64,000 nucleotides of DNA. It comes from Halobacillus shinanisalinarum (lineage in GTDB: Bacteria > Bacillota > Bacilli > Bacillales > Halobacillaceae). Shown here one piece after another: positions 1 through 64,000 of the stretch; the first letter of the stretch is position 1; every line of letters begins with the position of its first letter. Where the stretch lies: contig NZ_CP095074.1 in NCBI RefSeq assembly GCF_022919835.1, forward strand, positions 3,636,001-3,700,000, read 5' to 3'. Under the pieces are notes generated by a model. That model did not search any database, was not told the origin of the DNA, and saw only the letters and a program-made list of their open reading frames with translations. Both the position numbers and the translations under genes were made by a program.

Positions 1-1
1 C

Positions 2-1357
2 TTGATGCAAGAAGAACCTGCAGTAAAGCGTGCGGATATGTTGAAATTCATTATTCCATCGCTGCTCGGGATCGTTCTGTTTCTTGTTCCGATTCCGTTT
101 AATGGAAAGATCACGATAGGAGTCGGTGTGTTTGCGGAGACGTTTCAGGCGGCATTAGAAGGATATCTTGTTGAAACAATGACGGGTGTGCTTGTGCTTT
201 CTGCCGTTCTGGCTCTTTTCGCGAAGCTTGCAAAGCCAGCGTTTATTGTGGACAGGCCCTTTTTGAAAGGGATGTTTGACATTGGCTGGGGCTGGGTAAT
301 TACCCGTTTATTAGGGGCAGTCTTTGCGATTTTAACGCTTTTCCAAATGGGTCCGAACGTCATTCAATCGGATCTTACCGGGGGAACGGTTTTACACTCA
401 CTGATCCCCGTATTGACGACCTGGTTTTTGTTTGCTGGCTTTTTGATGCCGTTGTTAATGGACTTCGGATTAATGGATTTTTTCGGTACCATGTGTAGAA
501 AAGTGATGAGACCGTTGTTCAATGTTCCAGGACGTTCCTCGATTGATGCCCTTGCTTCATGGATGGGCGCAGGAACAGTCGGAGTGTTGATTACCACTCA
601 ACAATACGAGAGCGGCTATTATACAAAACGGGAAGCAGCGGTGATCGCAACGAACTTCTCGATCAATTCAATTGCTTTTAGTCTAGTTGTGATCAGTTTT
701 ATCGGACTGGAAGATATGTTTGTTCCTTTCTATCTTACAGTGGCGTTCTCAAGTCTAGTAGCGGCTATTATTTGCCCGCGCATTCCTCCTCTTTCTAGAA
801 AAGAGAACACGTATTATGAAGGGACGGGTAAGCAAATTTCAGAAGATATGCCAAACGGTGTGACGCAGTTCCAATGGGGTTTTCAAAAAGCTGTGGAGAA
901 AGCTTCCTCGATTCGTAGCAGCGGTCAAATTGTGAAGAACGGTTTGAAAACCGTGGCGGATATCTACTTCGGCTTGATTCCCCTTGTCATGGCACTCGGT
1001 ACGCTAGCCTTAATCATTGCTGAATTCACACCGATCTTTGATTATATTTCCTATCCACTCGTACCGATTCTCGAATTCATGCAAATCCCTCAAGCCGCCG
1101 AGGCCGCACCGGCGATGCTCGTTGGGTTTGCCGACATGTTCTTGCCGGCCGTTATCGGTGCCGGTATTGAAGCGGAAATCACGAAATTCGTAATCGCCTG
1201 TGTCTCATTAACCCAGTTAATCTACATGTCTGAAATTGGGATGTTATTGATCAAATCGAAAATTCCGATTACCGTCGGCGAACTGTTGATTATCTTTTTA
1301 CAGCGAACGGTTATTACATTGCCGATCATCGTCATCATTGCTCACATTATTTTTTAA
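2..1357 (+). CDS. YjiH-family nucleoside-recognition (Gate) domain membrane protein, possibly 5' partial
   Basis: The protein of about 450 residues has eight or more hydrophobic segments and resembles YjiH-type proteins, which carry the nucleoside-recognition (Gate) domain also found in spore maturation and nucleoside transport proteins. The substrate is unknown. The reading frame is open to the window edge and begins TTG-ATG at bases 2-7. No ribosome binding site can be seen, so the true start may lie outside the window. It ends 18 bases before a class III aminotransferase gene, with a ribosome binding site (GGATGGAGG) between them, so the two are probably cotranscribed. By inference it moves the substrate or product of that aminotransferase. 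The family call is fairly firm; the function is not known. Confidence 0.75.
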   Translation: MMQEEPAVKRADMLKFIIPSLLGIVLFLVPIPFNGKITIGVGVFAETFQAALEGYLVETMTGVLVLSAVLALFAKLAKPAFIVDRPFLKGMFDIGWGWVITRLLGAVFAILTLFQMGPNVIQSDLTGGTVLHSLIPVLTTWFLFAGFLMPLLMDFGLMDFFGTMCRKVMRPLFNVPGRSSIDALASWMGAGTVGVLITTQQYESGYYTKREAAVIATNFSINSIAFSLVVISFIGLEDMFVPFYLTVAFSSLVAAIICPRIPPLSRKENTYYEGTGKQISEDMPNGVTQFQWGFQKAVEKASSIRSSGQIVKNGLKTVADIYFGLIPLVMALGTLALIIAEFTPIFDYISYPLVPILEFMQIPQAAEAAPAMLVGFADMFLPAVIGAGIEAEITKFVIACVSLTQLIYMSEIGMLLIKSKIPITVGELLIIFLQRTVITLPIIVIIAHIIF

Positions 1358-1375
1358 GAAGGATGGAGGTTCATC

Positions 1376-2685
1376 ATGTCCAATAAATTGAAGGAATTAT
1401 TCCCGCAAATGTCCGATTTACTCGCGCCAAGTATGGCGAAGGATCACCCTAACCTGCCTGTCGTGAAGGAGGAAGGTTGTTATTATTACGGGGAAGATGG
1501 AAAAGAATATCTTGACTTCACGTCAGGCATCGCGGTGACCAATGTCGGCCACCGCCACCCCAAAGTTGTTCAGGCGATTAAGGACGGAGCCGATCAGCTT
1601 ACCCACGGTCCGTCTGGCGTGATCATGTACGAATCCATTCTCGATTTGTCCAAACGCCTAGGGGATATTTTGCCCGGAAAATTGGATTGTTTCTTTTATG
1701 GAAACAGCGGCGCCGAAGCAATTGAAGGCGCGCTTAAGCTGGCCCGCCACGTAACCGGCCGCCCGTATGCTGTGTCATTTACAGGAGGATTCCACGGCCG
1801 TTCGATGGGCGCCCTCAGTGTCAGCACATCGAAAAGTAAATACCGCAAGTTTCAACAACCGAATGGACTGACTTATCAACTTCCTTATGCCGAACTTAAG
1901 GGTGGGAACGACGCTGAAGAGCAGTGCATCGAGCAGCTTGAGAACGACTTTCAACGCTTGTTTGATCATCAGGTGACACCTGAGGAAGTGGCCTGCGTAA
2001 TCGTTGAGCCGGTTCTTGGTGAAGGTGGTTATATCGTTCCGCCGGCGGGCTGGTTGAAAAAAGTAAGGGAAATCTGTGATGCACACGGCATCCTGCTTAT
2101 ATTTGACGAAGTTCAAACCGGATTTGGACGTACAGGAGAATGGTTCGCTGCCCAAACCTTCGACGTGACACCTGACATCATGGCGATTGCCAAAGGGATC
2201 GCAAGCGGACTGCCACTCAGTGCCACCGTCGCATCAAAGGAGCTCATGTCCCAATGGCCACTCGGCAGCCACGCCACAACCTTTGGAGGCAATCCCATTG
2301 CATGTTCCGCAGCGCTCGCCACCCTTGATGTTATCGAGGAGGAAAGATTACTAGCCAATGCAAAAGCTCAAGGGGCTTATGCCATGGAGAGATTAAAGAC
2401 ACTTAAAGAGAACTATTCATCCGTTGGAGGTGTTCGGGGGTGGGTCTCATGATTGGGATTGACATTGTCGACCCGGAAACCGGCGAACCTGACAATGACG
2501 GGATGATGACTATTCTTAATCTTGCACTTAAAAAAGGGGTCTTGTTTTATCTTGGTGGTAAGCATGCGAACGTGATTCGGATGATTCCACCGTTGATTGT
2601 GACGAGGGAGCAGATTGATCTGGGATTGAGGTGTTTGGAAGAAGCAGTTATTGCACATGAGAAGGAATTGGTTACGAATAGATAA
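1376..2685 (+). pseudogene. Class III aminotransferase (4-aminobutyrate aminotransferase-like), frameshifted
   Basis: This is a PLP-dependent fold-type I aminotransferase of the GABA/ornithine/acetylornithine group. The first 358 codons contain the fold's landmarks: [11 protein letters not shown] near residue 50, the [11 protein letters not shown] phosphate-binding region, [12 protein letters not shown], and [10 protein letters not shown], whose lysine (about residue 272) should bind PLP. After VRG at base 2440 the frame runs into a stop. The remaining 82 residues (MIGIDIVD onward) continue in another frame to 2685. Adding one base at the GGGGG run (2436-2440) restores a single protein of about 436 residues, the normal family length. 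It may therefore be a sequencing error. It follows the YjiH-like gene and ends just before a terminator. The exact amino donor is not determined. Confidence 0.8.
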
Positions 2686-2705
2686 AGGAATGGGATCCTC
2701 GAGCT

Positions 2706-2736
2706 CGTCATCACATTTGTGATGGCGGGTTTTTTT
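2706..2736 (+). terminator. Intrinsic terminator after the aminotransferase
   Basis: CATCAC and GTGATG pair around an ATTT loop, extended by outer CG/CG pairs, and are followed by a run of seven T. It closes the transcript of the YjiH-like and aminotransferase genes. Confidence 0.8.
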
Positions 2737-2860
2737 AGCTATCATTCGATAAAATTTCCTCTATCAGTATGTCATCAAAACTATATGTCAAAACTTCTTT
2801 GCCGCGTTAGTGGCTGGAACCTGTAGTTTCATACATGAACAAACGGAACTATTTTATGAT

Positions 2861-2950
2861 GAAGGTGGATTATTAGGTGCCTTGATTGGTGTTTCTGCAA
2901 CCGTCGCATCTAAGGAACTCATGCCTGTCCCCATTGCGATGAGGACATAG
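2861..2950 (+). pseudogene. Relic of a second class III aminotransferase
   Basis: An open stretch of 29 codons encodes [10 protein letters not shown], ten residues identical to the internal part of the aminotransferase upstream (around base 2220). It lacks every other part of the gene and ends at a TAG. Some bases differ at third codon positions, so it looks like an old paralogue fragment rather than a recent duplication. Only the short match supports this. Confidence 0.45.
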
Positions 2951-2971
2951 AGCAAGGTTTATAATCAAAGT

Positions 2972-3000
2972 CTAATCCCTTGTACGTTGCAAGGGATTAG
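2972..3000. terminator. Stem-loop without a clear T run
   Basis: CTAATCCCTTG pairs perfectly with CAAGGGATTAG around a 7-base loop. It is followed only by GCTTATT, so it is either a weak terminator or an RNA stability hairpin ahead of the SulP gene. Confidence 0.5.
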
Positions 3001-3107
3001 GCTTATTCAGTCACCTCAAATTCTTTTTTGTAAAATCGTCCTAAACTGAATAAACAACGAATAGACCAAATATACAAGTACAAACAGTGTATAGGAGGAG
3101 GCAAAAG

Positions 3108-4373
3108 ATGTTGTACAAACTATTGCCAGGTACGAAGCAACTGATCCACTATAACCCTTCATATTTGTCAGGAGATATAACGGCAGGTACGGTCGTCGCA
3201 TTATTATTAATCCCCCAGAGTATGGCTTATGCCATGATTGCAGGAGTGCCAATTGCTCTCGGTTTATATGCGGCCATTTTCCCTCTACTTATTTATGCGT
3301 TATTTGGGAGTTCAAGATATCTATCAGTCGGTCCAGTCTCTATTGTCTCGCTTTTAGCCTTTTCAAGTATTTCCAGTATTGCGAAACCAAATTCTCCTCT
3401 TTTTTTAGAGCTGATTATATTTCTTGGATTGATCGTCGGGGTGATTCACCTGGTTATGGGTCTCATTCGGCTTGGGTCCCTTTTTGATTATGTTTCACCT
3501 GCTGTGATTAGTGGGTTTACCTCCGCCGCTGCGATTATCATAGCCTTAAACCAGGTAAAGTCTATTCTAGGTGTTTCGCTGCCCTCTTTTCACAGTTTAA
3601 TAGGGTATATTTCAGATATTTTCCATAAACTTCCGAAAGCGAACGCCTATACAATCAGTCTCGGGTTAGGGAGTCTACTTTTATTATTCGTAATGAAGCG
3701 AAAATTTCCTGCTTCCGTTGGTCCATTTTTCGTCATTATCGTGTCTATCATGATCGTGTATTACTTTCAGTTAGACAGAAACGGTGTGGAGATCGTTGGA
3801 GAAATCCCTCAAGGGTTACCGAATTTCTCGATCAGTATCCCCACACTAGATACGTTACAATCATTGTTGCCAGTAGCTTTTATGATTGCATGTATATCCT
3901 TTGCCGAATCCTATGCTATTGCAAAAGCATTAGCGAACAAGGAAAAGGAACATCTTGATTCAAATCAAGAGTTAATAGGCTTAGGAATGGGAAATATAAC
4001 AAGTGCATTCGTTGGTTCTATCCCAGTAGCCGGGGCTATTTCAAGAACAGCTGTAAACCATCAATCCGGTGCAAAAAGCAACCTTTCGTTAATTGTTACA
4101 GCCCTTCTAATGCTCATCGCTTTACTTTACCTCACACCACTACTTTACTATTTACCAAACGCCACACTTGCAGCCATCATCATTACTGCTGTCTCAAGTT
4201 TAATCAACTTTAAGCAGTTCACCCAATATTTGGAACAATCACCCCTTGATTTCCTTACTTTTCTGACTACCTTCTTAACGACGTTAACCATTAATATATT
4301 TATAGGTTTGGTTACTGGAATAGTTCTTTCCTTGCTTCTTAGTGTGATGAAAAGAATTGGCTGGAGATCGTGA
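3108..4373 (+). CDS. SulP family anion transporter lacking a STAS domain
   Basis: This inner membrane transporter belongs to the SulP/SLC26 family, which moves sulfate, bicarbonate or organic anions by proton or sodium symport. The N-terminal signature is clear: LSGDITAGTVVALLLIPQSMAYA, followed by GLYAAIFP and the SRYLSVGPVS motif. About 11-12 membrane segments follow. The protein stops at about 421 residues, directly after the last helix, so the cytoplasmic STAS domain of typical 500-600 residue members is absent. The ATG at 3108 is chosen because GGAGGAGG lies 7 bases upstream; the upstream in-frame ATG at 3087 has no such site. The gene stands alone and is followed by a terminator. The transported anion cannot be told from sequence. 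Confidence 0.85.
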   Translation: MLYKLLPGTKQLIHYNPSYLSGDITAGTVVALLLIPQSMAYAMIAGVPIALGLYAAIFPLLIYALFGSSRYLSVGPVSIVSLLAFSSISSIAKPNSPLFLELIIFLGLIVGVIHLVMGLIRLGSLFDYVSPAVISGFTSAAAIIIALNQVKSILGVSLPSFHSLIGYISDIFHKLPKANAYTISLGLGSLLLLFVMKRKFPASVGPFFVIIVSIMIVYYFQLDRNGVEIVGEIPQGLPNFSISIPTLDTLQSLLPVAFMIACISFAESYAIAKALANKEKEHLDSNQELIGLGMGNITSAFVGSIPVAGAISRTAVNHQSGAKSNLSLIVTALLMLIALLYLTPLLYYLPNATLAAIIITAVSSLINFKQFTQYLEQSPLDFLTFLTTFLTTLTINIFIGLVTGIVLSLLLSVMKRIGWRS

Positions 4374-4456
4374 TTTGGTGAGAATGGAGAAGCGGGAAGG
4401 GGAGCAGCAAATTTTTTAAGGTAGATGACTTTTGAAATAAAATACCTCTGTAAAAG

Positions 4457-4491
4457 CATCCACGTACAAAATGTACGTGGGTGTTTTTTTT
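4457..4491 (+). terminator. Intrinsic terminator after the SulP gene
   Basis: CCACGTACA and TGTACGTGG form a 9-bp stem with a tiny AAAA-like loop, followed by eight T. Confidence 0.9.
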
Positions 4492-4534
4492 GCAGACTGC
4501 AAAATGTTTGTTTACTTTCATTTTTAAAATTAAA

Positions 4535-4563
4535 TTGACAATATATAATCATGATGATATAGT
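4535..4563 (+). promoter_or_regulatory. Sigma-A promoter of the sialic acid operon
   Basis: TTGACA at 4535-4540 and TATAGT at 4558-4563 are separated by exactly 17 bases. The expected transcription start is near 4570, directly at the cre site and about 65 bases upstream of nanE. Confidence 0.75.
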
Positions 4564-4571
4564 TCAATTAC

Positions 4572-4585
4572 TGAAAGCGCTTTTC
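4572..4585 (+). promoter_or_regulatory. cre site (CcpA operator)
   Basis: TGAAAGCGCTTTTC fits the catabolite-responsive element consensus TGWAANCGNTNWCA in all but the last base. It lies just downstream of the promoter -10 box, a position where CcpA normally represses. Carbon catabolite repression of sialic acid use is the expected result. Confidence 0.7.
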
Positions 4586-4635
4586 TACAAAAACTAAACA
4601 GATGATTTGTAGCCACAACAGTAAGGAGATTCGTT

Positions 4636-5322
4636 ATGTGTATTATGGAGCAACTCAACAAGAAGTTAATTGTGTCCTGTCAGGCTCTAGAGGATGAGCC
4701 GCTGCATGACGCGTATATCATGAGCAAGATGGCGTTAGCAGCGAAACAGGGCGGGGCTTCGGGCATTCGGGCCAATACCGTGGTTGATATTCAAGCGATT
4801 AAACAGGAAGTGGACCTTCCGATGATCGGGATTATCAAAAAGGACTTTCCTGAAAGTGATGTGTATATTACACCAACGATTCATGAGGTGGATGAACTCT
4901 ATCAGGAGGGCGTGGATGTTATTGCGTTTGACGCAACGAAGCAGGAACGGCCTGACGGGAAGAGCTTCCTGGAGTTCTTTTCTGAAGTGAAGGCGAAGTA
5001 CCCGGAACAATTATTTATGGCAGATGTTTCTACCCTTGAGGAAGGGATCCAGGCAGAAGAGGCTGGGGTCGATATTGTAGCCCCAACACTTGCTGGGTAC
5101 ACTTCCTATTCAAAAGGGACCGTGCCGTTGGAATTAGTTCAACGGCTAGTGGGGAATCTATCCATTCCGGTTATTGCCGAGGGGAATTTTGACACACCTG
5201 AGAAGGCTAGGCAGGCTCTTGATTCAGGGGCGCATGCCGTTGTCGTTGGAAGTGCGATTACTCGGCCGCAAGTGATTACAGAAAAGTTTGCTGAAGCTGT
5301 GAAAGAAAAAACTTATGAATAG
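4636..5322 (+). CDS. nanE: N-acetylmannosamine-6-phosphate 2-epimerase
   Basis: NanE converts ManNAc-6-phosphate to GlcNAc-6-phosphate in the cytoplasmic breakdown of sialic acid. The 228-residue length is normal for this TIM-barrel family. Visible motifs are [12 protein letters not shown] near the start, [19 protein letters not shown] with the catalytic lysine at about residue 68, and [13 protein letters not shown] with the catalytic glutamate at about residue 182. GSAITRP near the end belongs to the phosphate site. AAGGAG stands 8 bases before ATG 4636. It is the first gene of the operon, behind a promoter and a cre site. The downstream lyase gene starts 13 bases after its stop. The identification is firm. 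Confidence 0.95.
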
Positions 5323-5335
5323 AAGGGTGATAAGG

Positions 5336-6202
5336 ATGAAAGGATTATATTCAGCTCTCATGTGTTCGTTTGACGAACAAGGAAAGGTCAATGAACAGGG
5401 GTTAAGGGAGATCGTTAGACACAATATTGATGTTTCAAAGATTGACGGGTTGTATGTGAATGGGAGTACGGGGGAGAACTTCCTCATTTCCAAGGAACAG
5501 AAGAAGCAGATTTTTGACATTGTTAAAGATGAAGCTGGGGACGAAGTGAAGCTGATTGCACAGATCGGGGCATTAAATATCGATGAAGCCATTGAGCTTG
5601 CTCAGTTTGCGACATCGCTTGGATATGATGCGATATCCGCGGTGACGCCGTTCTATTACAAATTTGAATTTGAAGAAATCAAAGACTACTATACGACCAT
5701 TTTAGAACATGTAGACAACGACTTAATCATTTATTCGATTCCTGCCTTAACAGGGGTAAATATGAACCTTGAACAGTTCGGTGAGCTATTTGAACATGAA
5801 CAAGTGATCGGGGTGAAATTTACGGCTCCAGACTTCTTTTTGCTTGAACGAATCAGGCATGCCTTTCCTGACAAACTGATTTATTCAGGGTTTGATGAGA
5901 TGCTTTTACCCGCAAGTGTCTTAAATGTGGATGGGGCCATTGGTAGTACCTTCAATGTCAATGGCAAGCGAGCGAAGCAGATTTTTGAATTAGCTCAAAG
6001 TGGCCAAATAGACGAAGCGAGAGAGGTACAAAAAGTGACCAATGACTTGATTGCTGAAATCCTCGACAATGGTCTCTACCAGACGATTAAAGAAATATTA
6101 ATCTTTAAAGGAGTAAACGCTGGATTATGCAGGAAACCTATGAAATCGCTTACGGATGATGGTATATCGAAGGCTAAACAGATTGCCGAGAAATATCTGT
6201 AA
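5336..6202 (+). CDS. nanA: N-acetylneuraminate lyase
   Basis: NanA splits N-acetylneuraminate into ManNAc and pyruvate. It is a DHDPS-family aldolase that works through a Schiff base. From the chosen start the protein has 288 residues, close to the usual 290-300. The pyruvate-binding loop NGSTGENFL lies at residues 42-50, the catalytic tyrosine is in [10 protein letters not shown] (Y133) and the Schiff-base lysine is in [10 protein letters not shown] (K161). GSTFNVN replaces the more usual GSTYN. ATG 5336 is preferred over 5315 because AGAAGGGTGATAAGG precedes it at a good distance. It sits between nanE and the symporter, so the operon is self-consistent. Confidence 0.95.
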
Positions 6203-6226
6203 CTAATCAAGAGGGGGATGGTTGAC

Positions 6227-7750
6227 ATGACAGGAACTTTCGCGGCGATAGACTATGTTATTTTAATTGCTTATCTATTATTTATACTGTATGTCGGTAT
6301 GGCTGTAGCTAAGAAAGGGATGAAGGGGAAGGAGTTCTTTAAAGGGGATGGGACGATTCCGTGGTGGGTCACCTCAGTGAGTCTTTTTGCAACATTGCTC
6401 AGTCCTATTTCCTTCTTATCTCTTGCCGGTAACTCCTATGCAGATTCCTGGCAGCTTTGGGTTGCTCAGTTAGGTCTATTTATTGCAGTGCCGGCCGCTA
6501 TTTTTATATTTCTTCCCGTTTATCGGAATTTGAATCTGGATACGGCCTATGAGTATTTGGAAAGACGATTTGACAAGAATCTTCGTATGCTGGCAGGTGC
6601 GCTCTTTATTATTTACCAGGTGGGCAGAATGTCGATCATCATGTATTTGCCATCGATCGCCTTATCTGCTGTAACAGGAATCCATGCCGTAGCTATCATT
6701 ATTTTCATGGGTGTCATTGCAACCATCTATTCCTCTTTTGGCGGAATAAAATCAGTGCTTTGGACGGACTTCATTCAAGGAGTTGTCTTAATTGGCGGAG
6801 GAATTTTTGCCCTGATCGTTCTGATCTTCTCCGTTGATGGCGGGGTTTCGGAAATAGTTCAAACAGGGATCGCTGACAATAAATTCTTTAGTAACGAAGT
6901 CATCTTCGATCCTAATCTATTGAACGACAGCTTGTTTATCATCGTCTTAGGTGCTGGGTTGTCCACGGCCTTCTCCTATATTTCCAGTCAGGATATGGTG
7001 CAGCGTTATTTGACGACGAATGACTTGAAGCAAATGAATAAAATGACGATCGGTAATGGAGTGCTTTCCCTTGGTACAGCTACATTGTTCTTCTTTATCG
7101 GTACAGCCATGTATGTATTTTATATGCAAACCATGGGTGGAAATATCCCGAGTGGTAACTCGGATTTGATCTTTGCTAACTTTATCGTAAGTGAGCTGCC
7201 AGCGGGCATTTCCGGATTATTAATTGCCGGCTTATTTGCAGCAGGCCAATCTACGCTGTCCACTGGACTCAATAGTGTGGCAACGAGCTGGACGTTGGAT
7301 ATTCAAAAAGTGTTCAAACCTGGGATGAATGATGAAAGAAGTACCCGAATCGCGAGAAACGTCTCGACGCTCGTTGGGATTTTGTCGATTGCCTTTGCTA
7401 TCGCTCTCGTCTATTCTAACATTAGCTCAGCCTACGAGTGGTTCAACGGTCTAATGGGATTAGTTCTAGGTATTATTGGAGGTACCTTTACACTCGGGGT
7501 TCTGACGAAAAGGGCCAATACGAAGGGGGCAATGGCAGGATTTATTGCTACATCGCTCGTCGCGATCTATGTGTCCTATTTTACGGATACAACACTATGG
7601 GCCTATTCCCTAATCAACTTAGTCTGTTCTCTAGTTTTCGGATATGTGTTTAGCTTAATCTTTAGTGGAAAAAGCAAAGCTGAGGATGCAGACTTGCAAC
7701 TTACCTTATACGATCAGACAAATGAACAGGACAACAAAAAAATCGTGTAA
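6227..7750 (+). CDS. Sodium:solute symporter, probable sialic acid importer
   Basis: This member of the solute:sodium symporter family (SSS, LeuT fold) has about 13 membrane helices over roughly 507 residues. FKGDGTIPWWVTSVSLFATLLSP near residue 40 and LFAAGQSTLSTGLNS in the second half are typical of the sodium-binding core. It lies directly between nanA and a flavoprotein, 24 bases after nanA. Uptake of N-acetylneuraminate is therefore the natural role, as for SiaT-type symporters; this is inference from context. An in-frame ATG at 6218 overlaps the GAGGGGG ribosome binding site, so ATG 6227, nine bases downstream of it, is preferred. Confidence 0.88.
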   Translation: MTGTFAAIDYVILIAYLLFILYVGMAVAKKGMKGKEFFKGDGTIPWWVTSVSLFATLLSPISFLSLAGNSYADSWQLWVAQLGLFIAVPAAIFIFLPVYRNLNLDTAYEYLERRFDKNLRMLAGALFIIYQVGRMSIIMYLPSIALSAVTGIHAVAIIIFMGVIATIYSSFGGIKSVLWTDFIQGVVLIGGGIFALIVLIFSVDGGVSEIVQTGIADNKFFSNEVIFDPNLLNDSLFIIVLGAGLSTAFSYISSQDMVQRYLTTNDLKQMNKMTIGNGVLSLGTATLFFFIGTAMYVFYMQTMGGNIPSGNSDLIFANFIVSELPAGISGLLIAGLFAAGQSTLSTGLNSVATSWTLDIQKVFKPGMNDERSTRIARNVSTLVGILSIAFAIALVYSNISSAYEWFNGLMGLVLGIIGGTFTLGVLTKRANTKGAMAGFIATSLVAIYVSYFTDTTLWAYSLINLVCSLVFGYVFSLIFSGKSKAEDADLQLTLYDQTNEQDNKKIV

Positions 7751-7768
7751 CGCAGGTGGGTGTTAATT

Positions 7769-9445
7769 TTGAACATCAACAGGAAGATTACAACAGATGT
7801 ATTGGTTGTAGGAAGCGGACTGTCTGGTATTAAAGTCAGCAAAGAACTAGCCGCGGCCAACCATGAAGTCTTAATGGTAACGAAAACAAAGCTAGCTTCC
7901 GGTTCAAGCTTCTACCCTTTAAAAGCGTCATTAGGCACACAAGTGACGAAGGATGAAGGCGATAAGCAGACCTTCTTGCAGGATATAGATGACTTAAGCC
8001 GCGGCATGCATAGAGATGACCTGGCTGAAGTATATGTGAATGAAATTCCTGAGAGGGTCAAGGAATACGAAGATATCGGTGTTCATCCAAAGAAATTGGC
8101 TGGTGAGCGAAAGGCTTGTTTTGCCAATCACCCGAGAGATATATACTTGTTAAGTGACTGGGATCGAATTCGGGAAAATGTCAGCGTTATTTTCAACGAT
8201 TATGACAAACTGAAGTTGATGCAGAAAACGGTCGCGGTATCTTTGATGAAAAAGGGGAACAGGGTCGTAGGTGCAATCTTGCTTGATGGAGAGAATCAAT
8301 TTGTGTTCGTTGAATGTAAAGCTGTTGTTCTAGGTTCAGGTGGTTTTGGAAGTATCTATAAACATAATCTCAACCCGGCAGATGTAGATGGATCAGGACA
8401 CGTATTGGCGTTGGAAGCAGGCGCAAGGTTGGTCAATATGGAGTTTATTCAGTTTATTCCTGGCATTACGACTCCCCGATATAAAACGTTGTTTGGGGAA
8501 CACACGCTGATGTATTGTAAAGATATTGTTGATGAACATGGAGAAAGCCTGCTTGATCGTTATTTGCCAGAAGGGATTTCAAAAAAGGAATGTTTAAAGA
8601 TACGAAGCACACATGGGCCTTTTACTCACTCGCTTGAATCCAAGTATTTTGATATGGCTATGATGAAAAATATTATCATGACTAAAGATGAACGAGGCTT
8701 TACCCTCCTATATGATGAGGAACTTTACGAAAATAAGGAAGAATTTTATACCGTCTATTTGGAATGGCTAAAAGAGAAAAACGTTCATCTGACGCAAGAT
8801 GAGGTAAAGATTGCTCCGTTTGCTCATGCCAGTAACGGAGGTGTGTTTATCGACACCTATGGACGAACCGGAGTTGACGGATTGTACGCGATTGGAGAAC
8901 TCTCTTCCAACATCGAAGGAGCAAACAGACTTGGCGGCAATTCGACAGGAGCCTGCCTCGTGTTCGGTAAACGTGCAGCGGAGAATTGTGAAAGATATCT
9001 GCAGACGATCGAAGGTTGCTCAATAAGTGAACGTGAGGCTAATGAGTTTTTGCAAACCCTTCGATCTGGTACGGCAGCCGTGCAGGCAGGGGAAACCAAT
9101 GTTAATCAGATGATTGATCAAATCAAAGAGATCATGTGGTATAGTGGAAATGTTGTCCGATCCGAGCAACAATTAATGGAAGCGCTTGAAGAGATTAAAG
9201 GGTTGGAAGCCGCCTTTCCTTTTGCAAAATTGATCGAACAGCAGCATTCGCGAAAGCTGGCTATCAAGGCAAGGAATTTTATTAAACTATCACAGGTTTT
9301 ACTTCAGGCTATGCTTGAGCGAAAAGAAAGTCGCGGAGCTCATTATCGGGAGGATTACCCTTCTGAAAACCCGCAATACAATAAACGATTATTTGTATTC
9401 CAAAAGCAAAATCAATCGATGGCGTTTGACTTTTTAAATAACTAG
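7769..9445 (+). CDS. FAD-dependent oxidoreductase of the NadB/fumarate reductase family in the sialic acid operon
   Basis: This is a flavoprotein of about 558 residues from the succinate dehydrogenase/fumarate reductase/L-aspartate oxidase superfamily. The N-terminus carries the dinucleotide fold VLVVGSGLSGI. The second half holds HASNGGVFIDTYGRT, GLYAIGE and EGANRLGGNSTGACLVFG, the usual FAD-binding C-terminal signature. A helical C-terminal domain follows (about residues 440-540). No signal peptide is visible, so it is cytoplasmic. TTG 7769 follows AGGTGGGTG with good spacing. It lies 18 bases after the symporter and before nanK. Such an enzyme is not part of the standard Nan pathway, and its substrate is unknown. 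By inference it oxidises a sialic acid variant or an intermediate. Confidence 0.75.
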   Translation: MNINRKITTDVLVVGSGLSGIKVSKELAAANHEVLMVTKTKLASGSSFYPLKASLGTQVTKDEGDKQTFLQDIDDLSRGMHRDDLAEVYVNEIPERVKEYEDIGVHPKKLAGERKACFANHPRDIYLLSDWDRIRENVSVIFNDYDKLKLMQKTVAVSLMKKGNRVVGAILLDGENQFVFVECKAVVLGSGGFGSIYKHNLNPADVDGSGHVLALEAGARLVNMEFIQFIPGITTPRYKTLFGEHTLMYCKDIVDEHGESLLDRYLPEGISKKECLKIRSTHGPFTHSLESKYFDMAMMKNIIMTKDERGFTLLYDEELYENKEEFYTVYLEWLKEKNVHLTQDEVKIAPFAHASNGGVFIDTYGRTGVDGLYAIGELSSNIEGANRLGGNSTGACLVFGKRAAENCERYLQTIEGCSISEREANEFLQTLRSGTAAVQAGETNVNQMIDQIKEIMWYSGNVVRSEQQLMEALEEIKGLEAAFPFAKLIEQQHSRKLAIKARNFIKLSQVLLQAMLERKESRGAHYREDYPSENPQYNKRLFVFQKQNQSMAFDFLNN

Positions 9446-9453
9446 AGTTTATT

Positions 9454-9489
9454 AGAGAAAAACCTTAGATAAGGGTTTTTCTCTTTTTG
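9454..9489 (+). terminator. Hairpin between the flavoprotein gene and nanK
   Basis: AGAGAAAAACCTT pairs with AAGGGTTTTTCTCT over about 13 bp, followed by five T. It can act as a partial terminator that lowers expression of nanK and the regulator relative to the catabolic genes. Confidence 0.75.
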
Positions 9490-9506
9490 CGAGAAAGGAG
9501 AAGACA

Positions 9507-10409
9507 ATGAAGCTGCTTGGTGTATTCGATATTGGTGGGACCTCGATCAAGTATGGAGTAGTTAATGAGGTAGGGGATATTTTGTACAAAGACGCTGTTC
9601 CAACCGAAGCTTACCTTGGAGGAGTAGAGGTTATAAATAAAGTGAATAAACTAGGTGATGAGCTAATCGGGGACTATGAAATCAATGGGATTGCCATTAG
9701 TTCAGCGGGACAGATCGACAGCATAAGCGGAACGGTTGTATTTGCAACGGATAACATTCCTAATTATACAGGAACCCCGGTTGCAGAAATAGTAAGCAAC
9801 CATACAGGATTGCCGGTGAAGGTGGAAAATGACGTGAACTGTACAGCACTTGGAGAGTATTGGAAAGGGGCGGCTGTTGGTGTAGATGACTTCCTATGTG
9901 TCACGATTGGAACAGGCATTGGTGGTGCATTATTCTTACATGGTAAACTGTATACAGGCTCCCATTTTTCAGCAGGGGAACTCGGGCACATCAACCTTTA
10001 TCCTCATGGCAAACCATGTACGTGCGGCAATCAGGGGTGTTTTGAAAACTATGCTTCAAGTTCAGCGTTGGCAGAAATGGTGACGACAGCGTTTGGATAC
10101 GAAGTTGATCTGAAAGAATTTTTTGCAGCGGCTAAGCAGGGAGACGCTCTAGCCGTGGAGATTTTCGACAGCTGGATTGAGGATATGACAATAGGGTTGC
10201 GCTCGCTTGTTCATATATTTAACCCAGAGTTAATTGTCATTGGCGGCGGGGTTACAGCACAGGGAGACTTTTTGCAACGAGCGATTCAAGACTCCCTTTT
10301 GCCGAAGACGATGCCGAACCATCGGCGTTCTTTACAAGTAAAACTAGCTGAGCATGATAACAAAGCGAATTTATTGGGGGCAGCCAAGCATTATTTGATG
10401 ACCCAATAA
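9507..10409 (+). CDS. nanK: ROK-family N-acetylmannosamine kinase
   Basis: NanK phosphorylates ManNAc to ManNAc-6-phosphate, the substrate of NanE. The 300-residue protein shows the ROK layout: phosphate-binding GVFDIGGTSIKYG at the N-terminus, VENDVNCTALGEY, GTGIGGALFLHG, and the zinc-binding GHINLYPHGKPCTCGNQGCFE (residues about 161-181; three Cys plus His). A second ATP-binding stretch, LIVIGGGVT, lies near residue 247. AAGGAGAAG precedes ATG 9507. Its stop overlaps the next gene's ATG (TAATG). The ROK call is certain; ManNAc specificity rests on the nanE-nanA context. Confidence 0.9.
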   Translation: MKLLGVFDIGGTSIKYGVVNEVGDILYKDAVPTEAYLGGVEVINKVNKLGDELIGDYEINGIAISSAGQIDSISGTVVFATDNIPNYTGTPVAEIVSNHTGLPVKVENDVNCTALGEYWKGAAVGVDDFLCVTIGTGIGGALFLHGKLYTGSHFSAGELGHINLYPHGKPCTCGNQGCFENYASSSALAEMVTTAFGYEVDLKEFFAAAKQGDALAVEIFDSWIEDMTIGLRSLVHIFNPELIVIGGGVTAQGDFLQRAIQDSLLPKTMPNHRRSLQVKLAEHDNKANLLGAAKHYLMTQ

Positions 10410-11272
10410 TGGAGAAAGGAGCAGGGGGACAGGTGGAGAAACAGCAGCGAAATGGAATTAAACCTTCTATATTGATGGAGCAAAATAAACAGATTTTCAC
10501 GAAGTCCGAAAATAAAATCTATACCTACATCCAAGCCAATAAGCAACAGGTGATCTATCATTCATTAACGGAATTATCAGAAGCTAGTGAGGTAGCAGAA
10601 GCAACAGTGTTACGTTTTTTCCGTAAGCTCGGATTCAAAGGATTTCAAGACTTCAAGTTCTTATTTGCCCAAGAAGTATCTTTAGAGTCTGATCCTAATA
10701 GTGATGAGACATTTATTGAAAAGATTAGAAATAATATCGTTGAAGCTGTCGAGGACTCTTATGACATTGTAGATACCGAAGGATTGAATGCGGCAGTTGA
10801 TGCCATCGATGCATCGGATGATGTCGTCGTGTTTGGAATTGGTTCCTCAGGCATTGCAGGACTTGACATGCAAAACCGATTAATGCGAATTGGCAAACAT
10901 GTCAGTGTCGTGACAGACCCTCACTTCCAGCTCATGAGGGCTTCCTCCATGAATGAAAACACAGTAGTCATTGCCATCAGTTTGACCGGAAGTACCAAGG
11001 ATATTATCGACACTGTGAAAATAGCGAAAGAGAAAAAAGCCACGATCATCGCTTTAAGCAATTACACGAAATCACCACTAACAAAATTTGCAGACCATAT
11101 TTTACTTTCGTCAGCAAAGGAAAGCCCTTTGGACAGTGGGTCATTGGTATCGAAAATTACGCAGCTATTTTTGATTGATTTAATTTGTACGGGGCTGACG
11201 GTGAAAAATTATGGTGAGGCTGAGAAAGTTAAAATGGAGATTACGGAGAATATAGCGAGCAAGTTGTATTAA
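10409..11272 (+). CDS. RpiR/MurR-type regulator, probable sialic acid operon regulator
   Basis: This is a transcriptional regulator with an N-terminal RpiR helix-turn-helix (about residues 20-95, containing LTELSEASEVAEATVLRFFRKLG) and a C-terminal SIS sugar-phosphate-binding domain (about 120-260, with VVFGIGSSGIAG and ISLTGSTKDIID). Family members sense phosphosugars. Here ManNAc-6-P or GlcNAc-6-P is the likely ligand, as for NanR of staphylococci. ATG 10409 overlaps the nanK stop by one base; GTG 10433, which follows AAAGGAGCAGGGGG, is an alternative start. As the last gene of the operon it probably autoregulates. A strong terminator lies about 90 bases downstream. Confidence 0.88.
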   Translation: MEKGAGGQVEKQQRNGIKPSILMEQNKQIFTKSENKIYTYIQANKQQVIYHSLTELSEASEVAEATVLRFFRKLGFKGFQDFKFLFAQEVSLESDPNSDETFIEKIRNNIVEAVEDSYDIVDTEGLNAAVDAIDASDDVVVFGIGSSGIAGLDMQNRLMRIGKHVSVVTDPHFQLMRASSMNENTVVIAISLTGSTKDIIDTVKIAKEKKATIIALSNYTKSPLTKFADHILLSSAKESPLDSGSLVSKITQLFLIDLICTGLTVKNYGEAEKVKMEITENIASKLY

Positions 11273-11362
11273 GGTCGGTGGAATATATTGATGTTTGGTA
11301 CCTGCCTTTATAGATGTGTTACCGGTAATAGTTTTAGGAGAAGAAGTTAATTTATGAAGCTT

Positions 11363-11397
11363 GTCATTTGAGAAGATCTCAAATGGCAGGCTTTTTT
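11363..11397 (+). terminator. Intrinsic terminator of the sialic acid operon
   Basis: GTCATTTGAGA pairs with TCTCAAATGGC around a 3-base loop, followed by six T. Confidence 0.9.
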
Positions 11398-11603
11398 ATA
11401 TGACAACTTATTCTCCATGGCGTTTATACAGTGGGAGGAAGTTTAAATAAGAAGTGATACCAAGTTACGAGCTAAAAACACCTAAAAGTCAAAAAATATA
11501 ATTTTTCCTTGCATTTATGGTGACGCTTACAATAGATTATAGGTAAAAACATTATGATGTATTAAGAGAGGTAGGTATGTATATATAAGTAAAGGGGGCA
11601 ATC

Positions 11604-12306
11604 ATGTCCTTTATATCCATTTTAATACCGATATTTTTCGTCTTTGGAGATATACAGAATCAGAACGTTGTGGTCTTATTCTTTCCTGTGCATTTATGAA
11701 TAATGGGAACTATGGTACCCCACTTGTGCTCTTTCTTTTTGGTACAGTGGGAATGGAAACAGCAATTGTACTCATGGTCTTGCACCAGCTTCTAATGAGC
11801 ACTTTAGGAGTGTACTATGCTGCAAAAGGTGGCGAAAGTTCAAACGGATTCAAAACAGCTATTAGTTCTGTTAGAAAAATGCCTATGGTTTATGGGGCGA
11901 TTCTGGGTTTAGTGTTTCATTTGTCAGGCATCTCTCTTGGAGGTGTGAAAGAAGGAGTCGATTTAATAGCTGATGCAGCCATTCCATTAATCATGATCAC
12001 TTTAGGAATGCAACTTGCGAACATAAAGGTCGCTTCAGTTAACTATAAAAAGCTATCGACAGCATTGTTGTTAAGTTGCTGGCAGCACCTGTGATTGCAG
12101 CACTTATTGTTTGGTGGATGCCAATTGATTCTTTAACTAAGCAAATTATGATTATTATGGCCGCGACGCCTACTGCCGCAAACACGACAATGTATGCGAT
12201 TCAGTTTAAGACAGAAGCTCAATCTGTGAGTTCTGTTACATTATGTACTACATTATTAAGTATAATAACGATCCCAATTGTAGTCCTTGTAACCAGTTTT
12301 TTTTGA
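11604..12306 (+). pseudogene. AEC (auxin efflux carrier) family permease, internally deleted and frameshifted
   Basis: Pieces of an AEC-family transporter lie in three frames. ATG 11604, with an AAAGGGGG site, encodes the usual start MSFISILIPIFFVFG. The frame then jumps to SERCGLILSCAFMNNGNYGTP (from about 11660), so roughly 80 codons seen in full-length members are missing. A second frame change near 12075 separates ALLLSC from LAAPVIAALIVWWMP, which runs to a TGA at 12306. The conserved NNGNYGTP motif and the ANTTMYAIQF region near the end identify the family. With a large deletion and two frame changes the gene is truly dead. Its former neighbour is probably the RraA-like gene downstream. 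Confidence 0.8.
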
Positions 12307-12669
12307 AACCAAATATTCAAAAAGATTGCATAAGAAAATAATACAGTCTCCGAGTTTGATCATCAACCTATTACAATAAAGAAGTTTTATCGATTGTCGA
12401 ATAAATATATAACTTAAATGCAATATTTATACTTGATAAAAAAAGAGCATATCATATAAATCATCATCCATCTTTTGCTATATAACACCTCAAGCTAAAG
12501 GGAAGTTTGAAGGTGTATCTTTATTTATATAACAGAGTTGAATTTTTTTAATTGTTACAATACAATCATGTTAACAGTTAATGGTCGAGGATTTCTCATT
12601 CTACTAATGGCTCAACCCAAACATTGCATTGGGAACAATTATAAAGATTGATTGGAGGAATGAATATCG
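12307..12669. other. Intergenic region with no gene seen
   Basis: This AT-rich stretch separates the dead permease from the RraA-like gene. No open frame with a ribosome binding site and no clear terminator was found. It probably holds the promoter of the RraA-like gene, but no confident -35/-10 pair was recognised. Confidence 0.4.
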
Positions 12670-13149
12670 ATGAGCGTTCAAACTGCAGATATTTGTGATA
12701 TTCACCGTGAAAAAGTTCAGGTAGCGGATTCAGTGTTTAAATTATTCGGGAAAGTAAAATCCTTTTCTGGACCTATTCATACTGTTAAGGTTTACGAGGA
12801 TAATGTACTTGTGAAAAAAGCGTTGCAAAGCATACCTGAAGGAAGCATATTAGTTGTTGACGGAGGCGGCTCCCGCAAGTGTGCACTTCTTGGTGACAAC
12901 TTGGCACACATAGCAGTTACTCGACAACTATCTGGTATTATTGTTTATGGGTGCATAAGGGATAGCGCCCAGATTAACGAAATGGACATAGGGGTTTTTG
13001 CAATAGGTACAAACCCATTAAAAAGCAACAAACAAGGAAAAGGCCAAGAAAATATTCCTGTACAATTCGCAGGAGTAAACATAGAACCTGGTTTTCATCT
13101 TTATGCAGATGAAGATGGGATATTGATTTCTGAAAATCCATTAATGTGA
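12670..13149 (+). CDS. RraA-family protein (putative 4-hydroxy-4-methyl-2-oxoglutarate aldolase / oxaloacetate decarboxylase)
   Basis: The 159-residue protein is full length for the RraA family. It contains VVDGGGSRKCALLGDNLAHIA (residues about 57-77) and the metal and substrate site GCIRDSAQI. In proteobacteria RraA binds RNase E. In bacteria without RNase E, as here, family members usually act as class II pyruvate aldolases on 4-hydroxy-4-methyl-2-oxoglutarate and decarboxylate oxaloacetate; the conserved R-D pair and GDNL fit that chemistry. ATG 12670 lies about 11 bases after GGAGG. The gene stands alone beside a dead AEC permease, which may once have carried its organic acid substrate. 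Confidence 0.85.
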   Translation: MSVQTADICDIHREKVQVADSVFKLFGKVKSFSGPIHTVKVYEDNVLVKKALQSIPEGSILVVDGGGSRKCALLGDNLAHIAVTRQLSGIIVYGCIRDSAQINEMDIGVFAIGTNPLKSNKQGKGQENIPVQFAGVNIEPGFHLYADEDGILISENPLM

Positions 13150-13357
13150 GTAGACAGCCTGGGGAGAGATTGGTGTGTTTATGAAAATCGCCCAATTAAA
13201 AAGGCTGATTTTAATTTAAAAATATGATGAGGCCGTAAAGACATTTTAATTGGTTGAGGTTGAGAGAGAATTTACGTTAAACAGGAGAAATAAGCTGAAT
13301 GCAGCATTAATAAACGAAGAGTTCTAAACGTATTAAAAAATGATCCAAGGTCTAGAC

Positions 13358-13390
13358 AAAACCACAAATGTACACCGTTTGTGGTTTTAT
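13358..13390 (+). terminator. Intrinsic terminator downstream of the RraA-like gene
   Basis: AAAACCACAAA and TTTGTGGTTTT form an 11-bp stem around a 9-base loop. It ends in TTTTATTT. Confidence 0.8.
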
Positions 13391-13534
13391 TTGTGATGGA
13401 AGTTGGAAAAGCTATAAATCATCAATCAGATCTAACCTGACATAGCTCAAAACGTAAATGTGATGTTCACGTATGTTTATGTTTCGACTAAAAATAGATT
13501 TCCTTTTTCTGTATCAGAAATTAGAAAACCTACT

Positions 13535-13678
13535 TTACACGGACATATTCAGAAAAGGGAACTTGAAAAAAAAGCAAAAAATACTGAATTTCATAATTTT
13601 TCGCAAGATTACCTTTAACCTTAACAGACTTTCTGCTAAGATTATCAGAATAGAGAAGGGAAGTAAGGATACTTTCAT
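13535..13678 (-). CDS. Possible 47-residue hydrophobic small protein
   Basis: On the reverse strand an ATG at 13678 follows AGGGGAGGT at ideal spacing and opens a 47-codon frame rich in Leu, Ile and Phe, with a few Lys and Arg. It could be a small membrane peptide. The region is AT-rich and has no recognisable relatives, so this may be chance; only the ribosome binding site argues for it. Confidence 0.2.
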   Translation of the reverse strand: MKVSLLPFSILIILAESLLRLKVILRKIMKFSIFCFFFKFPFLNMSV

Positions 13679-13843
13679 TAGTGACCTCCCCTGGAAACTT
13701 AATGGTATATAACTTCTCCTTCTCTATTCATTATCTTATTATAGTGCCATAAAGATAAATATTTTATTAATTTTGGTGCCAGCACCGCCTACGCTGAACA
13801 CCTTAACAACCACTTATGTTGTCCAACCTTATACCATCATAAT

Positions 13844-13857
13844 TGAAAACGCTTACA
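13844..13857 (+). promoter_or_regulatory. Perfect cre site with no obvious target gene
   Basis: TGAAAACGCTTACA matches the CcpA operator consensus at every position. The nearest genes are the RraA-like gene ending at 13149 and the IclR gene ending (reverse strand) at 13993, so no start lies within range. A weaker copy, TGTAAACGTTTAAG, lies at 13911-13924. Confidence 0.55.
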
Positions 13858-13922
13858 AAATCAACCCAAAGATCATTTTTTTATGCTTTATCGTTCTATC
13901 CCTTTATTCTTGTAAACGTTTA

Positions 13923-13963
13923 AGCCCCAGAGGAGAATGATCACTCCTTTGGGGCTCTTTGTT
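13923..13963. terminator. Hairpin between the cre sites and the IclR gene
   Basis: AGCCCCAGAGGAG pairs with CTCCTTTGGGGCT, followed by CTTTGTTT on the forward strand. It may act on either strand and lies 30 bases past the IclR stop codon. Confidence 0.65.
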
Positions 13964-13992
13964 TGCCGAGTTTAGAAAAGACTCATTCGAGA

Positions 13993-14751
13993 CTAAAAAA
14001 CAAAGTTCCTATCATGTCCATTGGGATATCCCATTTTGCCCGAGATGACACGGGCCGTTTGCAAGACATTCTTGATAATGTGATCAAGTTTCTCTTCATC
14101 TAAATGGAAACTCACAACACGGATACTGATCGATCCTTCCACTTCTTTAAAACGATTCAGGATAGGAGCAGCTACAGTAGTTATACCTGATGTTTGCTCA
14201 TCTGTAACTTCATAACCTTTTCTCCGTATTTTCTCAAGCCCGTTTATGATCTTCGTTTTATCTTCATTTATCAATTCTGAATCCAACACCTTTTCACTTT
14301 GTAGTGGAGACATGTAAGCAAGGATGACTAGATTCGCTGCTCCTTTATATAAGGGAGACCTGAGTCCAAGTTGATCGTGGACACGAATCGTTTGGTGAAT
14401 ACAATCGATGCGTTCGGTGATGATTGATTCATTTCCTACCGGTTTATTTAAATAGACACTAGCTTCAACGGCTTTCATTAATGATTCAAGTTCTGGTCGA
14501 ATCATACTTATGTAATCCATCGTGTCGTAGGCTTTCAAACCGTATTCGAGCCAAATAGAACCTAGGCCATACAGTTTTCGGTCTGTATCTTGTTGAATCA
14601 TTCGATGTTTTATCATGGCTTGAAGTAAACGGTGCATTGAACTGACAGGCAGTTCACACTCCTTCGCCAATTCAGAAATTGAAAAAAATTGATTCGTCCC
14701 TTTTTCCATAAATAGCTGAATAACCTTCATTGATCGGTCGATTGATTGCAT
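13993..14751 (-). CDS. IclR family transcriptional regulator
   Basis: The 252-residue protein has an N-terminal winged helix (ISELAKECELPVSSMHRLLQAM, about residues 24-45) and a C-terminal IclR effector domain. SGITTVAAPILNRF near residue 190 is the conserved effector-domain stretch. It is transcribed away from the guanidino-compound genes. The intergenic region holds a perfect sigma-A promoter for those genes, overlapped by TTTCCGT/ACGGAAA inverted repeats. It therefore probably represses that operon and responds to an arginine-related compound. ATG 14751 is the first start that gives the normal N-terminus. The ligand is unknown. Confidence 0.88.
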   Translation of the reverse strand: MQSIDRSMKVIQLFMEKGTNQFFSISELAKECELPVSSMHRLLQAMIKHRMIQQDTDRKLYGLGSIWLEYGLKAYDTMDYISMIRPELESLMKAVEASVYLNKPVGNESIITERIDCIHQTIRVHDQLGLRSPLYKGAANLVILAYMSPLQSEKVLDSELINEDKTKIINGLEKIRRKGYEVTDEQTSGITTVAAPILNRFKEVEGSISIRVVSFHLDEEKLDHIIKNVLQTARVISGKMGYPNGHDRNFVF

Positions 14752-14871
14752 GTCAGCACCTGCCTTTATGGTTATTATACTGATAACGTTCCCTTTTGGT
14801 CAAAATGACTGATCTTATGGATTCCAGGATGAAAAGTGTAGTAAATCGGAAGTCTGAGTTTTCGAAAAATA

Positions 14872-14900
14872 TTGACAACAGATATTCCGTTATTTATAAT
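14872..14900 (+). promoter_or_regulatory. Consensus sigma-A promoter of the guanidino-compound region
   Basis: TTGACA at 14872-14877 and TATAAT at 14895-14900 have a perfect 17-base spacer. The spacer contains ATTCCGTTAT, a half-copy of the operator repeated downstream. Confidence 0.85.
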
Positions 14901-14910
14901 GATTGAAAGT

Positions 14911-14947
14911 TTTCCTTTATACAGAAATAGTTTCCGTTATACGGAAA
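14911..14947 (+). promoter_or_regulatory. Tandem IclR operator candidates
   Basis: TTTCCGTTATACGGAAA at 14931-14947 is a perfect 7-3-7 inverted repeat. A degenerate copy (TTTCCTTTATACAGAAA) lies at 14911-14927, exactly 20 bp away, which puts both on the same face of the helix. Both lie just after the expected transcription start, where a bound repressor would block elongation or open-complex formation. Confidence 0.7.
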
Positions 14948-15082
14948 ATAGAGGTGTTATTTGAATTTGTTAGATAAATAATTATTGTTCTTGGGTGCAT
15001 TTTCTACATTTGTATCCTGTAAGCAGATCCTTTTGAAAGCATGAGGTATAAGTCAAAAATCCATCCTATGGAGGTTTTTCTA

Positions 15083-15467
15083 TTGAATGCTTTATCAGAA
15101 CGGAAAAGTGATAGCCCTGAGGAAGGAAAGGAAACTAAGCTGAAAGGCATCAATCCTTTTGTGCTCATGTTTATAGTTATTGTTACGGTTACGATGTTGA
15201 CTTACATTGTGCCGGCTGGCCAATATGAACGCATTGAGACAGGCAATCGGACTGAAGTTGATCCGAATTCCTTTGAGTTTGTAGAGTCTACCCCTGTCGG
15301 CTTATTAGACATGTTTACCAGTTTTCATTTAGGAATGATTGAAGGGGCTTCTATCATTCTCTTTGTGTTCTTATTCGGTGGAGCTCTTGGCATTATGCAA
15401 GCGACGGGAGCAATTGATTCCCTGGTAAAATACGTGGCAGCTCGTTTGGGAGTAAAGAAAAGTTCAC
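15083..15467 (+). pseudogene. YfcC-family carrier, N-terminal remnant
   Basis: The first ~128 residues match the start of YfcC/DcuC-like arginine or dicarboxylate carriers: NPFVLMFIVIVTVTMLTYIVPAGQY, then SIILFVFLFGGALGIMQATGAIDSLV. TTG 15083 follows GGAGG by 8 bases; an in-frame ATG at 15041 has no such site. After AARLGVKKSS the similarity stops abruptly, and the following bases belong in another frame to an M20 amidohydrolase. A deletion has joined the two genes and removed about two thirds of the carrier. Confidence 0.75.
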
Positions 15468-15858
15468 TCCATATGAAGAGACGGGAACCATTTGCATTCG
15501 GGAAGGGGTTTTATGTGCGGCTGCCGAAGATTTTGTCATCAAAGTAGTTGGGCAGGGGGGGAGATGCTTCCACACCGGAACTGACAGTTGACGGGCTGTT
15601 GCTTTTTCCAGAGAAGCAGTGGAAGCAGTATGCGGTCAGGAGGGCTTAATTGAGGTGGAAGATCCGATGTTTGGGACGGAAGACTTTTCCTCCTTCTCTG
15701 AAGCTGTTCCGGCTTCTATGCAATTTATCGGTGTTCATCATGAACGTCTCGGGAAAGTGTACCCGTTGCATCACTCGAATTTCAAGATTGATGAAAAAGC
15801 ACTGCAATATGGGGTGGATTATTATGTGAAACTTGCGGAACGAGTTGGGGTGCTATAA
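15468..15858 (+). pseudogene. M20 amidohydrolase, internally deleted and frameshifted
   Basis: Three fragments of one peptidase M20D amidohydrolase can be read. In one frame, ETGTICIREGVLCAAAEDFVIKVVGQGG (from about 15476) matches the lid-domain start. After a frame change, ASTPELTVD follows near 15570. From 15619, the last 79 residues (GTEDFSSFSEAVP, HHSNFKIDEKAL, then GVDYYVKLAERVGVL) form the normal C-terminus. The N-terminal metal site and the middle are gone. These carriers and amidohydrolases are often paired in arginine-derivative or peptide use, which fits the intact genes downstream. Confidence 0.75.
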
Positions 15859-15890
15859 AGCGAAAGGTCATAAGAAAAGGGGAGAGGGAA

Positions 15891-16760
15891 ATGTGTGCTC
15901 AAACAATGTATGAGCCTCTTCGGCGAGTGATCGTCAAACATCCAAAGGAAGCGTTTTTGAGTCAAAATCAGTTGAAAGACCAGTGGAAATCCTTCCATTA
16001 TATCGAAGAACCACATTATGAGAGAGCGATAGAAGAGTATGAACAATTCTTGGGTATTTTGAAAAAACACGTAGATGAGATTAACTATCTACCTGCATCC
16101 GAACAAACGGGGATTGATTCCTTGTATGCCCATGACCCTGTCAAATTCACAAGTGAAGGGGCGGTTCTTTTACGATCTGGTAAAGCATCAAGACAACCAG
16201 AGACGAAGGAATATAAACACTTTTTACAAAAAAATAATCTCCCTATCCTAGGAGAACTTACCGGAGGGGCGATGGCGGATGGAGGAGATCTTGTCTGGTT
16301 AGATGACCGCACGCTAGCTATTGGGCGTGGCTATCGCACGAACGATGAGGGCATCCACCAATTAAAGGAGCTTCTTAATCATTTGGTAGATGATTTTGTC
16401 ATCGTACCGCTGCCCCATGACCAGGGGGAAGAAGAGTGTCTGCACCTCATGTCTTTGATTAGTATCGTGGATCGAGATCTGGCCGTCGTGTATTCCCCAT
16501 TGATGCCCGTGTTTTTTAGACAACTTTTACTAAATAGAGGCATATCACTCATCGAAATACCAAAGCGGGAGTACCTGACGTTAGGTTGCAACGTATTGGC
16601 CCTTGCTCCTCGAGTGTGCATTATTCCTGAAAATAATGAAGAAACGAAGCGGAAATTAGAAGAAGCCGGAACGGTGGTTTACACCTATGCGGGGGATGAG
16701 ATCTCTTACAAAGGAACAGGCGGTCCTACCTGTTTGACTGCCCCTGTAATCCGTGGCTAG
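15891..16760 (+). CDS. Amidinotransferase/DDAH superfamily hydrolase
   Basis: The 289-residue protein has the guanidino-modifying beta-alpha propeller fold. Key sites can be seen: the substrate aspartate in MADGGDLVW, the catalytic histidine region EECLHLMSLIS, GCNVLALAP, and the nucleophile in GGPTCLTAP (C281). Relatives hydrolyse methylated arginine, arginine or similar guanidino compounds. GGGGAGAGGG precedes ATG 15891. The neighbouring gene encodes a second, shorter member of the same superfamily (DDAH proper), so the two probably act on related substrates. The exact substrate is not determined. Confidence 0.82.
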   Translation: MCAQTMYEPLRRVIVKHPKEAFLSQNQLKDQWKSFHYIEEPHYERAIEEYEQFLGILKKHVDEINYLPASEQTGIDSLYAHDPVKFTSEGAVLLRSGKASRQPETKEYKHFLQKNNLPILGELTGGAMADGGDLVWLDDRTLAIGRGYRTNDEGIHQLKELLNHLVDDFVIVPLPHDQGEEECLHLMSLISIVDRDLAVVYSPLMPVFFRQLLLNRGISLIEIPKREYLTLGCNVLALAPRVCIIPENNEETKRKLEEAGTVVYTYAGDEISYKGTGGPTCLTAPVIRG

Positions 16761-16790
16761 TAAAGCAATAAAACCAAGGAGGAGAAGAAG

Positions 16791-17552
16791 ATGTTCAAAC
16801 AATTAATCGTCAAGAAACCCGGTAACAGCTATGTAGAGGGATTAACAACGAGTGAATTAGGGTCACCTGATTATGATACAACGCTTTCTCAGCATGGGGC
16901 CTATGTAGAGGCACTGAAACAATGTGGTGTTAGCGTTCGAGAACTTCCTTCACATGAAGAATTTCCTGATTCTACATTCGTCGAAGATACAGCTGTCCTC
17001 ACTTCGAAATTTGCAGTGATCACCAATCCGGGAGCTGATCCGAGAAATGGGGAAATTAAAGAAATGGAATCTGTTTTGCGAGAGTATTATTCCGATATCC
17101 ATTTCCTTGAAGAACCAGGCAAGCTCGATGGAGGCGACGTATTACAAATCGAGGATCACTTTTATATAGGCCTCTCAGATCGTACAAACGAGGAAGGAGC
17201 CAGGCAACTTCAAGAAATCGTAGAATTCTATGGCTATCAAGGGAGCATTATTCCTTTGCAAGAATTCTTCCATTTAAAAACAGGTATTTCCTACTTGGGC
17301 AATCACACAATCGTGGCTGCAGGGGAATTCATCGATCATCCTGATTTCAATCAATATGAAAAAATCATTGTGCCTCCTGAAGAAGAATATACAGCGAACT
17401 GCATACGAGTGAACGATTTCGTCATTGTTCCTGAGGGATTCCCAAAAACAAAGAAAAAAATAAACAAGGCCGGCTTTAAAACAATAGAGGTACCTATGTC
17501 AGAATTTCAAAAGCAGGATGGTGGCTTGAGCTGCCTTTCACTTCGTTTTTAA
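16791..17552 (+). CDS. Dimethylarginine dimethylaminohydrolase (DDAH)
   Basis: DDAH converts N-omega-methylated arginine to citrulline and methylamine or dimethylamine. The 253-residue length is typical. Motifs: DSTFVEDTAVL with the substrate carboxylates (about residues 61-67), GKLDGGDVLQ, HLKTGISYLGN with the catalytic His, and DGGLSCLSLRF with the nucleophile C248. GGAGGAGAAG stands before ATG 16791. It lies 30 bases after the paralogue and 33 before the rocB-like gene, so the three form an operon. DDAH assignment is good; a role on free arginine (citrulline formation) cannot be excluded. Confidence 0.88.
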   Translation: MFKQLIVKKPGNSYVEGLTTSELGSPDYDTTLSQHGAYVEALKQCGVSVRELPSHEEFPDSTFVEDTAVLTSKFAVITNPGADPRNGEIKEMESVLREYYSDIHFLEEPGKLDGGDVLQIEDHFYIGLSDRTNEEGARQLQEIVEFYGYQGSIIPLQEFFHLKTGISYLGNHTIVAAGEFIDHPDFNQYEKIIVPPEEEYTANCIRVNDFVIVPEGFPKTKKKINKAGFKTIEVPMSEFQKQDGGLSCLSLRF

Positions 17553-17585
17553 CTTGACCGATTACGACAAGAGGAGGGATGTCAG

Positions 17586-19274
17586 ATGTATGAACAAATT
17601 CGTTCTTTACCTACAAAAGATCAAGTCGAACAGATTACAGAACGTTTAGTAGGAATCAACAGCATTAATGGTACCTATGGAGAGATTGAAGTCGTAGAGG
17701 AAATCTATCAGATATTACGTGGTTTTCCTTACTTTCAAAAGCATCCTTCTCATGTGTGGTTACAAAAAGTACCGCAAGACCCGTTAGGACGCGTGAATCT
17801 GTTCGCTTATGTAGGCGGGCATACTCAATCAAAAAAAACGATTTTGTATCACGCCCATATCGACACAGTGGGGATTGAAGACTTCGGCTTTTTGAAAGAG
17901 CAAGCCTTCTCTCCTGGCTCTCTGCTTCACTATTATCGTTCGTATGCTTCTCGTGAAGAGGTTCGTGGTGACGCTCAATCGGGAAACTGGATGTTTGGGA
18001 GGGGCGCTCTCGATATGAAAAGCGGCGCCGCCGTTCACATTGCAAACGTACTTTATTTCTCGGAACATCAAGAAGAGCTGCCAGGAAACATCTTGCTCGT
18101 CATTAATGGAGATGAGGAAAGTGAGCATCGTGGGATTACGTCAGCCCTAAGTGAATTACAAAGGTTGAAGGAGGGGAGAAACCTAGAATATGTTCTTGCC
18201 ATTAATACAGATTTCGTCACCCCTCTATATGATGGAGATCAGCAAAAGTATATTTATACGGGAACAGCTGGAAAACTACTCCCGTCCTTCTCGATATTCG
18301 GAAGAGAAGTGCATGTAGGGGATACGCTGGCTGGAATCGACCCTAACTATATTGCGGCGAAACTAACAGAGCGTCTTCATAATAACTACCAACTTACTGA
18401 AAAGATTCCCGGGGAACAGGTATTACCTCCAACTTGTCTGCAACAACGTGATACAAAAGAAAGGTACACGGTACAGACAGCAGCAAGCAGCCGTCTTTAT
18501 TTTAATTATTTTATTTACGAATCTACTCCTGAAGATGTTCTTTCTCTTTTAGTAAAGGAAACAGAGAAAATATGTGAACATGTGGAACAGTATTTCCAAC
18601 AACAATACAACCACTATTCGATGATTACTTCCTTACCTGAACGCAAACTTTCTTGGAATATTGAAGTATCGACATATGAACAGTATGTAAAAGAGCTTGA
18701 AAAGCGAGGAATCGAAACCCGATCGATCATTGAAAGCGTACTAGATGAAAACCCGAGATTAGAATTAAGGGAACTGTGTTTTTTAATTGTCAGAGCCTTA
18801 AGGGAAGCTGATACGAGGGAGCAAGCCAGAGTCATTCTCTTTTTTGCTCCACCTTTTCTGCCTCATAACTTTTTAAAGAATGACAATGACAGGGATCGTC
18901 AAATCCAAATGTCTTTAACAAGTATTTTGGCAGAAATGGAAGCGGAGACAGGAGAGATATTTTCTGTGAAGAAGTTTTTCCCTTATTTAGCGGATGGGAG
19001 CTTTCTTTCCATTCATGAAACGGAAGAACAACTGTCTTCTTTACTAGATAACATGCCTGAATGGGAGCAGCTCTACCGGATCCCATTCGATGCAATCAGG
19101 CAGTTCGATATCCCTTCCATCAATATGGGCGTTTATGGAAAAGACGGGCATAAGTGGTCTGAACGCGTGTATAAACCATATTCTTTTGTAACATTGCCTG
19201 AATTAATACGGAAAACTACAAAAAGGTTTCTAAACGAACGCCAAAACATAGACTCACCTTTTATCTCGAAATAA
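17586..19274 (+). CDS. rocB: RocB-like M20 family metallopeptidase (arginine utilisation)
   Basis: The 562-residue protein matches the length and layout of RocB of Bacillus subtilis (566 residues), an M20 zinc hydrolase of uncertain reaction encoded in the arginine degradation regulon. Metal-site motifs are YHAHIDTVG (near residue 90), GRGALDMKSGAAVHI (near 138) and NGDEESEHRG (near 175). A long C-terminal half typical of RocB follows, with SINMGVYGKDGHKWSERVY. GAGGAGGGATG precedes ATG 17586. It follows the two guanidino hydrolases closely, which supports a role with citrulline- or arginine-containing compounds. Confidence 0.87.
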   Translation: MYEQIRSLPTKDQVEQITERLVGINSINGTYGEIEVVEEIYQILRGFPYFQKHPSHVWLQKVPQDPLGRVNLFAYVGGHTQSKKTILYHAHIDTVGIEDFGFLKEQAFSPGSLLHYYRSYASREEVRGDAQSGNWMFGRGALDMKSGAAVHIANVLYFSEHQEELPGNILLVINGDEESEHRGITSALSELQRLKEGRNLEYVLAINTDFVTPLYDGDQQKYIYTGTAGKLLPSFSIFGREVHVGDTLAGIDPNYIAAKLTERLHNNYQLTEKIPGEQVLPPTCLQQRDTKERYTVQTAASSRLYFNYFIYESTPEDVLSLLVKETEKICEHVEQYFQQQYNHYSMITSLPERKLSWNIEVSTYEQYVKELEKRGIETRSIIESVLDENPRLELRELCFLIVRALREADTREQARVILFFAPPFLPHNFLKNDNDRDRQIQMSLTSILAEMEAETGEIFSVKKFFPYLADGSFLSIHETEEQLSSLLDNMPEWEQLYRIPFDAIRQFDIPSINMGVYGKDGHKWSERVYKPYSFVTLPELIRKTTKRFLNERQNIDSPFISK

Positions 19275-19473
19275 GTAAATAGAATCCCAATTTGGCTGGA
19301 GAAAATTAACGGATCGTACCTTCAGTAGAGCTTTCCATAATACATTTGGTTATAGAATTTTAATGCCCTGATTGAGATGGGCATGGGCGGCCTACTTGTT
19401 TAACTTCTCCAATCTTATGTGGATCGTAGTGTTATCAGTTGGTAAAACCATTTTCTGTTAGGAGCGTGGAAAA

Positions 19474-20889
19474 GTGAAATCAGAGGCTGGTCACAATGAA
19501 AAATTACGGCGTACTATGAAAAGCAGGCATCTATTTATGCTGTCATTAGGCGGGGTCATTGGGACAGGTTTATTTTTGAATTCTGGTTATGTCATCAACC
19601 AGGCAGGACCAGGCGGAGCCCTTTTAGCTTACCTGTTTGGCGGGCTTATACTTTATTTGGTTATGGTGTGTCTTGGGGAATTAGCTGTTTATTTGCCAGT
19701 TACCGGTTCTTTTCATACGTACGCAAAAAATTATATTGGTCCGGCATCAGGATTTACCATTGGAATGGTTTACTTTATAGGTTCGGCTGTGACTGCCGGT
19801 GTTGAATTTACAGCTTCGGGTATTTTAATGCAACAGTGGTTCCCGAATACACCTGTCTGGATATGGTGTGCTCTATTCATCGTTGCTCTTTTTTTATTAA
19901 ACGCCCTGACAACTAAAGCATTTGCTGAATCGGAATACTGGTTTGCCGGTATGAAGGTTCTTGCTGTGATTCTCTTCATTATCATTGGTGGAGGGGCCAT
20001 TTTTGGTTTCATCTCTATGGAAGGCAGGGCTGCACCTCTTTCTTCAAATTTTACCGAGTTTGGATTATTTCCGGAAGGATTAGCAGCCGTTTTTATAACA
20101 ATGCTCAATGTCGTATTTTCTTACCAAGGTAGCGAACTGATTGGGATTGCAGCGGGAGAAAGTGAAAATCCTGAAAAAGATATCCCAAAAGCCATTCGAA
20201 ATGTCGTTTTCCGCATTTTCTTTTTCTATATTGCGACCACATTAGTGTTAACAGCAATATTTTCTTATAAAGAACTGGGGGTGCTTGAAAGTCCATTTGT
20301 TACAGTGCTTGAAGCCGTGGGTATTCCTTACGCAGCAAGTGTTATGAACTTTGTTGTCTTGATTGCAATTCTTTCCGTCGGTAACTCTTGTCTTTATGCT
20401 TCAACACGACTTTTATGGGTTTTTTCACATGAAAATTTAGTTCCTCGTGTTTTTGGTAAACTAACAAAACGGAAAGTACCTTTAAACGCTTTGTTATTGA
20501 CTATGGTTTTCTCCCTGTTGTCTTTGTTGACAAGTTTCATGGCAGCAAACACAGTGTACATTCTGTTAACCTCGGTTGCAGGAATTGCCGTTACTATTAC
20601 GTGGATGGGCATTGTTTTTTCACAATATAAGTTTCGAAAGCACTTTCTGAGAGAAGGTGGAAAAGTAGATGATTTAAAATTTTCTGTCCCCCTTTATCCA
20701 TTTTTTCCACTTTTTGCTCTAGCTGTTTGTGGGGTCATACTCACTTTGCCATTATTTTATCCTGACCAACGATTAGGGTTATTTGTAGGGGCAGGATTTA
20801 TTGGTGCTTGTTATCTTTATTATTACTTAAAACATGGGAGAGAGAAAAATCAAAAGACAAGTGAGGGTGAATCTCGGTATGTAAAATGA
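19474..20889 (+). CDS. Amino acid permease, RocE/arginine-lysine type (APC family)
   Basis: This 471-residue amino acid-polyamine-cation permease has twelve hydrophobic segments. The N-terminal LRRTMKSRHLFMLSLGGVIGTGLFLNSGYVINQAGPGG covers about residues 11-48 and is the hallmark of the amino acid transporter (AAT) subgroup. SYQGSELIGIAAGESENPEKDIPKAIR at about residue 214 is equally typical. RocE and lysine permeases are the nearest described group. GTG 19474 follows GGAGCG. It stands 200 bases after the rocB-like gene, probably within the same regulon. Uptake of arginine or methylarginine is inferred from context. Confidence 0.85.
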   Translation: MKSEAGHNEKLRRTMKSRHLFMLSLGGVIGTGLFLNSGYVINQAGPGGALLAYLFGGLILYLVMVCLGELAVYLPVTGSFHTYAKNYIGPASGFTIGMVYFIGSAVTAGVEFTASGILMQQWFPNTPVWIWCALFIVALFLLNALTTKAFAESEYWFAGMKVLAVILFIIIGGGAIFGFISMEGRAAPLSSNFTEFGLFPEGLAAVFITMLNVVFSYQGSELIGIAAGESENPEKDIPKAIRNVVFRIFFFYIATTLVLTAIFSYKELGVLESPFVTVLEAVGIPYAASVMNFVVLIAILSVGNSCLYASTRLLWVFSHENLVPRVFGKLTKRKVPLNALLLTMVFSLLSLLTSFMAANTVYILLTSVAGIAVTITWMGIVFSQYKFRKHFLREGGKVDDLKFSVPLYPFFPLFALAVCGVILTLPLFYPDQRLGLFVGAGFIGACYLYYYLKHGREKNQKTSEGESRYVK

Positions 20890-20910
20890 CAAGAAAATAT
20901 CTGCTAAGAT

Positions 20911-21372
20911 AGGCCGCTGCTTAAAAGAGAGACAGACAACCGCTTCCGGGAACGTTTGAAAACGATGGCATGCAGGCCAGGGGTAGAGGATTATTTAAGC
21001 GAGTCAAAGGAAATGGGATTAAGAGTTGGTCTGGCCTCAAGCTCTCATTATCAATGGGTGTCTACCCATTTAAAGAACTTGGGAATCTTTGATGAATTCC
21101 AATGTATTAAAACAGCCGATGATGTGGAAAAAGTGAAACCTGACCCAGCTCTTTATTTGAAGGCAGCCGAGGCTTTACATGTAGAACCTGAAGAGTGCCT
21201 AGTATTCGAGGATTCATCCAATGGTGCTTTGGCAGCGAAAAAGGCGGGGATGTCTTGTGTGATTGTTCCTAATGAAGTAACCAATGGACTTTCCTTTTGT
21301 GAGGTGGAACATCGTCTGTCTTCTATGGATGAAGCTCGATTAAGTCAACTAGTTAAAGAGATTCAGATTTAG
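20911..21372 (+). pseudogene. HAD hydrolase (beta-phosphoglucomutase-like), 5' truncated
   Basis: The readable protein begins at about RFRERLKTMACRPGVEDYLSE and continues through LASSSHYQWV, KPDPALYLKAAEAL, LVFEDSSNGALAAKKAGM to a normal C-terminus. These are HAD motifs II, III and IV. Motif I (DxDGT/V), with the phosphorylated aspartate, and the cap start are missing because the frame is closed upstream at about 20905, right after the permease gene. The only ATG (20956) has no good ribosome binding site. The gene is therefore a remnant cut at its 5' end. Confidence 0.75.
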
Positions 21373-21491
21373 TCTGTTTTTACCGGGCGATGGAATTAGA
21401 AAGGAAGTCAGAAGCCTTAAGTTATTAGGTTAAGTTCCTTTCCCTTTTAAGGGAGGGCGAAGAGTGTTTAAAAAGTCCCGGCACAAAATCC

Positions 21492-21540
21492 GGGTAGCTG
21501 TTTCGTTCGGGTGAGAAAAGACAGCTACCCTCATTTTTTT
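21492..21540 (+). terminator. Intrinsic terminator (forward strand)
   Basis: GGGTAGCTGT pairs with ACAGCTACCC around a 19-base loop, followed by TCATTTTTTT. It ends forward transcription just before the convergent beta-propeller gene. Confidence 0.85.
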
Positions 21541-21543
21541 AAA

Positions 21544-22750
21544 TTATTGCCCGCGATATAAGTGGATCAGGTTTTGATTATTTCCTCTAGCAAATACATC
21601 GGTACGGTTTGGTCCCCAGGACACCGCTGCCGGCTCAGAGTTCAGTGACCCTCCAAGGTTTTGCCAATTAGACCAACTGGAGCCATTCCATGTTTTTAGA
21701 TAAAGGTTTCGGTTTGTTCCTCGAACGAATACTTGCAATTGGTTTGGACGTGTGGAAGAAACAGCTGGGCCTGATGTCAGGGTTCCTCCAAGGCTTTCCC
21801 AGTTGCTCCAAGTGGAACCGTTCCACCATTTGTGAATTAAATCTTTATTTTGCCCCCTGGCAAAGACGTCAATTCGGTTAGGTCCCCAGGAAACAGCGGC
21901 TGGCGCTGAAGTTAGAGAGCCCCAAGGTCTTCCCATTCTTCCCATTGAGAACCGTTCCATGTTTTCTTATAAAGTCTCTGATTTGTTCCTCTAACAAAGA
22001 CGTCAAGCTGGTTTGAACGGCGTGAAGAAACAGCAGGTGCACTGGTTAAGGTGCCTCCGAGGCTTTCCCAATCGCTCCACTGGTTTCCATTCCACCATTT
22101 ATGATAGAGGCTGTCATCGGTTCCCCTAGCAAACACATCTATTCGGTTAGGTCCCAGGAAACGGCTGCTGGTGATGAGGTTAAGGTACCGCCAAGATTCT
22201 CCCAGTCGCTCCATTGGCGGCCGTTCCACCATTTGTGATACAGACGATCTCCAGTGCCCCTGGCAAAGACGTCAAGACGATTTGGCTGCCATGAAGCTGC
22301 CGCGGGACCGGAAGTTAAGATTCCTCCTAAGCTTTCCCACTCTGACCAGTTCGGACCAGGTTGTGGTTGACCTCCACCATTTCCAATGGCATCCAAGGTG
22401 ATTTGAATGACACGTGTTAAAATTTGCTGGGTGACATTCGGTGAAATATTATATTGCCTGAAGAAAAAATTAAGCCAGGGAACGCGATTTTGGAATTGAT
22501 TGTAGATTTGGCTGGCCGTTTGATTGGTGTTGGCTTGGTTAAGGGTAAAGCTGACAGCAAGGGAAAATACATAATCAATAATGCCACGGTTCATACCTGC
22601 TTGCTCTAGCTGCGCATACAAGTTGTTGTGCTGCGTACGGAGGATTTGCATAACCTCCTGTACATTTGGCCGTTGCCGAACATAGTTATTGGGGTGATCG
22701 TGGTATTGGGCCGGAATGAATGGGGGTGGCTGTTGTGAGTGTCTAAACAT
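21544..22750 (-). pseudogene. DUF346/PLL-like beta-propeller repeat protein, two frameshifts
   Basis: With two single-base corrections this gene encodes about 402 residues. An N-terminal helical domain (about 1-130, rich in Gln and Asn, [15 protein letters not shown] at the start) has no recognised family. It is followed by six repeats of about 47 residues of the form [32 protein letters not shown]. Such repeats (DUF346, as in PLL-type fucose-binding lectins) form beta-propellers that bind sugars. The frame breaks at CCC 22153-22155, where sister repeats have CCCC, and at CCCC 21920-21923; adding one base at each restores the repeat register. ATG 22750 follows GAGGAGG. No signal peptide is evident. 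It is possibly intact in the living cell. Confidence 0.75.
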
Positions 22751-22927
22751 CTACATACCTCCTCTAATTATACAGAGACAGTATATGCAGCTTTGGGCGA
22801 AAGTGGGAATACTTTTAGCTGCATAGGCAGGTTGCCTGTGATGGTCTATGCTTTGTGAAATTGCAATAGTTGTGATAAGATAGAAGTACAAAATTAAATT
22901 GAAACCTAACTTAATTATATAAGTGTA

Positions 22928-22967
22928 TGTTCAAAAGTTGCCGTTTATCATTTGGTGACTTTTTGAA
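22928..22967 (-). repeat. Repeat family A, internally deleted copy (reverse)
   Basis: TGTTCAAAAGTTGCC joined to GTTTATCATTTGGTGAC and TTTTTGAA represents the two ends of the family A repeat (full copies at 46079 and 52552) brought together with the middle removed. The orientation is opposite to the other copies. Confidence 0.7.
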
Positions 22968-23102
22968 GGGGAGTAGCGTTGGAGTTGGTTGTACCAATTC
23001 CAAAATAAAGTCGTCATTACATGGTTAACACCATCGGCTTTATTAACAAGCAATTGTTTAGCGAGACCTTTGCCTATCAGTGGCAAAGGTCTCGCTTTTT
23101 TT
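22966..23102 (+). ncRNA. yybP-ykoY manganese riboswitch with expression-platform terminator
   Basis: The sequence follows the yybP-ykoY aptamer from end to end: AAGGGGAGTAGCG at the 5' side, a GTTGG/CCAAT hairpin, AAAGTCGTCA, the ATGGTTAACACCAT hairpin, CGGCTTTATTAAC, then TTTAGCGAGACCTTTGCC. The last part also forms a 14-bp terminator stem (23061-23095) with a T run. In this family Mn2+ binding stabilises the aptamer, prevents terminator formation and turns on manganese export or tolerance genes. Here the first downstream frame encodes only 50 residues. The base of the P1 stem coincides with the end of a repeat element. Confidence 0.88.
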
Positions 23103-23137
23103 AATAGAAAAAATGACCAAAATGGAGAGGTGTCAAA

Positions 23138-23290
23138 TTGAAAGTATATAAATTATCTCTGGAAAAAATGAAGCGGATGGCTGCTAATTTGCGAAAACAA
23201 GGTGTAAATGTAGAATTATGCAAGAAGCCAAATTATCTTGATATTCTTCAAAAGGAACAATTCAATGTAATAACTCATCCAAATAGATAA
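23138..23290 (+). CDS. Small 50-residue protein downstream of the Mn riboswitch
   Basis: TTG 23138 follows GGAGAGGTG with a 5-6 base spacer, 36 bases after the riboswitch terminator. The 50-residue product is basic (many Lys and Arg) and soluble-looking, with one Cys. It resembles no family I know. Its position implies it is switched on by Mn2+. It could be a true small Mn-stress protein or what is left of a deleted exporter operon; the sequence is too short to decide. Confidence 0.5.
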   Translation: MKVYKLSLEKMKRMAANLRKQGVNVELCKKPNYLDILQKEQFNVITHPNR

Positions 23291-23366
23291 TAATTATGAA
23301 TGCAAGAACTCGTTTATAAATCGTCCTGAGAAAATGATCATTTACTAAAATAAAGGAAGGGATTTT

Positions 23367-23738
23367 ATGAATTTTTCAAAGATAGATATGCCGAATTTTG
23401 TAAATAGAGAGCTGAAGCAAATACAGGAACTCATCTTGCCAACGATGAAAAAAGTGTCTAAATATACGTTAGGTTCTTTCCTATTAATAGCCATTTCCGT
23501 CATTAATCTGTTTAGTTTAGTCTTTATTGTTCCGAGTCATATGAGCTCGATGTTTACAATAGGCTTCTATGCGCTTATTGGGGCAGTCGGTATGGCACTT
23601 TATAAAGAGGCAAGGCTTCAGAGAAAAGAAATGAAGAAACGAAGTACGGATTATATCATCGAACGTATTCAGAAGAGTCATCTTATTTCAGATCAAAGTA
23701 AAGAGGAATATATTTCTCAAATAAAGGATAACCCTTGA
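23367..23738 (+). CDS. Small membrane protein, DUF5392 (YwnF-like)
   Basis: The 123-residue protein has two adjacent membrane segments (about residues 37-57 and 63-79) and a charged C-terminal tail containing KEARLQRKEMKKRS. It resembles YwnF of Bacillus subtilis, a conserved membrane protein of unknown function; the family match is from memory and moderate. AAGGAAGGG precedes ATG 23367. It lies 76 bases after the riboswitch-linked small gene and could share its transcript. A strong terminator follows. Confidence 0.65.
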   Translation: MNFSKIDMPNFVNRELKQIQELILPTMKKVSKYTLGSFLLIAISVINLFSLVFIVPSHMSSMFTIGFYALIGAVGMALYKEARLQRKEMKKRSTDYIIERIQKSHLISDQSKEEYISQIKDNP

Positions 23739-23874
23739 AAATGTTGAACTATTTCATTAAGTTCTTGGAAGAAGAGGATAAAGCAAGTAGAGTTCAATAA
23801 CAAGCAGTGAACTACAGTACAGTAGGAACAAGATGATCAAGCCTGTTTTTCACTGGAATCTAAAGGAAATATAA

Positions 23875-23918
23875 AAGCCCAATTTCTCTTTATAAACTAA
23901 GAGAGATTGGGCTTTTTC
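23875..23918 (+). terminator. Intrinsic terminator
   Basis: AAGCCCAATTTCTCTT pairs with AAGAGAGATTGGGCTT (16 bp), followed by a T run. Confidence 0.9.
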
Positions 23919-24073
23919 ATAGGTTCTTAACGTTGTATTTCGACTGTATCTTAATGATTTCTCTTAGCGCAGTCCTTCTTCAGAGTGAACCATGATTCTT
24001 TTCCTAGGGTTAAGGTAGGTTTTCGGATTTATATCTTCGTTCCGATAAGCTTAAAAAGGATGAAGCGAAGTAA

Positions 24074-24181
24074 TTAGGCTTGAAAGAAGGGGAACCTAAA
24101 ATTTACGTTGAAACCATTTTTCATTTAACCAACGGCTAACCATATGATTTTTCGTTGCCAGTGTCTATTTATGTCAGAAAG
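24074..24181 (+). pseudogene. GntR/UTRA regulator C-terminal relic
   Basis: One frame reads LGLKEGEPKIYVETIFHLTNG, an in-frame stop, then PYDFSLPVSIYVRK. This matches the UTRA ligand-binding domain of HutC-type GntR regulators. No helix-turn-helix part remains nearby. It is a short decayed fragment. Confidence 0.55.
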
Positions 24182-24354
24182 TGCTTCTTATTTTTAAGAA
24201 AGCATAGCTTATAAAATATTTGTCTGTGAACTAAGGTTAAATGAAGTTTGGCTACATTCAACTTCAGTGCCAAGACGCTCTCAGATCAAATAGTGTTTGT
24301 AACCGATTTCATGATAAAATAGACAACAAAAGATTTCAGCAGGAGCGTGGAGGA

Positions 24355-25719
24355 ATGTTAGAGATACTAGAGAACTATCGAGACGGCATCTTGGAAACCA
24401 TTTTCGGCAACGTCAATCATTGTGTCGTTGTCGTCGATCGTGACGGGTTCGTCTCCTACATGAATGATAGTTATTGTGATTTCCTTGAGGTGGATAAAAA
24501 GCTCGTTCCCGGCAAACACGTCACGGAAGTGATTGAGAATACCCGGATGCATCTTGTGGTCCAGACAGAGAAAGAAGAAATAGCGGATCTCCAATATATT
24601 CGGGGAAATTATATGATTGCCCACCGAATTCCGCTCCGAGCTGATGGAAAAGTGGTCGGAGCACTAGGGATGGTTCTGTTCCGTGATACCGAGGAATGGC
24701 TGAAGCTGAACAGTCATATCAGAGACCTATTGCTGGAGTTGGAAACGTATCGTAACCAAATGAAGAAGCTGAGCGGTGTCTCGTATTCCTTGCATGATAT
24801 CGTCAGCAGTTCTTCGGAGATGCACCTTCTGAAAGACAAAATTAAGAAGGTGGCCCCTGGGAATGTATCTGTTTTGTTAAGAGGAGAAAGTGGGACAGGA
24901 AAAGAGCTGTTTGCTCACAGTATCCATCATTTGAGTGAGCGAAATACGAAGCCGTTTGTCAAAGTTAATTGTGCGGCTATTCCGGAGCATTTACTGGAGT
25001 CTGAGTTGTTCGGTTATCAGGAGGGTGCTTTTACCGGTGCGAAAAAGGGAGGCAAGCCGGGGAAATTCCAGTTGGCCAATGGCGGGACGCTGTTTCTCGA
25101 TGAAATTGGCGATATGCCGCTGCAAGCACAGGTGAAAATCCTGCGTGTCTTGCAGGAGGGGGAAATGGACGCAATTGGATCGGTTCATCCGCAGAAGGTA
25201 GATGTTAGAATTATCGCGGCGACGAATCAGCCGTTAGAGGGATTGATTGAGGTTCAAAAATTTCGCGAGGATTTGTTTTACAGAATCAATGTCGTACAGG
25301 TTGATGTACCGCCATTGCGAAAACGGCCGGAAGATCTCCGGGTACTGGCAAAATATTTACTGGAAAAAGTGACTCAACTCACCGGGAAACGGGTCATCGA
25401 TTTCGAGGAAACGGTGTATGATTGCTTTTTGCAATATCATTGGCCTGGGAATGTTCGGGAGCTTGAAAATGTCATTGAGGCTGCCGTCCATTTGACGAGT
25501 AATGAAATGATTGAGCTTGACGATTTGCCTGATCATATTAAGCCAGATGCATATCTATTACATGATCAACAAAGCTTAAAAGCGATCATGGAAACGACGG
25601 AGCGCCAGGTGATTGAGCGGACGTTAAAAAAAGTTCAGGGAGATAAAACGAAAGCAGCTGAACTGCTTAGGATAGGAAAATCAAGTCTGTACGACAAAGT
25701 GAAAAAATACGGGTTATAA
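24355..25719 (+). CDS. Sigma-54-dependent transcriptional activator (PAS-AAA-Fis type)
   Basis: This 454-residue enhancer-binding protein has an N-terminal PAS-like sensor (about residues 10-115, FGNVNHCVVVVDRDGFVSYMN) and a central AAA+ domain with Walker A GESGTGKE, the sigma-54-contacting loop GAFTGA, Walker B LFLDEIGDM, and WPGNVRELEN. A Fis-type helix-turn-helix (KTKAAELLRIGKSSLYDKVKKYGL) ends the protein. ATG 24355 follows GGAGCGTGGAGGA and is preferred over the upstream in-frame ATG 24241. The only clear -24/-12 promoter in this window lies at 31158, before the ketone-body genes, so that operon is the likely target. The ligand sensed by the PAS domain is unknown. Confidence 0.9.
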   Translation: MLEILENYRDGILETIFGNVNHCVVVVDRDGFVSYMNDSYCDFLEVDKKLVPGKHVTEVIENTRMHLVVQTEKEEIADLQYIRGNYMIAHRIPLRADGKVVGALGMVLFRDTEEWLKLNSHIRDLLLELETYRNQMKKLSGVSYSLHDIVSSSSEMHLLKDKIKKVAPGNVSVLLRGESGTGKELFAHSIHHLSERNTKPFVKVNCAAIPEHLLESELFGYQEGAFTGAKKGGKPGKFQLANGGTLFLDEIGDMPLQAQVKILRVLQEGEMDAIGSVHPQKVDVRIIAATNQPLEGLIEVQKFREDLFYRINVVQVDVPPLRKRPEDLRVLAKYLLEKVTQLTGKRVIDFEETVYDCFLQYHWPGNVRELENVIEAAVHLTSNEMIELDDLPDHIKPDAYLLHDQQSLKAIMETTERQVIERTLKKVQGDKTKAAELLRIGKSSLYDKVKKYGL

Positions 25720-25899
25720 ACCATTCCGAGAGGCGTCATTTTAGTAGTGGAGATTGGAAAGGATTTATCGGGGTTTCATGTTTCAATAGAGGTACACAAT
25801 AGATTGGCTTCACAAGGGGGATAGGCTCACTTCCCACGAAAATCAAAGTCTTTAGCATAGATGACTTCGTTAACTAGACAATACTGAGAAATTAGGGTT

Positions 25900-26100
25900 G
25901 TGAACTACCCACCACTTCCCCCTTTACGGATTGCTTGAAGTGTAGGCTTCTTGGGTAATAGTCACTTTTATTAGCTGACTAAGTTGACCAAGCTAACCCT
26001 CTTGTTCCAAGAGTTTATTTATTTGTTAGGTATTCGCTAATAAACGTATGCCTTCTTTTTTGATGTTGAGGGCAGCATTGTAATCTCTAAGGACGGCGAC
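25900..26100 (-). mobile_element. IS200/IS605-type TnpB C-terminal relic with adjoining right-end sequence
   Basis: On the reverse strand, 26099-26026 encodes RDYNAALNIKKEGIRLLANT and then a stop. RDYNAALNIK is the conserved end of TnpB (OrfB) RNA-guided nucleases. The following ~125 bases on that strand run into a GC-rich stretch containing CCGTAAAGGGGGAAGTGG and GGTAGTTCAC. This is where the element's right end and the guide (omega) RNA scaffold normally lie. The rest of tnpB is gone, so the element is dead. The extent of the right end is inferred. Confidence 0.6.
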
Positions 26101-26330
26101 CGTGATTATATTCGTTGTGATGGTTATTATCGAAACGGATACCTCTTATGTTTACGAAGACCACAACGGTTATCCCTCTATATAAAGTCAATTGGAATAA
26201 AACGTACATGGCGTCTTCACTTCGGGGAAGGCGTCAATTTTACTTTTTTGTGAATTTCTTTAAAAAAGTGCTTTACCTTAACGTCACGGCAACCTTTATG
26301 GTTGGGAGTAGGAAAGGGAGGATGAACCAA

Positions 26331-27368
26331 GTGAAAATTACGGAAGCAGCCAGAACATTACATACGACGGCTAGAACGATTCGTTTTTATGAAGAAAAAG
26401 GCTTAGTGAGGCCGCGGAAAGGTGAAAATGACTATCGTTATTATAAGGAAGTGGATTTGTGGAAGCTGCAAACCATTTTGGCGCTAAGAGAAATAGGCAT
26501 GTCAACAGGGCAGATCAAAGAAGCGCTGGAAGGCGAGGTTGATAGGAAAGCCTATTTAGATCTCCAACGCTCCGTTCTGTATGAAGAATGGCTTCAAATC
26601 AAGGATATGATTACAACTGTAGATGAAATGCTAATTAAACAAAAGGAATCTACTCTCTCAACCGAGGACATTTTTATATTGGCCCATCAGCTCAAAACTA
26701 TGAAACAATTGCGTAAAAGCTGGGAGGATCAATGGAATTTTAATGATCAAGCTGAAGAATATGATCAAACCCTTAAAACGACTGGCTATCGTTTTAATGT
26801 TCATGAACATTATCACGAGGCGTTGGCGAAGGTGAATGAAATAATTGAGGCCGTGCCCGGGGAATGGGGAGTGGATATAGGGACAGGAACAGGTAATTTA
26901 GCAGCCAGATTCTTAGAAAAGGGATCGAATATGATTGGGATCGACCAGTCAGAAGAAATGTTAAAGGTATGCTCTAAGAAACATCCTAAGATGGATTTGC
27001 GGCACGGCCATTTTCTGTCCTTGCCCGTCATGGATAACAAGGTTGACTTTGTCGTTTCCAGCTACGCCTTACACCATATTCCTGACCAGGAGAAGGAACT
27101 GGCACTGGGCGAGATGGATCGTGTTTTAGCGGAAAATGGACGCATTGCTCTAGCAGATTTGATGTTTAAAAATGCGGAAGAGAAGGATCGAGTACTGGCA
27201 CAGTTTGAGCAGGAAGGGAATAGGGAGGCAGTTGAGGCGATACACGACGAATATTACGCCGATCGTTCAAAACTTATAAACTGGTTTAGAAAACGAGGAT
27301 ATCATGTAGAATCCATCCAGTTTAATTCGATTTTGTACATTCTATATGCTGAAAAGGTGAACGTATAA
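26331..27368 (+). CDS. MerR-type regulator fused to a SAM-dependent methyltransferase
   Basis: An N-terminal MerR helix-turn-helix (KITEAARTLHTTARTIRFYEEKGLVRP at the start, then a coiled linker to about residue 130) is joined to a class I methyltransferase domain. The latter shows the SAM-binding glycine motif VDIGTGTGNLA, GIDQSEEML and the motif IV region VVSSYALHHI. GTG 26331 lies nine bases after GGGAGG. ATG 26322 directly abuts that site and is the alternative. An ABC exporter follows about 230 bases downstream, past a terminator. Such fusions probably sense a toxic compound and methylate it or a related molecule; this is inference. Confidence 0.82.
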   Translation: MKITEAARTLHTTARTIRFYEEKGLVRPRKGENDYRYYKEVDLWKLQTILALREIGMSTGQIKEALEGEVDRKAYLDLQRSVLYEEWLQIKDMITTVDEMLIKQKESTLSTEDIFILAHQLKTMKQLRKSWEDQWNFNDQAEEYDQTLKTTGYRFNVHEHYHEALAKVNEIIEAVPGEWGVDIGTGTGNLAARFLEKGSNMIGIDQSEEMLKVCSKKHPKMDLRHGHFLSLPVMDNKVDFVVSSYALHHIPDQEKELALGEMDRVLAENGRIALADLMFKNAEEKDRVLAQFEQEGNREAVEAIHDEYYADRSKLINWFRKRGYHVESIQFNSILYILYAEKVNV

Positions 27369-27422
27369 TAAAGACGCCTGACTCCGGAGCGTTAATGGAT
27401 TACATGCAATGAATAGCATTTT

Positions 27423-27463
27423 AAACCTCTCATTAGTTTTAACTGGTGAGAGGTTTTATTTTT
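27423..27463 (+). terminator. Intrinsic terminator after the MerR-methyltransferase gene
   Basis: AAACCTCTCA pairs with GGTGAGAGGTTT, followed by TATTTTT. Confidence 0.85.
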
Positions 27464-27598
27464 ACAAAATCATGAAACATTCTCCTGCGTAAAACGTATT
27501 ACTAAAAAAGCTGTGCGATCCTACCCTGACATTTTCATGGCAGTAAGCATGGGTTTCATACGTGAAAAATCTCGGTTTCATTCAAGGGAGAGGGAATT

Positions 27599-28504
27599 AT
27601 GGAGCATGTCATAACGGTTAAGAATGTATCCAAATCTTTTGGCGACGTTCAGGCAGTCAAAGATATGTCTTTTTCAGTGCAAAAAGGGGAAATCTTTGGG
27701 GTCATAGGTCCAAATGGTGCAGGGAAAACGACCACGCTCCAAATGCTTGAAGGGATCAGTAAGCCGACCAACGGCAACATTGAAGTCCTCGGACTTGTTC
27801 CCAGTAAGCACCTAAGGGAATTAAATAAACGGATTGGTGTCCAGTTCCAAGCGACGGCTATTCAGAAGAAGATGAAGGTAAAAGAAGCGCTCGACCTTTT
27901 TTCGTCTTTTTATGAAAAAACGACCCAGAGAGATTATTTGATAGAGTTATTAGGTTTGGACGAAAAGATGGATGCCCACTTCGAAGATCTATCCGGAGGC
28001 TGGCAGCAGCGTGTGACGCTTGCACTCGCAACTCTGCACAAACCAGAACTTCTATTTCTGGACGAACCAAGTATGGGACTTGATCCACATGCGCGAAGGG
28101 AAATGTGGTCGATGATTCGACTGCTGAGAGGGCAAGGATCTACCATTGTTATGACGACCCATTATATGGAGGAAGCGGAAAAACTCTGTGATCGTGTCGC
28201 CATGGTCTATAACGGGCAAATAAAGGCGCTCAATACCCCTGAAGCTTTATTAAATCAGGCAGCAGGGCAGTCCCTCATCTGTGAAAGTGATGGATTAGAC
28301 TATGATGATGTGGTGTCGCTGCCTGGTGTTATACGTGTGGAAAGAGAAGGCGGGAGGTTTAAAGTGTATAGTGATGACCAGCAAAAGACCGCCTGCCACA
28401 TTTTTAATTACTGTCAGGATAAGCAGCTCACCCTGACCGACTTCAAGTTTGAAAAAGGATCACTAGACGATTTATTCATTCACTACTTGGAAAAGGGGCA
28501 ATAA
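27599..28504 (+). CDS. ABC transporter ATP-binding protein (drug/antibiotic exporter type)
   Basis: This 301-residue nucleotide-binding subunit shows Walker A GPNGAGKTT (about residue 38), a Q-loop, the signature LSGGWQQR, Walker B LLFLDEPSMGLDP and the switch histidine in MTTHYMEEAE. The C-terminal extension (about 220-300) is typical of CcmA/DrrA-type exporters. GGGAGAGGGAATT precedes ATG 27599. The permease gene starts one base after its stop. It pairs with a single ABC-2 permease, so the working pump is probably a dimer of each. The substrate is unknown. Confidence 0.92.
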   Translation: MEHVITVKNVSKSFGDVQAVKDMSFSVQKGEIFGVIGPNGAGKTTTLQMLEGISKPTNGNIEVLGLVPSKHLRELNKRIGVQFQATAIQKKMKVKEALDLFSSFYEKTTQRDYLIELLGLDEKMDAHFEDLSGGWQQRVTLALATLHKPELLFLDEPSMGLDPHARREMWSMIRLLRGQGSTIVMTTHYMEEAEKLCDRVAMVYNGQIKALNTPEALLNQAAGQSLICESDGLDYDDVVSLPGVIRVEREGGRFKVYSDDQQKTACHIFNYCQDKQLTLTDFKFEKGSLDDLFIHYLEKGQ

Positions 28505-28505
28505 G

Positions 28506-29246
28506 ATGAATGCATTCGTGAAGCTCGCTGCTATCGAAACGAAAATGTTTTTTCGGGATCGACTCAATGTGTTCTGGACATTTTTATTTCCAGTTGCCAT
28601 GATCTGGCTCTTCGGTTCTATGTTCGTTGGAGATCAGATGAACAGGTTAGCTTTCGCAGAAATGTTTGTCCCTTCCTGGATCGGTGTCAACATCGTGACA
28701 ACATCATTCTTTACTCTCGGCACCGTATTAGCCGGATATCGGGAGACAGGTGTGTTGAGACGGTATCAATCGACCCCGCTCCAGCCTTGGAAAATCCTCG
28801 CAGCCCATACGTTTCAGGGAACCATCATTTTCACCATATCCGCCATACTGCTCCTGGTGTTCGGCATGCTGATGTATGATCTCACCTTACCAGCCTACAT
28901 CGGCAGTACCTTGCTTGGACTGGTCATCAGTATTCTCGCCTTTTTCCCATTTGCATTGTTTTTGACATCACTTGCCAAAAATACGCAGGCTGCCGCAGCG
29001 ATCAGTGCTTTGTTCCTGAACCTCATGCTATTTTTATCTGGAGCGACATTTCCACTTGAATTCATGCCAACCGTTCTTCAATATGCAGCAAAAGCTCTAC
29101 CACTTTATTATGTGATTCAATTATTGCGGGGAACGTGGAGCGAAGCCCCTATTACGGAGTATGGCTTAGAAGTCAGTGTTCTGATTGTGATAGGAATTGT
29201 TTCCACCATCCTAGCGTCACGCTTTTTCCGTTGGAGTGAAAAGTGA
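28506..29246 (+). CDS. ABC-2 type transporter permease
   Basis: The 246-residue membrane subunit has six hydrophobic segments. Its layout is typical of ABC-2 permeases: a cytoplasmic start (AIETKMFFRDRLNVFWTFLFPVAM), a loop with YRETGVLRRYQSTPL, and LSGATFPLEFMP before the last pair of helices. AAAAGGGGC lies before ATG 28506, inside the end of the ATP-binding gene, so the two are translationally coupled. Together with the upstream ATPase it forms an exporter probably controlled by the preceding MerR-type regulator. Confidence 0.9.
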   Translation: MNAFVKLAAIETKMFFRDRLNVFWTFLFPVAMIWLFGSMFVGDQMNRLAFAEMFVPSWIGVNIVTTSFFTLGTVLAGYRETGVLRRYQSTPLQPWKILAAHTFQGTIIFTISAILLLVFGMLMYDLTLPAYIGSTLLGLVISILAFFPFALFLTSLAKNTQAAAAISALFLNLMLFLSGATFPLEFMPTVLQYAAKALPLYYVIQLLRGTWSEAPITEYGLEVSVLIVIGIVSTILASRFFRWSEK

Positions 29247-29366
29247 TGAGAAGTTCCTTGTTGGAATAGTGACAGGTTTTTCTTATGCATCTCCGAGGAT
29301 CTTGAAACTTCCAGCCGCCCACATTCGTAAAATAGGTGGAAATGGAGAATGAGGAGCTGATGATCC

Positions 29367-29768
29367 ATGGAGCACTACGGACTACCGCCCTGGTTTTGGC
29401 TGAAATTGCTTACCATCCTGGGAGCCGTTGCGATTCTTATAGGCGGCATTCCTGCCTTACTGCGACGGAAAATGGGGGCCGATAAAAAGAACTGGTTTTC
29501 GTATAACCACATTAACGAATTTCACAAAAATTGGGATTGGACATTACGAATCTTTTTTGTGATGTCCCTTATTGGATGCGTAATCATATTTCCGGGTCAG
29601 AACCGTGTCTTGTTTCTAATTTCGATGGTGTTAATCATAAGTCAACTTGGTTTGCAGTCCTATGTAGAATGGAAGATTACTAAGAATCGAGTAAATTACA
29701 AGGTTTCACTTATAGAGGTTGGGTTAACTTTTATGGTAGCGATTGGAGTAATGCTGTGGCTTGAGTAA
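29367..29768 (+). CDS. DUF4181 membrane protein
   Basis: The 133-residue protein has four membrane segments. The central NHINEFHKNWDWTLRIFFV and the later LGLQSYVEWKI resemble DUF4181 proteins, small membrane proteins of unknown function common in Bacillaceae. GAGGAGCTGATGATCC precedes ATG 29367. Several other small membrane protein genes follow, some broken, suggesting a local family expansion. Confidence 0.75.
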   Translation: MEHYGLPPWFWLKLLTILGAVAILIGGIPALLRRKMGADKKNWFSYNHINEFHKNWDWTLRIFFVMSLIGCVIIFPGQNRVLFLISMVLIISQLGLQSYVEWKITKNRVNYKVSLIEVGLTFMVAIGVMLWLE

Positions 29769-29865
29769 AAACATACATTCCAGGAAGAACAGGAAGATGA
29801 AAATTATAAATACCAACGATATCCATAGCTAAAATATGAGCAAGAACAAGGAGGATAACAACCAT

Positions 29866-30049
29866 ATGGGTGCTTTCTCGGCTTTTTTACTCATTGTGTT
29901 AGCAGTTTTAGTTGATTTCTTTTGGGTTGATGTCGATCGAAAACGTTGGGGGTGGATGAAGAACTGGTCTAAGGTTCCACAAAATTATGTTTTTCTCGGG
30001 ATTTATCGCTGTCTCTCTAATTATTTATGTTGGGTTAAGTCTCGAATAA
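29866..30049 (+). pseudogene. Small membrane protein, frameshifted
   Basis: ATG 29866 encodes MGAFSAFLLIVLAVLVDFFW followed by a charged linker to QNYV. In the next frame the sequence continues FFSGFIAVSLIIYVGLSLE to a TAA at 30049, a natural second membrane helix. Removing one base near the AAAA run at about 29981-29984 would join both helices into a protein of about 60 residues. The present frame instead runs out of the membrane and ends at 30087. The family is not known. Confidence 0.5.
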
Positions 30050-30412
30050 AGATATTATCTGTGATAATGCCTTTTTGTACTTTTTAGCTCTGCCAGTATA
30101 GTGGTGTGGTCTGAGAGAAGGGGGGAGTTAATTATTGTAGGTCATGATCATTTTTGCAGGAATTGGAATTAACGTTCACTTTGCTATGAAAACGTTCAAC
30201 ATAAGACAAAGAAGAGCAAAGTGCAATCCACCGTATGGGTAGGGGCAGGCTTGGTGTTTGTTTTTTAACAAAGTAGTCTTAACAACAAATAGGCTAGAAG
30301 AAGCGGTTCTTTGTAAGTGTTCATTTTTTACATAGTTTGGTTTAATCATGATCATTGCTTGGTGGTTTGTTAAATTGGTAAAATAGTACCAGTTGTAAGT
30401 GGAGGTGGTAGC
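30050..30412. other. Intergenic region with a possible short relic
   Basis: No complete gene is seen. ATG 30144 opens 32 codons (GIGINVHFAMKTFNIRQRRAK) that look like one membrane helix plus a basic tail. This is similar in style to the neighbouring small membrane proteins and is possibly a decayed copy. Confidence 0.3.
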
Positions 30413-30742
30413 TTGAACAGCGATATTGTATTTTATTCGACAGCTTTCGTAGGGCATCTAGTAGCCTTTAGTTTGGCAATAGTGATATTTTCTACGATAT
30501 TCCTTCAAGATAAGAGAAAAGGCTACATGATATTATCTGCCATTATAGTGTTAAATCTTTACACACTGATCATTGGTTTTGAATTTTCAACCCTGATGGG
30601 GATCGGATTCCTACTTGTTGATGTTTGTATAGGAATTGCGACATGTCTGATAATTCAAAGGAATAGAACCAATAAGCAGAAAAGGAAGCGGACTGTTAAG
30701 AGTAGAAGTTCGTCGGGAAGGAGCTTGAATAAAGACGCCTGA
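30413..30742 (+). CDS. Hypothetical membrane protein
   Basis: TTG 30413 follows GGAGGTGG by a few bases. The 109-residue product has three hydrophobic segments and a strongly basic tail (NRTNKQKRKRTVKSRSSSGR), which should lie in the cytoplasm. No family was recognised. It belongs to the run of small membrane proteins downstream of the ABC exporter. The clear ribosome binding site and coherent membrane pattern support it as a real gene. Confidence 0.6.
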   Translation: MNSDIVFYSTAFVGHLVAFSLAIVIFSTIFLQDKRKGYMILSAIIVLNLYTLIIGFEFSTLMGIGFLLVDVCIGIATCLIIQRNRTNKQKRKRTVKSRSSSGRSLNKDA

Positions 30743-30781
30743 CCCTTAGCACGCGTGAAGACAAGTATACATCGATTTAAA

Positions 30782-30840
30782 AGGCTCCCTTAACGGACAG
30801 GGAGGTGATTCAAACGTTTTACCAGGGAGCCTCACCTCCC
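30782..30840 (+). promoter_or_regulatory. Two interleaved inverted repeats (alternative hairpins or pseudoknot)
   Basis: AGGCTCCCT (30782-30790) can pair with AGGGAGCCT (30824-30832), and GGGAGGTGA (30800-30808) with TCACCTCCC (30832-30840). The arms alternate as A-B-A'-B', so both cannot form as simple hairpins together; either a switch or a pseudoknot is possible. No gene with this leader is evident. Confidence 0.5.
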
Positions 30841-30991
30841 GTTCTCAAGCAATTTGAACAGCTTCTCTCGTAATATGAGTCGGCCATCCAAACCATGTTG
30901 AGTTCAATGAATAAATTTGAACCTTCTTTCAACGGTGTCAATTTTGAAAAAAATAAGCAGTACGAGTTATAAATCATTCCGAAAATCCGAA

Positions 30992-31026
30992 AAACCATTC
31001 CGAGATGCTGGAATGGTTTATTTTTT
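30992..31026 (+). terminator. Intrinsic terminator upstream of the ketone-body operon
   Basis: AAACCATTCC pairs with GGAATGGTTT around an 8-base loop, followed by ATTTTTT. It insulates the sigma-54 promoter at 31158 from upstream transcription. Confidence 0.85.
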
Positions 31027-31157
31027 GCTCTGTGAGTAAGGGTTTTCATTACTATTGGGGTAGGAGTTGATCTGCTTTTCCAGAAATCCGTAACGAGACC
31101 ACACCTTACTCAGGAGTGAATCCCGCTTCATGATTAGTTTTATCTATAGAATTAAAG

Positions 31158-31175
31158 TTGGCACGCTTCTTGCAT
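31158..31175 (+). promoter_or_regulatory. Sigma-54 (-24/-12) promoter of scoA-scoB-bdh-gntP
   Basis: TTGGCAC at 31158-31164, five intervening bases GCTTC, then TTGCAT at 31170-31175 match the sigma-54 consensus (TGGCACG-N4-TTGCW) exactly. The expected start near 31186 leaves a leader of about 16 bases containing GGAAGGGAG before ATG 31202. An enhancer-binding activator gene lies 5.4 kb upstream at 24355. Confidence 0.9.
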
Positions 31176-31201
31176 TATTAGATGGTGGAAGGGAGTGTGA
31201 C

Positions 31202-31900
31202 ATGATGAAGACGATTTACACATCATTTGAAGAAGCAGTAAAAGAAATCAAAGACCATTCGACGATCATGGTCGGGGGATTTGGATTGGTGGGGATCCCG
31301 GAGAACTTGATACTCTCGTTGGTAGAAAGGAACGTGAAGCATCTAACGGTGATTTCGAATAATTGTGGCGTGGATGACTGGGGGCTTGGTTTACTCCTCA
31401 AAAATAAACAGATTGACAAGATGATCGGTTCATATGTTGGAGAGAACAAAGAATTTGAACGTCAGGTGTTGGCGGGTGAGCTCGAGGTGGAGCTGACTCC
31501 GCAAGGGACATTGGCCGAACGAATCCGGGCTGGTGGAGCAGGAATCCCAGCTTTTTATACCCAGGCAGGCGTGGGAACACCGCTGGCAGAAGGGCAAGAA
31601 ATCCGTAATTTTGACGGCAAGGATTATATGCTGGTCACAGGATTGAAGGCAGATTTCACGTTAGTTCGAGCAGCTAGAGGAGATCGGAATGGAAACCTGA
31701 TCTACAATAAAACAGCTCGTAATTTTAATCCGATGATGGCAGCGGCCGGACAGATGACGATTGCTGAAGTGGAGGAATTGGTTGAGCTAGGAGCACTAGA
31801 CCCAGAACATATCCACACACCGGGAATTTACGTGCAAGGTTTGGTCGAAGGGCAGCAAGAGAAAAGAATTGAGCGGCTTACATTACGCCAACACGCCTAA
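31202..31900 (+). CDS. scoA: 3-oxoacid CoA-transferase subunit A
   Basis: This subunit of succinyl-CoA:3-ketoacid CoA-transferase moves CoA from succinyl-CoA to acetoacetate. The 233-residue protein has [15 protein letters not shown] near the N-terminus and [20 protein letters not shown] at about residues 101-120, a hallmark of subunit A. An upstream in-frame ATG (31130) precedes the sigma-54 promoter and is therefore excluded; ATG 31202 (or 31205) follows GGAAGGGAG. scoB starts 15 bases after its stop. It is the first gene of a 3-hydroxybutyrate/acetoacetate operon. Confidence 0.93.
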
Positions 31901-31915
31901 CAGGAGGGAAAAGCA

Positions 31916-32578
31916 ATGGATAAAGCAATAGTGAGAGAAAAGATTGCCAGACGAGCCGAACAGGAAATTGAAAGCGGTTACTACGTTAACTTAGGCATCG
32001 GAATGCCGACGATGGTGGCCAATTATATCCAAGCAGATAAAGAGGTTGTTCTCCAATCAGAGAACGGGTTGCTCGGAATCGGCAGATCACCTTACAAGGA
32101 AGAAGTTGATCCTGACTTAATCAATGCCGGAAAAGAGACCGTCACCGCGTCCGTTGGGGCTTCCTACTGCAGCAGTGCTGAATCGTTTGCCATGATCCGT
32201 GGGGAGCACCTTGATCTGGCTATTCTTGGTGGCATGGAAGTTTCGCAATCGGGGGACTTGGCCAATTGGATGATTCCTGGAAAAATGATCAAAGGCATGG
32301 GTGGTGCAATGGATATCGTCCATGGAGCAAAGAAAATCGTCATTATCATGGATCACGTAAATAAGCATGGAGAACCAAAAATATTGAAGGAATGCGAACT
32401 TCCTTTAACAGGTAAATGTGTGGTAAATCGGCTCATTACCGACCGTGCCGTCATTGATGTAACGGAAAAAGGGCTTGTACTTGTCGAGGTCGCAGAGGGA
32501 TGGACGGTAGAAGATGTGGTTAACTCGACAGGAGCAGATTTGACACTCTGCGAGAACCTTCTATCAGCGGCATACTAA
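31916..32578 (+). CDS. scoB: 3-oxoacid CoA-transferase subunit B
   Basis: This is the catalytic subunit; SENGLLGIG carries the glutamate that forms the CoA thioester (about residue 45). The 220-residue length and GIGMPTMVANY near residue 24 are typical, as is the later HLDLAILGGMEVS. GGAGGGAAAAGCA precedes ATG 31916. With ScoA it activates acetoacetate formed by the dehydrogenase encoded next. The product acetoacetyl-CoA can be split to acetyl-CoA by a thiolase that is not encoded here. Confidence 0.94.
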   Translation: MDKAIVREKIARRAEQEIESGYYVNLGIGMPTMVANYIQADKEVVLQSENGLLGIGRSPYKEEVDPDLINAGKETVTASVGASYCSSAESFAMIRGEHLDLAILGGMEVSQSGDLANWMIPGKMIKGMGGAMDIVHGAKKIVIIMDHVNKHGEPKILKECELPLTGKCVVNRLITDRAVIDVTEKGLVLVEVAEGWTVEDVVNSTGADLTLCENLLSAAY

Positions 32579-32606
32579 CAATTTTCCTAAGGAGAGGTGA
32601 GGGGTA

Positions 32607-33383
32607 ATGGTAGATAACAAAATCGTGTTTATTACAGGAGCGGGTAGTGGAATCGGCTACGAAATCGGCGTTGAATTTGCAAAAAACGGTGCCAAAGTCG
32701 TGTTCAGTGATATTAATGAAGAAAAAGTAAACGAAGCGGTCGAGAAGCTAACGGAGGCAGGCTATGAATGCATTGGCCTCAAATGTGACGTCACAAAGGA
32801 AGAGGAATTACAACAAGCGATCGATCAGACGGTTGCAAAATACGGAAGACTTGATGTCTTGCTTAACAACGCCGGTTTGCAGCATGTGGCCGCGATTGAG
32901 GACTTTCCAACCGATAAATTCGAATTTATTACGAAAGTCATGCTCGTAGCCCCGTTTATGGCGACAAAACATGTCTTCCCAATTATGAAAAAACAAGGTT
33001 CAGGCCGAATCATTAATATGTCTTCGATCAACGGGCTGATCGGTTTTGCTGGGAAAGCTGCTTACAACAGCTCGAAGCATGGCGTCATCGGATTAACCAA
33101 GGTTACGGCATTAGAAGGAGCGGAACATGGCATCACTGTAAACGCCGTCTGCCCAGGTTATGTCGACACCCCGCTCGTCCGCAACCAACTGGAGGATCTG
33201 GCCAAGAATCGCGACGTGTCAATCGAGAAGGTGCTGGAAGAAGTTATTTACCCGCTCGTTCCGCAAAAGCGGCTGTTGACTGTTCAGGAAATTGCAGACT
33301 ATACCTTGTTTCTGGCAAGTGACAAGTCAAAAGGAGTCACGGGCCAGGCTGTTGTGATTGATGGCGGGTACACGGCGCAATAA
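32607..33383 (+). CDS. 3-hydroxybutyrate dehydrogenase (short-chain dehydrogenase)
   Basis: The 258-residue SDR enzyme shows the NAD-binding FITGAGSGIGYEIG, NNAG, the catalytic serine in IINMSSINGL, YNSSKHG with the Tyr-x-x-x-Lys pair, and VCPGYVDTPLVRNQ. The last motif, together with LQHVAAIEDFP, is characteristic of D-3-hydroxybutyrate dehydrogenases. It oxidises 3-hydroxybutyrate to acetoacetate with NAD+. Its place between scoB and a GntP-type permease makes the assignment strong. GGAGAGGTGAGGGGTA precedes ATG 32607. Confidence 0.92.
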   Translation: MVDNKIVFITGAGSGIGYEIGVEFAKNGAKVVFSDINEEKVNEAVEKLTEAGYECIGLKCDVTKEEELQQAIDQTVAKYGRLDVLLNNAGLQHVAAIEDFPTDKFEFITKVMLVAPFMATKHVFPIMKKQGSGRIINMSSINGLIGFAGKAAYNSSKHGVIGLTKVTALEGAEHGITVNAVCPGYVDTPLVRNQLEDLAKNRDVSIEKVLEEVIYPLVPQKRLLTVQEIADYTLFLASDKSKGVTGQAVVIDGGYTAQ

Positions 33384-33496
33384 CTTAGCCACCCCTGATC
33401 TCCCCGCGAATCGAGGGAGGTCATAAGCGTAACGGTTATAAGAATCGTACAGATAAAAGGTCTACTAGCAACGATTAAACGATTGGAGGAATCGTA

Positions 33497-34783
33497 ATGT
33501 TTGGAATTTTACTAGGTCTTGTCGTGTTGATGGTACTCGCCTATCTGGGCTGGTCCATCATCTGGGTGGCTCCGATCGCCGCAGGAGTTGTGGCGATCAC
33601 AGGCGGACTCGATTTATTAGAAGCCTATACAGACACCTATATGGGCGGATTTGTCGGATTTGCGAAAGACTGGTTCCCTGTCTTTATGCTTGGAGCTATT
33701 TTTGGAAAATTAATGGAGGATACCGGGATGGCCCGATCGGTGGCCGTTGCGTTGACAAAAGTCATTGGCACAAGTCGAGCGATTCTCGGTGTGCTCGTCT
33801 CCGCTGCCGTTCTTACTTATGGAGGGGTCAGCCTGTTTGTCGTCGTATTCGCTGTCTACCCACTCGCCCTTTCCCTTTTTCGTGAGGCGAACATCAGCAG
33901 AAAACTAATCCCGGCGACAGTGGCATTAGGTGCCTTCACCTTTACCATGACCGCTATTCCAGGAACACCACAAATTCAAAACCTGATCCCAATGGAATAT
34001 TTCCAAACAGATCCGACGGCCGCACCAGCCATGGGGATCATTGCTGCGATTATAATGGCTGTCGGAGGGTACTTGTATTTACGCTGGCAGGAAAAGAAAC
34101 TCACAGCCAAAGGTGAAGTCTTCACAGAACCAAAAGATAAAAAAATCGTTGAAGTGGAAGACGGAGACGACCCGAATTTCCTATTGTCGATCCTGCCACT
34201 ATTAACCGTACTTATTATATTGAATATTTTTAGATGGGATGTTGTAACCGCTCTCATAGCAGGAATCATTTTAATTATGCTGTTGAACGTCACCAAATTC
34301 AAACGCTTCATCAAATCAATCAACAGCGGCGCCAACGGCTCAGTCATTGCGATTATCAACACTAGCGCAGCCGTCGGTTTCGGTACAGTTGTAAAAGAAG
34401 TCCCAGGTTTCCAGCGTCTAACGGAATTATTAATGGGCGTAAAAGGAAACCCACTGATCTCAGAAGCCATCGCCGTCAACGTCCTCGCAGGTGCAACAGG
34501 TTCAGCTTCCGGCGGGATGGGGATCGCCCTCGAAGCACTAGGGGACAAATATTATCAAATTGCCCAGAATACCGGGATTAGCCCAGAAGCCTTCCACCGT
34601 ATCGCCTCTCTGTCATCCGGCGGACTGGACGCCCTGCCGCATAACGGAGCGGTATTGACGTTATTTGCTATTACTGGTATGACCCACAAAGACAGCTACA
34701 AAGATATCTTCGTTGTAGCCGTACTTATCCCGGTCATTTCTGTTGCTGTTGTTATTCTGTTGGCATCGATTGGTATTCTTTAA
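33497..34783 (+). CDS. GntP family permease, probable 3-hydroxybutyrate/acetoacetate importer
   Basis: This 428-residue membrane protein of the GntP/gluconate permease family has about twelve helices. Landmarks are FMLGAIFGKLMEDTGMARSVA near residue 54 and NVLAGATGSASGGMGIALEAL near 334. Although named for gluconate, members placed beside bdh and CoA-transferase genes are thought to import hydroxybutyrate or short-chain keto acids; that role is inferred here. TTGGAGGAATCGTA precedes ATG 33497. It is the last gene of the sigma-54 operon unless transcription continues into the dehydrogenase gene downstream. Confidence 0.86.
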   Translation: MFGILLGLVVLMVLAYLGWSIIWVAPIAAGVVAITGGLDLLEAYTDTYMGGFVGFAKDWFPVFMLGAIFGKLMEDTGMARSVAVALTKVIGTSRAILGVLVSAAVLTYGGVSLFVVVFAVYPLALSLFREANISRKLIPATVALGAFTFTMTAIPGTPQIQNLIPMEYFQTDPTAAPAMGIIAAIIMAVGGYLYLRWQEKKLTAKGEVFTEPKDKKIVEVEDGDDPNFLLSILPLLTVLIILNIFRWDVVTALIAGIILIMLLNVTKFKRFIKSINSGANGSVIAIINTSAAVGFGTVVKEVPGFQRLTELLMGVKGNPLISEAIAVNVLAGATGSASGGMGIALEALGDKYYQIAQNTGISPEAFHRIASLSSGGLDALPHNGAVLTLFAITGMTHKDSYKDIFVVAVLIPVISVAVVILLASIGIL

Positions 34784-34859
34784 TTAGATAATATTTTTAA
34801 ATTTTGAGAAAACATGAGAATATAAAAGAAGATTTAATTTTCTTGGAGGAGTGAATCGT

Positions 34860-35921
34860 ATGAAAAAGATAGACGTTTCTGTTATCGCAGGTGATGGAAT
34901 TGGAAAAGAAGTCATGCCGGAAGCCCTTAAAGTACTAGAAACCGTCGCTGACGTTCACGGTGGACTGTCCTTTTCCTTTAAGCATTATCCATGGAGCTGT
35001 GATTATTACATAGAACATAACGAAATGATGCCAGAGGATGGGTTGGATCAGTTGCAAGAAAGTGATGCCGTATTTTTAAGTGCTGTAGGCGATCCTAATC
35101 TGGTACCTGATCACATTTCCTTGTGGGGGTTGCTCGTTAAGATTAGACGCGAGTTTGAGCAAGTAATTAATATTCGGCCGGCTAAGCAAATGAAAGGGAT
35201 CCAGTCCCCACTAGTGCATCCCAATGATTTTGACTTAATGGTGGTTCGTGAAAATAGTGAAGGGGAGTACAGTGAAGCTGGGGGAAGGATCCATCGTGGG
35301 GAAGATGAACTGGCTATCCAAAATGCTATTTTTACGAGAAAAGGGATTGAGCGGGCTGTGGAGTATGGCTTCCAGCTTGCCCAAAGTCGTAGAGGCCATG
35401 TGACGAGTGCCACCAAGTCAAATGGGATTGTTCATTCTATGCCATTCTGGGACAGTGTTTTCGAGAGTGTTGCAGAGAAATACCCGGATGTGAAGACGGC
35501 TTCTAATCATATTGATGCGTTAGCGTCCTTCTTTGTCACGCGTCCGCAAGAATTTGATGTGATTGTTGCAAGTAATTTGTTTGGAGACATTCTAACAGAT
35601 GTGGGGGCGGCGATTATGGGAAGCATTGGGATTGCGCCAGCTGCAAACATTAATATGAATGGAAAATATCCTTCGATGTTTGAACCTGTACATGGTTCGG
35701 CGCCTGATATTTATGGTAAAGGAATTGCTAACCCAATCGGGCAAATTTGGACAGGGAAAATGATGTTGGATCATTTTGGTGAACATGAACTAGGAAATAC
35801 ATTACTACAAGTGATTGAGGAAGTTTTACAGGATGGGATTAAGACTCCTGATATTGGCGGAACATCGAGTACGACGGAAGTTTCAGATGCAATCGTTACT
35901 AGACTAAAAGCGCTAAAGTAG
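34860..35921 (+). CDS. Tartrate dehydrogenase / D-malate dehydrogenase (decarboxylating) family
   Basis: This 353-residue NAD-dependent beta-decarboxylating dehydrogenase belongs to the isopropylmalate/isocitrate family. It shows VIAGDGIGKEV at the start, the substrate loop of the malate/tartrate subgroup (SLWGLLVKIRREFEQVINIRP), VVRENSEGEYSEAGG, and ASNLFGDILTDVGAAIMGSIGIAPAANI. It resembles YcsA of Bacillus subtilis and DmlA/TtuC. Expected reactions are D-malate to pyruvate plus CO2, and tartrate oxidation. GTG 34851 overlaps TTGGAGGA, so ATG 34860 is preferred. The FAH-family enzyme downstream may handle its product. Confidence 0.88.
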   Translation: MKKIDVSVIAGDGIGKEVMPEALKVLETVADVHGGLSFSFKHYPWSCDYYIEHNEMMPEDGLDQLQESDAVFLSAVGDPNLVPDHISLWGLLVKIRREFEQVINIRPAKQMKGIQSPLVHPNDFDLMVVRENSEGEYSEAGGRIHRGEDELAIQNAIFTRKGIERAVEYGFQLAQSRRGHVTSATKSNGIVHSMPFWDSVFESVAEKYPDVKTASNHIDALASFFVTRPQEFDVIVASNLFGDILTDVGAAIMGSIGIAPAANINMNGKYPSMFEPVHGSAPDIYGKGIANPIGQIWTGKMMLDHFGEHELGNTLLQVIEEVLQDGIKTPDIGGTSSTTEVSDAIVTRLKALK

Positions 35922-35956
35922 ATTGAAAGAATGTAAAAGAATAAAGGATGATAAGA

Positions 35957-36583
35957 ATGGATGAAATCCGCAACATTTATTGTGTTGGCCGAAACTACGT
36001 CGAACATGCTCATGAACTCAATAATCAAGTTCCCACATCTCCACTGCTTTTTTCTAAGCCTACTCACTCCCTTGTGAAAGCAAACGGAGAAGAGATTACT
36101 CTTCCAGGCGATCGGGGAGCTGTCCATTATGAAGCCGAGTTAGTGATTCGGATTGGACAACCGTATAAAAAAGGGATGAAAGTTGATGAACTCGTTGATC
36201 GTATGGCAATTGGTATCGATTTTACCTTACGCGATGTCCAAAGTGATTTGAAGAAAAAAGGTCACCCCTGGGTATTGGCAAAGGGTTTTTCAAACTCGGC
36301 CGTCTTAAGTGAATTTATTGATTTTCCTGGTGTGGAGCAATGTGAAAAAAGCAATTTCAGCCTTTTATTAAATGGGGAACAGGTTCAGCTTGGTACGATC
36401 CAACATTTAATTTTTGATTTACAGACATTGATCGATTATACTGCGCTGCACTTAGGTCTTGGAGAGGGAGATGTGATTTTTACGGGGACTCCTCAAGGTG
36501 TGGGCGAGGTGTCTGATGGGGATGAGTTGTCTTTGTTATGGCGTGAAGGAAAACTGGGGGACTGCACGATTAAACTTACTTAA
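35957..36583 (+). CDS. Fumarylacetoacetate hydrolase (FAH) family protein
   Basis: The 208-residue single-domain FAH protein resembles YcgM/FAHD1 acylpyruvases and oxaloacetate decarboxylases. Metal ligands are in HYEAELVIRIG (two Glu) and IDFTLRDVQ (Asp); KGFSNSAVLSEF, FDLQTLIDY and DVIFTGTPQGVG are conserved. ATG 35957 follows AAAGGATGATAAGA; 35948 is an alternative. It lies about 30 bases after the D-malate/tartrate dehydrogenase. Decarboxylation of oxaloacetate or a related 2-oxo acid is a reasonable but unproven role. A terminator follows. Confidence 0.85.
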   Translation: MDEIRNIYCVGRNYVEHAHELNNQVPTSPLLFSKPTHSLVKANGEEITLPGDRGAVHYEAELVIRIGQPYKKGMKVDELVDRMAIGIDFTLRDVQSDLKKKGHPWVLAKGFSNSAVLSEFIDFPGVEQCEKSNFSLLLNGEQVQLGTIQHLIFDLQTLIDYTALHLGLGEGDVIFTGTPQGVGEVSDGDELSLLWREGKLGDCTIKLT

Positions 36584-36617
36584 AACTCTATTTAGTTTTT
36601 ATCCATAGCAGACCATT

Positions 36618-36658
36618 AAAAGCTCACCATTGCCTTCCTAAGCAATGGTGAGCTTTTA
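36618..36658 (+). terminator. Intrinsic terminator after the FAH gene
   Basis: AAAAGCTCACCATTGC pairs with GCAATGGTGAGCTTTT (16 bp) around an 8-base loop. Confidence 0.85.
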
Positions 36659-37082
36659 TGTTTCTAGATAAGAGGGGTATCTACATTTTATTTTTTTCTG
36701 TTTGGACATATATGAATCAATTTCATAATGGCTCTATTTAAAAAAGCTGAGTCGTTCAGGATTTTGGTTTGATTGTTAATTGAATTAAACGAAAACCCTG
36801 GTTCATTTTGGAATATTTTTCCCAATAATGAACCGGAGTTTCATATTTGAGGAGGTATTTCTTCCTTTTTTACTTCATGAGCTTCAGTATTCATTTGATG
36901 CTGACTGTGAAAATGGCTATCGCTTCCTGTATATGCATGCCATCGAGGCCCGAAGATGATACAACTTCAATTTGATAATATGGTTAATCGACCCATTGAA
37001 GGAGCCACTGAGTGGAATCATTACACTATATGACGATTTGCTTTCTTTTACAGTGGCCCCTGACTATTGTGTTCATTTACGA
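36659..37082. other. Intergenic region with hairpin and a short coding relic
   Basis: GGTTCATT near 36801 and AATGAACC near 36828 can pair, without a T run. At 36956-37033 one frame encodes FDNMVNRPIEGATEWNHYTI and then a stop. This resembles the FDNMxxRPIxGTTDW core of a domain fused to some AraC-type regulators. It is only a fragment. Confidence 0.4.
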
Positions 37083-38426
37083 TCAGCTAAAGGGAACGAT
37101 TCCCATTAGAAAAGCCGCCATTAATAAGACAACACTGAATCCCCACATCCAAAACAAGGAATAGCGGATATGGCGTCCCATCTCTAAGCCAGTTAGACCA
37201 AGAGCAAGCCAAAGAGCTGGTGCGAATGGACTGATAAAGGTCCCGATAATGTTACCGATAATCATAGTGTGAGCCGTCGTAATAGATGTAATGCCAAAGT
37301 CAGTAGTAATTTGTTCAATGATTGGGAATAGGGCAAAGTAAAAAGCGTCTGTGCTTAACAACAAGGAAAACGGCACTCCGAGTAATCCGATAATCAGATG
37401 TAAATAAGGGAGAACAAAAGATGGTATAATTTTCACCAGATCCTCTGACATTGCCTCCAACATACCCGTTCCGTTTAAAATTCCCAAAAACGAGCCAGCG
37501 GCCATGATAATTGCTGCCATTAATAGAGCGCTTGGAGCGTGTGCTTTTATGCGATTCATTTGGTCGTTTACTTGCGGATAATTGAGCGGGAGTGCAATGC
37601 TTAACCCTATCATAAAGACAAAACCAGCCGGGATAACACCCCATACGAGCACGCCAATGACCCCTAAGGTCAAGCCGAGGTTCAGCCATATTAGGTTGGG
37701 ACGTAACAGCGAGCTATTTTTGCTATTGGTATTATTTTGACCACCATCAATAACAGGTGGGGCCTCCGTTGCTGCCGCCACTTCTGAGGAACTTGCTACT
37801 AATTGGAATCTGGCAATACGCTTTTTTTCGCGAATCGCTAAAATGACAGCCATCCCCATTAACAACACCATGCCCACAATTTGAAGAGGGATGAGAGGGC
37901 GCCATAAGTCAGTTGGGTCCATATTTAAGACTGAAGCTGTTCGACCTATTGGCCCTCCCCAAGGTGCCATATTCATAATACTGGCACTTGTCCCTACTAG
38001 TAATAACAGTAAGTAAGGACTCATATTTAAGCGTTTATACAATGGTAATAATGCTGGTAAGGTGATTAAGAAAGTTGAAGCACCGGATCCATCCAGGTGA
38101 GCGATCGCTGCCACGATCACTGTTCCGACAGCTACTGAAATAACATTTCCGCCTGAAACCGCCACCATTTTTTTAATCATAGGATCAAAAAGACCGGCGT
38201 CTTGCATAACACCGAAAAATAAAATCGCAAATACGAACATGATAACAACTTCCATAACAGAACCGATACCCTCTTCAAAAAAGGTGCCCAGTTCCCCTAC
38301 ACTGAATCCAGCAATGATTGCTCCGATTATTGGCACGAGCACTAATCCGACAATCGGTGAGATTCGCCCGCTAATTAAGAGTAGAACAATAGCTAGTATG
38401 GTAAGAAATCCAATTAAACTAAGCAT
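37083..38426 (-). CDS. CitMHS family citrate/organic acid transporter
   Basis: This 447-residue membrane protein of the citrate-Me2+/H+ symporter family has about twelve helices with a charged cytoplasmic linker near residues 205-240. Motifs are AHLDGSGASTFLITLPALLPLY (about residue 110), MAPWGGPIGRTASVL, and LLSTDAFYFALFPIIEQI near 360. Family members import citrate complexed to a divalent metal. It is divergent from a CitST-type two-component system, the natural regulator. A near-cre site lies about 80 bases upstream of ATG 38426. It is distinct from the deleted CitM copy at 41801. Confidence 0.88.
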   Translation of the reverse strand: MLSLIGFLTILAIVLLLISGRISPIVGLVLVPIIGAIIAGFSVGELGTFFEEGIGSVMEVVIMFVFAILFFGVMQDAGLFDPMIKKMVAVSGGNVISVAVGTVIVAAIAHLDGSGASTFLITLPALLPLYKRLNMSPYLLLLLVGTSASIMNMAPWGGPIGRTASVLNMDPTDLWRPLIPLQIVGMVLLMGMAVILAIREKKRIARFQLVASSSEVAAATEAPPVIDGGQNNTNSKNSSLLRPNLIWLNLGLTLGVIGVLVWGVIPAGFVFMIGLSIALPLNYPQVNDQMNRIKAHAPSALLMAAIIMAAGSFLGILNGTGMLEAMSEDLVKIIPSFVLPYLHLIIGLLGVPFSLLLSTDAFYFALFPIIEQITTDFGITSITTAHTMIIGNIIGTFISPFAPALWLALGLTGLEMGRHIRYSLFWMWGFSVVLLMAAFLMGIVPFS

Positions 38427-38502
38427 AAATTGTCTCCTTTCTAAAACGCGAATTTTTTTGATAAAGAGGTTTAATGAACCACTAGTGATAAAATACAGTT
38501 AC

Positions 38503-38516
38503 TTAAAACGCTTACA
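38503..38516 (-). promoter_or_regulatory. cre-like site upstream of the CitMHS gene
   Basis: On the reverse strand TGTAAGCGTTTTAA matches the CcpA consensus apart from the penultimate base. Its location 77-90 bases before the start codon suits catabolite control. Confidence 0.5.
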
Positions 38517-38789
38517 TAAATGTGTGTGAGTAACCTACTATTACTTTATTCTAATCTCTCTTTTGATCATAAAACATTGCACGAGTTATGTAACGGTTGT
38601 GAGTTTATTGGCTTAATAAAATGATTTGACTATTTTGACTATTTTGTGTACACAAAATGCACAATAGCATGAAAGCCATTGTGTTAATGAAGAAGGGTCC
38701 TGTTATAATAAGGTACTTATTTAAAGGAACAACATCGTGCTAATTCGATTACTTTAGTTAGTTTAACTTTCTCAATAGTTAGACTAATA

Positions 38790-38851
38790 GTTCAAAAAGT
38801 CACCAAATGATAAACGGTGAATTTCTTCGTTGCTCGGTTTTTCCGGTCCCC
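38790..38851 (+). repeat. Repeat family A, left-end fragment
   Basis: GTTCAAAAAGTCACC, AAATGATAAACGG and TTCGTTGCTCGGTTTTTCC match the first ~60 bases of the full copies at 46079 and 52552. The remainder is replaced by unrelated sequence. Confidence 0.75.
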
Positions 38852-39279
38852 AGAGGGAATTTTGCTCATGAAACAGCTTATGTACTGAAAACAACACGAG
38901 CTGATTGTGATGTGAAGATGTTGAAGAAGCTACTTGCTGTCTTCCACAAAACTCTTTATAAGACTTCTTTCTGTGTAAATACGCCTGAACTTGGCTTTCT
39001 TCTTTCGCTACATCCAGTGGCCTTGTGTACATTTACAAACGAAAACATTCCCTTTTAGCTAACATAAAAGAGTAAAGCGTTATGATAAATGCTCTGTAGA
39101 GCTTCACTGATTCGCACATCTGAGTGAAAGTCTATCTAACTCTATGAAAAGCTGTGCGCACTTCATTTGCTCTTCTATGGTAATATGGATTTGAAAAGCG
39201 AGTTTGAAAAATGAAAAATTAATCCTGTTGCCAAAATTGCGATTAAACGAAAAAAGGGAAATATAGACGCAGGAGGAAG
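38852..39279. other. Intergenic region upstream of the sensor kinase
   Basis: The stretch after the family A fragment contains no open frame with a ribosome binding site. A reverse-strand frame (39032-38784) crosses the repeat and is probably chance. The sensor kinase promoter must lie toward 39200 but was not identified with confidence. Confidence 0.35.
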
Positions 39280-40881
39280 TTGAAATCTTTGAGACTATCG
39301 CTGCAAACTAAAATACTAGTTCTGGTTCTGTCACTTGTACTTTTTATTATCATTCTATTGACAGCCTCCTTTACTTATTTGGAGGCGAAAGAGATTGAAA
39401 AACAGAAAGCCCAGTTGGCTTTGAAAATTTCTAAGACGATTTCGTTTATGCCTGAAGTTATTGAAGCCCTTCAAACGAAGGGGTCTGAAGGAATCATTCA
39501 ACCCACAGCAGAGAGAATTAGAGAGGAAATCGGGGCGGAGTTCATTGTGGTTGGCAATAAAGAAGGCATTCGTTATTCCCACCCTGTACCTGAACGAATT
39601 GGGGAGAAAATGGTCGGGGAGGATAATTACCGGGCTCTTGTTGAAGAGGAATATTATACGTCAAGAGCTGTAGGATCATTAGGACCTTCGCTGCGAGGGA
39701 AATCCCCAATTTTTAGTGAAAATGGTCAAGTCATTGGGATTGTATCGGTTGGTTTTCTCATGAAGGATATTAAAGAGCAAATTTTTCATAATGTGCTTAG
39801 GGTTTCATTTAAATCATTGATCGTACTCCTCTTAGCGGTTGCCGGAAGCGTCATGTTATCACGGAATATTCGAAAGGATACAATGGGGCTGGAACCTTAC
39901 CAAATTGCTACATTGCACACAGAAAAAGATGCCATTTTGCAATCTACTAGGGAAGGCTTGTTGTCCTATGACGAAGCAGGAAGAGTAACGATGATGAATC
40001 AGACCGCGAAAAAGCTATTGAATATTTCTGGAGGCTTTCGTCACTTGAAAATTGAAAACCTCTTGCCCAGCTCCCACCTTTATCAAATTTTTAAGACGGG
40101 AAAACCTCAAATGGACCAGGAATTGTTATTGGAAGATAAGACATTAATTATAAACCGGACACCGATTTTCCATAAAGATCAGGTGAAAGGGGTAGTCGCT
40201 TCTTTTCGTGATAAAACAGAAATCGAACAAATGCTCCATACGATTTCTGAAGTCAAAAGCTATTCTGAAGATTTACGAGCCCAAACCCATGAATTTACGA
40301 ACAAATTGTACGTGCTGTCAAGTTTATTGCAACTCGGTGAGTATGAAGAAGCGGTTGAGATGATCCAAAATGAAACGGCGAATGTTGAGGTGAAAAATCG
40401 TATTCTTTTTAACCAAATTGAAGATAGCAAGGTCCAAGCGATTTTACTAGGGAAAATTGGGAAGGCTTCAGAGAAGAAAATTGGATTTGAGATTGATTCA
40501 AACAGTTCACTGCAGGGACTGCCCAGTCATATTAACTTGACCCACCTCATCGTGATCATTGGGAACCTTGTAGACAATGCGTTTGAAGCGGTTGCGAATC
40601 ATGATCAACATCCACAAGTAACGTTCTTTGCTACTGATCTCGGGAATGATATTATTTTCGAAATCCACGACAATGGAGCGGGGATTCCCGAGGAAAATAA
40701 GGCCTTACTTTTTAACAGAGGTTTTACAGATAAAGAATCTCTTGAGCCGAGAGGGTATGGGCTTGCCAATGTGAAGGCAGCCGTCAATCAACTTCAAGGG
40801 ATGGTTGAATTTCACAGTGAAATAGGAACAGGTACAGTGTTTACGGTATACCTTCCAAAAACAATCATAGGAGGATCATGA
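39280..40881 (+). CDS. CitS/DcuS-type sensor histidine kinase
   Basis: This 533-residue membrane kinase has helices at about residues 10-32 and 175-195 flanking an extracytoplasmic sensor domain (VVGNKEGIRYSHPVPERIG). A cytoplasmic PAS follows (about 215-320), then a short dimerisation region with the phospho-histidine in LRAQTHEFTNKLYVLSSLLQLG. The HATPase domain has NLVDNAFEA, DNGAGIP and GYGLANVK. This layout is that of citrate and C4-dicarboxylate sensors. TTG 39280 follows GGAGGAAG. The response regulator gene overlaps its stop. Citrate sensing is inferred from the flanking CitM-type transporters. Confidence 0.9.
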   Translation: MKSLRLSLQTKILVLVLSLVLFIIILLTASFTYLEAKEIEKQKAQLALKISKTISFMPEVIEALQTKGSEGIIQPTAERIREEIGAEFIVVGNKEGIRYSHPVPERIGEKMVGEDNYRALVEEEYYTSRAVGSLGPSLRGKSPIFSENGQVIGIVSVGFLMKDIKEQIFHNVLRVSFKSLIVLLLAVAGSVMLSRNIRKDTMGLEPYQIATLHTEKDAILQSTREGLLSYDEAGRVTMMNQTAKKLLNISGGFRHLKIENLLPSSHLYQIFKTGKPQMDQELLLEDKTLIINRTPIFHKDQVKGVVASFRDKTEIEQMLHTISEVKSYSEDLRAQTHEFTNKLYVLSSLLQLGEYEEAVEMIQNETANVEVKNRILFNQIEDSKVQAILLGKIGKASEKKIGFEIDSNSSLQGLPSHINLTHLIVIIGNLVDNAFEAVANHDQHPQVTFFATDLGNDIIFEIHDNGAGIPEENKALLFNRGFTDKESLEPRGYGLANVKAAVNQLQGMVEFHSEIGTGTVFTVYLPKTIIGGS

Positions 40882-41560
40882 TGAAAAAAGTGAAGGTGGC
40901 AATTGCAGAAGATGACTTTCGTGTAGCCGATGTTCATGAAAAATTTCTTAAGAAAATACCTGAGGTTGAGGTTGTGGGCAAGGCGTTAAATGCCGAGAAA
41001 ACCCTGGAACTTTTGCGTACTAACAAAACAGACCTTTTATTACTTGATATCTATTTGCCGGATCAGCTAGGGACGGACATTCTCCGTAGGATACGGCAGG
41101 ATTTTGAAGACCTTGATGTCATTATGATTACGGCGGCGACAGATAAAGCATTTCTTGAAAAAGCAATGCGAAACGGCGTGCAAAATTATTTAATTAAACC
41201 CGTTCCCCTGGACCGCTTTACAGATATGATTAAAAAGTATATTCAAAGCAGGAACGTATTACTGAACAAAGAGGAAGTAAATCAAACTGATGTGGACAGA
41301 CTATTCAAGAATTCGGAAGAAGCTAAGCCAAAAGAGTCTCAGGATTTGCCGACAGGAATTGATGCGGAGACCCTCCATAAAATATTGGAGGTTCTCAGAA
41401 ACAGTCAGGATGGTTTGTCTGCAGAGGAAATCGGAAAAAGGATGGGGCCTCAAGGACTACGGCGAGACGGTACTTAGAATATTTAATTTCCATCAACAAG
41501 TGTCGCTCAGAAGTCGAGTATGGGTCAGTGGGCCGACCAGAACGTAAGTACCTTAGCTAG
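40878..41560 (+). pseudogene. CitT-type response regulator, frameshifted near the C-terminus
   Basis: The receiver domain (residues 1-120) is intact: AEDD acidic pocket, the phosphorylated aspartate in LLLLDIYLPD, MITAATD and the lysine in YLIKPVP. The C-terminal DNA-binding part breaks at GGGG (41444-41447). Adding one G gives GASRTTARRYLEYL and GRPERKYLS, the normal CitT/DcuR ending, with the stop at 41560 and about 227 residues. As printed the frame stops at 41477 and loses the recognition helix. Like five other sites here, this looks like a G-run undercount. ATG 40878 overlaps the kinase stop. Confidence 0.85.
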
Positions 41561-41583
41561 GGCACAAAGCACTTGCTTTATGT

Positions 41584-41617
41584 GCACAATGGATTTTTAG
41601 CCATTGTGCCTTTTTTG
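41584..41617 (+). terminator. Intrinsic terminator after the response regulator
   Basis: GCACAATGG pairs with CCATTGTGC, followed by CTTTTTT. Confidence 0.9.
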
Positions 41618-41717
41618 TGGCCAAAATTAACAAAAAAGAACCAAAACAGTTTTTAAAGACAATACAATCAAAACCGTTACATAACAGGAAAGATGCTTTA
41701 TGGTATTAATTAAGCTT

Positions 41718-41731
41718 TGAAAACGGTACCA
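41718..41731 (+). promoter_or_regulatory. cre site upstream of the citM relic
   Basis: TGAAAACGGTACCA matches the cre consensus in 13 of 14 positions and lies 70 bases upstream of the citM-like start. citM of Bacillus subtilis is likewise CcpA-controlled. Confidence 0.55.
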
Positions 41732-41770
41732 ACCATTCGTGAATAACTGCAGTTGTTTGATTTTTCGGAA

Positions 41771-41784
41771 TCTAAGCGCTTAGA
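41771..41784. promoter_or_regulatory. Perfect palindrome TCTAAGCGCTTAGA
   Basis: This 14-bp perfect palindrome (16 bp with flanking A and T) lies 17 bases before the citM-like start. It equals an ideal palindromic cre with both outer G/C positions swapped. Confidence 0.4.
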
Positions 41785-41800
41785 ATAGCAATAAGTAATA

Positions 41801-42335
41801 ATGTCGGCTTTACTTGGATTTTTAATGATCGCTGTTTTCATGATATCCACACATGGAAGAGCAGAAAGAAAGGATTTCGACATACGCAGGTAATGTACTG
41901 TCTGTTGTGTCCCTGATATTTGCTGCAGGTATCTTTACGGGGATCCTTACAGGGACGAAGATGGTCGATGCCATGGCAAACTCGTTAATTACAGTCATTC
42001 CGGATGCATTAGGACCGTATTTTGCCGTAATAACAGCGATTGCAAGTACACCTTTTACCTTTTTCATGTCAAATGATGCTTTTCATTTCGGAGTACTCCC
42101 GGTACTTGCAGAAGCGGCGGCCACCTATGGTATTAGTCCAGAAGAAATTGGCCGAGCCTCTCTTCTTGGTTTGCCGGTTCATTTACTGAGTCCGCTTGTG
42201 CCTTCGACTTATTTATTAGTGGGGATGGCCGGTGTTGAGTTTGGTGACCTCCAGAAAATGATGTTAAAGTGGGCAGGTTTGGTAACTGTTGTTATGACTA
42301 TTGTCGCATTGATTACAGGAGTGATTTCCATCTGA
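41801..42335 (+). pseudogene. CitM citrate-metal transporter with large internal deletion
   Basis: ATG 41801 begins MSALLGFLMIAVFM, the normal N-terminus of CitM. Within about 15 codons the sequence changes to the second half of the protein: EEQKERISTYAGNVLSVVSLIFAAGIFTGILTGTKMVDAMANS, STPFTFFMSNDAFHFGVLP, and LSPLVPSTYLLVGMAGVEFG to the end. Roughly 250 residues of a 430-residue transporter are missing. The downstream open frame from 41853 therefore encodes only a C-terminal half and cannot be a working carrier. Promoter elements and the CitST system upstream remain. Confidence 0.85.
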
Positions 42336-42411
42336 AAACGACTTGAATTAAGTCTCAACATCCCTGACGGTAGAGATTTTGTGATAAATAGATTAGGAAG
42401 GAAGATAAGAG

Positions 42412-42666
42412 TTGAAACAGAATATGGAAACCGTTTACAGTCCTTGTAATGGTAAAGTTGAAAAAATCCTCATACGGAAAAATGATTATGTGTATGAGTG
42501 GGAAAAGTTATTTGTAGTTAAAGACAAGGATGGGTTATTAGAGGAAATAAAAATAGGGACAAGCGGTCTTATAGCTTCTTTGGAAGTGCTTGAGAATCAA
42601 GAAGTAAACACACATACCGTACTAGCAACGGTGAAAGATGACTTCAACATAACTGGAAGTGATTGA
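42412..42666 (+). CDS. Small biotinyl/lipoyl-like domain protein
   Basis: TTG 42412 follows AAGGAAG. The 84-residue product looks like a single barrel-sandwich hybrid domain: VYSPCNGKVEKILIRKNDYVYEWEKLFVV, a turn, then GTSGLIASLEVLENQEVNTHTVLATV. Biotinyl domains carry a lysine in a tight MKM turn. Here the corresponding stretch is IKIGTSG, so normal modification is doubtful. Similar stand-alone proteins occur in Bacillaceae with no known role. It has no obvious functional partner among its neighbours. Confidence 0.6.
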   Translation: MKQNMETVYSPCNGKVEKILIRKNDYVYEWEKLFVVKDKDGLLEEIKIGTSGLIASLEVLENQEVNTHTVLATVKDDFNITGSD

Positions 42667-42871
42667 GCCGTGATATCCAAGTGACTGTGAATAAAATAAA
42701 AATGAGAGTAGAAGAAGCATTTCTGAAACGTAGTTAAAAATACACGGTTTCAGAGGTGCTTCTAATATGGGAAAATATTAGGGGATCAGGTTGGGGTTCT
42801 ATAATAGATGGAGTATTCAAGGAGTAACCCCTTCAAGTGATTTTAAATTCTGTTGAAGGAGGAAAAGGAAA

Positions 42872-43722
42872 GTGAAAAAGTATTATTATTACACTATTTT
42901 TCTAGTCCTAGTTTTGGTTATCTCAGCTTGTTCTTCCAAGACAACTACAGAGGAAGAAACGGAACCTGCTGAAACAAAAGAAAACGCTCAAACGGATCAG
43001 CAAACGGAACAGGCATCAGAACCTAAACCAGTCGATTGGGCATATGAAGGAGATACTGGTCCCAAACATTGGGGAATCTATCAAATGAGTTTGCTGCATG
43101 TGAAGAAGGTGATAAACAATCGCCGGTAAACATTAAATTCTCAGAGGTGGAGGAAGATCAGAACGTACCGGAAGTCCAATTTCAGTATGAACAAGCCACA
43201 CCAAGTGTGATCAATAATGGCCATAGTATTCAATTCAATCTTCCCGCTGAAAAAAAGAGTAATTTTATCACAATGGATGGGGCAAAGTATGAGCTGAACC
43301 AATTTCATTTCCATACACCAAGTGAGCACCAGCTTAATGGCGAAAATTTGCCGATGGAAATGCATTTGGTTCATCAAAGTGCTAATGATGAATTGGCCGT
43401 GATTACCCTCATGATAGAAGAAGGGACAGAGAACAAGGAGCTTTCTAGTATTTGGGGTGAACTTCCAACGGAAACGATGGAGAAGGACATAAAGATGAAA
43501 GAATCTATTGAGTTAATGAAGCTTATACCGGAAAGTAGTTCAACGTTCTATTATAGTGGGTCTTTAACAACACCACCATGTTCCGAGGGTGTAAAATGGA
43601 TTGTCTTTGAGAACCCAATTGAAATGTCTAAAGAACAGATTGAAGAGTTCAAACAAATCTTTCCAAATAATAACCGTCCTATTCAATCGCTGAATAAACG
43701 AGAGGTAATACAAAATAAATAA
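42872..43722 (+). pseudogene. Alpha-class carbonic anhydrase lipoprotein, frameshifted
   Basis: The start (GTG 42872 after GGAGG) encodes a lipoprotein signal ending in the lipobox VISAC, followed by a Glu/Thr-rich linker. The enzyme domain begins WAYEGDTGPKHWG. At GGGG (43071-43074) the frame is lost, and the continuation, GNLSNEFAACEEGDKQSPVNI, is one base out. Zinc ligands HFHTPSEH and MEMHLVH and the SLTTPPCSEGVKW signature identify an alpha carbonic anhydrase of normal length (about 283 residues if one G is added). It would convert CO2 and bicarbonate at the outer face of the membrane. It is probably intact in the cell. Confidence 0.85.
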
Positions 43723-43803
43723 ATTTTTCTGTCATGTATGTAAAGTAGATTTGCACCACTACTTTGAGCACAAATCCACTTTACATAAACAGTGAGCTAC
43801 ATG

Positions 43804-43846
43804 AAATCTTCTCATTGCTTTTGTTAGCAATGAGAAGATTTTATAT
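43804..43846. terminator. Intrinsic terminator between convergent genes
   Basis: AATCTTCTCATTGC pairs with GCAATGAGAAGATT around an 8-base loop, then TTATATTT. It can serve both the carbonic anhydrase and the convergent GntR gene. Confidence 0.85.
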
Positions 43847-43869
43847 TTAGGGAAAAACTATTCATTCAC

Positions 43870-44541
43870 TCATTGGACTTCTTCATTCGTCGAATAATGG
43901 TGGTCAATATCATCAATGTGAATGAGCACCTGATCCCTTCCATGGTAAATATGCTCATGCATCGCCACGCGAGCCCGCTCCGTATCTTGTGCCTTTATGG
44001 CCTGAAGGATCGTTTTATGAACATCCAGCGAGTGTCTTAACTGGTATTCGTTAAACCAATAGAAGGACCGGAAAATTAACGGAACGACGACAACTTTAGA
44101 TATATGAGAATGAATATGTTGATTTTGCGATGCTTTTATAATGGTGTCGTGGAATCTGTGATTGATCTCTAAAATATATTCAATGGTTGTCTCGCCAGAT
44201 TCAAGATAGCTGTTGATGGCTTGCTCGTACACTTCATTGGCTGTTTTCATTTCTTGGATGTCTGAGTCTGTGCGATGGATGGCGGCTTGGGCAGCTGCGT
44301 ACCCCTCTAAAAGTGTCCTTAAGTCATAAATTTGCTGAACATCCTTTTTCGTGAAATGACGGACACGTACGCCTCTTTTCATCGACACCGTTAGTCCTTC
44401 TGATTCCAATTGTTTCAAAGCCTCGCGGATCGGCGTTCGGCTGATTTGTAACTTTTTTGCTAAAAATTCTTCGGTTAATCGCATTTTTGGTGGAAATTCA
44501 CCATGTAAGATGGCTTGTTTTATATATTCATATGCAGTCAT
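43870..44541 (-). CDS. GntR family (FCD-type) transcriptional regulator
   Basis: The 223-residue regulator has an N-terminal winged helix (YEYIKQAILHGEFPP, then LAKKLQISRTPIREALKQLESEGL) and a C-terminal FCD helical ligand-binding domain (about residues 75-210, with YDLRTLLEGYAAAQAA, a histidine in EINHRFHDTIIKAS and VHKTILQAI). ATG 44541 follows GAGGTG; upstream codons in the same frame cross the operator region and are unlikely to be translated. Three TTGTATACAA-like palindromes lie between it and the divergent CaiB gene, so it probably represses both. The ligand may be an organic acid. Confidence 0.88.
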   Translation of the reverse strand: MTAYEYIKQAILHGEFPPKMRLTEEFLAKKLQISRTPIREALKQLESEGLTVSMKRGVRVRHFTKKDVQQIYDLRTLLEGYAAAQAAIHRTDSDIQEMKTANEVYEQAINSYLESGETTIEYILEINHRFHDTIIKASQNQHIHSHISKVVVVPLIFRSFYWFNEYQLRHSLDVHKTILQAIKAQDTERARVAMHEHIYHGRDQVLIHIDDIDHHYSTNEEVQ

Positions 44542-44561
44542 GTTTGAACACCTCAACTCTA

Positions 44562-44686
44562 TTGTATACAAATGGAATAAATGCTTCAATGCTAAATACA
44601 TCACTGTATACAAAGGGCGGTATTTAAGGGCGATTATATACTGAAGTACACCTGTTTTAGTAAGTAGGTTGATTTTTTGTATACAA
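44562..44686. promoter_or_regulatory. Three GntR/FCD operator candidates
   Basis: TTGTATACAA at 44562-44571 and 44677-44686 and CTGTATACAA at 44604-44613 are near-perfect palindromes of the FCD-GntR type. They occupy the divergent promoter region, consistent with autoregulation and control of the CaiB-led genes. Confidence 0.75.
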
Positions 44687-44864
44687 ATTGCTAGGATAAA
44701 ACACAAGATTCAGAAATTTATGATCAATTAACGAAAATGTTTAGGAAGATTTACCTTTATGAAATGGTTTAAGCGCATGAAGGAGAGCGCTATCAAAGCG
44801 GATTGAATTCATCCCCCCAGATCATTTATCCGTTTTTAAAAATACAACAAGAGGTGAGGTAACC

Positions 44865-46061
44865 ATGGGTCAAAGCTTAGAAGGAGTTAAAGTCTTAGAA
44901 TTAGGAAGTTTAATTGCTGGTCCATTTGCTGGGAGGTTAATGGCTGAATTCGGGGCAGATGTGATAAAAGTTGAGCCGCCGAAGAAAGGAGATCCACTGA
45001 GGGATTGGCGTCATATTTATGAGGGGACGTCACTCTGGTGGCGGCTTCAATCAAGGAATAAAAAGTCGATCACCGTTGACTTGAAAAGTGAAGAAGGGCA
45101 AGACATCATAAAATCACTGATCAAGGAATGTGATATTCTCATTGAAAATTTTCGGCCGGGTACATTGGAAAAATGGAATTTAGGCTATGAAGAACTATCT
45201 GCCATTAATCCCGGTCTGATTATGGTCAGGGTCTCCGGCTACGGTCAAACAGGTCCTTATCGGGACAAGGCTGGATTTGGCAGTATCGGTGAATCCATGG
45301 GAGGGCTTCGCCATATCACTGGTCATCCTGAAAGTACACCATCAAGGGTAGGGGTCAGCCTTGGAGATTCCCTTGCAGCGATGTATTCCGTGATTGGTGC
45401 GATGATGGCGATGTACCACCGTGATGGTAAAGGTAGTGGAAAAGGACAAATCATTGATGTAGCCCTTTATGAGGCTGTATTTAGTTTGATGGAAGGGTCA
45501 CTTCCTGAGTTTGACAAGCTTGGTGCTGTTCGGGAGAGGACAGGATCGGCCTTGCCGGGGATCGCGCCTTCGAATACGTACCAATGCAATGATGGCAAAT
45601 ATATCGTCATCGGCGGAAATGGGGATGCCATTTTCAAACGGTTAATGAACGCGATTGGACAGCCGGATTTGGCCGAGGATGAGCGTTTTCAAAGTAATAG
45701 CGGACGATCTGCACACGCGGACTATCTAGATGAACTGATTGAAGCTTGGACAAAAACGGTTGATTTTGAAACCGCTTTAACTGTACTTGACGAGGCGAGA
45801 GTTCCGGCTGGACCGATTTACAGTATTGAAGATATCGTAAATGATCCCCATTACTTGAGCAGGGAAATGATTCAGAATTTCCAAATGAATGAAGAAGAAT
45901 CACTGAAAATCCCAGGGGTTGTGCCGAAAATGAGTGAAACACCAGGTGAAACCAAATGGCTTGGCCCGGAGCTCGGTCAGCATACGGATGAAGTGATGAG
46001 AAGCCTGTTGACCTATGATGATGAGAAAATTCAGCAGTTAAAAGATAAAGGGATCATATAA
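44865..46061 (+). CDS. CaiB/BaiF family CoA transferase
   Basis: This is a family III CoA transferase of 398 residues. It shows VLELGSLIAGPFAGRLMAEFGADVIKVEPP at the N-terminus, NKKSITVDLKSEEG, IENFRPGTLEKWNLGYE and the catalytic aspartate in VGVSLGDSLAAMYSVIGAM (about residue 170). These enzymes transfer CoA from succinyl-CoA or another donor to an acid without a ping-pong phosphate step. AAGAGGTGAGG precedes ATG 44865. It is followed by a repeat element and then an HMG-CoA lyase gene. By inference it makes the CoA ester cleaved by that lyase, as human SUGCT does for glutarate or HMG. Confidence 0.9.
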   Translation: MGQSLEGVKVLELGSLIAGPFAGRLMAEFGADVIKVEPPKKGDPLRDWRHIYEGTSLWWRLQSRNKKSITVDLKSEEGQDIIKSLIKECDILIENFRPGTLEKWNLGYEELSAINPGLIMVRVSGYGQTGPYRDKAGFGSIGESMGGLRHITGHPESTPSRVGVSLGDSLAAMYSVIGAMMAMYHRDGKGSGKGQIIDVALYEAVFSLMEGSLPEFDKLGAVRERTGSALPGIAPSNTYQCNDGKYIVIGGNGDAIFKRLMNAIGQPDLAEDERFQSNSGRSAHADYLDELIEAWTKTVDFETALTVLDEARVPAGPIYSIEDIVNDPHYLSREMIQNFQMNEEESLKIPGVVPKMSETPGETKWLGPELGQHTDEVMRSLLTYDDEKIQQLKDKGII

Positions 46062-46078
46062 CAGAATCTTTAAGAGGA

Positions 46079-46270
46079 TGTTCAAAAAGTCACCTAATGA
46101 TAAACGGCGATGATAAACGGCGAATGTCTTCGTTGCTCGGTTTTTCCGGTCCTTACGTATGAAAAGCATACAGTTTGCGGTCCTCAAAACTTCCGCGCCT
46201 CGAACTTCTTGCGACGCGCAAGGAACGTGCCGATCTTTGTCGATGTTCTAATTTGGCAACTTTTTGAACA
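46079..46270 (+). repeat. Repeat family A, full copy within an operon
   Basis: The 192-bp element is bounded by TGTTCAAAAAGT and ACTTTTTGAACA inverted ends and lies between the CaiB gene and the HMG-CoA lyase gene. It contains a 13-base tandem duplication around GATAAACGGC. It shares GTTGCTCGGTTTTTCCGGTC, CCTCAAAAC and GACGCGCAAGGAACGTGC with the copy at 52552. It has no coding capacity. Confidence 0.8.
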
Positions 46271-46295
46271 CGTACTTTAAGGGAGGGAAGTCATT

Positions 46296-47210
46296 TTGCA
46301 AAGAATTTATATCCAGGAAGTGGCTACGAGGGATGGATTTCAAATTGAAGACCAGTTTGTGCCGACAGATCAAAAGATAGATTTGATTAATAGGATGGGT
46401 TCTTCAGGGCTCGACAAAATTGAAGTGACCTCCTTTGTTTCACCAAAAGCTGTTCCTAACTTAAAGGATGCCAAGGAAGTCATCGAAGGAATTGACCGCA
46501 AGCCTGACGTCACTTATACCACGTTAATTCCTAATGTGAAAGGGGCAGAACAAGCAGCAGAGTGTGAGGCAGACGAAGTCAATCTGGTCGCATCTGTCAG
46601 TGAAACACACAATATGAAAAATGTTCGTCGGAAGGTAGACGAATCCTTTTCCGATTTCAAAAACATTGCGAGCTTTCTATCAGGCACGGGGATCCAGATT
46701 AACGGTACGCTCGCGACGACGTTTGGCTGTCCGTTCGAGGGGAGAATCTCAGAAGACAGAGTGCTGACCTTGATTAATGAGTATTTAGAACTTGGAGCTG
46801 GCGGGATTACCCTCGCTGATACGACTGGGATGGGCACACCGAAGCAAGTCTATAAATTGTGTGAAAAGGTGTTAACCCGTTGGCCGAACCTGCCGATTAC
46901 ACTGCATTTCCATAATACAAGAGGAATGGGACTAGCCAATGTTATCGAAGGGATTCGCGCGGGTGTAATAAGGTTCGATGCTTCCTTAGGCGGCTTAGGC
47001 GGATGCCCATTTGCCCCGGGTGCAACCGGCAATATATGTACGGAGGATCTCGTTCATATGCTCGCCTTTATGGACTATGAGATGAGAGTAGATCTTGATC
47101 AGTTAATCGATACGGCTAAGCGACTGGAAACGATCCTGCAACGCGAAGTGCCTGGACAAATTATTAAAGCTGGCAAAATCACCGACCTGCATTCCGTATC
47201 TTATTCATAG
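46296..47210 (+). CDS. Hydroxymethylglutaryl-CoA lyase
   Basis: HMG-CoA lyase (HMGL-like TIM barrel, 304 residues) cleaves HMG-CoA into acetoacetate and acetyl-CoA. The N-terminal [11 protein letters not shown] carries the catalytic Arg-Asp pair, [20 protein letters not shown] follows, then metal-ligand histidines in [10 protein letters not shown], and the flexible catalytic cysteine in [14 protein letters not shown] (about residue 230). TTG 46296 follows AAGGGAGGG. With the CoA transferase upstream and the ketone-body genes at 31-34 kb, a route for free 3-hydroxy-3-methylglutarate is possible. Related lyases also use citramalyl-CoA, which cannot be excluded. Confidence 0.9.
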
Positions 47211-47248
47211 AAAGGGGAATCACCATTGGCTGCAAAAAAAACACTCGC

Positions 47249-47359
47249 CATAAATTCTTGAATGGGTTGGATGACATTGCTCTGACTTTACAAGCAGAGG
47301 ACAGTATTAAGGGCTTTGAAAAGGGTAGACCTTCTCATATGAATCCGACCGTTTTTTAA
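47249..47359 (+). pseudogene. LeuD-like (isopropylmalate dehydratase small subunit) C-terminal relic
   Basis: One frame encodes [28 protein letters not shown] and stops at 47359. [11 protein letters not shown] with the following charged helix is the usual C-terminus of LeuD-type swivel subunits of aconitase-family hydratases. The rest of the gene and the large subunit are absent. It suggests the operon once included a hydratase. Confidence 0.65.
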
Positions 47360-47458
47360 GGCTGCGGCAGGGGTTGTTTTCGGATCAAATGATGTCCTGC
47401 CCCTGCTTTTTCTACCATTTTTAGTCTGAATATTGTGAAACCAAAGGAGGAATCACGT

Positions 47459-47710
47459 ATGAGCAAACCAAAGAAAGAACCGATCAAAAACGGCAAGTTA
47501 TGGATTGTGTTTGGTATCCTGTTTGTCTTGATCAACCCGTGGTATTTCCCGACCGGGTCCTACCAACCATTGTTCTTGGGAATTCCCTATTGGGCATTAA
47601 TTATCATCGGTGCTTCATTATTGCTATCAGCATTTTTAACCTATGTTTTAAAATACCAATGGAACTTGGAAGAGGATGAGGAAGAGAAGGAAAAGAAGGA
47701 GGCGAAATAA
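47459..47710 (+). CDS. Small symporter-associated membrane protein (DUF3311-like)
   Basis: The 83-residue protein has two membrane helices (about residues 14-31 and 41-65), an FxxLINPWYFP turn and an acidic tail ending EEDEEEKEKKEAK. Such two-helix proteins are commonly encoded just before sodium:solute symporters, as here, with only three bases between the genes. They probably act as accessory subunits. ATG 47459 follows AAAGGAGG by 8 bases. The function is not established. Confidence 0.75.
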   Translation: MSKPKKEPIKNGKLWIVFGILFVLINPWYFPTGSYQPLFLGIPYWALIIIGASLLLSAFLTYVLKYQWNLEEDEEEKEKKEAK

Positions 47711-47713
47711 CCC

Positions 47714-49201
47714 ATGGAACTAGCATTTGCAGGTTGGTCAGGAGTTTTAATCTTATTAATGTATGGCGCGATTATGCTTGGAGTCGGTGTGGCCACGTAT
47801 TGGAAAAACAGAAATGTTCACGAAAGCCTTGATGAGTATTATCTTGGTGGGCGCGGGCTCGGCGTCATGGTATTGTTCTTTACTTTCTTTGCGACGCAGT
47901 ACAGTGGAAATACAGTCGTCGGCTATCCTCCGACAGCCTATCGAATGGGGTATGAGTATCTCGTATCTGTGCCTTACTTTATCCTAATTATAATGGTGTA
48001 CCTGATGTTTGCGCCCCGACTGTATCTGATGGGGAAAAAGTACAAACTGCTCACCCCCGTTGACTGGATTGACAAGCGATTCAAGTCGAAACCTGTTTCC
48101 ATTTTAGCTGCTTTTTTAATGCTTTATGCGCTCGGAAACTATTTATTGGAACAGTTTGTTGCCATCGGCCAAGGTGTTTCTGGTTTAACAGGAGGAACGA
48201 TTCCTTATCAAGTAGGTGTTGTGTTCTTCATTACCATTATGCTTATTTACGGGTGGCTTGGCGGTATGCGTTCTGTCGCCTATACAGACACCATGCAGGG
48301 GATCGCGTTACTGTTCGGTGTGTTCATGCTTTTAATCGGTTCCATTATCTACTTTGGTGGTTTGCCAACGGCGGCAGATTATATGCAAGCTTATGCACCG
48401 GAAAAATTAGGTGTTCCGGATGGACCTGGTACCGTCAATTGGTTTAGTTTATTAGTTCTCGTTGGAATTGGTGCAGCCGTCTATCCTCATGCTGTCCAGA
48501 GGATTTTTTCTGCCAAAAGTGAAAAAACGTTAAAACGTTCTTTTACACAAATGGCTTGGATGCCTTTTCTGACTGCAGGGGTTGTGTTTGTCGTAGGAAT
48601 TATCGGGATTGCTGCATTTCCCGGATTAGATACGGCTGAGTCTGAACAATTGGTGGGGATGATGGCGAGTGCGGTTGCTAACCAGAATGCTCTGTTTTAT
48701 TGGGCAATGGTTCTCCTATTCGGCGGTGTTATTGCTGCTATTGTATCAACAGCTGATTCTGTACTATTAACGTTCTCATCGATTGTTTCCAATGATTTAT
48801 ATGGAAGATACATCAATCCGGAAGCATCACAAAACAAGAAAATTCTCGTCGGTAAACTTGTTGGTGTGGCAGCTGTTGTGCTTCTAGTCATTATTGCCTG
48901 GTTCCCTCCAGCCACGCTTTATCAGATTTTTGTGTTAAAATTTGAGCTATTAATACAAGTGGCTCCGGCTTTAGTCTTCGGATTATATTGGAATCGCCTT
49001 CATCCGAAGGCCGTGTTCACAGGAATGCTCGTTGGTACGGTGTTCGCTTCGTATATGACGTTTGCCAACATTACACCTTTAGGAATATTTAGTGGTCTTT
49101 GGGGATTACTTATTAACCTCTTAATTTGTGTGATTGGCAGCCTGTTTATGAGTGTCTCGGCTGCTGAAGAGGAAGAAGCAGATCAAGTGATTGGTATGTA
49201 A
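47714..49201 (+). CDS. Sodium:solute symporter
   Basis: This SSS-family transporter of 495 residues has about 13 helices. Motifs include DEYYLGGRGLGVMVLFFTFFATQYSGNTVVGYP near residue 35 and AAIVSTADSVLLTFSSIVSNDLYGRYI near 340, the latter holding the Na2-site serine and threonine. It pairs with the small membrane protein upstream. It lies in the CaiB/HMG-CoA lyase block, so import of the organic acid used by that pathway is a fair inference. A very long perfect hairpin follows the stop codon. Confidence 0.9.
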   Translation: MELAFAGWSGVLILLMYGAIMLGVGVATYWKNRNVHESLDEYYLGGRGLGVMVLFFTFFATQYSGNTVVGYPPTAYRMGYEYLVSVPYFILIIMVYLMFAPRLYLMGKKYKLLTPVDWIDKRFKSKPVSILAAFLMLYALGNYLLEQFVAIGQGVSGLTGGTIPYQVGVVFFITIMLIYGWLGGMRSVAYTDTMQGIALLFGVFMLLIGSIIYFGGLPTAADYMQAYAPEKLGVPDGPGTVNWFSLLVLVGIGAAVYPHAVQRIFSAKSEKTLKRSFTQMAWMPFLTAGVVFVVGIIGIAAFPGLDTAESEQLVGMMASAVANQNALFYWAMVLLFGGVIAAIVSTADSVLLTFSSIVSNDLYGRYINPEASQNKKILVGKLVGVAAVVLLVIIAWFPPATLYQIFVLKFELLIQVAPALVFGLYWNRLHPKAVFTGMLVGTVFASYMTFANITPLGIFSGLWGLLINLLICVIGSLFMSVSAAEEEEADQVIGM

Positions 49202-49203
49202 CG

Positions 49204-49263
49204 ACCCGTTTCATAGACAAACCAGTCAATCGGGTCGATTGACTGGTTTGTCTATGAATGGGT
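49204..49263. repeat. Long perfect hairpin
   Basis: Bases 49211-49232 and 49236-49257 form a 22-bp perfect stem with a 3-base loop, extended outward by ACCCGTT/AATGGGT. No T run follows, so it may be a stability element, a bidirectional barrier or the remnant of a mobile sequence. Confidence 0.8.
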
Positions 49264-49353
49264 GCAGGCTGAGTAGAGTCGAAGCCTAGTCTACTATTAT
49301 TAGAAAGGCTGTTTTCTAAAAGATTGTTGTTTTTGACACAAAAACTATAAACG

Positions 49354-49431
49354 GCGTCATAACATACGGCTTCGGAAATACACTACGCTTTTCCGAATGA
49401 GTCTTCGTATATTTCCTTCGCTGTTATGGCG
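49354..49431. repeat. Inverted repeat, diverged family B-like element
   Basis: GCGTCATAACA pairs with TGTTATGGC and inside it CGGAAATA with TATTTCC, around ACTACGCTTTTCCGAATGAGTC. The arrangement of GGAAATA, GCTTTCC-like and GAGTC segments resembles the copy at 52895. Confidence 0.5.
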
Positions 49432-49556
49432 GTTGATTGAAGCGACGGCCCGAAGCGGAAATCAACATTGCTTTTATGGCGAAGGTTTATATTAACTGCG
49501 AGGGGTAAGAGCAACAAAATTTACGAAAAGAGTTATTAGAAAAGGGATGTCTTGGA

Positions 49557-50807
49557 ATGAGAACAGTTGCAGTGAATACAACACCGGCGAGCATGGCTTA
49601 TCCGTGGAAAATGTTATTATGGCTGCTGATGGCTCAAATTATGGTCGCCTTTATTGGACGGAGCCTTGGGCCGCTTGGTGTACTGATTGGAGAAGATTTA
49701 TCACTAACAAAGGCCCAAATTGGATTGTTGCCATCGGCGCTTTTCCTCGGTCAAGCCATGGCATCGATCCCTTCTGGTTTTGTTGCTGATCGAACTGGCT
49801 CAAGGCCGCTATTGTTGTTGTTATCCCTATGCCTTGGAACAAGCTTCCTATTTATGACGTTCCAATCCGCCTTTTGGTTTGTACTATTCCTAGTGATGAT
49901 TGGCGGGTTGGGGTATGGCGGCATGCATCCTACTACCAATAGAGGAATTATTTATTGGTTTTCGCAAAAGCAACGAGGGACAGCAATGGGAATTAAACAA
50001 ATGGGGATTACTTTTGGCTCAGCTCTCTCAGCAATTTTATTATTGCCGCTTGCTGCAAGTTATGGCTGGAGACCTGTCATGTTGATTGCATGCCTGGGTT
50101 TAATTGCGACGGGTTTGGTCGCCTTTTACCTCTATCGCGACCCTTCCAAAGAGGCGGCAGTGGCTAAGGAGAAGCCGACATTTCGATCGATTTATTCTTC
50201 CATTCTCAGTATGGCTAAAAATAAGGCCTTACTTCTCGTCAGTTTTAGTGCCATGGGTGTTAATGGATCTCAGATGTGCTTAAATACGTATCTCGTATTG
50301 TTCGCCTATGAACAGATTGGCATTAGTCTAGTATTAGCAGGGATGCTGCTCGTAATTTCTGAAATTGGCGGCTCGCTTGGTAGAGTAGGGTGGGGAGTGA
50401 TTAGTGATCGTCTGTTTGATGGAAAACGGCTGATTATCCTCGTTATCATTGTCAGTATCACCTTGCTTATGAGTGTTGTTGTGGCTTTTATTCCAGTGGG
50501 AACCCCGTTTTGGGTGCTCGTCCCCATCTTTCTCGTATTTGGCTTCTCCGTTTCAGGGTTTAATGGGATATGGATGAATTTAGCCTCAGAACTCGTTCCT
50601 AAAGAGCAAACAGGATTATCAAGCGGATTCAGTATTACGCTTGGTTCGATGGGCGTTATCCTCCTTCCGCCACTGTTCGGCTTTTTAGTTGACCAAAACC
50701 AAAGCTACACATTTGGCTGGCTGCTGATTTCCGGAATCATGATCGGCGTGCTGTTCGTCTTAGCCAGCTTATATGTTGTGGCAAAAGAGAACGTTTCTTC
50801 CAACTAA
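49557..50807 (+). CDS. Major facilitator superfamily transporter
   Basis: This 416-residue, twelve-helix MFS protein has the loop 2-3 motif GFVADRTGSRPLL and a repeat in the second half (GVISDRLFDGKR). GYGGMHPTTNRGIIYWFSQKQRGTAMGIKQMG (about 118-149) is typical of organic acid or cyanate-type MFS members. A weak AAGGGATG site lies before ATG 49557. The flavin reductase gene follows 32 bases downstream. The substrate is unknown; the neighbourhood suggests an organic acid. Confidence 0.87.
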   Translation: MRTVAVNTTPASMAYPWKMLLWLLMAQIMVAFIGRSLGPLGVLIGEDLSLTKAQIGLLPSALFLGQAMASIPSGFVADRTGSRPLLLLLSLCLGTSFLFMTFQSAFWFVLFLVMIGGLGYGGMHPTTNRGIIYWFSQKQRGTAMGIKQMGITFGSALSAILLLPLAASYGWRPVMLIACLGLIATGLVAFYLYRDPSKEAAVAKEKPTFRSIYSSILSMAKNKALLLVSFSAMGVNGSQMCLNTYLVLFAYEQIGISLVLAGMLLVISEIGGSLGRVGWGVISDRLFDGKRLIILVIIVSITLLMSVVVAFIPVGTPFWVLVPIFLVFGFSVSGFNGIWMNLASELVPKEQTGLSSGFSITLGSMGVILLPPLFGFLVDQNQSYTFGWLLISGIMIGVLFVLASLYVVAKENVSSN

Positions 50808-50839
50808 CATCGATACAATTTTAAAAGGAGAAAGTTGAC

Positions 50840-51448
50840 ATGAAGTTTGATCCTTCAAAACTAGAGACAAAAAACGTTTATAAATTGTTATCAGGGTCGG
50901 TTGTTCCACGCCCGATTGCCTGGGTTTCCACGACATCTGAAAACGAAATTCGTAACTTGGCTCCATTTAGCTTCTTTACGGTGGCATCAAGACAGCCGCC
51001 GATGCTCTGTATTTCGATTGGACTAGGCGTTGGGGCTAGAAAAGGAACCGTTAAAGACACACTGGAAAACATCCGTACAGGAAAAGAATTTGTTATTAAC
51101 ATCTCATCGACACCGCTTGGCAATGAGGTTCAAAAATCCTCTGAGAATCTGGCTCGCGAAGTGGATGAGTTCGAGGAAGCGGGGGTCACACCGGTTGCAA
51201 GTGAAAAAGTTAAACCGATGAGAATCAAGGAAGCACCAATTCAAATGGAATGTAAGCTGCACCAAATCATTGAACTTGGCAGCGACCATTTAATTATTGG
51301 GGAAATGGTGTTTTATCATATTCAAGAAGACTATTATCTTGAAAATTATAAGGTGAACTTTGAGAAACTGCGTCCCTTGGGAAGGTTGGCAGCAAGTTTT
51401 AGTGAAAGCAGGGACTTTTTCTCGTTGCCGAAAGAAGATTTAAAGTGA
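50840..51448 (+). CDS. Flavin reductase family protein (DIM6/NTAB)
   Basis: The 202-residue FMN-binding split-barrel protein contains KLLSGSVVPRPIAWVST at the start, NLAPFSFFTVASRQPPMLCISIG, and ENIRTGKEFVIN. Members supply reduced flavin to monooxygenases or reduce substrates directly. AAAAGGAGAAAG precedes ATG 50840. It probably shares a transcript with the MFS gene. No partner oxygenase is encoded in the window. A terminator follows. Confidence 0.87.
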   Translation: MKFDPSKLETKNVYKLLSGSVVPRPIAWVSTTSENEIRNLAPFSFFTVASRQPPMLCISIGLGVGARKGTVKDTLENIRTGKEFVINISSTPLGNEVQKSSENLAREVDEFEEAGVTPVASEKVKPMRIKEAPIQMECKLHQIIELGSDHLIIGEMVFYHIQEDYYLENYKVNFEKLRPLGRLAASFSESRDFFSLPKEDLK

Positions 51449-51466
51449 GATGACTGATCGTTCAAG

Positions 51467-51512
51467 CATCCACGCTCAAGCTTTACAAATGCTTGAGCGC
51501 GGATGTCTTTTT
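51467..51512 (+). terminator. Intrinsic terminator after the flavin reductase gene
   Basis: CATCCACGCTCAAGC pairs with GCTTGAGCGCGGATG, followed by TCTTTTT. Confidence 0.9.
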
Positions 51513-51599
51513 ATTGAGATGATAAAGAAAATAACGAACTAATGCGGGCATAAAGACGTTCCAATCCATATAAAATAATTTAAAGAGGGAGGCGTTGAA

Positions 51600-52535
51600 T
51601 TGAGGAAGATTTTATTAATCACAGACCCTGGGGTTGATGATTCGTTTGCTATTATGTATGCCCTTTTAAACCCAAACATCGAAGTGGTGGGGATTGTATG
51701 CGGATATGGGAATGTCAGTCAAGCTGACGCACTAAGGAATAGCGCCTATTTACTTAAGCTTGCAGGTAGAGAAGACATCCCACTCATCAATGGAGCAGAA
51801 GCCCCCCTTTCTTTTCCCCCTCAATATTTTTATGAGATTCATGGTTACCATGGCATAGGTGGAGTGAATACAGAGCATATTACGCCTGCTAAGGTTTATC
51901 CCTTTCAGAAGATTTTTGATTTAATTTCAACTTATGGTAAGGAGCTTACGATTGTGAATCTGTCCCGGTTCACAACATTAGCTCTTACTTTTGTTCAAGC
52001 AGGAAGTAATATCCATGAGGTGGGAGAAATCATTGTCATGGGGGGAGCCTTTTTTGTACCGGGAAATAGCAGTCCTTTAGCGGAGGCCAATGTTTATGGT
52101 GACCCTCAAGCCGCAAAAATTGTTGCTACCCGTGGAAGGGGAATCACATTTGTACCGCTTAATGTGAGTAACCGTGCCATCATCCCTCTTGACATGATTC
52201 ACTATCTTTCAGAACAAACATCGACATACTTTTCTCCTATTCTTAACCCCATCATGGATTACTATAGCATCCAATATCAATCCATTATCCCCGGTATTAA
52301 CGGTGCTCCTTTACACGATGTCACTTTGCTTTCATTTCTAACAAGTCAAGATCATTATAAACTCATAAGTCGGCAAGTTTTTGTTGTCGATGACGGCCCA
52401 TCAAGAGGATTAACCTATGCTGATTTTCGTCCTGTTCCGGAAACTATTCCACACTACCCAATAAACAAGATTATTTTTGATTTCGAGGTGGAATACTTTG
52501 TAAATGATTTTGTGAAGACCATGAGCTCCTTCTAA
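51600..52535 (+). CDS. Inosine-uridine preferring nucleoside hydrolase family protein
   Basis: The 311-residue enzyme has the calcium-binding N-terminal motif LLITDPGVDDSFAIMYAL (the DxDPGxDD site appears as TDPGVDD), GNVSQADAL, VMGGAFFVPGNSSPLAEANVYGDPQAA and a late HDVTLLSFLTS. Family members split the N-glycosidic bond of ribonucleosides. The stretch NLSRFTTLALTF replaces the usual GPLTNLA, so the specificity may differ. TTG 51600 follows GGAGGCG. It stands alone between a terminator and a repeat element. Confidence 0.88.
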   Translation: MRKILLITDPGVDDSFAIMYALLNPNIEVVGIVCGYGNVSQADALRNSAYLLKLAGREDIPLINGAEAPLSFPPQYFYEIHGYHGIGGVNTEHITPAKVYPFQKIFDLISTYGKELTIVNLSRFTTLALTFVQAGSNIHEVGEIIVMGGAFFVPGNSSPLAEANVYGDPQAAKIVATRGRGITFVPLNVSNRAIIPLDMIHYLSEQTSTYFSPILNPIMDYYSIQYQSIIPGINGAPLHDVTLLSFLTSQDHYKLISRQVFVVDDGPSRGLTYADFRPVPETIPHYPINKIIFDFEVEYFVNDFVKTMSSF

Positions 52536-52551
52536 ATTATCTTTTAGAGGA

Positions 52552-52723
52552 TGTTCAAAAAGTCACCAAATGATAACGGCGAATGGTTTCGTTGCTCGGT
52601 TTTTCCGGTCCTCACGTAGGAAAGGCATACGCTTTGGTCCTCAAAACTTTCACGCCTCGAACTTCTTGTGACGCGCAAGGAACGTGCTAGTGTCGACGTT
52701 CTCATTCGTCAACTTTTTGAACA
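52552..52723 (+). repeat. Repeat family A, full copy
   Basis: The 172-bp element has TGTTCAAAAAGT and ACTTTTTGAACA ends. It starts 17 bases after the nucleoside hydrolase stop, just as the copy at 46079 starts 18 bases after the CaiB stop. Both are preceded by TTTARGAGGA. Confidence 0.8.
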
Positions 52724-52752
52724 CACACTTTTAGACAGTAAATACATTTAAG

Positions 52753-52788
52753 AAATCTCAGAGGGCGAACTCCTTCTGAGATTTTTTT
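52753..52788 (+). terminator. Intrinsic terminator
   Basis: AAATCTCAGA pairs with TCTGAGATTT and is followed by a T run. It probably terminates transcription from the nucleoside hydrolase gene after the repeat. Confidence 0.85.
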
Positions 52789-52894
52789 GCGAGCTCTAGT
52801 AATGCTAATAAACAGGAACCGTTCTATAGAAGGGAATAGCTAAGGTTTCAAAAATGGATAGAAATTAGTTTCTGAATCAGTATTCGTGATGCCG

Positions 52895-52995
52895 CAGTGG
52901 AAATATACTCGCTTTCCGCGGGCAAGTGTCGAGCCTCCTCAGCTCGTTCCTCGCCTAGCTTGTTCTTCCCGCAGGAGTCTCGCATATTTCCACTG
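52895..52995. repeat. Repeat family B (CAGTGGAAATAT inverted repeat)
   Basis: A 101-bp element bounded by CAGTGGAAATAT and ATATTTCCACTG, with inner CCGCGGG/CCCGCAGG segments. It can fold into a long imperfect hairpin. Elements of this form are known as dispersed repeats in Bacillaceae; it does not code. Confidence 0.7.
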
Positions 52996-53055
52996 CTGAC
53001 ATGGAGTCATTTGCCAAACTCTTATAAGAGAGTCTAAATGCAGCTTGTTGTTCAT

Positions 53056-53365
53056 TTAATTTTGGATACGGTCTGCAGCTAATTTTGCAGCATTATAAAT
53101 AAGCGTTAAGATGTCGAAAATGGACTTTCACGCGTTTTTCAGTTCGATGACGAGCGTTGTTTAGCTGAAACAATTCTATCAACAGCAGTGCGTTGTTTAA
53201 AGATGGTTTTCCAAGTCTTTGACCCGCGAGCTGCCGCTGTGTATCGACGTAAATCTGTCGTAATTTTGATTTTATAAACTTTTTGGCAGATGCGAATCAT
53301 TATACAAGACTTGCGACGGTACTTTTTCCGTTTTGAATCCCTTGGGGCACAAGGGTCTTAAATTA
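53056..53365 (-). pseudogene. DDE transposase C-terminal relic
   Basis: Reading the reverse strand across several frames gives QKVYKIKITTDLRRYTAAARGSKTWKTIFKQRTAVDRI, then a short gap, then FDILTLIYNAAKLAADRIQN and a stop at 53056. This is the C-terminal part of an IS4/IS1182-type DDE transposase, with ARGSK-WK and QRTAVDR motifs. At least two frameshifts and loss of the N-terminus make it dead. No terminal repeats were found. Confidence 0.65.
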
Positions 53366-53438
53366 TGAAATTCATTCTTCTACGAAGTTTTTTTACAATT
53401 TTTAAAATTTACCCTTCCCATAATCGATTATCGTATTG

Positions 53439-53472
53439 TATAATTGTCGTACAAATTATGATAGCGCTTTCT
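53439..53472 (+). promoter_or_regulatory. Promoter -10 box, GntR operator and cre-like site before the GltS-like gene
   Basis: TATAAT lies at 53439-53444, the palindrome-like TTGTCGTACAA at 53444-53454, and TGATAGCGCTTTCT, a cre-like sequence with two mismatches, at 53459-53472. No good -35 box is seen. The palindrome suits the FCD-GntR regulator encoded as the second gene of this unit. Confidence 0.5.
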
Positions 53473-53502
53473 TAAAATCTGTTTTTTTTGGGAGGAATGA
53501 CA

Positions 53503-54864
53503 TTGTCAGCATGGGATTTAGCTATTGATTTGGGATTGATTTCGGTTTTATTGTTAGTTGGTGTAGTGTTACGAGCGAAAGTGGGAATCGTCCAAAGGCT
53601 ATTTATTCCGGCTAGTATCATAGCAGGGGGTATTGGTCTAACCCTAGGTCCTAACGGTCTTGATTGGTTACCCTTTTCCGGTTTGGTAAGTGAATATCCT
53701 ACGGTTTTAATCGCGGTTATTTTTGGTGCGATCCCGATCGGTGCTGCCAAAGTGAATTGGAAGCAGACCTTTGGACGAGTGAGAAATATGTGGGTGTACT
53801 CGATGCTGTTAACCTTACTTATGTGGGGTGGGGGTGCGATGGTTACATACTTAATCATAGCCCGGGTATGGGATATCCCAACAGGTTTTGGACTGGTCCT
53901 TGGGGCTGGATTTCTCGGGGGGCACGGTACAGCAGCAGCAGTTGGCGAAGCTTTCAGTGGACTTGGCTGGGAGGAGGCCACAGCATTAGGCTATACTTCA
54001 GCAACGATAGGTTTAATTTGTGCTATCCTTGGTGGACTGCTGCTCATTAAGAAGAATACACGTAATAACCAGACCAATTTTATTTCCGACTTTGAAGAGC
54101 TGCCTAATGAATTACGTACAGGTTTAGTCCCTAAAGAAAACCGTCCTTCTTCAGGGGAGAATACGGTATCTAGCAACACCGTCGATCCATTATTTTTTCA
54201 TATTGCCATTTTAGCGGTTGTTGTCATGGTAAGTTACTTTTTACAAGTAGGGATTGAAGCCACCTTTCCTCAGGTCAGCATTCCTCTATTAAGTCTGTCA
54301 TTTGTCGTTGGTTTGCTGATGCAGTTCGTATTAAACACAACGAAAGGTAATCACTATGTGGATAAAAGAGTGATCGATCGCTTAGCCGGAACCGCTACAG
54401 ATTTAATTGTTGCTTTTGGTATTACTTCTATCAATCTTGCTGTTGTGGCAGCATATGCTTGGCCGCTTCTGGCATTATTCGTTTTTGGAGTTATCTGGGC
54501 GTACTGCATTTTCCACTTTATTGCTCCACGCGTGTTCCATCGCCACTGGTTTGAAAATGCCATTTTTGGATGGGGATGGAGTACAGGTACTGTGGCAATG
54601 GGAATTGCCCTCCTGCGCATAGTCGATCCCAAATCGAAAAGTACTACCTTGGACGACTATGCTTTAGGTTATGTCGGGATGGTTCCAGTAGAGATTATGG
54701 TCATAACCTTTGGCCCTATAATGATGATGGCAGGATTCGGCGGAATATTCTCGCTTATTTTACTAGGGACAAGCGCTGTACTTATAATCATTGCCGCTAA
54801 GTCAGGCTGGCTGGCTTCTATTCAAGACACGAAGAAATTTAATAGAGACTCAAACGTTTCCTAG
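53503..54864 (+). CDS. GltS-like sodium:carboxylate symporter
   Basis: This 453-residue membrane protein resembles sodium:glutamate symporters. The twin motifs GAGFLGGHGTAAAVGEAF (near residue 130) and WGWSTGTVAMGIALLRIVDP (near 360) hold the glycine-rich re-entrant loops. About twelve helices are visible, with a charged linker around 185-225. TTG 53503 follows GGGAGGA by 7 bases; upstream in-frame starts overlap that site. The linked GntR, hydrolase and GlcD/GlcF-like genes suggest it imports a hydroxy- or amino-acid type substrate rather than glutamate as such. Confidence 0.83.
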   Translation: MSAWDLAIDLGLISVLLLVGVVLRAKVGIVQRLFIPASIIAGGIGLTLGPNGLDWLPFSGLVSEYPTVLIAVIFGAIPIGAAKVNWKQTFGRVRNMWVYSMLLTLLMWGGGAMVTYLIIARVWDIPTGFGLVLGAGFLGGHGTAAAVGEAFSGLGWEEATALGYTSATIGLICAILGGLLLIKKNTRNNQTNFISDFEELPNELRTGLVPKENRPSSGENTVSSNTVDPLFFHIAILAVVVMVSYFLQVGIEATFPQVSIPLLSLSFVVGLLMQFVLNTTKGNHYVDKRVIDRLAGTATDLIVAFGITSINLAVVAAYAWPLLALFVFGVIWAYCIFHFIAPRVFHRHWFENAIFGWGWSTGTVAMGIALLRIVDPKSKSTTLDDYALGYVGMVPVEIMVITFGPIMMMAGFGGIFSLILLGTSAVLIIIAAKSGWLASIQDTKKFNRDSNVS

Positions 54865-54883
54865 GAAAGGATGATAGTTTCGT

Positions 54884-55594
54884 ATGAAAATTGAACGGAA
54901 GAAGATATCGATGCAGGTATTTGATCGTATTAAAGATCTCATTCAACAGAAAGAGTTAAAGCCAGGTGATCGACTTCCCACTGAAAAGCAATTATCAGAA
55001 ATGTTTGGGGTTAGTCGAACCCCTGTGCGAGAAGCGCTGAGTGTTCTAGAAGCAAGCGGGCTAACAGTTTCTAAGCAAGGGGGAGGAAGTATTATCCAAG
55101 TCACCTCCCTAACCAATCTTATGGAAGAAACCCAGTTTGAGTTTGTTGATACAGATGAAATACTTAATCTACTAGAAACACGAATCATTCTTGAGGAAGA
55201 AGCTGCACGTTTGGCTGCTATTCGAGCCACTGCAAATGATATAGCTATGATCAAAGAAAGATTGGAAGATCTCCGTACTTCACAGAATGATAATCAAGTC
55301 GGATACAAAGAAGACATTGCGTTTCACCATGCCATTGTCAAAGCTTCTCATAATCCTATACTCATCCAAACAATCGAGAATATCATGAACCTCTATGAAA
55401 AAGCTATACGATTTTCTCTTACAAAGAACATGGGGATTAAGGAAAAGCGTGCCCAGGTGCTCAGTGAACATGAGCGAATCTATACAGCTATTCGATTAAA
55501 CGATGGTGCACAATCGAGAGATGAAATGCACCACCATCTCAGTAATGCGTGTAAAAAATTTAAAGATACATTTAATCAAGCATCCAATTCTTAA
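54884..55594 (+). CDS. GntR family (FadR/LutR-like FCD) regulator
   Basis: The 236-residue protein has a winged helix (VFDRIKDLIQQKELKPGDRLPTEKQLSEMFGVSRTPVREAL at about 12-52) and an FCD domain with LETRIILEEEAARLAA, DIAFHHAIVKASHN and a late histidine-rich stretch (EMHHHLSNA). These His and Asp residues bind a metal and a carboxylate ligand. It resembles LutR, the lactate utilisation regulator. It lies 20 bases after the carrier gene. The operator candidate before that gene suggests autoregulation of the whole unit. Confidence 0.9.
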   Translation: MKIERKKISMQVFDRIKDLIQQKELKPGDRLPTEKQLSEMFGVSRTPVREALSVLEASGLTVSKQGGGSIIQVTSLTNLMEETQFEFVDTDEILNLLETRIILEEEAARLAAIRATANDIAMIKERLEDLRTSQNDNQVGYKEDIAFHHAIVKASHNPILIQTIENIMNLYEKAIRFSLTKNMGIKEKRAQVLSEHERIYTAIRLNDGAQSRDEMHHHLSNACKKFKDTFNQASNS

Positions 55595-55615
55595 ATTTCT
55601 AAAGGAGAGATTACA

Positions 55616-56503
55616 ATGATTGAAAAATCCGTACAATTTTACAGTGAAGGTTTCAAACTACAAGGCACGTTATATTTCCCAGAAGACTATGAAAATAAGG
55701 AAAAACATCCTGCGATTATAGCAAACTCTGGTTATCAAGGTGTGAACGAGTTTTATCCTCGTATGTTTGCAAAGGCAATGACGGAAAAGGGGTATATTTG
55801 TTTGGGATTTGATTATCGCGGTTTTGCTGACAGTGAAGGAGACCCGGCACGCGTTATCTTAGATGAGCAGGTAGATGATATCCGCAATGCCCTAACCTTC
55901 CTACGTACCCAAAGTGAAGTCGATCATGAGCGAATTGGTTTAATTGGATGGGGCATGGGCGGATCAAACGTTGTCCGTGTAGCTGAAAAGGAAGATGTAG
56001 CAGCCGTTGCTGCTTTAAATGGATTTTATCACGGCGAACGCTGGTTAAAGACGATTCATTCCTATGAAAATTGGTTGAATGTACTAGAGACCGTATATGA
56101 GGATCGTATTCTTCGTGTAACTACTGGGGAATCAAAGCCAGCTGATCCTTTCTTGCATTACCCACTAGATCCGGCAACTCGGGACTATGTTGATAAAGAG
56201 TTGGCTGCTAAGAAAGGCTTTGGTGGAGAGACACGCATTCAATTCTCGGATTCAATTCTAGAAATGGATGCCGAGAAGGCAGCTCAAAAATTGGAGGATA
56301 CGCCTTTGTTCGTTGCTCATGGAAAAGATAACATTCTCCATCCGTTTGAAGAGTCTGTATTTCTTTTCCATAATGCAGCAAGTCCGAAAGTTTTTTATGA
56401 AATCAATGGGAAGCACAATGATTTTATGTATAGTGACCATTATGAATTTAAAGCACTAGTGGAGGAGCTGGGAACGTTTTTTGAAGAGGCTCTTCTGTCA
56501 TGA
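55616..56503 (+). CDS. Alpha/beta hydrolase with glycine at the nucleophile position
   Basis: The 295-residue protein has the alpha/beta-hydrolase fold of the dienelactone hydrolase/acetyl esterase type: HPAIIANSGYQGVNEFYP, LGFDYRGFADSEGDP, a possible catalytic aspartate region (FVAHGKDNILHPFEE) and a late histidine (INGKHNDFMYSDH). The nucleophile elbow reads GLIGWGMGGSN, so residue 113, normally Ser, Cys or Asp, is Gly. The protein may be inactive or use a different mechanism. GGAGAGATTACA precedes ATG 55616. The next gene overlaps its stop by 4 bases. Confidence 0.82.
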   Translation: MIEKSVQFYSEGFKLQGTLYFPEDYENKEKHPAIIANSGYQGVNEFYPRMFAKAMTEKGYICLGFDYRGFADSEGDPARVILDEQVDDIRNALTFLRTQSEVDHERIGLIGWGMGGSNVVRVAEKEDVAAVAALNGFYHGERWLKTIHSYENWLNVLETVYEDRILRVTTGESKPADPFLHYPLDPATRDYVDKELAAKKGFGGETRIQFSDSILEMDAEKAAQKLEDTPLFVAHGKDNILHPFEESVFLFHNAASPKVFYEINGKHNDFMYSDHYEFKALVEELGTFFEEALLS

Positions 56504-57398
56504 ACCACTTAAGCGAACACGAGGGTCTGTACCATCCACTATTAGAGGGGGCTTATGAACTTCATGTTCATAGCTCCCCTAGTGCTTTTCCTAGAAAACA
56601 GACCGATTGGGAACTGGTAGCAGAGGCTAAACAAGCTGGCATGAAAGGTTTGGTGATTAAGGCACATGAGGGGGCTACACATGATCGAGCAACCCTTATT
56701 CGTCAGCAAATTCCCGAGATGAAAGTTTATGGAGGTTTAGTTTGTAATTTGTTTACAGGAGGGTTATCTTCACATTCGGTTGATATGGCATTACGTATGG
56801 GGCAAAAGTAATCTGGATGCCTACGATATCGGCGGAACAACATGCCAACTATTTTTCCGATCATGATCAGGGGCGCTTTTTCAATAGTGAAACATCCCTG
56901 GATAACTCTGGTTCCGATTTAACCATCTTAAATGAAAAGGGCGTAGTCAAAGATGAAGTGAAACGGATCCTTTATTTGATCGCTTCCTACGATGCTGTGC
57001 TTGCAACGGGCCATTTATCTCCTGATGAAGTGGATCTTTTAGTAGAAGAAGCACGAATGATCGGTGTCAAACGAATCCTAATTCAACACGCCGATTTAGG
57101 AATTGCCCAAATTCCGATCGATTTACAAAGAAAGTTAGCGAATCAAGGGTGCCTGATCGAAAAGTGCTATTTAGCATGTGGAGAAGACTTTAATAACCTG
57201 ACGATTTCACAAATGGCTCAGTCTATTCAAACCATTGGGTCAAAATCTTGTGTTCTAGTTACTGACTTCGGGCAGCCTCATAACCCTACACCTGTTCAAG
57301 GGCTAAGTGACTTTGTTGCACAGTTACTGAAGGAAGGAATAGGGGAAGAGAGTGTGAGAGAAATGATTGTAACGAACCCTGAATATTTGTTGTTTTGA
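56500..57398 (+). pseudogene. DUF6282 amidohydrolase-like protein, frameshifted
   Basis: The N-terminal part (ELHVHSSPSAFPRKQTDWELV) has a His-x-His metal motif as in amidohydrolase-like TIM barrels. Later parts are LYLIASYDAVLATGHLSPDEVDLL and LVTDFGQPHNPTPVQGL, with an aspartate and histidines typical of the family. I place it in DUF6282. The frame breaks at GGGG 56799-56802. Adding one G yields LRMGAKVIWMPTISAEQHANYF and a protein of about 299 residues ending at 57398. ATG 56500 overlaps the hydrolase stop (ATGA). It is probably intact in the cell. Confidence 0.78.
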
Positions 57399-57428
57399 GG
57401 TGAAGAGGATGAAAAGGAGCGTAAATAA

Positions 57429-58832
57429 GTGAGTAATTGGATCGAAGCTCTAAAAAAAGAAATACCAGAGGGTCAAATCATGACCGAATTAGCTGATCGA
57501 TATAGTTATAGTTTTGATGCTTCCTTTGGTGAATATCTTCCAGACGTCGTCGTTCAAGCTAAAAATAAACAGGAAGTTGTTTATATCGTGAAAGTGGCCA
57601 ATCAATTCGGTATCCCTATCTATCCCCGGGGACAGGGGACATGTTTAAGTGGCGGGCCGTTACCAGTTTACGGAGGAATGGTGCTTGATCTTTCTCAATG
57701 GCCTGAACAGATCACCTTGAATGTTGAAGATCTAACTATTAACGTATCCCCGAGCGTTCTGACAGCCCGTATAAACGAAGAAGCTGAGAAACATGGTCTT
57801 ATGTATGCACCTGATCCGAGCAGTGCTCATGTAGCAACAATAGGAGGAAATCTTGCAGAGAACTCCGGGGGCCCTCGTGGCCTGAAGTACGGAGTGACCA
57901 AAGATTTTGTCATAGGTCTTGAACTCGTGACGCCTGAGGGTGAAGTCATTCGTACAGGAGGTCAAACGATTAAAAATGTAACCGGCTTTGACCTGACCAA
58001 ATTGATTGTCGGATCTGAAGGGACGCTGGGTGTCATTACGGAAGCAACCTTAAAACTTATCCCTAAACCTCCTGCTGTACAAACCATTATGGTTGAATTT
58101 GATCATGTACGAACAGCCGGGCAGGCGATATCGCGTACCTTAACGTCTGGGATCTTACCTTCGAAAATGGAGTTTATGGATCAGGCATGTATTCAAGCTG
58201 TTGAGAATTTTAAGCCATCGGGACTCCCGGTTGATGCAAAAGCCATTGTAATTATTGAGTTAGACGGACATCCACAAACGCTTGATGTGGAAACGAAACT
58301 CGTCCAAAACATTATGTCTTCCATTGGTGCTACGAATTTAATCATTCCGAAAACGAAAGAAGAAGCGGATAAAATTTGGCATGCAAGAAAACAGGTATCA
58401 CCTGCCATCGCTAAAATTAAGCCGACAAAGGTATCTGAAGATGCAACGGTTCCTCGCAGTAAGATTCCTGAGATGATGGATCGATTACATGATATTAAGA
58501 ATAAGTACAATGTTGAAGTCGTTGTCTTTGGTCATGCCGGTGATGGAAACCTTCATCCAAATATTTTATGTGATAAAAGGGATCAAGAAGAAATGGGACG
58601 TGTAGAGCAAGCTGTAGAAGAAGTCTTTCAAGCAGCTATCGACCTAGGAGGCACCTTATCTGGCGAACATGGAATCGGTACAATGAAAGCGCCATTTATG
58701 GAAAAAGAACTTGGAGAAGTTGGTTTAGACATGATGAAACGGATTAAAGACAGCTGGGATCCAAATGGAATTATGAATCCAGGGAAAATTTTCCCTGAGA
58801 AAGGCCAAAAGCTGGTGTTAACAGATGAGTGA
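57429..58832 (+). CDS. FAD-binding oxidoreductase, GlcD-like
   Basis: This 467-residue flavoprotein of the vanillyl-alcohol oxidase family resembles the glycolate oxidase subunit GlcD. The FAD domain has YPRGQGTCLSGGPLPVYGGMVLDLS (about 72-96), PDPSSAHVATIGGNLAENSGGPRGLKYGVTKDFVIGLELV and GSEGTLGVITEATLKLIP. The C-terminal part has VFGHAGDGNLHPNIL and GTLSGEHGIGTMKAPFMEKE with the substrate histidines. It should oxidise a 2-hydroxy acid to a 2-oxo acid and pass electrons to the iron-sulfur partner encoded next, whose start overlaps this gene by 8 bases. The actual substrate is unknown. Confidence 0.9.
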   Translation: MSNWIEALKKEIPEGQIMTELADRYSYSFDASFGEYLPDVVVQAKNKQEVVYIVKVANQFGIPIYPRGQGTCLSGGPLPVYGGMVLDLSQWPEQITLNVEDLTINVSPSVLTARINEEAEKHGLMYAPDPSSAHVATIGGNLAENSGGPRGLKYGVTKDFVIGLELVTPEGEVIRTGGQTIKNVTGFDLTKLIVGSEGTLGVITEATLKLIPKPPAVQTIMVEFDHVRTAGQAISRTLTSGILPSKMEFMDQACIQAVENFKPSGLPVDAKAIVIIELDGHPQTLDVETKLVQNIMSSIGATNLIIPKTKEEADKIWHARKQVSPAIAKIKPTKVSEDATVPRSKIPEMMDRLHDIKNKYNVEVVVFGHAGDGNLHPNILCDKRDQEEMGRVEQAVEEVFQAAIDLGGTLSGEHGIGTMKAPFMEKELGEVGLDMMKRIKDSWDPNGIMNPGKIFPEKGQKLVLTDE

Positions 58833-60165
58833 TGTTCAAACCCTTCAAGAAAAAATCAACTATGATAAAACATTTGATTGTGTCCAATGTGGGTACTGTC
58901 TACCTGCCTGTCCCACTTATGAAACGATGGAGAGAGAAACTCATTCTCCTCGTGGACGCATAAATCTTGTAAAGCTTGTAGCGGAGGGAAAAGCATCTAT
59001 CAAGGATTTACAAGAACCAATTGAAAAGTGTCTTGGATGTATGGCCTGTACAACGGTCTGCCCTACGAATGTTCAGTATGGACAAATTTTAGAAGGAGCC
59101 AAAGAGGTGATCGAGGATCATCAAGTGAAATCTGTATGGCAGAAAAAAACGGAAGATTTCCTGTTTGAGTCATTTTTCCCCTCTGGCAAATGGATGAATA
59201 CGTTAGGGAACTTGACTTGGTTTTATCAAAGAACAGGTCTGCAGGCTTTTGCAAATTTGCTGTCTTTAACAAAATTAGCTCCGCTTCATTTGGACCAGTT
59301 TGAACAAGTGATTCCAGTGCAGCCTTCTCCAAAAGAACGCGCCAAACGTGCCAAACGTTATATGCGTAAAAGGCCAGCGACGGCTAAGGTTGCCTTCTTT
59401 ACAGGGTGTGTAATGGATAGTGTGTTTTTTGAGACCAACCAAAACACGATTGAATTGCTTTTGCGAAGTGGGCTAGAAGTCGTTCTTCCTGAACAGCAAA
59501 CCTGTTGCGGTGCTCTACATGCACACTCAGGGAAGATCAATGATTCTAGAGAATTAGCCAAACGCAATATTGAAGCTTTTGAGGAAGAGAAGGCGGATTA
59601 TATTGTAAACAATGCGGGAGGCTGTGGGGCGCGGTTGATCGAATATCATCATTTATTTGAAGAAGGGACCTCATGGCATGAGCGAGCCAAGCAGTTTGTT
59701 TCCAAAGTGAAAGACATTTCAGAAGTGTTGGTAGAAGTAGACGAATTAGAATTCACAACACCCATTGATTATACGGTTACCTACCAACCATCGTGCCATA
59801 TGACAAACGTACAAGGTGTAAAAAGCCCGCCATTGGAGCTGATAAGGAAAATCCCCGGGATTACGTTAAAAGAATTAGACCGTCCTGACTTTTGCTGCGG
59901 ATCAGCAGGCATTTATAACATCATTAATTACGAAGAATCAATGGATATATTGGATGTAAAAATGAAAGATGTATGTAGGATTGATCCAGGTTCCATTGTA
60001 ACAACGAACCCTGGGTGCCTACTGCAGATGAAACTAGGGATTGAGCGGGAAAAGGTCAGCGACGGAATGGAAGCTGTTCATCTTGTAGATCTATTAATGG
60101 AAGCATCCCCTGTGGCCAGGCAGGATGGGCCTAGACAGACGCCGTTTCAAAAGGGATCAGAGTAA
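58825..60165 (+). CDS. Iron-sulfur oxidoreductase subunit, GlcF-like
   Basis: The 446-residue protein begins with two [4Fe-4S] ferredoxin motifs (CVQCGYCLPACPTYE at about residues 20-34 and CLGCMACTTVCPTN at about 69-82). These are followed by two CCG domains (TGCV-FETNQNTIELL with CCGALHAHSG, and YQPSCHMTNVQG with CCGSAGIYN). This is the electron-transfer subunit that works with GlcD-type flavoproteins and delivers electrons to the membrane quinone pool. The overlapping start with the flavoprotein gene supports a 1:1 complex. A hairpin follows 48 bases downstream. Confidence 0.92.
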   Translation: MSDVQTLQEKINYDKTFDCVQCGYCLPACPTYETMERETHSPRGRINLVKLVAEGKASIKDLQEPIEKCLGCMACTTVCPTNVQYGQILEGAKEVIEDHQVKSVWQKKTEDFLFESFFPSGKWMNTLGNLTWFYQRTGLQAFANLLSLTKLAPLHLDQFEQVIPVQPSPKERAKRAKRYMRKRPATAKVAFFTGCVMDSVFFETNQNTIELLLRSGLEVVLPEQQTCCGALHAHSGKINDSRELAKRNIEAFEEEKADYIVNNAGGCGARLIEYHHLFEEGTSWHERAKQFVSKVKDISEVLVEVDELEFTTPIDYTVTYQPSCHMTNVQGVKSPPLELIRKIPGITLKELDRPDFCCGSAGIYNIINYEESMDILDVKMKDVCRIDPGSIVTTNPGCLLQMKLGIEREKVSDGMEAVHLVDLLMEASPVARQDGPRQTPFQKGSE

Positions 60166-60212
60166 GGTCAATATGTTACTCAGTAAACTTTGTAACTTCA
60201 TAGATTTCACTT

Positions 60213-60257
60213 CAAACCCAGATACCGCACATATAACAGCACGGTGTCTGGGTTTAA
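60213..60257 (+). terminator. Hairpin between glcF-like and nitrilase genes
   Basis: AAACCCAGATACCG pairs with CGGTGTCTGGGTTT around a 15-base loop, followed by AATTT. It probably causes partial termination ahead of the tandem nitrilase gene. Confidence 0.75.
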
Positions 60258-60278
60258 TTTATGAAAGGGAGGCTCACA

Positions 60279-62174
60279 ATGAGTAAAAAAGCGCTGAATA
60301 TAACGGTTTTGTCCATAGTAGCCGCAGTTTTCGTCATTTTTTTCTATCAATCCGGTTCTATTAAACAGGCAACTGGTAGCCAAGATACGAAAACGGAAAG
60401 AGGAGAGATGCAAACTTCTCCCTTTAAAGTAGCGACTCTCCAATTTAATCCCACCTTGAACGAAAGGAAAAAGAACGTTAAAGAGTTATCACGTGTGGCT
60501 GAAAAAGCTTTTGAAAATGGTGCGAAATTGGTCGTAGCACCAGAGATGGCTACAACAGGTTATATGTATGAAGATCGGGAAGCCATCGAACCTTTCGTTG
60601 ATACAATACCAGGAAAAACCACGGCTACATTCGCCAAGATAGCCAAAGAGAATCATGGATATATCGTCTTTGGCATGGCAGAAGTAGATGAAAAAACAGG
60701 TCTTTATTACAACTCAGCGGTATTAATCGGTCCAGACGGGTACATAGGCAAATATAGAAAAACCCAGATGTGGGAAACGGAAATGCACTGGGCTGCATGG
60801 GGAGATATGGGTGTACCTGTATTTGATACGGTTATTGGAAAGATTGCCATTAACATATGCATGGACTCAGCTTACTTTGAAACGGCAAGACTAGCGGGTA
60901 TTAAGGGAGCTGATATTATGGCTTTCCCTACAAATTCCTCAGCCCAAACGATATCTGCTCTCCCCGCAAGAGCACAGCAGAACGGGATGTATATTGTCAG
61001 CGCAAACCGCTCCAATACAGAAAAAGGGTTTCACATGATAGGGGGAAGTGCAGTTTGGTCTCCCACAGGTGAAAAGCTGGCTGAAGCTCCCATAGCTATG
61101 ACAAAAGAAGAAGCGATTGAAGAAACAGTTATTGAATACGCAGAAATCGATCTGAAACAATATGAAAACGAAAATAAGGAGCGATTAGAGCGTAGACGTC
61201 CAGAACTGTATAAAGAATTAATGCACAAAGTCGCTCCTTGGAACTCTACAAAAACCACAACATCCCATCATGTAAATGTAGCAGCTCTACAATATGAACC
61301 TGTCGCTTTGGATAAAGCAAAAAATATGGAGAAGGTTTCTCATTTGATCGAGCAAGCAACACGTGAAAATCAATCCTTGGATTTAGTCGTCCTGCCGGAA
61401 ACCTCGTTAATCGGACCTGTGGATAAGAAAAGCAAAAAAGACATTCGTTCATTGGCAGAGACGGAACAAGGCCAAACAAAGAAATTTATGGCTGACCTGG
61501 CCACAGCAAATGATATAGCCATTGTTTACGGTTTCGTTGAAAAAGAAGAGAATAAGTTGTATAACTCGGCAATGCTTATTGATAAAAACGGCAATAAGGC
61601 TGGAAAATACCGAAAGACTCACTTAAACGAAAGTGACAAGGCGTGGGCCGAAGCTGGAGCAAAGCTGCCTGTCTTTGAAACGGAAGATCTGGGAAGAATC
61701 GGAATCTTAATTGGGGAAGACGCTGCTTTCCCTGAAACCGCGGGTGTCCTGGCCGTTAATAGGGCCGATATGATTGCTATTCCTTCAGCGTGGCACGGGC
61801 AATATGGCGGGAAAATGGAAATCAACCGAGCTATTTCCAAGAACCCTTATCCTGATAACGCAATGGTGACATGGGATGCTGTCGCCATCGGTGCCCAGGC
61901 GTATACGGTTGTAGCAAACTTTATCGGAACAGATAAAGATTACTTAGGCGGGTCTGGTCTATACACCCTTGATCCACTATATGGTCTTGATCAACCAGTT
62001 GTGGCTTCGATGGGTGAAGAAGAAGTAATTACGGCGGAATTTGACACACTGCAATCAGATCGGTGGTTTAATCAAGAAAAATTACTGCAGTCTCGGCAAA
62101 CCCCTTATTTTAAACCACTTATAATAGAATCCTCTAGCCAGGAGTCAAATTCTGATCTTGATGAGGCAGCGTGA
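60279..62174 (+). CDS. Membrane-anchored tandem carbon-nitrogen hydrolase (nitrilase superfamily)
   Basis: The 631-residue protein starts with an uncleaved-looking signal anchor (about residues 7-24), so both hydrolase domains should lie outside the cytoplasm. Domain 1 (about 48-300) has the full Glu-Lys-Cys triad: VVAPEMATTGY (E89), KYRKTQMW (K161) and NICMDSAYFE (C194). Domain 2 (about 330-610) keeps E374 and K446 but has ILIGEDAAFPE, with Gly479 where the cysteine belongs. It is therefore probably catalytically dead. ATG 60279 follows GGGAGG by 6 bases. It comes last in the GlcD/GlcF-like block. By inference it releases an acid from an amide or nitrile outside the cell for uptake by the GltS-like carrier. 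Confidence 0.88.
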   Translation: MSKKALNITVLSIVAAVFVIFFYQSGSIKQATGSQDTKTERGEMQTSPFKVATLQFNPTLNERKKNVKELSRVAEKAFENGAKLVVAPEMATTGYMYEDREAIEPFVDTIPGKTTATFAKIAKENHGYIVFGMAEVDEKTGLYYNSAVLIGPDGYIGKYRKTQMWETEMHWAAWGDMGVPVFDTVIGKIAINICMDSAYFETARLAGIKGADIMAFPTNSSAQTISALPARAQQNGMYIVSANRSNTEKGFHMIGGSAVWSPTGEKLAEAPIAMTKEEAIEETVIEYAEIDLKQYENENKERLERRRPELYKELMHKVAPWNSTKTTTSHHVNVAALQYEPVALDKAKNMEKVSHLIEQATRENQSLDLVVLPETSLIGPVDKKSKKDIRSLAETEQGQTKKFMADLATANDIAIVYGFVEKEENKLYNSAMLIDKNGNKAGKYRKTHLNESDKAWAEAGAKLPVFETEDLGRIGILIGEDAAFPETAGVLAVNRADMIAIPSAWHGQYGGKMEINRAISKNPYPDNAMVTWDAVAIGAQAYTVVANFIGTDKDYLGGSGLYTLDPLYGLDQPVVASMGEEEVITAEFDTLQSDRWFNQEKLLQSRQTPYFKPLIIESSSQESNSDLDEAA

Positions 62175-62212
62175 CGAATATAGATTGTGATTAGAAATGA
62201 ACATTCCTTGGC

Positions 62213-62265
62213 AAGCATCCACACTTTAGCTTTGAATAATAAGCCCGAGTGTGGATGCTTTTTGA
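62213..62265 (+). terminator. Intrinsic terminator after the nitrilase gene
   Basis: AAGCATCCACACT pairs with AGTGTGGATGCTT, followed by TTTG. Confidence 0.85.
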
Positions 62266-62421
62266 TATGCATAACTTGAGGACATGCTGTGAATCTACTT
62301 CTACAATAATATATGCTAGGCTATATGGTTTTCTTGGCAACAGAGGAATAGATCAGGTATAATTAGGCAATCCCTAGTAGTGTAAGGAAATATTAGAAAC
62401 TGCAATTGGACCTTTCTAGTC

Positions 62422-62450
62422 CATAAACATTTTGAACATCCTCTTTAAGG
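62422..62450 (-). repeat. Possible trace of repeat family A left end
   Basis: On the reverse strand, CTTAAAGAGGATGTTCAAAA matches the flank and first bases of the full family A copies; the similarity then stops. It could be chance. Confidence 0.35.
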
Positions 62451-62532
62451 TAGAAAGTTGCCCCAACACAAGGGGTTTGAATCGAAGTGTACACATAGGA
62501 TGCTCATGAATTGTCAAGGAGGAGGAGATAAC

Positions 62533-62979
62533 ATGTCTAATGAAAAAGACTATGAAAAAGAATTAAAGAACTTTGATTCTTCTGAAGCTATTAAAGGGAA
62601 GGAAAAGCATTTTTCTGAGAATAAATATGTTGCAAAGTTACTGAAATATGCCAAGAAAATGGGAGTCAAAATATCCTATTATAGTTTACTTTTATTCTAT
62701 GCATTTAAAAATCCGGCCACTCCTAAATCAACTAAAGTGACTATAGCGGGTGCATTAGGATACTTGATTCTGCCAATAGATCTTATTCCAGACTTCATTC
62801 CAGTCGCAGGGTTTGCAGATGATGCGATGGTCATCGTTTATGCACTATCTAAAATAAAGCCATATATTGATGATTCGATTAAACAACAAGCGGATGAACG
62901 AATGAGGAAGATCTTTGGTGAAAACTATGATGGAGATAATGAAATAGAAGAAAACTTTAAACCGCAGCAGACGGACTAA
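62533..62979 (+). CDS. YkvA family membrane protein (DUF1232)
   Basis: The 148-residue protein contains the DUF1232 core: FYAFKNPATPKSTKVTIAGALGYLILPIDLIPDFIPVAGFADDAMVIVYAL (about residues 55-105). LPIDLIPDFIP and GFADD are the family hallmarks. One or two membrane-associated helices are expected; the N- and C-termini are highly charged. The role is unknown. ATG 62533 follows GGAGGAGGAG by 7 bases; the earlier in-frame ATG 62458 has no such site. A terminator follows. Confidence 0.88.
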   Translation: MSNEKDYEKELKNFDSSEAIKGKEKHFSENKYVAKLLKYAKKMGVKISYYSLLLFYAFKNPATPKSTKVTIAGALGYLILPIDLIPDFIPVAGFADDAMVIVYALSKIKPYIDDSIKQQADERMRKIFGENYDGDNEIEENFKPQQTD

Positions 62980-63023
62980 TTTTGAGAGGGAATAACCTAC
63001 TTACCTCGCAATGCTATTAATTA

Positions 63024-63071
63024 AGCAACCGTACTCGGCCTTGACAAACGCTGAGTGTGGTTGCTTTTTTT
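63024..63071 (+). terminator. Intrinsic terminator after the YkvA gene
   Basis: AGCAACCGTACTC pairs imperfectly with GAGTGTGGTTGCT, followed by seven T. Confidence 0.75.
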
Positions 63072-63226
63072 GAACACTAATGAATATATAGGAAGCCAAG
63101 AACAGAGAATTTATAAGAACCTAATAGGTCAGCATCTTTTAACCACAAAAATGGACGCTATCCCTATTAAGGATCACGCCCATAAAATGTTCAGCTTTCT
63201 AGTCCAAAGTATTAAACCTACCCGCT

Positions 63227-63985
63227 TCATAGTTTCTCTGTCTGATCATCTGTTTCCCACTTTCGACGATAAACCATTTTCGAAAGGATAACTCCGAGCT
63301 CATATAAGACAATCAAAGGTCCAAGAACAATGATTTGAGAGAGCAGATCGGGTGGTGTGATGAGAGCAGAAACAATGGCCATCAGAAGATACCCATATTT
63401 TCTGATTTCTCCTAATTTACTCGGTGTCACGATCCCGATCGCTGTCAAAAACATCAGTAGCAATGGTACTTCAAATAAGAAACCAAGTGGGATGGATGTC
63501 ATCAACATAAAGGAGAAGTATTCTTTAGCTGTGATCATCATCTCAAAATTTTGAGAGCCGATATTCATGAGAAACCCATAGACCGTTGGGAATACTATGA
63601 AAAATCCGAAAGCGACACCCGCCAAAAAGCTGATCAATATACCTGGGATAAACGATAAAGTTGTTTTGCTTTCTTTCGTTGTCATAGCAGGTTTGACAAA
63701 CTTCCAGGCTTGGTACCCAATAAATGGCGCTGATAGTCCAAGACTCAAGCTTCCTGCTATCCCGGTATAAAACCTTATAACGTCTAGTGGTCCGAGCATG
63801 ACGAGTTTGTTTCCGTCAGTTACTAAAGGGATTACGTAATTAATGGAAACTAGAATGGCAACAAAACAAACGATGAAGAAGATGGCCGAGCTAATAATCG
63901 CCCTTCTTAGGTCGGTAATGTGCTCGACCAGTGTCTGTTCTTCTTCTTTCAGCAGTTGCTTATCCAAGTGTGCTTCGTGCATCAT
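63227..63985 (-). CDS. tatC: Twin-arginine translocase subunit TatC
   Basis: TatC is the six-helix receptor of the Tat system, which exports folded proteins with twin-arginine signals. The 252-residue protein contains the N-terminal LVEHITDLRRAIISS (the E-LR-R motif), FKVKPAM-like FVKPAMTTKESK with FIPGILISFLAGVAFGFFIVFP, and ISALITPPD-type VSALITPPDLLSQ near the end. ATG 63985 (or 63982) follows GGGGGGAATCG at the window edge. TatA/B and Tat substrates are not visible here; tatA is probably just outside. Confidence 0.95.
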   Translation of the reverse strand: MMHEAHLDKQLLKEEEQTLVEHITDLRRAIISSAIFFIVCFVAILVSINYVIPLVTDGNKLVMLGPLDVIRFYTGIAGSLSLGLSAPFIGYQAWKFVKPAMTTKESKTTLSFIPGILISFLAGVAFGFFIVFPTVYGFLMNIGSQNFEMMITAKEYFSFMLMTSIPLGFLFEVPLLLMFLTAIGIVTPSKLGEIRKYGYLLMAIVSALITPPDLLSQIIVLGPLIVLYELGVILSKMVYRRKWETDDQTEKL

Positions 63986-64000
63986 CGATTCCCCCCGGAA

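Follow-up and report, generated by a model that had tools for sequence, protein, structure and literature searches.

The window, the whole 64,000-nucleotide stretch of Halobacillus shinanisalinarum DNA analysed here, contains a co-directional run of genes on the plus strand at 53488-62174, as defined by the open reading frame list and profile matches. The initial annotation described seven genes in one direction, and the coordinates and family matches confirm this, apart from a split in the DUF6282 gene. The overlaps that it reported are also real, with 4 bp shared by the hydrolase and DUF6282 genes and 8 bp by the glcD- and glcF-like genes. The run begins with a sodium/glutamate-symporter-like carrier (53488..54864, +). 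By its profile score in one search (58.7 bits, cut-off 26), the carrier belongs to the GltS symporter family PF03616, and sodium-coupled glutamate transport is a putative function; hmmscan, unlike that search, gave no PF03616 report for it. The protein is 81-86% identical in L009 and L031-L033, and a PDB sequence search returned nothing significant. The second gene (54884..55594, +) encodes a GntR-FCD regulator whose best models are NanR, LldR and GlcC, with scores below the cut-off of each. In Parabacteroides and Rhizobiales, the genes around the carrier, the hydrolase and the nitrilase belong to other pathways.

A predicted promoter, TTCCCA-18-TATAAT (53415..53444, +; TATAAT box at 53439-53444), precedes the carrier gene. 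It matches the consensus, and its -10 region is kept in 9 of the 12 carrier-type loci in the alignment. Consensus promoter and terminator scans of the window gave match counts not above those of shuffles. The palindrome TTGTCGTACAA (53444..53454, +) abuts the -10 box, and its pattern, T.GT...AC.A, is one that we take to be an operator of the FadR/GntR-FCD type. Six of the nine aligned loci with the element carry it (the window, L009, L010, L011, L014 and L015), and L031-L033 have TTTATCATACAA at this position; the three nearest relatives thus have a degenerate palindrome. A cre-like site, TGATAGCGCTTTC (53459..53471, +), lies downstream, and TGATAnCGCTT[AT]C is found here in 9 of 12 carrier-type loci. 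The cre consensus presumably marks a site of CcpA catabolite repression. Since 12 places in the window match this consensus with at most one mismatch, the site is not distinctive alone. The combined element pattern, composed after the alignment had been seen, occurs once in the window and in none of 100 shuffles. The GntR regulator encoded in the block may use the palindrome as its operator, and we infer catabolite repression by CcpA at the cre-like site. Together, as a conserved promoter element, the two sites suggest a regulated carbon-catabolic operon.

The block is a real conserved gene set, beyond chance. It is syntenic in its entirety in three relatives, where the seven genes keep their order. 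A core of Ser-less hydrolase, DUF6282 and GlcD, usually with GlcF, is found in several families of Bacilli; no GlcF was seen in the neighbourhoods of L011 and L014. In a sample of 398 genomes from the class, 50 have a DUF6282 match above the profile cut-off. The initial annotation had proposed a neighbourhood search for DUF6282 beside this hydrolase, and 11 of the 12 Ser-less hydrolases found in that sample have DUF6282 on their own strand, at most 2.3 kb away. It had also named a lack of conservation in relatives as grounds for rejecting a single pathway. The gene set is kept in relatives, and the kept gene order, the promoter element before the first gene and the recurrence across Bacilli families argue for one pathway. 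That unrelated genes lie together here by chance or only loosely is very improbable. The nitrilase, with a separate history in the tree and no copy in several loci, speaks for it, but the core contradicts it, as its linkage is kept across families and the promoter element is shared. The gene set is apparently an undescribed catabolic operon. A joint-term literature search of one open-access library found no paper describing it, and other searches there, covering titles and the beginnings of abstracts, found nothing that describes it. The prpBDC genes lie divergently upstream of the block in L031 and, by sequence clustering, also in L032. A methylcitrate link was dropped and is not counted as evidence because prpB in G000 is located at 4.57 Mb, at a distance of 0.87 Mb.

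The third gene (55616..56503, +) encodes an alpha/beta-hydrolase-fold protein (ABH) with the elbow sequence GWGMG and with invariant Asn239 and His267, the catalytic histidine being present in 35/35 aligned sequences. The early description of a hydrolase without a serine nucleophile holds for this protein and for its near relatives. A motif scan matched 118 of 120 listed homologues (561 in total), and the nucleophile site is Gly in 117, Ala in one and Ser in none. Outside the scan, P0093 has GWGMG, and the elbow of P0080 was not placed. ABH thus does not have the serine at a GxSxG elbow by which alpha/beta serine hydrolases are recognized. Judged from these alignments, the lack of the serine characterizes the family and is not a peculiarity of this genome; Ser is present in distant kin (the solved structure 7qjm and Rhizobium L028). 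ABH resembles the UilS/7qjm-type alpha/beta hydrolases in that residues 5-260 align to 7qjm with an E value of 1.5e-39, and it scores 101 bits on the UilS model, against a cut-off of 400. It differs from them in having Gly for the nucleophile Ser and Asn opposite an Asp of 7qjm. In other loci, an MBL-fold enzyme stands in the hydrolase's place.

DUF6282, initially taken as one intact gene, is intact in relatives and is here divided between two open reading frames in different frames, which match complementary halves of PF19799. The N-terminal piece (56500..56811, +) covers beta1-beta3 with the HxH motif and stops after the frame change. The C-terminal piece (56817..57398, +) covers beta4-beta8 with the later His, His and Asp motifs, and its homology starts at about 56793. 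A programmed frameshift is disfavoured because DUF6282 is continuous in 36/36 aligned relatives. The dN/dS of the pieces is 0.06-0.10 compared with 0.04-0.05 for the computable neighbours, which indicates purifying selection, somewhat weaker than in those neighbours. As both pieces show purifying selection, we regard the break as a recent mutation or an assembly artefact. The presence of DUF6282 in two frames, and the fact that the canonical GltS gene elsewhere in the genome is split too, would also fit a block that is decaying or no longer works in this strain, with DUF6282 a pseudogene and the pathway off. We consider such decay rather unlikely, since the remaining genes of the block are open and both pieces are under purifying selection; the 4.07% contamination in this one-contig genome would fit indel errors.

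Five residues (H16, H18, H166, H191 and D250 in L009 numbering) are invariant in 36/36 DUF6282 sequences. They lie at predicted strand ends, with HxH at beta1, His at beta5 and beta6, and Asp at beta8, which we take to be the motif pattern of the amidohydrolase superfamily. DUF6282 is predicted to be a (beta/alpha)8 barrel of this superfamily and is a putative metal-dependent hydrolase. It shares the predicted barrel and the HxH, His, His and Asp residues with phosphotriesterase, lactonase and dipeptidase, but it is only 9-17% identical to solved members among the matches listed. A PDB sequence search gave no significant solved relative, and DUF6282 was not mentioned in the papers searched in one open-access library.

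Lactonases are among the fold matches of DUF6282, and LigI is a lactonase of the amidohydrolase superfamily. A lactone or pyrone pathway could therefore be imagined, in which DUF6282 is LigI-like, ring opening or rearrangement falls to an alpha/beta-fold or MBL enzyme, and oxidation of the hydroxy acid follows. The replacement of the hydrolase by an MBL-fold enzyme agrees with such a route, as does L076, where DUF6282 adjoins PIG-L and a LigK/RraA-type aldolase (L077 likewise, by clustering). The L076 aldolase scores 283 bits on PRK09262 (cut-off 179) and 244 bits on TIGR02798, below 304.5. We assume that this arrangement is that of the PDC/4-oxalomesaconate branch, presumably LigI-LigJ/GalB-LigK. 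The arrangement of PIG-L and aldolase is, however, absent from this block, which has no aldolase at all; the DUF6282 proteins of L076 and L077 are only ~35% identical to that of L009, and a nitrilase would be unexpected in a lactone pathway. We consider this route improbable.

The next two genes encode a GlcD-like FAD D-2-hydroxyacid dehydrogenase subunit (57429..58832, +), probably acting on D-lactate, and a GlcF-like Fe-S/CCG electron-transfer subunit (58825..60165, +), both by family profile matches. GlcD scores 483.8 on TIGR00387, below the glycolate-oxidase equivalog cut-off of 567.9, and there is no GlcE, as no further non-overlapping open reading frame of at least 50 aa was found in 53488-62174. 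For these two reasons, naming gives no substrate. The best solved sequence match of GlcD is glycolate oxidase, with D-lactate dehydrogenases next. In the tree, a MurQ-linked GlcD of a MurNAc operon is nested among the block-type GlcDs, which do not form one clade apart from the MBL-type GlcDs (four changes on the tree). Because of this nesting, the last step probably forms a 2-oxo acid by oxidizing D-lactate or a close D-2-hydroxy acid, and the hydroxy acid is perhaps D-lactate itself. The proposed 2-hydroxyacid dehydrogenase is supported, and the tree and the MurQ neighbour narrow it indirectly in this way. The block resembles GlcDEF and the FAD-Fe-S D-lactate dehydrogenases (TIGR00387 and PRK11274 kin) in its GlcD and GlcF, with FAD and Fe-S/CCG domains, and in its regulator, nearest to the NanR, LldR and GlcC models. 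In contrast to them, it has no GlcE and scores below equivalog cut-offs, and one close GlcDF has a MurQ link, which points to D-lactate. It shares the nested GlcD clade and a GlcF at 74% with MurNAc catabolism, in which MurQ releases D-lactate, whereas MurQ, the kinase and the sugar transporter are absent from the block.

The last gene (60261..62174, +) encodes a tandem CN hydrolase (nitrilase) with an N-terminal hydrophobic stretch, which makes it probably membrane-anchored or exported. In 120 listed of 231 homologues, domain 1 has Cys and Lys in 120 and Glu in 119, with one gap, and domain 2 has Gly in the place of Cys in 120, Glu in 120 and Lys in 104. The tandem nitrilase would thus have one catalytic domain, putatively domain 1. 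The early proposal of an exported tandem nitrilase agrees with the hydrophobic stretch, but two active domains do not agree with the Gly for Cys in domain 2. The Glu-Lys-Cys of domain 1 is shared with archaeal nitrilase-like proteins (NF040852; 3ivz), where the protein scores 278 bits, under the cut-off of 500; it differs from them in its fusion to the Cys-less second domain, as in 120/120 homologues listed. L056-L060 have the tandem nitrilase without the rest of the block. The Rhizobiales tandem nitrilases of L065 and L066 adjoin ABC genes of the urea type. In L066 an acetamidase/formamidase gene is present as well, which is compatible with amide chemistry and does not name the substrate.

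The loci have two architectures. The first combines an exported nitrilase with the GltS-family carrier and GntR, and the hydrophobic stretch is present in each of the six carrier-type loci with a tandem nitrilase. The second has a kinase/sigma-54 activator and a nitrilase mostly without a clear export signal (the stretch is absent in three of four such loci with the tandem nitrilase and ambiguous in L020); any importer seen with it is an ABC importer of the betaine type. Importer genes are present in L019, L020 and L088, and none was found in the stretch of L018. The architectures fit cutting outside and importing the acid versus importing and then cutting. The initial idea that the nitrilase acts outside and the carrier imports the acid gains indirect support from the hydrophobic stretches. 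It is weakened by the exported nitrilases falling in one clade, so that they do not represent many independent events, and by the six of 12 carrier-type loci (L009, L010, L011, L014, L015 and L021) in whose fetched stretch no nitrilase was seen.

The OpuA/ProX-type importers of the ABC-type loci raise the possibility, which we hold as tentative, that a betaine-like zwitterion (a quaternary amine and a carboxylate) with an amide enters the pathway, and that the operon serves osmolyte scavenging. ABC-type relatives would import the substrate whole, and GltS-type loci, including the window, would cut it outside. Several named hosts are halophiles, and the L008 binding protein resembles binders of choline, carnitine, betaine and ergothioneine. 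In 8/8 aligned binding proteins, Tyr is kept at identical positions and so is the EFYxRxDG arginine, although the Tyr were mapped as cage residues by eye from alignments and not from a structure; an aromatic cage is described for this subcluster (PMC9732360). The GltS-type carrier, however, offers no hint of a quaternary amine, and no demethylase or lyase gene was recognized in the cluster.

We favour the reading, at a probability of about 0.55, that the block is a regulated catabolic operon converting a small amide or nitrile compound to a 2-oxo acid. What the analysis shows is the gene set and its synteny, the conserved motifs, the predicted fold and the position in the tree; the steps that follow are proposed. 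Through its single active domain, the membrane-anchored CN hydrolase would free a carboxylate outside the cell, and the GltS-family symporter would import it. The Ser-less alpha/beta-fold enzyme and DUF6282, in an order and by a chemistry that we infer, would then yield a D-2-hydroxy acid, most likely D-lactate. GlcD/GlcF would oxidize it to the 2-oxo acid (pyruvate in the case of D-lactate) and pass electrons to the respiratory chain, as family knowledge and context indicate. From footprinting by alignment, the GntR protein would act on the TTGTn3ACAA palindrome and CcpA on the adjacent cre-like site.

A more speculative version is a new pathway of Bacillota for an amide-bearing zwitterion from the environment, with a non-hydrolytic Ser-less step, release of D-lactate by DUF6282 and two interchangeable forms. 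Hydrolysis would take place outside in the form with exported nitrilase, GltS carrier and GntR/CcpA control, and inside in the form with a betaine-type ABC importer, sensor kinase and sigma-54. With its promoter element and two modular versions, the pathway lends itself to growth and inducer screens. If the proposed operon function is right, it would give a first functional handle on DUF6282, on the family of alpha/beta hydrolases that lack the serine and on a nitrilase whose second domain has no Cys, and it would point to an unrecognized nutrient of Bacillota, several halophiles included.

All seven gene families that the initial annotation took for one uncharacterised catabolic pathway are encoded in a single direction: a GltS-like carrier, GntR-FCD, a Ser-less alpha/beta hydrolase (ABH), DUF6282, GlcD, GlcF and a double CN hydrolase (the tandem nitrilase). 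The overlaps between ABH and DUF6282 (4 bp) and between GlcD and GlcF (8 bp) are also present. The window occupies positions 3,636,001-3,700,000 of a 4.89 Mb genome in one contig. Its carrier reaches 58.7 bits against PF03616 (cut-off 26) in a profile search of the genome and has no PF03616 report in hmmscan. The best named relatives of its ABH are from Pontibacillus (80-82% identity).

The gene set is conserved beyond this genome. The seven-gene block was recovered in identical order at three compared loci (L031, L032, L033). Of 398 genomes drawn evenly from the class, with up to five first-look candidates scored per genome for ABH and up to seven for DUF6282, 50 have DUF6282 above cut-off and 12 have the Ser-less ABH at E <= 1e-60. 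A neighbourhood search across genomes bears out the pairing of the two, which lie on the same strand within 2.3 kb in 11 of the 12 ABH genomes (the exception is G330). At 10 of the 15 loci that carry a close relative of the ABH, DUF6282 and GlcD share a stretch (L008, L009, L010, L011, L014, L015, L018, L019, L020, L021), about 6 kb away from ABH in L018 and L020, and GlcF is also present at eight of these (not at L011 and L014). The remaining five loci (L012, L013, L016, L017, L022) are without the DUF6282 and GlcD pair in the stretch; L013, L016 and L017 each show part of a GlcF at one end of the fetched sequence, and neither DUF6282 nor GlcD is found in the fetched 15 kb of L022. At this Synergistaceae locus (L022:3033-6844), the tandem nitrilase and the GltS-like carrier are accompanied by two Ser-less hydrolases and an IlvD-type dehydratase.

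DUF6282 also has other neighbours. In eight of 18 regions that we chose from the hits in the 398-genome draw, DUF6282 adjoins a protein group assigned to the MBL fold, and a second group, assigned to the MFS carriers, accompanies it, both names being based on L075 alone; GlcD is present in seven of the eight. At L076, PIG-L and a LigK/RraA-type aldolase adjoin DUF6282, and likewise at L077 by clustering. An IS1595-type transposase separates the hydrolase from DUF6282 at L087:7877-8806. A chemoreceptor (MCP) gene lies between them at L081:7865-9610, and its place inside the cluster suggests chemotaxis toward the substrate. DUF6282 is absent from the open-access literature searched, and a joint-term search of that literature did not find the gene set as described here; subscription journals lay largely outside the coverage of both.

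Two architectures can be distinguished. Type A, that of the window, has a GltS-family carrier, to which GntR is added in the Bacilli loci. In type B, an AtoS/AtoC-like sensor kinase and sigma-54 activator are combined with an ABC importer of the OpuA/ProX type and with a nitrilase, single or tandem; an MmgE/PrpD enzyme is often present as well. Gene names were set on L008 and transferred to the other loci by sequence clustering. Kinase and activator are both in the stretch at 10 of the 12 loci counted as type B; L088 has the kinase only and L087 neither, and both have the ABC genes. Type B locus L018 shows no transporter up to the end of its stretch. The sigma-54-type site TGGCAyN5TTGC occurs at 12/12 type-B, 3/12 type-A and 3/29 other loci. 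Nine of the 12 type-A loci, all except L021, L022 and L023, have a -10 box, a linker and cre-like TGATAnCGCTT[AT]C upstream of the carrier. The palindrome T.GT...AC.A lies inside this element at six of the nine (window, L009, L010, L011, L014, L015), and the nearest relatives L031, L032 and L033 have TTTATCATACAA in its place. The combined promoter pattern, composed after the alignment had been viewed, has one match in the window and none in 100 shuffles; the cre consensus by itself has 12 places in the window at <=1 mismatch.

In the last gene, the tandem nitrilase, domain 2 has Gly at the position of Cys in 120/120 listed homologues and 17/17 locus copies. In domain 1 of the listed homologues, Cys and Lys are kept in 120/120 and Glu in 119/120 (one gap). 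An N-terminal hydrophobic stretch, which fits the proposed export, is present at all six type-A loci with a tandem enzyme (window, L022, L023, L031, L032, L033); the other six (L009, L010, L011, L014, L015, L021) show no nitrilase in the sequence fetched. The stretch is found in 80 of the 120 homologues listed, is missing from the nitrilases of L018, L019 and L088, and is ambiguous in L020 because of the start codon. It is present in the L056 nitrilase, yet all other block genes are missing there. Type-A nitrilases and L056 form one clade (97/95). Within the block, the window nitrilase (60261-62174) is 56-58% identical to those of L031 and L033, compared with 76-88% for the other genes. It is sister to a Priestia filamentosa plasmid copy (87/94; 71% identity), not to the L031-L033 copies, and copies at 65-71% identity occur in many other Bacilli. 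Because identity within its own genus is low (58%) and these other copies are closer, the gene was probably replaced or moved horizontally.

DUF6282 is broken in the window. A first ORF (56500-56811, + strand) covers positions 1-87 of the 196-position PF19799 model, and a second in another frame (56817-57398, + strand) covers positions 83-196. Single-frame proteins of 300-312 aa exist in two genomes of the same genus (G002, G009) and one of the same family (G032). For both pieces, dN/dS is 0.06-0.10 against L031 and L033, a rough value since dS is above 1.2. It is 0.04-0.05 in the computable neighbours GltS, GlcD and GlcF (GlcF against L033), and was not computable for GntR, ABH and Nit2. The canonical GltS glutamate symporter gene of this genome (G000:C1:1596456-1597543; L091, L092) is likewise two ORFs in different frames, and contamination is 4.07% in this one-contig genome, which together hint at assembly indels. 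Intact relatives, low dN/dS and the second split gene thus indicate that the DUF6282 break is either recent or an assembly indel. Elsewhere, L018:16590-18037 holds a tandem duplicate of DUF6282 with a shortened first copy, and the GlcD match of the Priestia filamentosa plasmid block (L023:10903-12281) is in two pieces and two frames, with no gene listed.

The L008 binding protein is similar to binders of choline, carnitine, betaine and ergothioneine. An aromatic cage for this subcluster is described in PMC9732360; the tyrosine positions and one arginine are kept in 8/8 aligned binding proteins, the cage being mapped by eye. Rhizobiales tandem nitrilases lie beside urea-type ABC genes, with an additional acetamidase/formamidase gene at L066. 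From these binding proteins and nitrilase neighbours, our best guess at the substrate, of low confidence, is an amide of a zwitterion.

Evidence on the hydroxy-acid step comes from L061, where GlcD (78% identical) and GlcF (74%) lie in an apparent operon with MurQ (TIGR00274, 403 bits against a cut-off of 302); a BadF-type ATPase, an RpiR-type regulator and a solute-binding protein belong to it as well. In a maximum-likelihood tree, the L061 GlcD and six block GlcDs, including that of the window, form a seven-row clade (100/99). GlcDs labelled type 1, the block kind as opposed to the MBL type, are not a single clade (4 changes on the tree), and one of them, L034, has no ABH within its 12.5 kb. 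Among solved structures, a glycolate oxidase, LctD and mitochondrial D-LDH are nearest to GlcD; they agree with a D-2-hydroxy acid but do not point to D-lactate in particular. MurQ releases D-lactate as a product. Since the MurQ-linked GlcD nests in the block clade, GlcDF of the block is best read as a putative dehydrogenase for D-lactate or a close D-2-hydroxyacid.
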